A DNA stretch of 34,815 bases, from assembly GCA_005799825.1 (NCBI GenBank), contig SYFT01000037.1, forward strand, positions 1 to 34,815, given 5' to 3'. The position numbers and the translations under genes are program-made. The stretch is from Acidobacteriota bacterium (GTDB lineage: Bacteria > Acidobacteriota > Vicinamibacteria > Vicinamibacterales > SCN-69-37). Each line of letters starts with the position of its first letter. Position 1 is the stretch's first letter. This document shows, piece after piece, positions 1 to 34,815 of this stretch. The notes below the pieces were generated by a model. That model saw only the letters and a list, made by a program, of their open reading frames with translations. It made no database searches and was not told the origin of the DNA.

Positions 1-745
1 ACCAGAAGAGGTGCTGGAACAGCACCGGGTCGCCCCCCACGCGCGGGTCAAAAATCGCAAACCCCAGCGCGCGCTCCGCGCCCACGAGCAGGATGGTGAT
101 GGCCACCACCGGCGTGCCCAGGATCATCACTAGGCTTGTGGCGTACATCGCCCAGAGGAACAGCGGCATCCGGAACCACGTGAGGCCGGGCGCCCGCATG
201 CGGTGCACGGTCACGATGAAATTGAAGCCGGTCAGAATGGACGAGAAGCCTGCGATGAACACGCCCAGCGCGGCCAGCGTCACGTTCGTGTTCGACGCCA
301 TCGAGCTGTAGGGCGTGTAGAACGTCCAGCCGGTGTCCACGCCGCCCATGAACACGGCGCCCAGCGTCAGGATCGCACCGATCAAGTACAGGTACCAGCT
401 CAGCAGGTTGATTCTGGGAAACGCCAGGTCCTTGGCGCCGCACATGATCGGCACCAGGAAGTTGCCGAGTGTGGCCGGGATCGACGGAATCAGGAAAAAA
501 AAGATCATCACGACGCCGTGCAGCGTGAAGACCTTGTTGTAGAGGTCAGAGGTGAACAGGTCTCCGGCGGGCGTCAACAGTTCCGCGCGGATACCGGCCG
601 CGAACAGGCCGCCGATCATGAAGAAGACTGTGATCGAGATCAGGTACAGGATCGCGATGCGTTTGTGGTCCTTGGTCAGCAACCACGACGCGATCCCGTG
701 GGGCGCGTCTAGATAACTGCCCGAATTGTTTCCAGCGTGAGTCAT
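1..745 (-). CDS. ctaD: Cytochrome c oxidase subunit I (N-terminal 248 residues, cut by window edge)
   Basis: This is the catalytic heme-copper subunit that reduces O2 and pumps protons in the inner membrane. The visible protein starts [15 protein letters not shown] at an ATG preceded by an AAGGA ribosome site 5 nt upstream. It has the family's first helices, including the [11 protein letters not shown] segment whose His ligates low-spin heme a. It runs off the window at [10 protein letters not shown], just before the conserved W-x-x-GHPEVY copper-B region, so the CuB/heme a3 ligands are not visible. It is the last visible gene of the act-SCO-cox operon, 15 nt after cox2. Family assignment is secure. 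The terminal oxidase subtype (aa3 or caa3) follows from the neighbouring subunit II, not from this fragment. Confidence 0.96.
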
Positions 746-760
746 AACGATCCTTGCGCC

Positions 761-1744
761 CTATTGCCCGCCCGGCTGGCCGGCCGCCGGAGCTCCGGCG
801 GCCGGGGTGGCCGCTGGCGTCTTCAGCGTCTTGATGTAGGCGATGAGCTGAAGCAAATTTTCTTCGCTCACGGTGCCCTGAAACGTCGGCATGATCGGCT
901 GGTAGCCCAGCACGATCTTCGCCTGCGGATTCATGATGGATTCACGCAGGTAGTTTTCATCCGCGACGACCTTGCGGCCGTCCATCAACTGCACGGAGGA
1001 CCCGAACACGCCCGCCAGTACGGGACCTCGGCCCGATGTGTCAGTCTTGTGGCATGTGATGCATGCGAGTTGGGTGAACAGACGCTCGCCGTTTTCAACC
1101 GCGGTGCCAGTGGTGCGGCCGCCTGCAAGCCACGCTTCGTAGTCGTGTTCCTCCATCGCGATGACCTGCCCAATCATGCCGGAGTGCTGGGTGCCGCAAT
1201 ATTCGGCGCAGAAGATCTGGTAGGTGCCCACCTTCGTCGCCTTGAACCACATCGTCGTCAGCTTGCCAGGCACGGCGTCCATCTTCACGCGGAACGCGGG
1301 GATGTAGTAGTCGTGCAGTACGTCCTCAGAACCCAGCGTGATGCGCACGTTGCGGTTAATGGGCACGTGGAGTTCGTTGATCTCGCGCACCCCTTCCGGG
1401 TGTTGCACTTTCCACATCCACTGCTTGCCGACCACGAACACTTCCATAGAGTCCGCCGGAGGACGCGCCAGACGGAAGTAGAGATCGGCGCCCCAGAAGA
1501 ACATCACCATCGCGAGGACGAAGGGGATGATCGTCCAGACCAGTTCTAGGACAATCGAGATGTGGATGTCTTGCCCCACATCGTCCGGATGGCGCCGCCG
1601 ATATTTAATGGCGAAGCACACCACCGCCGCCGACACCAGAATGGCGAAGAACGAGCTGACCGCCAGGATGAAGAAATACAGGAGGTCAACATCACTCGAG
1701 ATTGAGGACGCGGCCTCCGGGAACAGAGGAAAACTACTCTGCAT
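761..1744 (-). CDS. ctaC: Cytochrome c oxidase subunit II with fused cytochrome c domain
   Basis: This subunit accepts electrons from cytochrome c or directly from alternative complex III and passes them through CuA to subunit I. It is 327 aa. Two membrane helices lie at about residues 20-46 and 66-90, followed by a periplasmic cupredoxin domain. CuA ligands are visible: H144, then C179, E181, C183, H187 and M190 in CAEYCGTQHSGM. The aromatic QWMWK electron-entry patch is near residue 108. A C-terminal monoheme cytochrome c domain carries CITCH (C228-H232) and a later MPTF that can supply the axial Met, making this a caa3-type subunit. The tail is Ala/Pro/Gly-rich. The start ATG overlaps the SCO stop (TAATG), indicating translational coupling. 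Confidence 0.96.
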   Translation of the reverse strand: MQSSFPLFPEAASSISSDVDLLYFFILAVSSFFAILVSAAVVCFAIKYRRRHPDDVGQDIHISIVLELVWTIIPFVLAMVMFFWGADLYFRLARPPADSMEVFVVGKQWMWKVQHPEGVREINELHVPINRNVRITLGSEDVLHDYYIPAFRVKMDAVPGKLTTMWFKATKVGTYQIFCAEYCGTQHSGMIGQVIAMEEHDYEAWLAGGRTTGTAVENGERLFTQLACITCHKTDTSGRGPVLAGVFGSSVQLMDGRKVVADENYLRESIMNPQAKIVLGYQPIMPTFQGTVSEENLLQLIAYIKTLKTPAATPAAGAPAAGQPGGQ

Positions 1745-2628
1745 TACCGAGTACCCGTTGCGGTGGACGCCACCGCGCTGTTCTGCCGACGATCGCGCCG
1801 CAGGTGCACCACAAGAAAAGCCATCAGGCCGAGCAAGGTCAGCGCGCCGCCCAGACGCACGAACGTCATAATCGCCACGCTGTATTTGCCCGTGGCGGGG
1901 TCGTAGTGGAAACAGTAGAGCAGCGCCTGATCCACCAGCGTGCCAATCTGGCCTTCGCCGGCCGACACCATGGCAAACCGGAAGTCCATGGGCGCAAACT
2001 CGACGCCGTAGAGATACTTGGACACGTGGCCCTTCGGCGTCAGGACGGTGACGGCCGCTGGATGGGCGTACTGGTCAATCGCCTCGTCATAGGCGTAGCG
2101 GAAGCCGACGGCGTCGGCGAGTCTGTCGATCTCGGCCTGACGGCCGGTCAGGAAGTGGATGCCCGCGTCGCCGGTCGGCCGCTGGTAGTGCTTGAGGTAG
2201 CTGGCCTTCTTCGCCCGCGCCATGGCCGGCGTCTCGCCCGGATCAAAACTCACCACGATGATGTCGAAGTCGCGGCCGGCGTCGAGCTTCAGCGGTTCGA
2301 GCGACGAAAACAAGCCGTTGAGCACCTGCGTGCACAACATCGGGCACTCGTAATACACCAGCGCGAGCACGGCGGGACGCGCGCCGAAGTACTGGCTGAG
2401 CGTCACGTTCTTGCCGGCCTCGTCCACAAACGTCAGGTCCAGAGGTACAGGCGAATCAAGCTTCTGGTCGATGCGGACGTCGGCGAGGATCGGAAGCGGC
2501 GCCATGGCCGGCTGGCCTGGCGCGCTCGAACCTGGTGCTGAACGCTGAGCGGCCGGCGACACCACGGCGGCCACGGCCAGCACGGCCGTCACACACGCCA
2601 GGCGCAATCCCCGGGGGTTGGTCATCAC
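1744..2628 (-). CDS. SCO1/SenC/PrrC-family copper chaperone for CuA assembly
   Basis: SCO proteins are membrane-anchored thioredoxin-fold proteins that deliver copper to, or reduce, the CuA site of oxidase subunit II. This 294-aa protein has an N-terminal signal segment (about 8-28) and the copper-binding CPMLC motif (C95, C99) after LALVYYE. The distal metal-ligand His is in QYAHPAAVTVL (H189). A C-terminal helix (about 262-280) is followed by basic residues; this extra C-terminal anchor differs from the minimal SCO1 layout. It lies directly upstream of its expected client cox2. Its start overlaps the stop of the preceding small membrane protein gene (ATGA). Confidence 0.93.
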   Translation of the reverse strand: MMTNPRGLRLACVTAVLAVAAVVSPAAQRSAPGSSAPGQPAMAPLPILADVRIDQKLDSPVPLDLTFVDEAGKNVTLSQYFGARPAVLALVYYECPMLCTQVLNGLFSSLEPLKLDAGRDFDIIVVSFDPGETPAMARAKKASYLKHYQRPTGDAGIHFLTGRQAEIDRLADAVGFRYAYDEAIDQYAHPAAVTVLTPKGHVSKYLYGVEFAPMDFRFAMVSAGEGQIGTLVDQALLYCFHYDPATGKYSVAIMTFVRLGGALTLLGLMAFLVVHLRRDRRQNSAVASTATGTR

Positions 2629-3053
2629 CGGGACTCCCGCGCGGCAATGCCGCGCTCAAGGAGCAGGGCCTTCGCACGATCGATGGGCAACCGCACGGTA
2701 CCGGCGTTCTGGTCCACCCAGCCGTACGTGGTCAAGATTTCTTCTTCATGAGATCGGAATTTCTGCAGGTTGAGGGGTTCGTTGACGAGCAGGCTCGGCA
2801 CGGGGGCCGTGCTGCCGCCCACCACTCGGCCGTCTACGATCGTCGGCCGCACCGGCGCGGCCGCGAGCGGCGCACGCGTGGCATCATTGGCCACGGCACG
2901 CGATTCCATCCACTTGAAGATCCCGACGACCAGCGCGTAGCAGAACAGCGTGATGATTGTCAGGATGATCACCGACCACGCGAGGCCCTTGTACGAGATG
3001 CCGTCGCCTTCGGTCCGCACGTCCTCGGGGTGGAGGTGATTAATGTCCTTCAC
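2625..3053 (-). CDS. Small single-helix membrane protein of the ACIII-oxidase operon
   Basis: The protein is 142 aa and I do not recognise a named family. It has a short charged N-terminus, one strong membrane helix (about residues 25-46, SVIILTIITLFCYALVVGIF) and a soluble, Pro/Val-rich tail. The tail ends in EEEILTTYGWVDQNAGTVRLPIDRAKALLLERG, a pattern seen in small proteins beside act genes. The start is a GTG inside the end of actF (14-nt overlap), and its stop overlaps the SCO start. The location and topology suggest an accessory subunit or assembly factor of alternative complex III or the oxidase. Some purified ACIII complexes contain additional one-helix subunits, but equivalence is only a guess here. 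Confidence 0.8.
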   Translation of the reverse strand: MKDINHLHPEDVRTEGDGISYKGLAWSVIILTIITLFCYALVVGIFKWMESRAVANDATRAPLAAAPVRPTIVDGRVVGGSTAPVPSLLVNEPLNLQKFRSHEEEILTTYGWVDQNAGTVRLPIDRAKALLLERGIAARESR

Positions 3054-4248
3054 TGATCACAGACTCCTTAAAATATGGGTCGTGGGCGGGGACCAGGGCA
3101 CGGCTGCCCAGGTTCCTATAGAAGAGGAATATCCAGGGCAGTGACATGCCAGCCACCATCGCAAAATCGAGCCAGTGTCCCGTAGATTCGTGCCGGAAGA
3201 CCGGACCGATGGTCCACACCAGGTCCACCACCCGCATGAACAGAATGAACAGCGCGACGTACGACAATGTGCGGCCGTGCCGCTTCAGGTCTCGCGAGAG
3301 CAGCAATACAAAAGGCGCCACAAAATGGCCGACCAGGACAAAGACCGCCCAGGGACCCCAGTGGCCGCGCAGACGCTCGATATACCAGGGAATTTCTTCG
3401 GGCAGGTTGGCCGACCAGATGATGAGCAACTGCGACACGTTGAAATACGCCCATAACATGACGAAGGCCAGCATCAACTTGCCGTAATCATGAAACCGCT
3501 CGGCGTTTGTCACGTCGGAAATCGGCTTCGTGTGTGACAGCGCCTGCAGTGTCAGAATCGTGAACGCGAGGGTCGCCAGGCCCTGCCCACCGACGGTCAA
3601 CACGCCGAAGATCGTCGAGTAGAAGTGCGGGTCGAGCGACATCACCCAGTCCACGCTCATGAATGTGACAGACAACATGAACAGGACCAGGCCCGGGCCC
3701 GACAATACGCGGAAGCGCCGGTCCATGCGTCCGGGCCCGAGCGGCGCCGATTCATCCTGCGCATTCGACCACTTACTCAACGTAAACGCCAGGGCCATCC
3801 AGACCGCGAAATACAACACGGCGCGGACATAGAAGAAGTTGACGTTCAGATACGCCTGCTTCGACACCAGGATGGCGTCGTTCGCGGCCTCAGGGCGCGC
3901 CCAGAGGTACAACGTCTGGAGGTTCATCGCGATGGGCAGGAACAACACGGCCATCAGCGGCAGCGTTCGTGTGGCCGCCTCGAAGATGCGCCGCCCCACC
4001 AGACCCCACGCACCGCCGCTCAGGTGCTGGATCATCAGCAGGGCCAGCGACCCCAGCGTGAGCCCGAGCCAGAACATGTACGCAATGAGGTACGACTGGA
4101 GGAACTGCGAACGATCCACCATAAAAAAGCCAGTCGCGCAGGCAGCGGCGCCGACGCCGCCGAACAGCAACGCCCGGGAGCTCAGCCGGCTGAGGTCGGC
4201 GGTGGGACGCTCTTTAAGCATCTGCGCCTGGGTCAACTCGCTTGTCAT
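3040..4248 (-). CDS. actF: Alternative complex III subunit ActF (NrfD/PsrC-like membrane subunit)
   Basis: ActF is the second large quinone-side membrane subunit of ACIII, the quinol:electron-acceptor oxidoreductase that replaces cytochrome bc1. It is 402 aa with about ten hydrophobic helices, first visible around residues 28-48 and 58-80. Family features include the long SKWSNAQDE loop, an SVTFMSVDWVMSLDPHFYSTIFG segment, and RLRGHWGPWAVFVLVGHFVAPFVLLLSRDLKR. The latter is typical of ActF rather than ActC. It overlaps actE (ATGA) upstream and the small membrane protein gene downstream, so it is co-translated with the complex. Confidence 0.93.
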   Translation of the reverse strand: MTSELTQAQMLKERPTADLSRLSSRALLFGGVGAAACATGFFMVDRSQFLQSYLIAYMFWLGLTLGSLALLMIQHLSGGAWGLVGRRIFEAATRTLPLMAVLFLPIAMNLQTLYLWARPEAANDAILVSKQAYLNVNFFYVRAVLYFAVWMALAFTLSKWSNAQDESAPLGPGRMDRRFRVLSGPGLVLFMLSVTFMSVDWVMSLDPHFYSTIFGVLTVGGQGLATLAFTILTLQALSHTKPISDVTNAERFHDYGKLMLAFVMLWAYFNVSQLLIIWSANLPEEIPWYIERLRGHWGPWAVFVLVGHFVAPFVLLLSRDLKRHGRTLSYVALFILFMRVVDLVWTIGPVFRHESTGHWLDFAMVAGMSLPWIFLFYRNLGSRALVPAHDPYFKESVISEGH

Positions 4249-4850
4249 CGATGAATCTCCACGGGAGCCTTGGCCGCCGGCTGCCCCTTCAGCAATTGCG
4301 CAAGGGCGTCGGCCGGCATATCGGCCGTAGTCGCCGTGCGGCTCAGCTGCAGTGCGCGCACATACGCGATGATTCTCCAGCGGTCTTCCACAGGAATCTG
4401 CGTCCGATAGTCGGGCATCACGCCAAACCCGTTTGCGATGACGTCGTAGAAGTAGCCCACCGGCGCCACCTTGAGGCGATCGATGTGTATGGACTGCGCC
4501 TGGCGGTATCCGCGCTGCACCACCATGCCGTTGCCCTCACCCGTGCGGCCGTGGCAGGGCGCACAAAAGACGTTGTAGCGATCCTGGCCGCGGTCCAGCT
4601 CCGCATGCGTAATGGCGAATGGAAACGCTGTCACCGGCAGGCCGTCCGGCCCCTTGCCCGTATGCAGGAACGCATCGTCGTTCAGCTGGCCGCGGGGAAC
4701 TGCGCCAGGCATGAGCGGCCGGGCCGAACTGCCGTTGGAGAACAGGTTCGACGCCTCGAGCGGGTCGTAGCGCGGCGCGTCGTGCATGTCCTGACGGCAG
4801 CCGGCGGCGGCCAACAACAGCATGCCGAGCGCAGCGGTCCAGCGCCCCAT
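4245..4850 (-). CDS. actE: Alternative complex III subunit ActE, monoheme cytochrome c lipoprotein
   Basis: This is a periplasmic cytochrome c of ACIII, likely an electron exit towards the oxidase. I place the start at 4850 (MGRWTAALGMLLLAAAGC), giving 201 aa. That start yields a proper lipoprotein signal with the lipobox LAAAGC, and a longer reading from 5048 would run deep into actD. One heme site, CAPCH, sits in DRYNVFCAPCHGRTGEGNG, with a later GVMPDY that can provide the axial Met, followed by IPVEDRWRIIAYVRALQLS, a typical class I cytochrome c ending. ActE is known to be lipid-anchored in characterised complexes, which agrees with the lipobox. It lies 16 nt after actD. Confidence 0.93.
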   Translation of the reverse strand: MGRWTAALGMLLLAAAGCRQDMHDAPRYDPLEASNLFSNGSSARPLMPGAVPRGQLNDDAFLHTGKGPDGLPVTAFPFAITHAELDRGQDRYNVFCAPCHGRTGEGNGMVVQRGYRQAQSIHIDRLKVAPVGYFYDVIANGFGVMPDYRTQIPVEDRWRIIAYVRALQLSRTATTADMPADALAQLLKGQPAAKAPVEIHR

Positions 4851-4866
4851 GAATCTCTTTCTCGAC

Positions 4867-5418
4867 TTAGTGATCAACGGGCACCACCTCACGCGGGTGC
4901 AGGCTCGCCAGGAATGCGGCGGTCTGCCCTGCGTCGAACTTCGGGTCTGTGGCTTCGATGGCGAGGAAAAACGCCGACGAGCTGGCCATTGAAAAACGGG
5001 CGGCATTAAACACCGGATGGTAGGGCTGCGGCAGCCCGTTGAGCACAATCATCGAAATGCCAGCGGAAAACGCCGCGAACAGGATGGTCAGCTCGAAGGT
5101 CACTGGAATAAATGACACCCACGAATGGAGCGGCCGCCCGCCGATGTCCAGCGGATAGGCAATCACCGACGTCCAGTACTGCAGGCCATAGCCGGCGAAC
5201 ATGCCGGCGATGCCTCCGGCCAGCACAAACGGCGCGACTTTGCGTTCCTTCATGCCGAGCGCTTCAGCCAAGCCGTGAATGGGCATGGGCGAGTACGCGT
5301 CTGTGCGCGTGTAGCCCGCGTTGCGCACCTTGTGCGCGGCATCAAGCAGAGCCTGAGCCGAGTCGAACTCGGCCATCAGGCCGTGAAGGGGTGATTCGAT
5401 CGTTGCCTGCCGGGCCAT
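4867..5418 (-). CDS. actD: Alternative complex III subunit ActD (DUF3341)
   Basis: ActD is a small membrane subunit that packs against the core of ACIII; it carries no cofactor. This 183-aa protein shows the family order. A cytoplasmic ferredoxin-like N-terminal domain (LHGLMAEFDSAQALLDAAHKVRNAGYTRTDAYSPMPIHGL) is followed by two helices (about 82-105 and 128-150). Between them lies the conserved loop YPLDIGGRPLHSWVSFIPVTFELTILF. It ends with the usual soluble tail (HPVFNAARFSMASSSAFFLAIEATDPKFD). The start ATG overlaps the actC stop by one base. Confidence 0.95.
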   Translation of the reverse strand: MARQATIESPLHGLMAEFDSAQALLDAAHKVRNAGYTRTDAYSPMPIHGLAEALGMKERKVAPFVLAGGIAGMFAGYGLQYWTSVIAYPLDIGGRPLHSWVSFIPVTFELTILFAAFSAGISMIVLNGLPQPYHPVFNAARFSMASSSAFFLAIEATDPKFDAGQTAAFLASLHPREVVPVDH

Positions 5419-6821
5419 CAGTGCGACTCCCCCTCTGGCTTCGACTTTGTGGCGGCTTCAGGCAGCAACGTGCGCATTTCGAAAATCGAGATCATCGGCA
5501 GGATTCGCACGAACAGGAACATGAGCGTGGTGAACAACCCGATGGTGCCGAAAAAGGTCATAAAGTCCCACCGCGTCGGGCTGTAGATCGCCCACGACGC
5601 CGGCAGGAAGTCCTGGCTGAGGCTGGTCACAATAATGACAAAGCGCTCAAGCCACATGCCGACGTTCACGAACATCGCCACTGTGAAGAGCACCGTGATG
5701 TTGCGTCGAAATTTCTTGATCCAGAGCAGTTGCGGCACGAGGAAGTTACAGACTAGCAGCGTCGGGTACGCCCATGGGTAATACCCGTCGAATATGCGCA
5801 GACGCAACATCTCTCGTTCGTAGAGGCTGCCGCTGTACCAGCCGAAGAACGCTTCGCACACATAGCCGTAGACCACGATCAGGCCGGTCACCAGAGTGAC
5901 CTTGGCCATGTTCTCGAGGTGACGCATGGTGATGAAATCGTGGAGCTTATAGATCGCCCGCAGTGGAATGGCGAGCGTGAGCACCATCGCAAAGCCGGCA
6001 TACACGGCGCCCGCAACGAAGTACGGCGGAAAGATGGTGGCGTGCCACCCCGGCAGGTTCGATACGGCGAAGTCGAAGCTCACCACAGTGTGCACAGACA
6101 GCACCAGTGGCGTTGAGAGACCGGCGAGGATGAGGTACGCGGTCTCATAGCGATACCAGTGACGCGCAGACCCGCGCCAGCCCATGGCCAGTACCCCGTA
6201 GATTTTCTTGACGATTGGCTTCGCGGCCTTGTCGCGAAAGGTCGCAAGGTCGGGAATCAGGCCGATGTACCAGAACAAGAGCGAGACCGATCCGTATGTG
6301 GAGACGGCAAACACATCCCAGATCAGCGGACTGCGGAAATTCGGCCAGAGCCCCATCACGTTCGGGTACGGCAGTAGCCAGTACACGGCCAGCCACGGAC
6401 GACCGGTGTGGAAGAGGGGGAAGAGTAGGGCGCACGCCACGGCGAACAGCGTCATCGCTTCCGCGAAGCGGTTGATTGAGGTGCGCCAGTCCTGCTTGAA
6501 GAGGAGAAGGATCGCTGAAATCAGGGTGCCGGCGTGACCGATACCAATCCACCAGACGAAGTTGATGATGTCAAAGGCCCAACCGACCGGGATGTTGTTA
6601 CCCCAGATGCCGATGCCTTTCACCAGCAGGTATCCGAGCGACATCATCAGGCCCATCAGCAGCGTAAACCCGACAGCCATGAACGCGAACCATGCGGCGG
6701 GCGTGTTCTTTGTCAGGACGAGCGCGGTCAGCTTGTCCGTGATGCTGGCGTAGCTATAGCCGGGTGTGATGATCGGCAAGGCACCGAGCGGGTCTTGCGT
6801 GTCCTTCTGGCTGACGTCCAC
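5418..6821 (-). CDS. actC: Alternative complex III subunit ActC (NrfD/PsrC-family quinol-binding subunit)
   Basis: ActC is the ten-helix membrane subunit thought to bind menaquinol and hand electrons to the ActB iron-sulfur chain. At 467 aa it has the expected size. Diagnostic stretches are the first helix WFAFMAVGFTLLMGLMMSLGYLLVKG, the VGWAFDIINFVWWIGIGHAGTLISAILLL segment with a conserved His, FHTGRPWLAVYWLLPYPN, and SVHTVVSFDFAVSNLPGWHATIFPPYFVAGAVYAGFA. The latter region carries His and aromatic residues typical of the quinone side. The Glu-rich C-terminal tail is cytoplasmic. It sits between actB (24 nt away) and actD (overlap). Confidence 0.96.
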   Translation of the reverse strand: MDVSQKDTQDPLGALPIITPGYSYASITDKLTALVLTKNTPAAWFAFMAVGFTLLMGLMMSLGYLLVKGIGIWGNNIPVGWAFDIINFVWWIGIGHAGTLISAILLLFKQDWRTSINRFAEAMTLFAVACALLFPLFHTGRPWLAVYWLLPYPNVMGLWPNFRSPLIWDVFAVSTYGSVSLLFWYIGLIPDLATFRDKAAKPIVKKIYGVLAMGWRGSARHWYRYETAYLILAGLSTPLVLSVHTVVSFDFAVSNLPGWHATIFPPYFVAGAVYAGFAMVLTLAIPLRAIYKLHDFITMRHLENMAKVTLVTGLIVVYGYVCEAFFGWYSGSLYEREMLRLRIFDGYYPWAYPTLLVCNFLVPQLLWIKKFRRNITVLFTVAMFVNVGMWLERFVIIVTSLSQDFLPASWAIYSPTRWDFMTFFGTIGLFTTLMFLFVRILPMISIFEMRTLLPEAATKSKPEGESH

Positions 6822-6845
6822 CGACTCTCTCCGTTCGCGCGGTCC

Positions 6846-9800
6846 CTAATGACCGGAATTCTTGGTACCGGCCGACGTCTCGCTCGGAAGCGCCGGGTTC
6901 GGATTGCGTACCACTGCCAGATAGGTCGTCCTCGGACGGCTCCCCAGATCCTCAAGGAGTCCGTAGTTGCGATCCTGCGCGGCCAGTTTCGACACCTGGC
7001 TGTCGGGCATGTTCAGATCGCCAAAAACAATGGCCTCGGCCGGACACGCCTGCTGGCATGCCGTCTGGATCTCGCCGTCGGCGATCGGCCGTTCAGCCGT
7101 CTTTGCATCGATGCGCGCGTGATTGATGCGCTGCACGCAATACGTGCACTTTTCCATCACGCCGCGGCTGCGGATCGTCACGTCGGGGTTGCGCTGCGCC
7201 TTCAACTCCGGCGTCGTGAAGTCGGAGTAGAGCATGAAGTTGAAGCGGCGCACCTTGTACGGGCAGTTGTTCGAGCAATAGCGCGTACCGACACAGCGGT
7301 TGTAGACCATATCGTTCAGGCCTTCATCGCTATGCACCGTGGCCGCCACCGGGCACACCACTTCGCAGGGCGCGTTCTCACACTGCTGACACGGCAATGG
7401 CTGGTGATACGTGCCCGTCGGCGACGCGGGGTCGCCCTCGAAGTACGTATCGAGGCGGAGCCAATGCATCTCGCGGCTGCGCTTGACCTGATCCTTGCCC
7501 ACAACGGGAATGTTGTTCTCGGCCACACAGGCGGCAATACACACGCCGCACCCGGTGCAGGCGTTCAGATCGATCGCCATACCCCATTTGTTGCCGTTGT
7601 ATTCGCGCGGCGGATACAGCGACAGGTCGGGGTCGGGCGTGTGGCCCATGTGTTTGACGATCGTCGGATCGGCCTGGTAGGCCGCCGCGTCAACGATGCG
7701 GACCGGGTTGCGGCCCTCCATCGCGAAATGCGACTGGGTGGACGCAAGCGTATGTGTCTCGCCCGTGCGCACAAACGATGCACCCTCGGTGAACCACGGC
7801 GCCTGAGCCGTGCGAATCACAAACGGGTCGGCTCCAATGTTCGAGCCCACGCGGCCGGCCTTGCGGCGTCCGTATCCGAAATGTACGACCAGCACATCGT
7901 CAGCCGTGCCGGGCATCACCCAAACGGGCATCTTGACCGTGCGCCCGTGGCTGGTGATTTCGATGACGTCTTCGTTCTTGAGGTGGTTCGCTTCAGCCGT
8001 GGTGTAGCTGACGTACACGACGTTGTCCCACGTCAGCCTGGAGATCGGCTTGGGCAGTTCCTGCAGCCAGCCGTTGTTGGCGTACCGGCCATCGAGCACA
8101 GTCGGATCGGGCCGGAACACAAGCTCGAGACCCGTGGCAGACACGGCGGCCTCTTCGAACGAGGAATTGGCCGGGGCTGCCGGCAGCGTGGCGCCTTCGC
8201 GCATCAGCGAGGTGCTGGCGACGAACCCGTCGTGCAGCGCTGCGCGCCAGAACGCGTCAACCGTGCCGAAGGGGGGACCGCTCGCATCAATCAAGCCGCC
8301 CGTGGCAAACGCCCGAGTCCAGTAATCCTTCACTAGTTCCACTGGCGTTCGGCCGGGGGTACCATTGAGCGCCGAGAGCAGTTCCACCGCCTGACGGCCG
8401 TCGTAAAGCGGCGCAATCAGCGGTTGCTGAAAAGTGATGGTGCCGTCAAACGCGCGCGCATCGCCCCACGACTCGAGGAAGTGGGCTTCGGGCACGTGCC
8501 AATCGCACAGGTCCGCGGTCTCGTCGTAATACAGACCCAGGTGGATGCGCGTACCGACCTTGGCGAGCGCGTCTGAAAATCCGATGTCCCCAGGCGCCGT
8601 GAACACGGGGTTGCCGCCCAGAATCAGCAGCACGTCCACCTTGCTCGCGTTCATGTCGGCCACAAGTGCCGACAGTGAGGCCGCGCCATCGGCCGGCGTG
8701 GCGGCGACCGGAGCGGTGTAGACGACGGTGGTGCCCACGTTGCCGAGGGCCTCGTTCATGGCGCGGGCCAGCGCGTGCACCGACGCGGGCTGATGGGGTC
8801 CGGCCACCACCAAAGAGCGGCCGCGGTGATCCATCAGGTCTTTGGCCAGGACCGGCAGCACCTTCTGCACGGGTGCGCTGAGCGTGCCCGATGCCGGAGC
8901 GGCCACGCCCAGCGCGCTCGCCAGCGCAGCGGCGATGCTATGCACGTCGCGCGCCTTCACGGCCAGGCGATGGGCCGCCTTGGTGCCGGTCAGGGTGGGG
9001 ACGGGCTCAACGACGTACAGGCGGTTCTGCTGGTCCTTGGGCGTACCGATGCGGCGGCGCGACGAAAAGTCTTTGGTGTAGCGCACCGAGGCCGGGCCGA
9101 AGCCGAGGAAGTCGGCGTCGAGCGACACCACGACGTCGGCGTTTTTGAACTGATACAGCGGCATCGCGGTGGGTGCGCCACCCTGCACGGTGCCGTATAC
9201 GGCATCCCACTGGTGCCACTTCGCGCCAGGCATCGCGGTCAATAGCGTCTGAAGCTGCTCGACCAGCGTGGGCGAGGTGAGCGGTTCAGTGAGGATGCGC
9301 AGGCCGGCGCCCGAGAGCGCTTTTTGCGTATTGAGCACCGCCTGAAGAGCCGTCGTGAAGCCGGCCCAGGTCTTGGTGTCGCCGCGATATCGCAGCGTGC
9401 GCGACCGGTCGGGATCGTAAAGACCGAGCACAGCGGCCTGGCCAAAAATGTCTGTCGCGCCCAGGCTGGCCGGGTGCTGCGGATTACCCTCGAGCTTGGT
9501 AGGACGGCCCAGGTGGTTCTCGGCCAGCAGCGGCATGCCGAAACCGCCGGCGGTCATCGACGTGGCGAAGAAGATCGGCCGGCCGGGAATCACTTCCTCG
9601 GGCTGGCGGACGTAAGGAACGATCAGCTCTTCGGGCTGCCGGGTGCAGGCGCTGACGCCGGCGAGCGCGAGCGACGCGCCCATTAATTTCAAGAACTGTC
9701 GCCGGCCAGCGGGGTCGTTGAACTCGGAGGCCTGCGAGGGAAACTCCCTAGCAACAAAGTCCTGGAACTCTTCCGTGTTGGCCAGCTCGTCGAGGCTGCG

Positions 9801-9866
9801 CCAGTAGGCGGGACCGTCCGGAGTGGTCGGGCTCGCGAGGCGTGTGCGAATGTCAGCGTAAGTCAT
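6846..9866 (-). CDS. actB: Alternative complex III subunit ActB (molybdopterin-like plus four-cluster Fe-S protein)
   Basis: ActB carries electrons in the periplasm from ActC to heme subunits. From the ATG at 9866 (MTYADI; ATGA overlap with actA) it is 1006 aa; a TTG nine bases upstream is less likely. Near residues 55-78 is a Tat-like GRRQFLKLMGASLALAGVSAC with lipobox, matching the lipidated ActB of known complexes. The first about 700 residues resemble a molybdopterin oxidoreductase that in this family lacks the cofactor. The C-terminal 250 residues contain four ferredoxin Cys groups: CTGCGVCIAAC, CQQCENAPCEVVCP, CVGTRYCSNNCP and CTYC/CQQACP. These should hold three 4Fe-4S and one 3Fe-4S cluster. 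Confidence 0.95.
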   Translation of the reverse strand: MTYADIRTRLASPTTPDGPAYWRSLDELANTEEFQDFVAREFPSQASEFNDPAGRRQFLKLMGASLALAGVSACTRQPEELIVPYVRQPEEVIPGRPIFFATSMTAGGFGMPLLAENHLGRPTKLEGNPQHPASLGATDIFGQAAVLGLYDPDRSRTLRYRGDTKTWAGFTTALQAVLNTQKALSGAGLRILTEPLTSPTLVEQLQTLLTAMPGAKWHQWDAVYGTVQGGAPTAMPLYQFKNADVVVSLDADFLGFGPASVRYTKDFSSRRRIGTPKDQQNRLYVVEPVPTLTGTKAAHRLAVKARDVHSIAAALASALGVAAPASGTLSAPVQKVLPVLAKDLMDHRGRSLVVAGPHQPASVHALARAMNEALGNVGTTVVYTAPVAATPADGAASLSALVADMNASKVDVLLILGGNPVFTAPGDIGFSDALAKVGTRIHLGLYYDETADLCDWHVPEAHFLESWGDARAFDGTITFQQPLIAPLYDGRQAVELLSALNGTPGRTPVELVKDYWTRAFATGGLIDASGPPFGTVDAFWRAALHDGFVASTSLMREGATLPAAPANSSFEEAAVSATGLELVFRPDPTVLDGRYANNGWLQELPKPISRLTWDNVVYVSYTTAEANHLKNEDVIEITSHGRTVKMPVWVMPGTADDVLVVHFGYGRRKAGRVGSNIGADPFVIRTAQAPWFTEGASFVRTGETHTLASTQSHFAMEGRNPVRIVDAAAYQADPTIVKHMGHTPDPDLSLYPPREYNGNKWGMAIDLNACTGCGVCIAACVAENNIPVVGKDQVKRSREMHWLRLDTYFEGDPASPTGTYHQPLPCQQCENAPCEVVCPVAATVHSDEGLNDMVYNRCVGTRYCSNNCPYKVRRFNFMLYSDFTTPELKAQRNPDVTIRSRGVMEKCTYCVQRINHARIDAKTAERPIADGEIQTACQQACPAEAIVFGDLNMPDSQVSKLAAQDRNYGLLEDLGSRPRTTYLAVVRNPNPALPSETSAGTKNSGH

Positions 9867-10522
9867 CGATGGCAAACCGAGCAGCTTGTCATGTGTTCGA
9901 TCCCGGCAACGTTGTATTCCTTCTTCAGCCGCAGACCGAGTTCGATCTGGTTCGCCGGCGCCTCATAGGCCATGTTGAAGACCTCGGCCCGGGGACGTAG
10001 GAATTTTTCAGGCTCGCGGTGACACGCGAGGCACCATTCCATCTGCATGGAGGTGGCTTGCGCGAGGAGCGGCATCTTATCCACACGGCCGTGGCAGGTG
10101 GCGCATCCGACGCCCTGTTTCACGTGAATTTGGTGGTTAAAGTACACGAAATCGGGAAGGTCGTTCACGCGCTTCCACTTCATAGGAGTGTCATCGCGGA
10201 AACTCGCCCGGACAGGTTCAAGCATCGGCGCGTTGGCCCAAATCTGCGAGTGGCAGTTGATACAGGTCTTGGTTGGCGGGATACCCGCGAACGAAGACTT
10301 CTCCACCGACGTATGGCAGTAACGGCAGTCTAGGCCGATCCCGCCCACGTGATGGGCATGACTGAACTGAATCGGCTGCTTGACGAACTCGCTCTGTTTA
10401 GTGAGCCACGATGAACGCATCAGCGTGAACCCTACCCATCCCAGAAACAGGACGAGAGTCAGCACCGCAAACAGGCTCGACCGGACGGCAGCGTTGGCGC
10501 TTTTTAGAAAAATCTGGCTCAT
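9863..10522 (-). CDS. actA: Alternative complex III subunit ActA, pentaheme cytochrome c
   Basis: ActA is the multiheme electron wire of ACIII, anchored in the membrane with its heme domain in the periplasm. The 219-aa protein has an N-terminal helix (about 15-35, SSLFAVLTLVLFLGWVGFTL). It has five heme-attachment motifs: CRYCH, CINCH, CATCH, CLACH and CSVCH, the last two residues from the C-terminus. Distal His ligands are plausible at FSHAHHVGG and YFNHQIHVKQG. It is the first gene of the operon; about 200 nt of non-coding DNA precede it. No strong Shine-Dalgarno is seen ahead of the ATG. The downstream actB start lies within its stop. Confidence 0.96.
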   Translation of the reverse strand: MSQIFLKSANAAVRSSLFAVLTLVLFLGWVGFTLMRSSWLTKQSEFVKQPIQFSHAHHVGGIGLDCRYCHTSVEKSSFAGIPPTKTCINCHSQIWANAPMLEPVRASFRDDTPMKWKRVNDLPDFVYFNHQIHVKQGVGCATCHGRVDKMPLLAQATSMQMEWCLACHREPEKFLRPRAEVFNMAYEAPANQIELGLRLKKEYNVAGIEHMTSCSVCHR

Positions 10523-10640
10523 AGGGCTGCGATTCGCCCATAGCCTACTCGATCAAAATGAAACTGCACGCAATCACCGCCGGGGCCCGTTTTCAGGCTA
10601 TAGTGGCGGCGCAAGATCGTGTGTTTTCCTTCGAACGAAC

Positions 10641-10667
10641 GTCCCGGACGGGCGGAGAGCCCGGGAC
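10641..10667. repeat. Inverted repeat GTCCCGG-13 nt-CCGGGAC in the divergent intergenic region
   Basis: Seven-base perfect arms, 10641-10647 and 10661-10667, are separated by 13 nt. No T-run follows on either strand, so it does not look like an intrinsic terminator. It lies just upstream of the TATAAT box and could be a second protein-binding site or a GC-rich coincidence. In a GC-rich genome such short arms are not rare, so the call is weak. Confidence 0.35.
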
Positions 10668-10675
10668 ACAACCTC

Positions 10676-10696
10676 TATAATGTGAAAGCTTTCACA
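10676..10696 (+). promoter_or_regulatory. TATAAT box overlapped by a perfect CRP/FNR-superfamily-type palindrome
   Basis: A consensus -10 hexamer TATAAT occupies 10676-10681. It shares its last T with the 16-bp perfect palindrome TGTGAAAGCTTTCACA (10681-10696), which is exactly TGTGA-N6-TCACA, the binding pattern of CRP-type regulators. No good -35 element is visible 16-18 nt upstream. For the plus-strand ABC operon the palindrome covers the likely start point, so a bound protein would repress. For the divergent actA gene it lies about 160 nt upstream, where it could activate. The regulator is not in the window. The site is seen directly; the regulator identity is inferred. Confidence 0.6.
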
Positions 10697-10728
10697 AGCC
10701 TGTCAACCCCGCCCAAAGAGGTCCGAGT

Positions 10729-11637
10729 TTGTCCATAGGCGCCATCGGCATTCATAGCGTCTCAAAGCGATTCGGCGAACACCAGGCCGTCAACAACGTC
10801 TCCCTCACCGTCCCCGAAGGCTCAATCTATGGCTTTATCGGGCCAAACGGCTCCGGAAAGACCACCACCATCCGGATGATCATGAACATCCTCATCCCGG
10901 ATTCCGGCAATATTTCGGTGCTCGGACAGCCCAAAACCGCCAATGTCCGCGACGACATCGGGTACCTCCCCGAAGAACGCGGCCTCTACAAAAAGATGAC
11001 CGTACACCGCGTGCTGCGCTACTACGGCCAGCTCAAAGGCAAACCGGTCGGGGAGATTGACGCCGCCATCAAGGACTGGCTGAACCGGCTGCAGCTCGCC
11101 GACTGGGCCGACAAGAAAGTCGAAACCCTGTCCAAAGGCATGGCCCAGAAGGTCCAGTTCATCGCCGCCGTGGTCTCGAGCCCGAGACTGCTAATCCTGG
11201 ACGAGCCTTTTTCCGGCCTCGACCCAGTCAATGCCGAGGCCCTCAAAGACGCGGTGCTCGAAATGCGCCGCCGCGGCACCACCATTGTCTTCTCCACCCA
11301 CGACATGAACGCCGCCGAGCGCATGTGCGAACGCATCTTCATGATCTTCAAGGGGAACAAAGTGCTGGACGGCACCCTGGATGAAATCCAGAAGGCCTAC
11401 GCCCACGACACCGCCCGCGTCCGCGTCACCGGCGGCGCTGCCGCCATCACCGGCCTGCCGTCGGTCGAATCCATCAACGACCACGGCAACTTCCAGGACG
11501 TGCGCCTCAACGGCGACCCGCAGGTCTTCCTGCAGCAACTGGTGCAACGCGCGGCTGTTCAGCAATTCGAAATCACAAAGCCGTCGCTGCACGACATCTT
11601 CGTGCGCATTGCGCGTCCCACCGAGGAGCAGGCCTGA
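10729..11637 (+). CDS. ABC exporter ATPase, NatA-like with DUF4162-type C-terminus
   Basis: This is the ATPase of an ABC-2-type exporter that energises the permease encoded next. The 302-aa protein has Walker A GPNGSGKTT (about 38-46), signature LSKGMAQKV and Walker B LLILDEPFSGLDP, with the switch His in STHDM. About 80 residues after the ATPase core, ending LHDIFVRIAR, match the DUF4162 tail of NatA/YhaQ-type subunits. The start is a TTG at 10729, supported by an AAAGAGG ribosome site 8 nt upstream; no ATG fits the frame before the first conserved strand. The gene overlaps its permease (TGATG). The substrate is unknown; NatAB exports Na+, but the wider family is diverse. Confidence 0.9.
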   Translation: MSIGAIGIHSVSKRFGEHQAVNNVSLTVPEGSIYGFIGPNGSGKTTTIRMIMNILIPDSGNISVLGQPKTANVRDDIGYLPEERGLYKKMTVHRVLRYYGQLKGKPVGEIDAAIKDWLNRLQLADWADKKVETLSKGMAQKVQFIAAVVSSPRLLILDEPFSGLDPVNAEALKDAVLEMRRRGTTIVFSTHDMNAAERMCERIFMIFKGNKVLDGTLDEIQKAYAHDTARVRVTGGAAAITGLPSVESINDHGNFQDVRLNGDPQVFLQQLVQRAAVQQFEITKPSLHDIFVRIARPTEEQA

Positions 11638-12932
11638 TGTCCCGAATCTTCATCATCGCGCACTCCGAGTTCATCACGCTTGTCAAAACCAAAGCCTTCA
11701 TCATCAGCATCGTCCTCATGCCGGTGCTGATGGTGGGCCTGTTCTTCTTCATGAGTTTCGCCGAGCGCCACGTGGACGTGGAAACCCGCAGGTTCGCGGT
11801 CATCGACCGCACCGGACAACTGTTCGAGTCGATCAAGGCCGCTGCGGCTGAACACAATCAGGAGACGATGACCGACGGCACGCGCACGGGACCCGAGTTC
11901 GTGCCCAGCCTCGTCGACGTAGGTGGACGCACGGCCGACGACATCAAGGTGGAACTCTCAGAGCAGGTGCGCCAGAAGGATCTCTTTGCATTCGTCGAGG
12001 TGCCCCCCGACGTCATTACTTCGTCCGAAAAGCCGCCCGAGATTGCGTACTACACCGAGACCACGTCCTATGAACCGCTGCCGACATGGCTGCGCACGGC
12101 GCTGAACGCAGAAATCACGAAACGGCGTTTTGATTCTGCCGGCATCGACCAGGCGCTGATCTCACGACTGAACACGCGCGCCGATGTGACGACGTTTGGC
12201 CTGGTGGCGCGGGCGCCGGACGGCACGGTGGCCGAAGCCAAGGAAGTGGATGAACTGGCGCGACTCTTCCTGCCGATGTTTTTTCTGATCCTCATGTTCC
12301 TGGCGGTGACGACCGTGGCCACGCAGCTGCTCAGTGCCATCATCGAAGAGAAGATGAGCAAGATCAGTGAAGTGCTGCTCGGTTCGGTCACGCCGTTCCA
12401 GTTGCTCATGGGCAAGCTGCTGGGCGTGGTCTGTGTGTCGCTGCTGCTCGCGCTTGTCTATTTCTCGGGCGGGCTGTACGCGGTCTTCAGCAGCGGCCGA
12501 TGGGACCTGCTCAATCCGGCACTCATCGCGTGGTTCGTGGTGTTCCTCATTTGCGCCACGCTGATGTACGGATCGATCTTCCTGGCGCTGGGCTCGGCGT
12601 GCTCGGACCTCAAGGACGCGCAGAGCATGATGCAGCCGGCGATGTTGCTCATCATGCTGGCCTACCTGGGCTCGTTCATCGTGATTCGCAATCCCGACTC
12701 GAGCATCGCGGTGGGCATGTCCTTCTTCCCGACCATGACGCCGTTTTCGATGATGCTGCGCATGGCGATGCCACCAGGGCCGCCGATGTGGCAGGCCGTG
12801 GTGTCAGTGGTTGTCCTCATTCTCTCCACCGCGGCCACGGTCTGGGCCGGCGCGCGCATCTTCCGCGTGGGCATCCTCATGCAGGGAAAAGCGCCGACGT
12901 TGCCTGAGTTGCTGAAGTGGATTCGAGCGTAG
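11637..12932 (+). CDS. ABC exporter permease, NatB/ABC-2 type
   Basis: This is the membrane partner of the preceding ATPase. The 431-aa protein follows the NatB plan: one N-terminal helix (about 18-40), a large extracytoplasmic domain (about 45-210) and five or six C-terminal helices. The first of these is LFLPMFFLILMFLAVTTVATQLLSAIIEEKMSKISEVLLGSVTPFQLLMGKLLG, which contains the EEK-SKI-EVLL-S signature of the family. Start and stop overlaps link it to both neighbours. Transport direction and substrate cannot be read from sequence. Confidence 0.9.
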   Translation: MSRIFIIAHSEFITLVKTKAFIISIVLMPVLMVGLFFFMSFAERHVDVETRRFAVIDRTGQLFESIKAAAAEHNQETMTDGTRTGPEFVPSLVDVGGRTADDIKVELSEQVRQKDLFAFVEVPPDVITSSEKPPEIAYYTETTSYEPLPTWLRTALNAEITKRRFDSAGIDQALISRLNTRADVTTFGLVARAPDGTVAEAKEVDELARLFLPMFFLILMFLAVTTVATQLLSAIIEEKMSKISEVLLGSVTPFQLLMGKLLGVVCVSLLLALVYFSGGLYAVFSSGRWDLLNPALIAWFVVFLICATLMYGSIFLALGSACSDLKDAQSMMQPAMLLIMLAYLGSFIVIRNPDSSIAVGMSFFPTMTPFSMMLRMAMPPGPPMWQAVVSVVVLILSTAATVWAGARIFRVGILMQGKAPTLPELLKWIRA

Positions 12933-14962
12933 CGCTCGCCGCCTGGTGCGTCGCGACGGTCGGCCACTTCCTGCTGACCGCGCGATCGGTCAACCGGGCG
13001 GACCCGTCGCTGTCTCGCGACGAGCGCTGGTTTCGAGCGATAGTCGCCGGCATCGCCGGACTGTCCGTCGTTCTCCACTTCCTGTCGGCCGCAAGCACCC
13101 TCACCCTCACCAGCGCCATCGCCATTCTCGCGGCTGGCCATGTGTTCATGGCCTGGCGCATGGGCGGCCGTGCGGCGAGCACCGAGGTGCCTCCGGCAAG
13201 CGACGGCGTCTCACGCGCGCTTGAGTTCGCGGCGATCCTCACGTTGGTCGCGGTGGTGGCGCAATGGATCCTCATGGGTGTGCCCACACTGGAATTGAGC
13301 GGCACCGATGCGGCGCACTATCACGTGCCGAATGCCATCAATCTCGCGTTAGGGTCGAGTCTCTTCGAACTTCCGCCGACGCCCCATCTCTATCCGATGG
13401 GCTCGAGCATGCTCGCGGCATGGTTCATCCTGCCGCTTGGCACAACACTGCTCACTGACCTCGTGATGGTGCTGCCGTTCCTGCTGCTCGCGTCCTCGGT
13501 GGGATATCTGTTCCGTCAACTCACTGGGCTGTCGGGCCTCGCGTGGGCGACATGGGCGACGCTCGCCTTGTTTGGCACTCGGCTCTTTCGCTATTCCGGC
13601 CTGATGTCGGCCGACCTCTTCTTCGCCGCCTCGTCAGTGGCGCTTGCGGCAGCGCTGCTGGCGCCGGTGATGCGGCGACGGCTGACGTCGATGGACGTGT
13701 GGCTGATTGCGATGTGCGCCGGATTACTTCTGGGAACGAAGGTCACCGGCGCGCCGGTGGCCGGGCTCCTGGGTTTGCCGGCGGTTGTCGCGCTGGGCAT
13801 TCAGCGCCTGCTGGGACGCACGACGCCCGCCCTTCCACACGAGCGGCTGACGGCACTTGTGTGGATTGGCGCCTCGGTGGCAACGATCGGCACCGGGGGC
13901 ATCTGGCTTGTGCGCAACTGGTGGGTGTGGGACTCGCTGTTTCCTGGTGTGACCTTCGGGGCTTCGATGTATTTGTCGGTGCTGGGCGACATGAAGGAAA
14001 CCAGCAACTACGATTTGTGGGCGCGCACACGGCACTTCACAGAGATCTGGTTGAGCCGCTGGTATCTGCTTGTGGTTGCCGGGATCTTGCTCGTGCCACT
14101 CGACGCGATCGTCAGCAAACTTCGCGGCTCGTCATCACCCCTGGTGTCTCCACGCGCCTGGTCGTTCACGATCATCATTGCCACCGGAGCCTTGATGATT
14201 TGGGTGCTCATGGGCGCGCCTTGGACGAGCCTTGAATGGACACAAGGGCTGTCGCTTCGTTACGCCATGCCCTGGCTGGTCTTTCTGCCCCTAGTGATGT
14301 GGATCGGATTGTTTCCCGCATCCCTTCCTTGGTACAGGTATGCGCCTTTGGCCGGCGTTGTGGGGATTGTGATCGCTGGTGCCAGCGTGATGATTCTGGC
14401 TGGCCGGACCGATCCGCCGTTCCCTCCGCTGCCAACTGTTCAGTCTGGGCTGGCAGCGCTGATTGTGTGGGTGGTGATGCTTGCGGCCACGGGGAGGTCC
14501 CGAGCGATGTTTGCTGCGGCGGTAATGGTCGTCGTTGCCGGGTCGATCGGCTTCGGCGCCTGGGCGCGTGACGCGAACGCTCGCGGCGCACTGGAGCGCA
14601 CGGCGGCTATGACGAACTGGCCGCAGTCGGAAGAAGAGCGCGTTTACGCTGCCGTGCTCGAGCGTGAGGCGCGCGACGGCGTCACCTGCGCGACCGGACG
14701 ACGGTTCTTCGCCACTACGCGGTTCAAGCTGCCGACGGCCCTCCAAGGCGTCCGCCTGACCAACTTAATGTACTACGCGGCACGAGACCTCAAGGTCACA
14801 GCGACCGTGCGCCCGACCATGGGCTCCTGCGACTACATCATCACGGACGCCGGGGTCATGGACACGACCAAAGGCGCGAATCTGCACGCCGTCCTAAGCG
14901 GCTCGGCTCCGCTGTCAGAAGCCGCCAGAATCGATGGGATCAGGCTGCTTGTCCGCCGGTGA
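12917..14962 (+). CDS. Polytopic GT-C-like membrane glycosyltransferase candidate
   Basis: The protein is 681 aa with a GTG start inside the permease gene (16-nt overlap). It has more than ten predicted helices. Between the early helices lies an extracytoplasmic loop SGTDAAHYHVPNAINLALGSSLFELPPTPHLYPMGSS. An acidic residue followed by YH-x-P in the first loop resembles lipid-linked-sugar GT-C transferases of the GT39/GT83 kind. A soluble C-terminal part of about 120 residues contains several Cys and ends DGIRLLVRR. I cannot assign a sugar, lipid carrier or acceptor. Linkage to an ABC exporter fits a role in a surface glycan or glycolipid, but that is inference; a non-enzymatic membrane protein remains possible. 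Confidence 0.75.
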   Translation: MDSSVALAAWCVATVGHFLLTARSVNRADPSLSRDERWFRAIVAGIAGLSVVLHFLSAASTLTLTSAIAILAAGHVFMAWRMGGRAASTEVPPASDGVSRALEFAAILTLVAVVAQWILMGVPTLELSGTDAAHYHVPNAINLALGSSLFELPPTPHLYPMGSSMLAAWFILPLGTTLLTDLVMVLPFLLLASSVGYLFRQLTGLSGLAWATWATLALFGTRLFRYSGLMSADLFFAASSVALAAALLAPVMRRRLTSMDVWLIAMCAGLLLGTKVTGAPVAGLLGLPAVVALGIQRLLGRTTPALPHERLTALVWIGASVATIGTGGIWLVRNWWVWDSLFPGVTFGASMYLSVLGDMKETSNYDLWARTRHFTEIWLSRWYLLVVAGILLVPLDAIVSKLRGSSSPLVSPRAWSFTIIIATGALMIWVLMGAPWTSLEWTQGLSLRYAMPWLVFLPLVMWIGLFPASLPWYRYAPLAGVVGIVIAGASVMILAGRTDPPFPPLPTVQSGLAALIVWVVMLAATGRSRAMFAAAVMVVVAGSIGFGAWARDANARGALERTAAMTNWPQSEEERVYAAVLEREARDGVTCATGRRFFATTRFKLPTALQGVRLTNLMYYAARDLKVTATVRPTMGSCDYIITDAGVMDTTKGANLHAVLSGSAPLSEAARIDGIRLLVRR

Positions 14963-15002
14963 CGAACCCGCGCAGTCTGGACACATATAGAGATTGACAC
15001 CT

Positions 15003-15758
15003 ATGAAAACACACACCCTGCCCCTGCTGTTGTCCTTGCTCCTCGCCCCCGCCCTGGCTTCCGTTGCGGCCGCGCAAACTGTTGACGAAGTGGTGGAGAC
15101 GCACCTGGCGGCCATGGGAGGCCGTGACGCACTCGGCAAACTGACCACACGCAAGGCCACCGGCGCCATCACGATCAGTACACCCAACGGTGACTTGAGC
15201 GGGCCTGTCGAGATCTATTCGAAAGCCCCCAACAAGTCGCGCGCGTACATGTCCCTGGATCTATCAGCCCCGGGCGTGGCCGAGAAGATGATTGTCGACC
15301 AGAAGTTCGACGGCACCGCAGGTTGGGCGATCAACTCCCTGCAGGGCGACATGGAGATCGCGGGTAATCAGCTCGACAACATGAAGAACGGCGCCTTCCC
15401 CAGCCAGTTTCTCAACTACAAGGAAGCCGGCATGAAGATTGAGCTCCTGCCGAAGGAAACACTTGCCGGCAAGAGCGTCATCGTTCTTCTCGTCACGCCC
15501 ACGGTCGGGTCGGTGGCCCGCGTGTATATGGACGCCGAGTCGTTCCTGCTCGTCCGGACGACGGCAACAATCAACGTGCCCCAAACGGGCGGCGATATAG
15601 AACAGACCGCTGACCTCTCGGACTATCGGGCGGTCGATGGCGTCAAGGTCCCGTTCATGACGGTGAACTCGTCGCCCATACAGACGGTGACGATCAAGCT
15701 CGAAACGGTGGCGCATAACTGGTTCCTCGACACCGCCATGTTCAGCGTGGCGAAGTAA
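15003..15758 (+). CDS. Secreted LolA-fold-like protein (outer-membrane lipoprotein-sorting type)
   Basis: The ATG at 15003 gives 251 aa with a clear signal peptide (MKTHTLPLLLSLLLAPALASVAAAQ, cleavage after AAA). An earlier TTG at 14994 would weaken it. The mature part begins TVDEVVETHLAAMGGRDALGKLTTRKATG, a helix followed by a strand that recurs in LolA/LolB-like periplasmic proteins of acidobacteria. Repeating beta-strand segments follow, including DGTAGWAIN, KSVIVLLVTPTVGSVARVYMDAESFLLVRT and DLSDYRAVDGVKVPFMTV. This is the half-open barrel expected to hold a lipid or hydrophobic ligand. The fold class is moderately sure; the ligand is unknown. It stands alone on the plus strand and converges on the Omp85 operon. 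Confidence 0.82.
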   Translation: MKTHTLPLLLSLLLAPALASVAAAQTVDEVVETHLAAMGGRDALGKLTTRKATGAITISTPNGDLSGPVEIYSKAPNKSRAYMSLDLSAPGVAEKMIVDQKFDGTAGWAINSLQGDMEIAGNQLDNMKNGAFPSQFLNYKEAGMKIELLPKETLAGKSVIVLLVTPTVGSVARVYMDAESFLLVRTTATINVPQTGGDIEQTADLSDYRAVDGVKVPFMTVNSSPIQTVTIKLETVAHNWFLDTAMFSVAK

Positions 15759-15767
15759 ACGCCTAGC

Positions 15768-15849
15768 CTCGGCCTTGAGAACCAGGCCGAGCGATGTGCG
15801 GAACAGCCGAGCGACGAGTACGTAGCTCAGGCTGTTCCTCAAGCCCGAG
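15768..15849. repeat. Inverted pair of 24-nt REP-like hairpins at a convergent gene junction
   Basis: Unit A (15768-15791) is an 8-bp stem CTCGGCCT/AGGCCGAG with an 8-nt loop. Unit B (15826-15849) has the same architecture in opposite orientation with one mismatch in the stem, preceded by GTAG (15822-15825). The 34-nt spacer shows traces of the same flank. The pair lies between two genes that face each other, 10 nt after one stop and 9 nt before the other. It is closely related to the element at 24730-24889. Likely roles are a REP/BIME-like repeat and possibly a bidirectional terminator; there is no T-run. Confidence 0.8.
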
Positions 15850-15857
15850 TCTTCGCG

Positions 15858-16700
15858 CTATTTGATGACCACGTTGACGTTGAAGCGGCGGTAGTTGGTG
15901 TAGGTTGAGTGCGCCTGGACTTTTTCGGCCAGGCGGCCGACAGTGTGTTCGTAGGTTTCTGTCAGTGACGACGGCAGCCAGAGGCCGAGCTTCTGGTTCT
16001 CGGTGAAGACCGTGGTCAGGGTGCCGGCGGTCTTGCCGTCCTTCAACGTGATGGCCGTGCGGAGCACGCGCCCGGTCACCGCGTCGATGACCAGGTCCCC
16101 CTTCGCGAAGATCTGACTGCCGTCGGCGCCGCGCACCAGCGTGGGCGCCTCGCGCTCGGTAAACGTGATCGTCACCATCGGGCCCGTGGCCGACGGCTCG
16201 ACTCGGCGCCGGTCAAATGTGAATCGCTCGCGATGTTTGTCGTCGAGGATGACCAGCGCCAGCATCGGGTCGTTGACGTTCCTCGAGATAGACCCGATGT
16301 TGTAGCGCGCGTTTCGATCAGCCAGTTGCCGGCCAATGCGCGCGAAGGATGCCTTCGTGAGCAGCTCGCGCAAATTATCGCGTTTCTCGAGCGGAACGCC
16401 GTCCACGATGGCGATGTCGCGCACACCCACCCAACCTCCATCGGTCGGCAGGTACGTCAGGAAGAATTCTCCTGACGTTTCACGGTGCGCCGCGGAACCG
16501 CCGCGCTCGTCGAGCACGTCTTGGATGGTGGCTTCGTCGCACAGGACGAACTGAAGCGCCTCCTTGTATTCCTTGAGATAGACCGCGGTTTTTGCAATGA
16601 CCGCGCGCACCGACATGTCCGGCGAAGGCGCCTGTGCGCGCGCGACCATCGGCGCCGCAATCGCGCACGCCGCCAACCATCCGCACACCAATCGCGTCAT
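15858..16700 (-). CDS. Secreted protein of the Omp85 operon, C-terminal LolA-like pattern
   Basis: This is a 280-aa protein I cannot name. The start ATG at 16700 overlaps the Omp85 gene stop (TGATG) and gives a signal peptide MTRLVCGWLAACAIAAPMVARAQ; reading further upstream would run through the Omp85 gene in another frame. The N-terminal 140 residues are helical and charged (KTAVYLKEYKEALQFVLCDEATIQDVLDERG). The second half alternates beta strands such as PMVTITFTEREAPTLVRG, GDLVIDAVTGRVLRTAITL and LGLWLPSSLTETYE, and closes with STYTNYRRFNVNV. That strand pattern and the ending recall LolA-like periplasmic proteins. It is the last gene of a three-gene operon and probably acts in the envelope with the barrel. 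Confidence 0.8.
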   Translation of the reverse strand: MTRLVCGWLAACAIAAPMVARAQAPSPDMSVRAVIAKTAVYLKEYKEALQFVLCDEATIQDVLDERGGSAAHRETSGEFFLTYLPTDGGWVGVRDIAIVDGVPLEKRDNLRELLTKASFARIGRQLADRNARYNIGSISRNVNDPMLALVILDDKHRERFTFDRRRVEPSATGPMVTITFTEREAPTLVRGADGSQIFAKGDLVIDAVTGRVLRTAITLKDGKTAGTLTTVFTENQKLGLWLPSSLTETYEHTVGRLAEKVQAHSTYTNYRRFNVNVVIK

Positions 16701-17965
16701 CAGAACGTCAGGCCTCCGCCAACATTCACCCGAGTGCCCGCGCCCCGTCCTTGGGCCACCGACACACTCACGCGAAACACCGTGGCCGACATCCACACGC
16801 TGCCGCCAATGCCGTTCTGATTCACCTGTTCCTTCACCCGCTGGCCGAAGTCGTAAGCCACACCTGTATCCACAAACACGCTGAGGCCGAGCCGGGCCAC
16901 AGAAATCGGCGATAAGATGGGCACAAGCAGTTCCGCAGACCCGACGAGCACGATGTCGCCGACGAACGCGCCGGCCTCGAACCCGCGCAGGCTGGACCAG
17001 CCGCCAAGGAGCGGCTTGAGGTAAGCAGGCTGCGGCCCATTGGCGCCCAGGCGCAGCACACGGACGGCCAGCACACTTTGCCCGAGGAGCCCGAGGTAGC
17101 CTCGACCGTCGAGGTTGGTCCGCTGCAGGGACGCCCCGCTCGTGAACGACATGCGTTCCCACGCCGCTGTGGCGAATACGGCGTTGCGGGGATACGCCGG
17201 ATCGAGCCGCGTATCCAGAGTCACGTCGGCGCCCACCGTCGTCATCTCGCTGGAGATGGGCCCGAATGTGACCGTGTGCCACCCGAGCGTGCTCCCCACC
17301 CGAACGCTGCTGAACGCTCGCTCGGCTCGCGCCCACACTCGTCCCCGGTCGTCATCTTCATCAAACGCCGGATTGGTGCGGCGCTGGATGGCGGCGCCCA
17401 CTTCGACGCGAGTGATAGGCCCCGATACAAAGGTCTTCACGAGCTCCACGCCCGCTTGCCTGGTGCCGCCCCATGACAGGGGAACCGACAGCCGGCTGCG
17501 ATCACCAAGCACGTTGGCGATCGACGATGTCACGCCGTAGGTCAGGCCATACCCGTCCTCGGCGTTGAGGATGGGAAAGTACATAAGTGTGTTGAAGACG
17601 CCGCGGCGATTGATGACCGCGATGTCCTCCCCATCGGGGCCCTCATCGAAGTCCACGCGCACCGCGCCTTCGTTCACGATGAGGATGAGCGCGATCTTTG
17701 TGGGGTCGGCGATCGAGGCAAACCGCTTCACCACCTGCACGTCTTCAAACTTGCCGGACCCGTTTAACTTGATACGCGCCCGCGCGATGGTGTCGACGGT
17801 GACAGGCGCGCCAATGGTGAGGCCGGCGATCGTGATGATCTCGGCGTCTGGCGTCAGATGATTTCCGTGCACCCGAATCTCGGCAACGACCTCGCCTGGC
17901 TGAACGGGCGCGGCCTGCACGAACAGCGCAAACGTCAACGATGCCGCAAGCGCCAGTGCTGTCAC
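16700..17965 (-). CDS. Omp85/TamA-like outer-membrane barrel with a single POTRA domain
   Basis: Omp85 proteins insert or move proteins or lipids at the outer membrane. The 421-aa product starts at a GTG (17965) that overlaps the upstream stop. It has a signal peptide and one POTRA domain (about residues 24-105: VAEIRVHGNHLTPDAEIITIAGLTIGAPVT...GKFEDVQVVKR). The C-terminal half is a barrel of amphipathic strands. The hallmark L6-loop motif appears as LRGF in GGWSSLRGFEAGAF, and the chain ends VNVGGGLTF with a terminal Phe, as expected for Bam-dependent insertion. BamA normally has five POTRAs and TamA three, so this is a reduced relative. It lies between two secreted proteins with which it overlaps. 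Confidence 0.87.
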   Translation of the reverse strand: MTALALAASLTFALFVQAAPVQPGEVVAEIRVHGNHLTPDAEIITIAGLTIGAPVTVDTIARARIKLNGSGKFEDVQVVKRFASIADPTKIALILIVNEGAVRVDFDEGPDGEDIAVINRRGVFNTLMYFPILNAEDGYGLTYGVTSSIANVLGDRSRLSVPLSWGGTRQAGVELVKTFVSGPITRVEVGAAIQRRTNPAFDEDDDRGRVWARAERAFSSVRVGSTLGWHTVTFGPISSEMTTVGADVTLDTRLDPAYPRNAVFATAAWERMSFTSGASLQRTNLDGRGYLGLLGQSVLAVRVLRLGANGPQPAYLKPLLGGWSSLRGFEAGAFVGDIVLVGSAELLVPILSPISVARLGLSVFVDTGVAYDFGQRVKEQVNQNGIGGSVWMSATVFRVSVSVAQGRGAGTRVNVGGGLTF

Positions 17966-18912
17966 TTAATCCTCGCGGTCGTGGTTGCGAGTTTGTAGTT
18001 GTGGTAGCTCAGGCGGTACCGCGCGTCCATCTCGCCCACCGCCAGCATCGCGGAGAAAAACATCTCCACGTCTTTCGGCAGCCACACATCAGGGAACGGC
18101 ATGTGCATGTTCATGGTGGCGCGGACGTCGGTGAAACGCGCGAGCCAGGCCGCGGGTAGGAAGTCCAGATTCACGTTTTGGAAGTCATACTTGACGATTT
18201 GGTGCGCTGAGGGCTCAATCCACAACGTGACCATAGAGACCTTGTTCAGCATCTTCTCAAGGGCGGCGTCGTAGTTGTCGTCCTTGAGCTTCTGCCCGTT
18301 ATTGCGCCGATGCTCCCGGGAGTTCTGCTCTTTTGAAAACAGCTTGGCCGGGTAGTACTCCACCTTCAGCACTTCCCGTCCGTCAAGCGTCTCCTTGCCG
18401 ACAAACGCATATTTACCTTCTTCGAACTTGAACTTCAGAAAGTAGGCGGACGAGATGAACGCGGGTTCGCGCGACTGACGAATGAGGCTCTGCGCATCCA
18501 TCGGCATGGCTGCTTCCAGCGGCTCAGCCTTGGAGACCCGCCGCTTCTCCCTGCTCTGTTCGCGCTGCAGGAACCGATCTTCATACGTGCGGCGCTCTTT
18601 CTCGGGGATTGCCACTCCGTTGGCCCTGATCGGGCTACGCACAAAGAACCCGTCCCGCACATACCAGGTGTAATCGCGGCGGTCGCCCCACAGCGGCACC
18701 TTGCTGGGGCCGCGGAGCTCGAACTGCTCGCGCTCATCGAGGATGTACTGCTGGAACTTCTTCCAGTTGTCGTCGCGCTTGACGACCACCTGTTTCATGA
18801 ACGCGTCGAGGTCACTCTGCGGGGCCGGGATGGTGGCCACTTCCTGACCCAACGCACCCGCCACAACCACCGCAAGAACGACCCAGTATCGCTGTGCCAC
18901 CCAAGCCTCCAT
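17962..18912 (-). CDS. Secreted protein heading the Omp85 operon, LolA-like C-terminal half
   Basis: The ATG at 18912 (MEAWVAQRYWVVLAVVVAGALGQ) provides a signal peptide and 316 aa; the longer frame to 19080 crosses the neighbouring gene. Residues about 30-180 are highly charged (DDNWKKFQQYILDEREQFEL, EKERRTYEDRFLQREQSREKRR) and include a DYTWYVRDGFFVRSP segment. The rest is beta-rich: KFKFEEGKYAFVGKETLDGREVLKVEYYPAKLF, VTLWIEPSAHQIVKYDFQNVNLDFLP, DVWLPKDVEMFFSAMLAVGEMDARYRLSYHNYKL. This resembles lipoprotein-sorting folds. No catalytic motif is obvious. Its stop overlaps the Omp85 start (GTGA), so the two are made together. Confidence 0.82.
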   Translation of the reverse strand: MEAWVAQRYWVVLAVVVAGALGQEVATIPAPQSDLDAFMKQVVVKRDDNWKKFQQYILDEREQFELRGPSKVPLWGDRRDYTWYVRDGFFVRSPIRANGVAIPEKERRTYEDRFLQREQSREKRRVSKAEPLEAAMPMDAQSLIRQSREPAFISSAYFLKFKFEEGKYAFVGKETLDGREVLKVEYYPAKLFSKEQNSREHRRNNGQKLKDDNYDAALEKMLNKVSMVTLWIEPSAHQIVKYDFQNVNLDFLPAAWLARFTDVRATMNMHMPFPDVWLPKDVEMFFSAMLAVGEMDARYRLSYHNYKLATTTARIK

Positions 18913-18988
18913 CCCCCCATTCTGCCTCGCTCGTGGGGTCTGGATGGTAAATACGATAATCAGCGCAAAATGCCTAGAGAAACGGGCA

Positions 18989-20081
18989 CTAAAGCAGTAG
19001 GGCTTCGACGCGGTGGGCGTGAACGATGTCGTCGCTGGAGGACCAGCGGAAGATCGTGAAACGGCCGTCCTGCGAGGCAACGAGGGCGATGGACTGTGGC
19101 TGATCCTGCGCGAACCGCGCGGCCGAGAGGTGGCGCGTGCCGCCCAGTTGCGACGGGCCCATCAGGCCCGGTTCGCGGTCGCGAATGAACTCGGAGACCA
19201 GGACACGTTCCACTAGCGGACGCGAACGGCGCCGGGTGATCTTTGCGCCGAATGCCACCAGCTCGTTCGCGGTGGTCAGGATTGTGGCGCCGTCGACGGC
19301 CGGCGATGGCGTCAACCGCGCGCCGCAGGTCGTCCTGCCACTCATGGATACAGCGCTCCTCGTGTTCCCGGTTCATCAGCTCCGCGAGTTCGGTGAATTG
19401 TGCGGCCACGGCATAGACCACCGATTCCACGATCGATTCACGCCAGTGGTCGTCGCTTTCGGGAACGATGAGGAGGGCTCCGCCGCGGTGATGCGCGTGC
19501 ATGGAGGCGGCCAGATGCACCAGTAGGTTGACCGACTCGCCACTGGCGGTCAGTTCGTTCTGGCCCAGGAGCGATTTGAGAAGACCGGGACCCTCGGGTC
19601 CATCGGCCGTGCCCTGATCGACGATCTTGACTTGATCGCCCTCGAGCACCGCGATATTGCCGAACTTGCCGAAAGGCTCGTAGCGATATTTGACGACTAA
19701 CAGCCCTGAGCCGGTCACTTCGAGCACGAAACAGAACGCTGGAATGCTGCGCGTGGTGCCCCACACTCTGAGCTGGCCGTCCACGGGCCAGACGCCCAGG
19801 TAAATGCCCGGTCGTTCCACGGCCGGCGCCAGTTTTGCGAGCGCTGCCGGATAAAGAAGCAACCATTCGGAAAACGGGGGCGCCTGTCCGGCGTGTCCGG
19901 GGGGAAGCGCAAGCGAGATGGTGAGTGTGACGCCCTCCTCGCGTCTCAGACTCGCCCAGAACCCGGCGTCAATGATCGCTTCACTGTAGTGAGCCTGCGG
20001 TTCTTCGCCCAGATCAATGCGGCCCTGAGCACCCGCGGCCGTCAGATGCCGGGCGAAGTGCTCCTGCACGGTCGCGACCAC
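18989..20081 (-). pseudogene. DisA-like nucleotide cyclase with DACNV-type sensor domain, split by a frameshift
   Basis: The first frame (GTG at 20081 to codon 261, ...DLRRAVDAIAG) encodes a sensor-like region. It includes RPGIYLGVWPVDGQLRVWGTTRSIP, VVKYRYEPFGKFGNIAVLEG and HHRGGALLIVPESDDHW. The second frame, from 19297, carries the diadenylate-cyclase-like end: VDGATILTTANELVAFGAKI, LGGTRHLSAARF, ALVASQDGRFTIF. Dropping one C near 19298 (GGCCGTCGACGG on the minus strand) joins them into 363 aa. DAC enzymes make c-di-AMP from ATP; DGA and RH of the catalytic motifs are present, but the usual RHR reads RHL and the SEE reads SQD, so related or altered chemistry is possible. It lies 33 nt after efp. 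It is either a real pseudogene or a single-base assembly error. Confidence 0.78.
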
Positions 20082-20114
20082 ATGTCGTGCGGCGGGATAC
20101 CGTGGTTCGGCCGC

Positions 20115-20690
20115 CTAGGCTCTTCCAGCGAACTCCCGCGTCTCGGTGTGTACTTTGACTTTTTCGCCTTCCTTGATGAACAGCGGTACTCGCAGTTCCA
20201 TCCCGGTTTCGAGGATGGCGAGTTTGGTGACGCTGCCGCTGCTGGTGTCGCCCCGCACCGCGCCTTCGCATGACGCCACTGCCAGCTCGACGTGCGCTGG
20301 GAACATCACCGCGATCGGGTTGCCGTTGTACTTCTGCACCTGCACTTCGAGAGTGTCCACGAGCAGGAATCGGTCGTCACCGAGCACGTCGCCCGAGAGC
20401 GTCAGCGTCTCGAAGTTGGCCTGGTCCATGAAGTGGTAGCCGTCGGCGTCAGCATAGAGGAATGTGGCGGGCGCCTTGACCAGGTCGGGCTCGGCAAATT
20501 TTTCGCCAGCCTTGAACGTGCGGTCGAACACCGCGCGGGTCAGCAGGTTGCGCATCTTGACGCGCACTAGCGTCTGGCCACCCCGGGCCGTGGGCTTCGA
20601 GACGTCCACGTCGATGCAGTTGTACGGCGCGTTTTCGTACTCGAAATACGTTTTCCGCTTAATCTCAATCGCTTCTATCAGGGCAGCCAT
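20115..20690 (-). CDS. efp: Elongation factor P, with an EfpL/YeiP-like arginine tip loop
   Basis: EF-P enters the ribosomal E site and relieves stalling at polyproline. The 191-aa protein shows three beta domains of usual length: KOW-like (1-66), central OB (70-128) and C-terminal OB (130-191, ending GEKVKVHTETREFAGRA). In canonical EF-P the tip loop is KPGKG with a modifiable Lys. Here it reads SKPTARGGQTL, putting Arg (R36) at or near the tip in a slightly longer loop, close to the SPSARGAATL loop of EfpL/YeiP. The ATG at 20690 lies 6 nt after a TAGAAT box, so the mRNA may be leaderless. The cyclase-like gene follows in the same direction. Confidence 0.92.
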   Translation of the reverse strand: MAALIEAIEIKRKTYFEYENAPYNCIDVDVSKPTARGGQTLVRVKMRNLLTRAVFDRTFKAGEKFAEPDLVKAPATFLYADADGYHFMDQANFETLTLSGDVLGDDRFLLVDTLEVQVQKYNGNPIAVMFPAHVELAVASCEGAVRGDTSSGSVTKLAILETGMELRVPLFIKEGEKVKVHTETREFAGRA

Positions 20691-20696
20691 CCAATT

Positions 20697-20702
20697 ATTC
20701 TA
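20697..20702 (-). promoter_or_regulatory. TAGAAT -10-like box 6 nt before the efp start codon
   Basis: On the minus strand TAGAAT is followed by AATTGG and then the ATG. Transcription starting about 7 nt after the box would begin at the ATG itself, and no Shine-Dalgarno is present. No convincing -35 element is seen. The same arrangement recurs ahead of three other genes in the window. Confidence 0.45.
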
Positions 20703-20741
20703 CCCGGCGACAAGCGTCGAAGGGCTCCCATTGCCTCATTC

Positions 20742-21983
20742 CTATTTGGGCCACCCGGCTTGCGATATCCCAGGCGTGATGCGAAGGGCGTTGCGGTAGT
20801 AGATGTCCTTGAGCACGTTGTCAGGCAGATCTAGGCCGTACAGCTTCCAGAACGCGTGATACTCGCGGTAGTAGTCGAAGTAGTCGTCCCTGGTTTCGAG
20901 CACCCGCCAGTAGTAGGGATACTCCGACGGTTCGTACGCGTCTTTGCCAAAGAGGATGCGGTTGCCGTACTTGAGCAGGAAGTCGTGCGCCACGCGCGGC
21001 TGGCGTCCGAAGTCGTACAGCACGGCGCCCAGTTCTGAATAGAGGTTGGGCATCACGTCAAACATCTTCGCCAGGCGTCCCAGGTCGTTGCCGTGCCAGC
21101 CCAGGTGCGCAGCGACGAACTTCGTTTTCGGGTGGCGCTTGAACAACCGGTCGCGCTCAGCCATCAGCGTCTCGAATGCGGGGAACCGATCAGAAGGATA
21201 CGCACGGCCGGGAAACAGCGACAGCTCGAGCCAGCGCTCGTTGAGCATGTCGACCGGCTTGAAGAACTCCGGCGGGTCTGCCGTATGGATGAAGACGGGA
21301 AGGTTCAGGCGCGCGCAGGCATCCCAGAAAGGCGCAAGTTCCTGGTCGTCCATTTGCAGCCGCGACCCGTCGGCCTTGCGGGCGCTGAGGCCAAAGCCTT
21401 TGCCGATTTCCCCCACACCCACAGCGCCCGCGGCCACATCGGCCTCAAGTTGCGCGACGGCTTTGGTGGCCCATCCGGGGCCCACTCCGTTCAGGCTCAC
21501 CCCAGCGAAGATCGCGACTCGTTTGGCATAGGGCGATGCTTTGACTGTGGCCAGCGTGGTTTTCAGCCGTTCGCCCGACATGTTTTCGGCACTCAGCATC
21601 AGGCCGACGTTCAGCGCATCCAACTCTTCGAACATCGTCTTCAGCCCGGCCGTGGAACTGATACGGCCGCCGGGATGGCCGTGAAAATCAATAGCCGGGT
21701 ACTTAGCCTTCTGCACGGGATGCGCTGGCGCGACCAGGGTGGACTTGGGCCGATAGTCCACGATGGAAGGCGCTGGCGTTGCCGGCGCCTGGCAGTTGCC
21801 GGGCCGCACCAAGGTCATTCCCGCCGGGCACTGTCCGTCTGGTCCGACCGGAGACCCGCCGCGCCCTCCACCCTGCCGCCCGCCGGCTTGACCCTGGGCC
21901 ACACCTGTCTGAAGCAGGCTGACCGCGAGTGCCGGAATGCCAAGTGCGGTAACGAGCGAAAACGTCTGGACGGATGTACGCAT
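20742..21983 (-). CDS. Secreted metal-dependent amidohydrolase (amidohydrolase_2, TIM-barrel)
   Basis: The 413-aa protein has a signal peptide (MRTSVQTFSLVTALGIPALAVSLLQTGVAQGQ), then a Gly/Pro-rich linker, then a PF04909-type barrel. Metal-ligand candidates are DFHGHPGG (strand 1), FIHTADPPEFF (His-x-Ala), KFVAAHLGWHGNDLG (His) and the late Asp in RILFGKDAYEPSEYPYYW. These residues and their order match decarboxylase/hydrolase members such as ACMSD relatives. The substrate is not predictable. Secretion is unusual for ACMSD-like decarboxylases and common for hydrolases of this group in acidobacteria. It is divergent from the ammonia-lyase gene, with 37 bp between starts. Confidence 0.88.
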   Translation of the reverse strand: MRTSVQTFSLVTALGIPALAVSLLQTGVAQGQAGGRQGGGRGGSPVGPDGQCPAGMTLVRPGNCQAPATPAPSIVDYRPKSTLVAPAHPVQKAKYPAIDFHGHPGGRISSTAGLKTMFEELDALNVGLMLSAENMSGERLKTTLATVKASPYAKRVAIFAGVSLNGVGPGWATKAVAQLEADVAAGAVGVGEIGKGFGLSARKADGSRLQMDDQELAPFWDACARLNLPVFIHTADPPEFFKPVDMLNERWLELSLFPGRAYPSDRFPAFETLMAERDRLFKRHPKTKFVAAHLGWHGNDLGRLAKMFDVMPNLYSELGAVLYDFGRQPRVAHDFLLKYGNRILFGKDAYEPSEYPYYWRVLETRDDYFDYYREYHAFWKLYGLDLPDNVLKDIYYRNALRITPGISQAGWPK

Positions 21984-21989
21984 GCGCCG

Positions 21990-22012
21990 ATTCTACTCCT
22001 GCCAGATAGAAT
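21990..22012. promoter_or_regulatory. Two divergent TAGAAT boxes in a 37-bp intergenic region
   Basis: Only 21984-22020 separates two divergent start codons. A minus-strand TAGAAT (21990-21995) lies 6 nt before the amidohydrolase ATG. A plus-strand TAGAAT (22007-22012) lies 8 nt before the ammonia-lyase ATG and 5 nt before an in-frame GTG. Such spacing places both transcription starts at or beside the start codons. Each -35 region would fall inside or beside the opposite gene, which implies mutually exclusive polymerase binding. Confidence 0.45.
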
Positions 22013-22020
22013 CACTCGTG

Positions 22021-23031
22021 ATGCTGACGTTCTCCGACATCGAAGCTGCCGCGGCGCGCCTAAAAGGCGTGGCATACCGCACACCGGTCATCACCTCGCG
22101 AACACTGGATGCCCTGGTCGGCGCCAGGGTGTATCTCAAGGCCGAGAACCTGCAGCGGATGGGCGCCTTCAAGTTCCGTGGCGGCTACAACGCCGTCAGC
22201 GCGCTCGGGGAGGCCGGGCGCGCCCGTGGCGTTGTCGCGTTCTCCTCGGGCAATCACGCACAGGCTGTGGCGCTCGCGGCGCAACTGCACGGGTGCGCAG
22301 CGACCATCGTGATGCCTGCCGATGCGCCGGTATCAAAGCTTGCAGCCACGCGTGACTACGGCGCGGAGGTCATCACGTACGACCGCTACACAGAAGACCG
22401 TGCGGCGGTCGCCCGCACCGTGGTCGAGTCGCGCGGTGCGGCGCTGATCCCGCCTTTTGACTACTACCCGGTGATGGCGGGCCAGGGCACGACGGCGATC
22501 GAACTCATTGAAGACGCGCCCGAACCTCTCGACGCGCTGATCGTGTGCACGGGCGGCGGCGGCTTTGTGTCGGGATGTGCCGTGGCCGCCACACACCTGC
22601 GTCCGGGAATCGAGGTCTTCGCCAGCGAACCCGAGCTGGGAAACGACATCCAGCAGTCTCTCGCGGCAGGCCACATTGTGAGCATCGATGTGCCCCGAAC
22701 GATCTGTGACGGGCAGCAGACCCAGTCGTGCGGCACCCTCACGTTCCCAATTATGCAGGCGATGCTGGCAGGTGTTCTGACCGCACCGGATCCGGTCGTG
22801 GTGCAGATGATGCGCTTCCTATTCGAACGTCTGAAGCTCGTTGTGGAGCCATCAGGCGCGAACGCGTTGGCATCGCTCTTTCACCATCGCGATCGATTCG
22901 CCGGCAAACGCGTCGGTGTGACCTTGTCTGGTGGCAATGTCAGCGTCGAGCGCTTCACTGCGCTGATGAGCGGCGCGGAATCCGCTCCGTCATCGGCTAC
23001 AATCCGCCGGCAGGAGGCCGCATGCGATTAG
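22021..23031 (+). CDS. PLP-dependent ammonia-lyase, threonine dehydratase/threo-3-hydroxyaspartate lyase family
   Basis: This fold-type II PLP enzyme deaminates a hydroxy-amino acid to a keto acid. The 336-aa product has the Schiff-base Lys in MGAFKFRGGYNA, the substrate loop SSGNHAQAVALAA, the phosphate-binding TGGGGFVSG, and SGGNVSVERF near the C-terminus. There is no ACT regulatory domain, so it is the catabolic or serine-racemase-sized form. The stretch TICDGQQTQSCGTLTFPI with ERLKLVVEPSGANALA is nearest, from memory, to threo-3-hydroxy-L-aspartate ammonia-lyases; threonine ammonia-lyase and serine racemase remain alternatives. ATG 22021 is chosen because the domain begins right after it; the adjacent GTG (22018) is also possible. 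Confidence 0.9.
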   Translation: MLTFSDIEAAAARLKGVAYRTPVITSRTLDALVGARVYLKAENLQRMGAFKFRGGYNAVSALGEAGRARGVVAFSSGNHAQAVALAAQLHGCAATIVMPADAPVSKLAATRDYGAEVITYDRYTEDRAAVARTVVESRGAALIPPFDYYPVMAGQGTTAIELIEDAPEPLDALIVCTGGGGFVSGCAVAATHLRPGIEVFASEPELGNDIQQSLAAGHIVSIDVPRTICDGQQTQSCGTLTFPIMQAMLAGVLTAPDPVVVQMMRFLFERLKLVVEPSGANALASLFHHRDRFAGKRVGVTLSGGNVSVERFTALMSGAESAPSSATIRRQEAACD

Positions 23032-23395
23032 GTCTGGTGGTCGGCGTTGGTGTCGCAGTCGCGCTCGGGCTCTGGATGTACTCGACGCAGATGGAGAACC
23101 TGGGAAACGCCGCTGGGGCCGGAGCACCGGCGGGAATAGTCGATACCGTCGGCGTCAAGACCGATCTGCTCGGCATCGGTGGCGCGATGAAGCAGCAGGT
23201 CGCGTTGGAAGGCAAGTACTTCTCGCTGGAGGAAATGCGCGCACGGGGGACCCGATCCCGACCAGGCGGAGCGCGTTCGAATTTACCGCGGACGTCACCG
23301 AACAGACATTTCTGATCAAGGCAATATACATTGCGCCGGACGGTACACAACCGCAGCCGCCCCTGACCATTGGTTCAGACATGCTGGTGAAGTAG
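23022..23395 (+). pseudogene. Small membrane-anchored protein with a frameshift in a G run
   Basis: An ATG at 23022 follows an AGGAGG ribosome site and lies inside the end of the ammonia-lyase gene. It opens MRLGLVVGVGVAVALGLWMYSTQ, a signal anchor, and continues to KYFSLEEMRARG. After the five-G run at 23245-23249 this frame stops being protein-like. Adding one G restores a convincing end: DPIPTRRSAFEFTADVTEQTFLIKAIYIAPDGTQPQPPLTIGSDMLVK, about 124 aa in total. It is unidentified. The homopolymer position makes a sequencing error or slippage mutation equally likely. The flavin monooxygenase gene starts 16 nt later. Confidence 0.65.
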
Positions 23396-23411
23396 TCTTC
23401 TCGATAACACA

Positions 23412-24707
23412 GTGATCGCCAGCGAACCTGTTTGTGTGATTGGCGCGGGCCCGGGCGGACTGGTGATGGCCGCCGCGCTGAAGGCGCGCGGGATTTTGTT
23501 CGAAATCGTCGATGCAGGACGGCAACCCGGCGGTATCTGGGACATCGACCGCGACGAGACGCCGATGTACGAATCGGCCCACTTCATCTCGTCGCGCCAG
23601 CTATCGGGATTACCAGGCTTCCCGATGCCCGAGTCATACCCCGACTATCCGAGGCACGACCGCATCCTCGATTACCTGCGCGCGTTCGCCAGGCACCACG
23701 ACCTTGAGCGCCACATCACGTTTAATGTGCGCGTTGAGTCTGCGTCACGCCGCGATCAGGGTGGCTGGCAGATTGCCCTGAACTCAGGCGAGCAGCGTCA
23801 AGCGCGAGCGCTGTGTGTGGCCACAGGCACCACCTGGTTTCCGCGGATGCCCATCGTGCCAGGGCACTTCGAGGGAGAGGCGTATCACTCGTTTGCCTAC
23901 CGCTCGCCACGCGAGTTCGAGGGCAAACGCGTGTTGATTGTGGGCGGCGGGAACTCGGCTGCCGACATCGCCTGCGACGCGGCCAGGCACGCGAGGGCCG
24001 CGTTCATCAGCCTGCGGCGTGGCTACCACTTCATCCCGAAGTTCATCTTCGGCCAACCCTCCGACGTCTTCGCGCACAACGGGCCCCAGTTGCCGCGTTG
24101 GCTCGAGGAGCGCGTGTTCGGATTCCTCATCAACCGCATCCTGGTGGGCAACCTCACACGCTACGGCCTGCCGAAGCCTGACCACGCGATCCTCCGGTCC
24201 CATCCCATCCTCAATACCCAGATCCTTCACCATCTGGGCCACGGGGATATTGCGGTTCGGAAAGACGTGGCGTCGCTTGATGGAAAGATCGTCCGCTTCG
24301 TCGACGGCGCGTCCGAGGAGATCGACCTGATCGTGTGGGCCACCGGCTACGACAAGCCGTTCCCGTTCCTGCGCGACGACGACCTCGATCGCACCGGCGA
24401 CGCGGTGGATCTCTATTTGAACCTGTTCCACCGACGTCACGCCGATCTCGTCTTCATCGGCCTGTTTGAAACCGATGGCGCCGCGTACTCCCTAGACGGC
24501 GCGCAGGCGGACCTGGTCGCGTCGTACCTCGACCCGCAGACACCACCGAGTGTGCGTGACGCATTCGACACGTTGCGACGAACCGACCGCCCGGACCTGC
24601 GCGGAGGCGTGCGGTACGTCGCCAGCGCGAGACACGACTACTACGTCAAGAGCGACGCGTATGAAAAGGCCCTGCGACGGGCGGGACAGACGCTGGGGCT
24701 GCCGTAG
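23412..24707 (+). CDS. Flavin-containing monooxygenase (NADPH-dependent)
   Basis: This cytosolic flavoprotein oxygenates nucleophilic N or S atoms, or related substrates, using NADPH and O2. The 431-aa sequence has the FAD Rossmann motif GAGPGGLVMAAAL (about 9-21), the FMO fingerprint F-x-G-x-x-x-H-x-x-x-Y in FEGEAYHSFAYR, and the NADPH motif VGGGNSAADIACDAA. The WATGYD segment is also typical. A GTG start at 23412 begins MIASEPVCVIGAGP; no better start is in frame. Lack of WP after the fingerprint argues against a Baeyer-Villiger enzyme. The native substrate is unknown. A REP-like hairpin cluster follows the stop. Confidence 0.92.
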   Translation: MIASEPVCVIGAGPGGLVMAAALKARGILFEIVDAGRQPGGIWDIDRDETPMYESAHFISSRQLSGLPGFPMPESYPDYPRHDRILDYLRAFARHHDLERHITFNVRVESASRRDQGGWQIALNSGEQRQARALCVATGTTWFPRMPIVPGHFEGEAYHSFAYRSPREFEGKRVLIVGGGNSAADIACDAARHARAAFISLRRGYHFIPKFIFGQPSDVFAHNGPQLPRWLEERVFGFLINRILVGNLTRYGLPKPDHAILRSHPILNTQILHHLGHGDIAVRKDVASLDGKIVRFVDGASEEIDLIVWATGYDKPFPFLRDDDLDRTGDAVDLYLNLFHRRHADLVFIGLFETDGAAYSLDGAQADLVASYLDPQTPPSVRDAFDTLRRTDRPDLRGGVRYVASARHDYYVKSDAYEKALRRAGQTLGLP

Positions 24708-24729
24708 TCTTCAGCGTGGTCAACCTGGC

Positions 24730-24889
24730 GCGGCCTTGAGACCTAAACCGCTCTACGTTCAGGAGGGTGGCTAGAACCTGTCTCGTCACTCGGGCTTAAG
24801 AACCAGCCCGAGCAACGTTCCGGATCGATATCCGCTCGTGCGTAGGCCGACCTTTCCGAACGTAGCTCGGCCTGGTGTTCAAGGCCGAG
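24730..24889. repeat. REP/BIME-like cluster: one decayed and two intact hairpins
   Basis: Unit C (24730-24760) is a degraded copy: CGGCCTTGAG, a damaged right arm, then CTACGTTC. Unit D (24789-24812) is a perfect 8-bp stem CTCGGGCT/AGCCCGAG with an 8-nt loop. Unit E (24866-24889) is a perfect stem CTCGGCCT/AGGCCGAG in the opposite orientation, with GTAG at its 5' foot (24862-24865). D and E form an inverted pair like the one at 15768-15849. The octamer CTAGAACC occurs at 24771-24778 and again at 24907-24914, flanking D and E, and could be a target duplication. The cluster occupies most of the gap between the monooxygenase stop and the receptor remnant. Confidence 0.8.
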
Positions 24890-24906
24890 GCCTGCACGCA
24901 ACGGTT

Positions 24907-25340
24907 CTAGAACCCGGACCGCATGCCGACTTGGAGCTTGCGTGGATTCATGACGTTTGTGGGTTGGGCAAAAAACGGCGAGGTGACGACACCGCTATAT
25001 CCCACGTCGTTGGCGCGGTTGAGCAGGTTCTGCGCTGAGAGGTAGAGCTCGATCCTGAATCGCTTGTCTACCGCTCCACCACCGAAGCCAGCCGCCATGC
25101 CGCCTCCGACGCCGCCGCCAATCATGACGGTCGTCGCTCCGCCCCCTCCGTCACCGCTACCTTGCGGTCAGGTACCGAAGCCCCACGAGCAAGACAACCG
25201 GCCGCCCAGGTCCCACTGCGCGTCTGTGCGGGCAGATTTCTTGGGCGTGCCGTCGGGCCGGTCGTTGAACAGGCCGTCCCGGTTGTCATCGCGCCTGGTG
25301 GTGATGTTGTAGGGCGATCCGGACTGGGTCCGCGCGGGCG
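24907..25340 (-). pseudogene. 3' remnant of an Oar-like TonB-dependent receptor
   Basis: Read on the minus strand, this gives SGSPYNITTRRDDNRDGLFNDRPDGTPKK...DLGGRLSCSWGFGT, an in-frame TGA (25168-25170), then a Gly-rich stretch and RIELYLSAQNLLNRANDVGYSGVVTSPFF...KLQVGMRSGF. This is the last about 145 residues of the barrel of carboxypeptidase-regulatory-domain TonB receptors, including the PYNITTG-D-N-DG-FNDRP strand-turn and the terminal Phe. No plug domain or upstream barrel exists: the similarity ends at about 25340, where the response-regulator gene begins on the other strand. The internal stop and missing 5' end mark it as a decayed leftover of a rearrangement. Confidence 0.78.
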
Positions 25341-25344
25341 TCTG

Positions 25345-26043
25345 ATGGGCACATCGCTGCGTACTCGACGGGTATTGCTCATCGAGGATGAGCCCGGCCT
25401 GGTGCTGACATTGACCGATCGACTGACGAGCGAAGGGTACGAGGTGGCCGCAGCACCGGACGGACCGGCAGGCCTTGACCGCGCCACACGAGAATCGTGG
25501 GACGTCATTCTGCTCGACGTGATGCTGCCTGGGGCGAACGGCTTCGATGTGTGCCGCGACCTCCGGCAGCGGAGCATCACCACGCCGGTCATCATGCTGA
25601 CAGCGCGCGGGCAGATCATGGACAAGGTGCTGGGTCTGAAACTCGGCGCCGACGACTATCTCACCAAGCCGTTCGACATGCTGGAGTTGATGGCACGTAT
25701 CGAGGTGCAGTTGCGGCGTGCGTCATCCACGCAGAGCGGCACCACGCCGTATCACTTCGGCAACATCAGCGTGGACTTTCGGAAGGCGCAGGTGCTCAAG
25801 GACGGCGTGGAGCTCGACTTGTCGGCGCGGGAATTTCTGCTGTTGAAGTACTTCATCGAACATCGGGAAGCCACACTCACGCGGGATGAGCTGCTCAACG
25901 AGGTGTGGGGCTACCACTCGATGCCGTCAACGCGCACCGTAGATGTACACGTGGCGTGGCTGCGCCAGAAGATCGAGCCGAACCCGCGAAACCCGCAGTA
26001 CGTGCTGACCCTGCACGGGCTGGGGTACAAGTTTGTGGGGTAA
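25345..26043 (+). CDS. OmpR/PhoB-family response regulator, no adjacent kinase
   Basis: This is a cytoplasmic transcription factor switched by phosphorylation. From ATG 25345 it is 232 aa. The receiver domain (about 8-122) has acidic residues IEDEP, phospho-acceptor D58 in VILLDVMLPG, switch T86 in MLTA and K108 in TKPF, so all catalytic positions are intact. The winged-helix DNA-binding domain (about 135-230) shows LSAREFLLLKYFIEHREATLTRDELLNEVWGY and the TRTVDVHVAWLRQKIEPNPRNPQYVLTLHGLGYKF recognition region. No histidine kinase lies in the flanking genes. Its upstream DNA is the receptor remnant, so its promoter may be borrowed. An in-frame extension to 25162 lies in that debris and is not believed. 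Confidence 0.92.
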   Translation: MGTSLRTRRVLLIEDEPGLVLTLTDRLTSEGYEVAAAPDGPAGLDRATRESWDVILLDVMLPGANGFDVCRDLRQRSITTPVIMLTARGQIMDKVLGLKLGADDYLTKPFDMLELMARIEVQLRRASSTQSGTTPYHFGNISVDFRKAQVLKDGVELDLSAREFLLLKYFIEHREATLTRDELLNEVWGYHSMPSTRTVDVHVAWLRQKIEPNPRNPQYVLTLHGLGYKFVG

Positions 26044-26059
26044 AAAACGCCCCTCCCCC

Positions 26060-26111
26060 AAAAAAGACGTCGGGTGTCTTTTTAGTGGAAAACGACACCC
26101 GACGTCTTTTT
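26060..26111. terminator. Strong bidirectional intrinsic terminator
   Basis: Perfect 18-bp arms, 26061-26078 and 26094-26111, each contain GACGTCGGGTGTC or its complement, with an A-run on the left and a T-run on the right, so both strands end in a U-tract. The 15-nt loop can add four more A-T pairs after one mismatch. It sits 17 nt after the response-regulator stop and 10 nt from the stop of the convergent ABC permease gene, serving both. Confidence 0.93.
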
Positions 26112-26121
26112 GCGAAAACGG

Positions 26122-27828
26122 TCACTTTGTCAAAAACAGGTTCTCGCGGCGGGCGGTGACCACGCGCGAGATGAGCGCCATCAGCACCCAGGCCACAGCC
26201 GTCACGACCACGAGCCACGCGGCCATCCCCAACAGCCTTCCGACCGGTGTCGCGTAGGGGATCAGGCCTGGCACCGCGATGACCAGCACGGGCAGGATCG
26301 CGGCGCACCCGGCGAACATGCCGACCAGAGTCGAGGCGGTGTGCGGATTGCCGCCGGCTCCGGCCTTGCTCATGTCGGCGGCCACAGGAAACACCGCAGA
26401 CATCAGAGCAGCGACGGGTGTGATCGTGACGTACGTGGCGAGGCCACCCACCAGGGTCATCAGCCACGGCACCGGCAACCCGCCCCCGGTGGCAACCGCA
26501 GCCGCCACACCTGAGATCAACGCCGCGATCAGAAACAATGCGGCGCCAGCAATGGCCTTACCGCGCACCAGATCGAGTGAACTGATCGGCATGAGAAACT
26601 GCAGCGTCAGCCCCGCCCGGTCGGAGGAAAACTGGTTCATCGTGAACGGCTGAATGGCGAAGATCGCCACGAACAGGCTCACGCCAAACAGCAAGTGGCT
26701 GTGGGTGCCGAGCATGGCGATCCACGGCGCCTCGTCGGGCCTGCGCAGTACAACGAGCGACACCAGCGCCATCATCGGGCCTGGCAACAACACGGCCACG
26801 CGGCCGCGCACCGATCGCAATCCACCTTTGACCATCACCCATGCGACGGCCATCGCCTGCGGGCTTACCGGGGGCAATCGCCATGGTGGACGCATTCGCG
26901 CCATGCGTTGTCGGCGGCTGGTCGATCCCCCGGCCGCTTCAAGCAAACGCCGATGCACAAGTCCGGACAACCAGAAGAACACGATGCCTTCGGCTACGAG
27001 CACGGCCACCCAACTCATGGCGGCTCGTCGATCGCCATCCACGACCGCGCTGGTCATCGCCCCGCCAAACAGCTCGGAGGGCAGCACCTGCGACCAGGCC
27101 GGGAGCATGGATTCAATGCGCGCGACCGTCATTGGTCCGCTGCCCCGGGCACCACCTCTTCGCCGCACTCCGCTCTCCGCATCGTCCAGGAACTGCGGCA
27201 ACAAGGCGACTACGGAAATTGACATCACCGCGATGATCGTCAGCAGCTCGGCACGACGCCGGTCGCGAAACAGCCAGCTGACTGAAAAACTGACGAGAGC
27301 GGCCACGGAGGCAAGCACCACAGCAAGAGCCATTCCCGCCACGGCCGCAATCGCCGCCAAATCCATTCGCCCGCCCCACGCCAGGCCCGCGGCAAAGAGC
27401 GCGAGACCAGGCAGCGTGAACAGAATCCAAGGATCAGCCAACCCTGCTACCACCTCCACCAGGTGCAGGCCGCGTGTGGGAATGGGCAGCAGCAACAACC
27501 GTGAGTACTTTGTTCCGGTGGTTTGCGCGGCGCCACCGATGGGCATGAACACCACAAGCGCCGTGGCCCCAATCAACAGTGCGCGCGCGACAAAGATGAT
27601 GACGTCCGGAGCGACAAACCTGCCGGTGGCCAGCGCGTTTCCGCCGATCAGCCCGCCGAGCGCCACCAGGATGATCGAGCCCAGCGACATCACCACGATA
27701 AGCGCCGGGACGATCAGCGCGAGGAGGCGGGAGACCTGCTCAAGCGCGTCGCGCCGACGGCCACCGCGGACGCCGTTGAGCAACAGCCGCCAGCGCAGCC
27801 AGGCAAACGCGCGAAGAAACCGGATCAT
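26122..27828 (-). CDS. ABC-2-type transporter permease, large
   Basis: This is the membrane subunit partnered with the ATPase upstream. The ATG at 27828 (MIRFLRAFAWLRWRLLLNGVRGG) overlaps the ATPase stop (ATGA), giving 568 aa; the open frame further upstream only shadows the ATPase. About twelve hydrophobic segments are present, with a charged middle region (RRRGGARGSGP, STSRRQRMARMRPPWRLPP) separating two halves. This is a layout seen in long ABC-2 permeases that act as a pseudo-dimer. A QFSSDRAGLTLQFLMPISSLDLVRGKAIAGAALF motif is characteristic of these proteins. The substrate is unknown. The shared terminator lies just beyond the stop. Confidence 0.87.
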   Translation of the reverse strand: MIRFLRAFAWLRWRLLLNGVRGGRRRDALEQVSRLLALIVPALIVVMSLGSIILVALGGLIGGNALATGRFVAPDVIIFVARALLIGATALVVFMPIGGAAQTTGTKYSRLLLLPIPTRGLHLVEVVAGLADPWILFTLPGLALFAAGLAWGGRMDLAAIAAVAGMALAVVLASVAALVSFSVSWLFRDRRRAELLTIIAVMSISVVALLPQFLDDAESGVRRRGGARGSGPMTVARIESMLPAWSQVLPSELFGGAMTSAVVDGDRRAAMSWVAVLVAEGIVFFWLSGLVHRRLLEAAGGSTSRRQRMARMRPPWRLPPVSPQAMAVAWVMVKGGLRSVRGRVAVLLPGPMMALVSLVVLRRPDEAPWIAMLGTHSHLLFGVSLFVAIFAIQPFTMNQFSSDRAGLTLQFLMPISSLDLVRGKAIAGAALFLIAALISGVAAAVATGGGLPVPWLMTLVGGLATYVTITPVAALMSAVFPVAADMSKAGAGGNPHTASTLVGMFAGCAAILPVLVIAVPGLIPYATPVGRLLGMAAWLVVVTAVAWVLMALISRVVTARRENLFLTK

Positions 27829-28595
27829 CCCGCGAGCCAATCCATCGTGGGCATCGCGGCGCGCTCGGTGTCCACCAGCTCCAGGAACAGCTCTTCGAGC
27901 GTCTTCATCCCACCCGCACCGGCGCGCAACTCGGCCACCGGTCCTTGCGCCACGAGACGGCCCTTCTGGATCACGCCGATGTGGTCGCACAGGCGTTCGA
28001 CGATCTCGAGAATGTGTGACGTCAGGAAGATGGTGCCGCCACCCTTGACGTACTGCAACAGCAGTTGGCGGATTTGGCGGGCGGCCACCGCATCAATGCC
28101 TTCAAACGGCTCGTCGAGAAACAACATGCGCGGCGCCGGCAGCAAAGCCACTGACAGGGCCAGCTTCTTGCGCATACCGTGCGAATAGTCCGCCACCATC
28201 TCGCCAGCGGACTTGGTCAGGTCCATGAGCGTCAGCAATTCGCCCGCGCGCATTCGCACCTGTGAAGGCTCGATCCCGTGCACCTGGCCGACGAACGACA
28301 GTGTTTCGGTGCCTGTCAACCGATCGAACAACGCCAGGTCTTCTGGCACGACGCCGATCTTGCGCTTCACGGCCACCGGATCGGCAAGCGGGTCGGTGCC
28401 GAGAATGCGGAACGTGCCGGCTGTCGGTGTCATCAGCCCGGTCAGGCACTTGATCGTGGTGGACTTGCCCGCGCCATTTGGCCCGAGGAACCCATAGAAG
28501 CTGCCGGTCGGCACGGCCAGCGCGATGCCGTCGACGGCCACAAGGTCGCCGAAGGTCTTGCGCAGTCCCGTGGTCTCAAGCGCGAGTGGTGCCAT
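27825..28595 (-). CDS. ABC transporter ATPase of the ABC-2 exporter class
   Basis: The 256-aa ATPase powers the permease encoded next. Visible motifs are Walker A GPNGAGKST (about 38-46), Q-loop GVVPEDLALFDRLTG, signature YSHGMRKKL, Walker B RMLFLDEPFEGIDA and switch His in LTSHIL. Members of the CcmA/NatA family have the same order. The C-terminal extension (VAQGPVAELRAGAGGMKTLEELFLELVD) is typical of lipid or antibiotic exporters. It overlaps by 20 bp the end of the preceding small membrane protein gene, consistent with one transcript from 32096 to 26122. Confidence 0.92.
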   Translation of the reverse strand: MAPLALETTGLRKTFGDLVAVDGIALAVPTGSFYGFLGPNGAGKSTTIKCLTGLMTPTAGTFRILGTDPLADPVAVKRKIGVVPEDLALFDRLTGTETLSFVGQVHGIEPSQVRMRAGELLTLMDLTKSAGEMVADYSHGMRKKLALSVALLPAPRMLFLDEPFEGIDAVAARQIRQLLLQYVKGGGTIFLTSHILEIVERLCDHIGVIQKGRLVAQGPVAELRAGAGGMKTLEELFLELVDTERAAMPTMDWLAG

Positions 28596-28974
28596 CGGGC
28601 CGGATCTCCAGGGTATCGAATCGCAAAAAGAGGATCGCTACCGCAGCGATCACGGCCTGCAGCAGCGCCGCCGGCCCGCGAAACGAAAAATCCAGATTAC
28701 TCGGCAATACACCGGTCCACGCGCTAAAAAGACCAAAGCCGGCGATGAGGGCCAGCGCCGCCACGCCCAGCGCGGTGCCCTGCGGGCGGCGCTGTGTCAC
28801 GAGCCAGCCGGCGACGATCGACACACCCGCGACCATCACTCTGGCCCCCATCATGGTCACCGACACGGCATCGCGGCCGCCCAGTGAGTCAGCCAGCCCG
28901 CTGAACCACAGGCCGGTCATCACGCCGTCCACCATCAGCCAGACGCCGATCAGGCGCCGCGCCAGTCCTCGCAT
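28576..28974 (-). CDS. Small four-helix membrane protein, unknown
   Basis: The product is 132 aa from the ATG at 28974 (TGATG with the topoisomerase stop); a GTG one codon earlier is possible. Four hydrophobic segments are apparent: LIGVWLMVDGVMTGLWFSGLA, VMVAGVSIVAGWLV, TALGVAALALIAGFGLFSAW and ALLQAVIAAVAILFL. There are short basic loops and a polar C-terminus. It resembles generic DoxX-like or DUF membrane proteins, but I do not recognise it. Overlaps on both sides show it is part of the operon. Confidence 0.72.
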   Translation of the reverse strand: MRGLARRLIGVWLMVDGVMTGLWFSGLADSLGGRDAVSVTMMGARVMVAGVSIVAGWLVTQRRPQGTALGVAALALIAGFGLFSAWTGVLPSNLDFSFRGPAALLQAVIAAVAILFLRFDTLEIRPDGTTRA

Positions 28975-30896
28975 CACACGTCGAGCTCTTCGGCGGCCTC
29001 GGCGTGTTCCATGATGAAGCGGAACCGCGCGGACGGGTCTTTGCCCATCAGTTCATTGATGATCCGGTCGGTGACAATGGCGTCTTCAATGCCCACGCGC
29101 AGCAACCGGCGCGTCCGGGGATTCATCGTGGTCTCCCACAAGACCTTCGGCATCATCTCGCCCAACCCCTTGAAACGCGTGATCTCCACCTTGCCCCTGA
29201 CACCGGTGCGGCCCAGGATCTGATCCCTGTGGGGATCGTCGGTGGCCCAGAACGTCTCCTTGCCAATATCGATGCGGTACAGCGGCGGCTGAGCGAGGTA
29301 CACGCGTCCGGCGGTGATGAGCTGCGGCATGTGACGGTAAATGAACGTCAACAGCAGCGTGGCGATGTGATGGCCGTCTGAATCGGCATCCGCCAGAATG
29401 ATTACGCGTCCGTACCGAAGCCTCGACAGTTCGAATCCCTTGCCGATGCCGCAGCCAAGGGCCGTGACCAGATCCGACAGCTCCTTGTTCTCGAGCACCT
29501 TCGCGGTAGTGGCGCTCTCAGTGTTCAATACTTTGCCGCGCAGCGGAAGGATGGCCTGCCTCGCTCGATCGCGGCCCTGCTTTGCCGACCCGCCGGCCGA
29601 ATCCCCTTCGACAATGAAGAGTTCGCTCTCTTCACGACCGGGCGATGTGCAGTCACTGAGCTTCCCTGGCAGAGTCAAGCGAGACGACGTGGCGGACTTG
29701 CGGGTGACTTCCGCCTGCGCCGCGCGGCTGGCCTCACGCGCGCGTGCCGCCAGGATGATGCGCGCGATGATCTGTTCTGCCGTGCTCCGGTTCTGGTTCA
29801 GCCAGTGTTCCAGCGCCGGCCGCACCATGGAGTCCACGATGTTCGACACCTCCGGGTTGTTCAACCGGTCCTTGGTCTGTCCCTGAAACTGCGGCTCAGC
29901 GATAAAGATGCTGAGCACGCCCGTCATGCCCTCGCGCAAGTCTTCGGCTGTCAGCGTCACGCCTTTGGGTGACAGCGTGTGCGTCTCGATGAAGTTGCGG
30001 ATGGCCTTGCCCAACCCGGCGCGCAAGCCGTTTTCATGCGTGCCGCCAGACCCCGTCGGGATGCCGTTCACATAACTGCGGAGATGTTCGTCGGTGGACT
30101 CGGTCCACTGCAACACCACGTCGAGCTTCAGTCCTGTTTCATCATGGTCACGCGTCAGCGTGAATGGCTGTTCATGCACCGCCCGCGCGTGCCGCTCGAC
30201 CAGAATCTTCTTCAGGTAGTCGGCAATGCCTTCGCTATGCTCGAACTCTTCGCGCCGAGGTTCGTCGCCAGTGGCCGCTTCGTTTTCGAAGACCACCTTG
30301 AGCCCCTTGTGCAGATAGCTCGACACTTCAATGCGCTCGCGAATGACCGCGGCTTCAAACTGCGTCTTTGGAAAGATCGTCGAGTCGGGCCGGAAGAACA
30401 CCGTGGTGCCGGTGCCACGGGCGGGGCCCAGTTTCTTGACATCACCCTGAGGCACGCCCTGCTTGTACTTCTGCTGCCATGTGGCGCCATCACGTTTGAT
30501 CGTGGCCACGAGGTCGCGCGACAGGGCGTTCACGACCGATGCACCAACGCCGTGTAGGCCACCGGCAGTTTTGTAGTTCTGACCTTCAAACTTGCCGCCC
30601 GCATGCAGGGTTGTGAAGATCACCTCCAGCGCGCTGGTCTTGGTCGTCGGGTGTTTATCTACTGGAATCCCACGCCCGTCGTCTGACACGGTCATCGACG
30701 CGCCGTCAGCGTGCAAGGTCACTTCAATGTGTGAGGCGTGCCCGTTCATCGCCTCGTCCACAGAGTTGTCCAAGACCTCCCACACGAGGTGGTGCAGGCC
30801 CGAGGATCCAACGCCGCCGATGTACATGCCGGGGCGCCGTCGAACGGGTTCAAGCCCTTCGAGAACCGTGATGTCTTTTGCGGTGTATGAAGCCAT
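28974..30896 (-). CDS. parE: Type IIA topoisomerase ATPase subunit, ParE/GyrB family
   Basis: This subunit binds and hydrolyses ATP to drive DNA strand passage with a ParC or GyrA partner. The 640 aa contain the GHKL ATPase domain (EVLDNSVDEAMNG, DDGRGIPVD, AGGKF, GGLHGVGASVVNALS), the transducer (QTKDRLNNPEV), and the TOPRIM metal site (LFIVEGDSAGGSAKQGRDR and DADSDGHHIATLLLTFIYRH). The DADSDGHHIATL wording, rather than ADVDGSHIRTL, and the LPGKLSDCTS segment favour topoisomerase IV B. Its length matches ParE and it lacks the GyrB insert seen in enterobacteria. No parC or gyrA lies next to it. Its start is 4 nt after the OB-fold lipoprotein stop. Confidence 0.93.
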   Translation of the reverse strand: MASYTAKDITVLEGLEPVRRRPGMYIGGVGSSGLHHLVWEVLDNSVDEAMNGHASHIEVTLHADGASMTVSDDGRGIPVDKHPTTKTSALEVIFTTLHAGGKFEGQNYKTAGGLHGVGASVVNALSRDLVATIKRDGATWQQKYKQGVPQGDVKKLGPARGTGTTVFFRPDSTIFPKTQFEAAVIRERIEVSSYLHKGLKVVFENEAATGDEPRREEFEHSEGIADYLKKILVERHARAVHEQPFTLTRDHDETGLKLDVVLQWTESTDEHLRSYVNGIPTGSGGTHENGLRAGLGKAIRNFIETHTLSPKGVTLTAEDLREGMTGVLSIFIAEPQFQGQTKDRLNNPEVSNIVDSMVRPALEHWLNQNRSTAEQIIARIILAARAREASRAAQAEVTRKSATSSRLTLPGKLSDCTSPGREESELFIVEGDSAGGSAKQGRDRARQAILPLRGKVLNTESATTAKVLENKELSDLVTALGCGIGKGFELSRLRYGRVIILADADSDGHHIATLLLTFIYRHMPQLITAGRVYLAQPPLYRIDIGKETFWATDDPHRDQILGRTGVRGKVEITRFKGLGEMMPKVLWETTMNPRTRRLLRVGIEDAIVTDRIINELMGKDPSARFRFIMEHAEAAEELDV

Positions 30897-30900
30897 GGGA

Positions 30901-31317
30901 TTAGCGGACGGGGTCTGGCGCGACGCAACTCTTCAGCCGCACGTGTTGGTCCAGTCCCTCACAAAAACACTTCAACGTCAGGCGCTGTCCGTCGGCAACG
31001 CCCTTGAGCACCTGCGCCGCGACGTCGTTGTGTATTGACGCCTCGACCACGGGGCCCGCTTCGGCGCCCGCCATGGTCACGGCGGTCGCGTCGGGTCGCA
31101 GCCCCAGGATCACGCCGCTGATCTCAACCACGCGGCCGCGATACCGACCATCGGCCGAGCCTGCATCGGCGGCGTAGGCCGACGACAGATCAACGGCTGA
31201 GAGTTTCACCGAAGCCGGCAACGAAAAGATTCGATTGTCGTGGTCGGACACGGAAGGCGCACACGCCGCTGCGCCAGCGATAACCGCGATGCCAGAAACG
31301 ACCGACATGGAGGTCAT
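30901..31317 (-). CDS. OB-fold (tRNA_anti-like) lipoprotein
   Basis: The 138-aa product begins with a lipoprotein signal (MTSMSVVSGIAVIAGAAAC, lipobox AAAC). The rest follows the tRNA_anti-like OB pattern: SAVDLSSAYAADAGSADGRYRGRVVEISGVILGLRPD, then VVEASIHNDVAAQVLKGVADGQRLTLKCFCEGLDQHVRLKSC. The ADxxYRGxxxxVSG core and the C-x-C-x-G...LxxC end are characteristic of this family. Function is not known; such domains may bind small ligands at the envelope rather than nucleic acid. It overlaps the PEGA gene (ATGA) and precedes the topoisomerase gene. Confidence 0.8.
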   Translation of the reverse strand: MTSMSVVSGIAVIAGAAACAPSVSDHDNRIFSLPASVKLSAVDLSSAYAADAGSADGRYRGRVVEISGVILGLRPDATAVTMAGAEAGPVVEASIHNDVAAQVLKGVADGQRLTLKCFCEGLDQHVRLKSCVAPDPVR

Positions 31318-32096
31318 CGTATCGCCTGTGGCAAGTCCTTGCTGGCGGCCAGTTTGGCGCGCGCCTTTTCAACGGCCTGCTGAAACAGGTAGAGCGGATC
31401 CGCTTTGCCGCCCGGATCCGTGAAGTCGTACGTGCGGCCACCCTTGATCTTCAGCTTGAGGTTCTTCGCCAGGAAGTCTGCGGTGAACTTCTCAATGCCA
31501 CCGAGCGGCACCGTAAAGCCATCGTTCTTGTTGTCGGTCTCGTAGCGCAGGCCCTCGGGCGTGGCGATCAAGCGCCCTTTGCAGGACCCCATCCCATGTT
31601 TGTGGGTGACGGCAATAGACTCGTCAAGACGAATGGACTTGAGCGAGATCATGACGTCGCGCGGCCCTGCTGCCACGTCCACTGATTCGACGACGCCCTC
31701 GTAGCCGGGCGCCGAGACGTTGATCTGGCGCGTGCCTGGCGCCACATCCTCAGCGGTCGCGGGCGCAACGCCGACGAACGTTCGATCGATGAATACCTGC
31801 GCGCCAAGCACATCGCTTGTGATGTGGAGCGTGGCGGTCGTGGGCGCTTCGACCACCGCAGGCGGCGGGGCGACCGACGCCAGTTTCAGCGCCGGCGCAG
31901 TGCGTGGTGCCGCGCGTGGCGGCTCGGGCGCGGCCACCGGCGCGGAAGGGGTCGCAGACGTATCGCGGGCTGGTGGCGCCGGCGGCGGCACCACCGGTAT
32001 CGGCTCGGATCGGCCGGACTGCAAATTGAGACCCACCAGGACGGTCACGCCGACAAGCGCAACCGTCACCAGCACCACCATCGTCTGACGACTCAC
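31314..32096 (-). CDS. Signal-anchored PEGA-domain protein
   Basis: The 260-aa protein has a GTG start at 32096. An N-terminal anchor helix (QTMVVLVTVALVGVTVLVGL) is followed by a Pro/Ala-rich linker (about 28-82). A PEGA domain (about 85-155: TATLHITSDVLGAQVFIDRTFVGVAPATAEDVAPGTRQINVSAPGYE) mediates envelope protein contacts. The C-terminal about 90 residues (SCKGRLIATPEGLRYETDNKNDGFTVPLGGIEKFTAD, then KLKIKGGRTYDFTD) look like a GRAM/PH-type fold. The start is 7 nt after a TAGGAT box, and the gene opens the operon that runs to 26122. The tie to topoisomerase is by position only. Confidence 0.82.
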   Translation of the reverse strand: MSRQTMVVLVTVALVGVTVLVGLNLQSGRSEPIPVVPPPAPPARDTSATPSAPVAAPEPPRAAPRTAPALKLASVAPPPAVVEAPTTATLHITSDVLGAQVFIDRTFVGVAPATAEDVAPGTRQINVSAPGYEGVVESVDVAAGPRDVMISLKSIRLDESIAVTHKHGMGSCKGRLIATPEGLRYETDNKNDGFTVPLGGIEKFTADFLAKNLKLKIKGGRTYDFTDPGGKADPLYLFQQAVEKARAKLAASKDLPQAIR

Positions 32097-32103
32097 GCGG
32101 GTG

Positions 32104-32109
32104 ATCCTA
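32104..32109 (-). promoter_or_regulatory. TAGGAT -10-like box 7 nt before the PEGA gene start
   Basis: On the minus strand TAGGAT is followed by CACCCGC and then the GTG. The spacing suits a leaderless transcript. AGGA inside the box could instead serve as a Shine-Dalgarno 8 nt from the start, so the two readings compete. It lies just past the inverted-repeat element. Confidence 0.38.
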
Positions 32110-32117
32110 GCAGCTTA

Positions 32118-32195
32118 AAGCACACGAGGCATGAAGGGCTGAAGGTTAAGGTAGCCTTATCTGAAAAGGGAAGTTCCTTCATGCCTCGTGTAAGC
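32118..32195. repeat. 70-bp element with 16-bp perfect inverted repeats and AAGC flanks (MITE-like)
   Basis: Arms ACACGAGGCATGAAGG (32122-32137) and its exact complement (32176-32191) enclose 38 nt. AAGC directly flanks both ends (32118-32121 and 32192-32195), as a 4-bp target duplication would. The interior has no open frame. It lies in the 105-bp gap between sucB and the PEGA gene. It could end the suc transcript as a hairpin, although only a weak TTT follows on the minus strand. No other copy is in the window. Confidence 0.7.
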
Positions 32196-32201
32196 AGAAG
32201 T

Positions 32202-33371
32202 TCAAGACTCAAGCAAGAGCGTTCCCGGGTCTTCGACCAGTTCCTTGACGCGGACGAGGAAGCGCACGGCTTCCGAGCCATCCACGATCCGGTGATCGTA
32301 GGTGAGGGCGGTATACATCATCGGCCGAAGCACCACCTGGCCATTCACGCCGATGGGCCGGTCCTTGATGGCGTGCAGGCCCAGGATGCCCACCTGTGGC
32401 GGATTCAGGATCGGTGTGCTCATCAGCGAACCGAAGACGCCGCCAGTGGTGATGGTGAACGTGCCGCCGCGCAGGTCGTTGAGCGACAGCGTGTTGTCTG
32501 CCGCCTTCTGGGCAAAGTTGCGAATCGCGAGTTCGATGGCAGGGAACGACATCCGGTCGGCGTCGCGCAGGACGGGCACGACCAGTCCTTCCGAGGCGCC
32601 CACGGCCACCCCGATGTCGTAGTAGTGCTTGAGCACCATCTCGTCGCCGTCAATTTCAGCGTTCAGGCGCGGAAACTGACGCAGCGCGGCGATAGCGGCC
32701 TTAATAAAGAACGACGACAGGCCGAGTGACACGCCATGCGTGTCCTTGAAGGCCTGCTTCTGCCTGATGCGCAACGCGATCACGGCGCTCATGTCCACTT
32801 CGTTGAAGGTGGTGAGCATCGCGGCCGTGGCCTGCACTTCGACGAGGCGCTTCGCGATAGTTGTGCGGCGCTTGGACATACGGACACGAGACTCCGCGCG
32901 AAGTCCTGGGTCCAGAGTCCTGGGTCCAGAGCCCGGAGTTCGCGGAGGTCCCGGCGTCCCTGGGTTCAGGGGTCCTTCTGTCTTGCGCACGTCCTCGCGG
33001 GTCACGCGCGGACCTTTGGACTTCACTTCAGCTAGCGGCACGTTGCGTTCGCGTGCCTCACGGCGCGCGGACGGCGTGGCCGGTCGACTCTGGGCTGGGG
33101 ACGCTGGACCCTGGACGCTGGACGCTGGACTTACTGTGTCGTCGATCGTCCCGAGCACATCTCCAATGTTCACGTCCGCGCCATCCGGATGTGCGATTGA
33201 GGCCAGCGTCCCCGACTTCGATGCGGTAACTTCAACGTCCACCTTGTCGGTTTCCAGTTCCACCAGTGGCTCGCCCACGGTGACGACGTCGCCGGCGTGT
33301 TTGAGCCAGCGCGCGACTCGTGCGTCCACCACCGACTCGCCCATTTCCGGCACCACGATGTTTACCGCCAT
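32202..33371 (-). CDS. sucB: 2-oxoglutarate dehydrogenase E2, dihydrolipoamide succinyltransferase
   Basis: E2 carries the lipoyl arm and transfers the succinyl group to CoA in the TCA cycle. The ATG at 33371 ([22 protein letters not shown]) overlaps the E1 stop (TGATG) and gives 389 aa; the longer frame is not needed. The lipoyl domain (1-78) has the target Lys in [10 protein letters not shown] Pro/Ala/Ser-rich linker (about 80-165) contains a short peripheral-subunit-binding segment ([28 protein letters not shown]). The catalytic domain ends with the active site [15 protein letters not shown]. The linker DNA is built partly of heptamer repeats. E1 is upstream in the same transcript; E3 is not in the window. 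Confidence 0.95.
32903..33130. repeat. Heptamer and 14-mer tandem repeats inside the sucB linker
   Basis: Two DNA-level repeats lie in the coding sequence. GTCCTGGGTCCAGA is repeated perfectly twice at 32903-32930. The heptamer GGACGCT/GGACCCT is repeated about four and a half times at 33099-33130. Both share a GGTCCAG/TGGACNC theme. They sit on either side of the subunit-binding segment and keep the frame open, so the linker tolerates them. Confidence 0.75.
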
Positions 33372-34815
33372 CAGCGTCCGCTCCTGTTCTTTGCCGGCGT
33401 TGATGGCGCCCATGCGAGGGCGATCAACCGTTCCTGATTCTGCGCGTGGCGTGCGGCCGACCCTTCAGCCGGGCTCGAACTGCGCGGACGGGCGATGACC
33501 GACACCGCCCTGTTCCCCGCGACATCACGCAGGAAAGACTCCACAAAGTCCCATGCGCCCATGTTTTCGGGCTCTTCCTGCATCCAGACCAGTTCGTTCA
33601 AGCGGCCGTACCGAGCAAAGACGGCAGAGAGCGCAGCCGCAGGAAACGGATACAACTGCTCCACGCGACAAATGGCCACATGCGAATGGTCTGCGCGGCG
33701 GGGGTGCGTCAGCAGGTCCACGGCCACTTTGCCCGAACACACGATCAGGCGTCTGACGGCGTCCGGGTCGGCCACGGCAGGGTCGTCGATCACCGGAAGC
33801 CATCGCCCCGTAGCCAGGTCGTTGGGCGACGAGGATACAAAAGGATGGCGCAGCAGGCTCTTGGGCGTCAGCACAATCAGCGGCAGAGGATCATCGACAA
33901 GCAACGCGGCCTGGCGGCGAAGGACATGAAAGTACTGTGCGGCCGTGGTGCAGTTGACCACGCGCATGTTGATGTCGGCGGCGAGCTGAAGAAATCGTTC
34001 AGGCCGCGCACTGGCGTGATCGGGACCCTGGCCCTCGTGTGCGTGCGGCAGAAGGAGGACGAGTGACGGCTCCTGGCCCCACTTGGCGCGCGCCGAGAGC
34101 ACGAACTCGTCGAGCATCACCTGCGCGCCGTTGATGAAGTCACCGTACTGCGCTTCCCAGAGGACAAGGCGCTCGGGCGCCTGAATATTGTAGCCGTACT
34201 CAAATCCCACAGCCGCATTTTCGCTCAACGGGCTGTTGTGAATCTCAAACGACGCGCGGGCGGACGTCAGATGCTGTAGCGGTACATGTTCGTCGCCGGT
34301 GCGGGCATCGTGGAGCACCGCATGCCGATGGCTGAATGTCCCGCGGCCGACGTCTTCGCCCGTCAGCCGAATCGGCGTGCCGTCTTCAAGCGTCGCGGCA
34401 AACGCCAGTTCTTCGGCCGTCGCCCAATCAACCGTCCTGTCGCCCAGCGCATCGCACAAGTGCCGGCGTCGCTCGCGGTTGCGATCGAGCTTGCGGTGTA
34501 CGGTGAACCCGTCTGGCACGCGCAGGAGGTCTTCGTTCAGGCTGCGCAGGCGTTCAAGTGGCAGCTCTGTACGCACCTGGCTCGCTGTTCCTGGTGCGGC
34601 GATCTCGAGCGTGGGCTCCACACAATCGCGCTCGGGATCGAGTCCATCGAGCGCCCGCTGCAATCGGTCAAGACGAGCCTGCAGCATAGTGTCCGCCTGT
34701 CCTGCCGCCACGACGCCGCGTGTTTCCAGCAGGGTGGCCCATTGCTCGCGTACGGTGCGTTGGCTCGCAATTTTCTGATACATCACCGGCTGGGTAAACG
34801 CCGGTTCGTCGCCCT
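33371..34815 (-). CDS. sucA: 2-oxoglutarate dehydrogenase E1 (C-terminal part, runs off window)
   Basis: E1 is the thiamine-diphosphate decarboxylase of the 2-oxoglutarate dehydrogenase complex. The frame is open to the window end. It begins within [25 protein letters not shown], a conserved stretch in the middle of SucA, so about half of a typical 900-residue protein is present (481 codons). The visible transketolase-like part includes [52 protein letters not shown] and [32 protein letters not shown]. The C-terminal [16 protein letters not shown] and [23 protein letters not shown] match the family. The N-terminal ThDP-binding half and start codon lie outside. Confidence 0.95.

Follow-up and report, generated by a model that had tools for sequence, protein, structure and literature searches.

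A secreted protein with a predicted LolA-superfamily fold paired with a single-POTRA Omp85 barrel in Acidobacteriota

The locus and its proteins

The window (the whole stretch of DNA that was analysed, 34,815 nucleotides of an Acidobacteriota genome) carries three minus-strand genes, here called A, B, and C, that overlap by a few bases, together with a fourth gene, D, that converges on C; this arrangement had been described in an earlier, sequence-only reading and is confirmed here. The features discussed below are the following:

17962..18912, minus strand: gene A, a 316-aa secreted protein with an ATG start and a LolA-superfamily predicted fold
18142..18174, minus strand: conserved hydrophobic loop of A (aa 247–257, consensus VGLDFLPGRWL)
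17962..17965, minus strand: A/B overlap of 4 bases (GTGA)
16700..17965, minus strand: gene B, a 421-aa Omp85 protein with a GTG start, a signal peptide, and one POTRA
16700..16700, minus strand: B/C overlap of 1 base (TGATG)
15858..16700, minus strand: gene C, a 280-aa secreted protein with an ATG start, by profile comparison a remote homologue of A
15003..15758, plus strand: gene D, a 251-aa secreted protein convergent on C

A, B, and C alike begin with a hydrophobic signal-type segment, in agreement with the earlier proposal that A and C are exported. Upstream of A, between it and the EF-P gene, lies a gene for a DACNV-domain protein (a probable sensor; 18989–20108, minus strand), which is broken into two frames near position 19300 and has intact orthologues in L001 and L003; it is either a recent pseudogene or the product of a sequencing error.

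B is a member of the Omp85 superfamily. It matches PF07244 (POTRA) over a single stretch, residues 27–100 (22.9 bits; cut-off 21.3), and PF01103 (Omp85) at 37.8 bits (cut-off 24), and its structural model (pLDDT 74) shows one beta-alpha-alpha-beta-beta POTRA and 15–17 barrel strands, i.e. a barrel of about 16 strands, so that its description as a single-POTRA Omp85 stands. Across the B family, 51 of 53 members match PF01103 at E ≤ 0.1 and 49 of 53 have a PF07244 POTRA, POTRA_2 being found in a single member (E 0.056). The structures nearest to the model are BamA and TamA (best E 7e-15), the POTRA of the B profile aligns best with the barrel-proximal POTRA of BamA, and the best sequence match in the PDB, 9ccg, is the BamA of Fusobacterium. 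Against the BamA equivalog model (TIGR03303), B scores 37.5 bits, under the cut-off of 297.

The same genome encodes further Omp85 proteins, namely L179 (large), L180 (multi-POTRA), and L010 and L182 (propeller-type), as well as a canonical LolA (L183). The LolB model, which was built mainly on proteobacterial proteins and may miss non-proteobacterial ones, found no match in this genome. With multi-POTRA Omp85 proteins and a canonical LolA encoded separately, and LolB unmatched, A and B are an addition to this equipment. In L010 and L182, the Omp85 barrels are joined to TolB/WD40-type propellers, a combination that constitutes a known Omp85 class (PMC4104836).

A belongs to no family in Pfam or NCBIfam. 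Scans of 46 members of its own family yielded scattered sub-threshold names only, with none of the 46 matching PF03548 (LolA) or PF17131 (LolA_like) at E ≤ 0.1, and sequence profiles of 9 and 46 rows matched nothing in the PDB up to E 10. The fold of A was instead predicted from an AlphaFold2 model built on nine sequences (mean pLDDT 66.8; low at residues 1–30, 130–165, and 191–224), which has an N-terminal helix, some ten strands forming an antiparallel sheet, and further helices. The best PDB matches found by Foldseek were 3bk5, 4z48 (DUF1329), 9tp6 (LolA3), 3buu, LprG, RseB, and LolA, the first four at E 2e-5 to 2e-4 and Z 8.7–9.5, and the best fold matches were all LolA-type or DUF1329. 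Structural realignment placed LolA3, 3bk5, 4z48, 3buu, and Porphyromonas gingivalis LolB at the top (Z 8.1–9.5), followed by LprG (with lipid), LppX, apolipoprotein-type lipid carriers, and LolB. The TM-scores of the best matches are low (0.28–0.43), yet we trust the assignment because the leading matches are LolA-type or lipid-carrier folds. By these structural matches, and at moderate model confidence, A is predicted to have the fold of the LolA superfamily, an unclosed beta half-barrel with covering helices as in LolA, LolB, and LprG.

The hydrophobic loop at residues 247–257 is among the best conserved parts of A, and its F251 and P253 do not vary across 46 diverse members. By analogy with the exposed loop of LolB, this loop could contact the membrane or the POTRA. 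A lipoprotein with a LolB-like anchor can be rejected for most members of the family, since a lipobox-like motif is absent from 59 of 69 A proteins; the N-terminus of A in the window has no cysteine.

The sequence-only reading had called both partners of the barrel LolA-style and had remarked that A and C end alike. The family profiles of these two proteins do align over their whole length (hhalign probability 96.8%, E 2.4e-10), and chance as the cause of their similarity is rejected by column-shuffled, reversed, and A-versus-B controls, all of which stayed below 1%. This comparison, from which the fold of C is also read, makes C a distant homologue of A; nothing curated in Pfam or NCBIfam matched C, and a sequence search of the PDB returned nothing credible. 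The LolA label holds for A as a predicted fold, and C is tied to A by profile; for D, which was likewise thought LolA-like, the label is weak: D reaches NCBIfam LolA1_Flavo at E 0.14 and has no match in the PDB.

Conservation and fusion of A and B

The conserved unit is the pair A-B rather than the triplet A-B-C that the sequence-only reading had put forward: A-B is ancient and widespread in Acidobacteriota, and C is a local addition. A search with the B barrel across 84,980 species genomes, which reaches fairly close relatives only and says nothing about absence elsewhere, returned eight loci, all from Acidobacteriota, with A directly upstream in 8 of 8, even where barrel identity falls to 34–41%. 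These eight and 60 fetched regions give a set of 68 loci, and at each of them (68/68) the gene next upstream of B, on its own strand, is A. A start codon for B that would give the register seen in the window, overlapping the stop codon of A by exactly 4 bases, exists at 27 of the 61 unfused loci.

A is present in 13 of 14 genomes of the family and in 41 of 396 genomes drawn evenly from the phylum. Within the order, A was found in 104 of 162 genomes, B (threshold E ≤ 1e-30) likewise in 104 of 162, and both in 102. The mismatches amount to four genomes, with A only in G434 and G506 and B only in G270 and G507. G270, G506, and G507 were rejected as true exceptions because the partner would fall past the end of a contig (in G507, a piece of A is visible at that end); in G434, A persists only as a short broken piece. 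The module is missing from about one-third of the order, near-complete genomes included, and hence is not essential. A search for a third conserved neighbour found none recurring outside close relatives or beyond the genus, and the pair accordingly behaves as a self-contained module.

At seven loci of family f10, in seven genomes (L109 at 5308–7635, L111, L112, L113, L114, L115, and L118), A and B form one polypeptide, in the order A signal peptide, A, linker (variable and often proline-rich), POTRA, and barrel, the signal peptide of B being gone. The six complete fusions measure 769–811 residues with the listed starts; L111, left out of this range, is truncated by the start of its contig, yet fused. 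In a barrel tree, the seven fusions constitute a single clade (support 100/100) beside four unfused copies from the same family. Several independent fusions are thereby rejected: the fusion is ancient and had one origin. It has been retained over five genus codes, which speaks for a functional protein and suggests that A is also physically close to the POTRA where the two are separate proteins.

Copy number and protein size vary at some loci. In another family of the phylum (G043, L150:6440–8517), a tandem pair of A genes stands before a single B gene. Some genomes of family f5 have several A-B copies (G497 and G512 have three B genes each), and many A proteins of that family carry a long insert, of roughly 150 residues or more, where the sequence is variable past residue 130; these observations come from L161–L164 and from genomes of f5.

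The C family is a phylum-wide set of scattered paralogues, with members in 36 of 297 phylum genomes and frequently several per genome. The only genomes in which C follows B are five from the genus of the window (the window, G008, G009, G011, and G012). In G010 and G013, of the same genus, the nearest homologue of C (53–54% identical) sits elsewhere than beside A-B, and none was found beside A-B in the other families examined. C is therefore a local recruit. D, for its part, adjoins the module in some close relatives only and lies outside the conserved unit. In G007, of the same family, the gene immediately after B on its strand is homologous to D rather than to C (L160:4859–5572, minus strand); the secreted protein in the third slot thus varies from genus to genus.

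Possible functions of the pair

The sequence-only reading had suggested a dedicated lipid- or lipoprotein-handling device at the outer membrane, and this remains the best reading, and a plausible one, because of the universal adjacency of A and B and the existence of natural fusions. We propose, with about an even chance of being right, that A and B make up one outer-membrane device in which A carries a predicted hydrophobic cargo and B lets this cargo into or out of the outer membrane. A would be a periplasmic LolA-fold domain, docked at the periplasmic end of the POTRA of B or covalently fused to it, and its half-barrel would most likely bind a hydrophobic moiety, be it a lipid or lipoprotein acyl chains. 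The cargo would reach A from a carrier such as LolA or be taken from the inner leaflet, and the seam of B, with a thinned, laterally openable patch of membrane, would most likely permit its insertion or extraction. C, where present, would serve as an accessory carrier.

In favour of this proposal, we count the adjacency at 68 of 68 loci, the 102 shared genomes, the fusion clade, and the predicted LolA-type fold of A. The Omp85 and POTRA identity of B, the lack of any other conserved neighbour, the separate multi-POTRA Omp85 proteins and LolA of the genome, and the precedents of PlpD and Borrelia treated below weigh on the same side. Against it stand the lack of any inner-membrane transporter conserved beside A-B, the use of LolA folds outside transport, for instance in sensors (RseB), the absence of the module from about one-third of the order, and the evidence on the fold itself, which comprises a model of moderate confidence, low TM-scores, and no PDB chain found by sequence profile. 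A stronger version, which we put forward tentatively and think rather less probable, is that A-B acts as a self-contained terminal insertase, a LolA-type carrier domain joined to an Omp85 barrel, which would deliver a lipid or lipoprotein straight into the outer membrane or across it. If so, a single device would combine the tasks that LolB and surface-lipoprotein exporters perform apart, and Omp85 barrels would have been taken into service for lipid cargo on more than one occasion.

Other functions would also account for a barrel with an obligate partner. An unlikely but serious one is that the pair is a specialised assembly factor for outer-membrane proteins, in which B would insert particular barrels as BamA and TamA do and A would be a periplasmic chaperone or substrate receptor dedicated to it. 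BamA and TamA are indeed the proteins closest to B by sequence and predicted fold, and Heinz and Lithgow suggest assembly roles for ‘BamA-like’ proteins with 1–3 POTRAs (PMC4104836); the fold of A, however, is that of lipid or lipoprotein carriers rather than of a known barrel chaperone, and no barrel gene is conserved beside A-B. We consider it improbable that A is a passenger that crosses the outer membrane to be secreted or displayed by B, in the type V-like manner once proposed for PlpD. The fused proteins do share with PlpD the order passenger, POTRA, barrel, and 41 of 53 B members also match ShlB/FhaC barrels, but the PlpD domain in question turned out to be periplasmic (PMC11116518), A lacks a TPS domain, repeat passenger features, and a Pfam family, and the single POTRA of B is of the PF07244 type, not POTRA_2.

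Still less probable is a functional triad of A, B, and C. The overlapping genes of the window, the adjoining position of C in five genomes of the genus, and its remote homology to A would all fit such a triad, but C is not beside A-B in G010 or G013 or in any other family examined, and its relatives are scattered paralogues. Finally, it is very doubtful that A is an RseB/MucB-type sensor of envelope stress or lipids by which B would be regulated or gated. RseB and MucB are among the fold matches of A, but those to RseB are weaker than the LolA-type ones, and no gene whatever is conserved beside A-B, sigma-factor and anti-sigma genes included.

Relation to known systems

The lipid- or lipoprotein-handling reading invites comparison with PlpD of Pseudomonas aeruginosa, the patatin domain of which is periplasmic and the deletion of which raises phospholipid levels; the Omp85 proteins characterised before it all assembled or moved proteins (PMC11116518). 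Like the fused A-B proteins, PlpD has one POTRA, an Omp85 barrel, and an extra N-terminal periplasmic domain, in the same order. Its extra domain, which acts on lipids, is a patatin phospholipase, whereas A-B has a predicted LolA-type fold at this place and no patatin match was found in the fused proteins; moreover, PlpD is one polypeptide and A-B mostly two.

Single-POTRA Omp85 proteins were thus already known, from PlpD (PMC11116518) and from the ‘BamA-like’ class with 1–3 POTRAs described by Heinz and Lithgow (PMC4104836), and the sequence-only reading, although correct about the domain, overstated the novelty of the barrel. Members of the ‘BamA-like’ class resemble B in having a POTRA and a barrel and in being additional to BamA. 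The main text of that 2014 article names neither a LolA-type partner nor Acidobacteria, and A-B differs from the class as set out there in being a defined two-component unit (PMC4104836).

The statement that no description of such a system was known also needs amendment, since the available text of a computational proposal already pairs a LolA-like secreted protein with an Omp85 protein, encoded together as are A and B, in the Borrelia BBJ23–29 cluster (PMC13078400). As that text presents it, this cluster belongs to a different phylum, comprises seven genes, including a LolCDE-like ABC transporter and TPR proteins, and has an Omp85 without a POTRA, against one POTRA in B; the same text describes no fusion, whereas A-B is fused in one clade (PMC13078400). 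Neighbours of this type (a LolCDE/MacB-like ABC transporter and TPR proteins) are not conserved beside A-B beyond the genus level.

With LolA and LolB, A shares its predicted fold, and like LolA, it is secreted and soluble with a type I signal peptide. It is about 100 residues longer than Escherichia coli LolA, matches neither LolA nor LolB in Pfam, is tied to an Omp85 barrel, and in the window lacks the lipobox and lipid anchor of LolB. The pair has neither the POTRA_2 domains nor the TPS-domain partner of two-partner secretion (TpsB) systems.

Within the Omp85 superfamily, A-B counts as a new variant rather than as a machine of a new kind, and it has the look of a lipid- or lipoprotein-handling device not described before. 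A lineage whose Omp85 barrel has an obligate partner of lipid-carrier fold, joined to it once by fusion, allows a direct test of whether Omp85 barrels can act as lipid or lipoprotein insertases and of how diderm bacteria without a LolB-model match complete lipoprotein delivery, and the natural fusion offers a single-polypeptide construct for structure determination and reconstitution.

One further family touches on this subject. We found no literature treating DUF5686 (PF18939, Bacteroidota) as a LolA-plus-barrel homologue, and PF18939 exceeded its cut-off in none of 149 genomes. Its positions 197–241 match A of G010 weakly, below the family cut-off (E 0.099), and its positions 124–255 show a weak likeness to stand-alone secreted proteins of Acidobacteriota (L169–L178); to judge from these alignments, DUF5686 may conceal a LolA-type domain.
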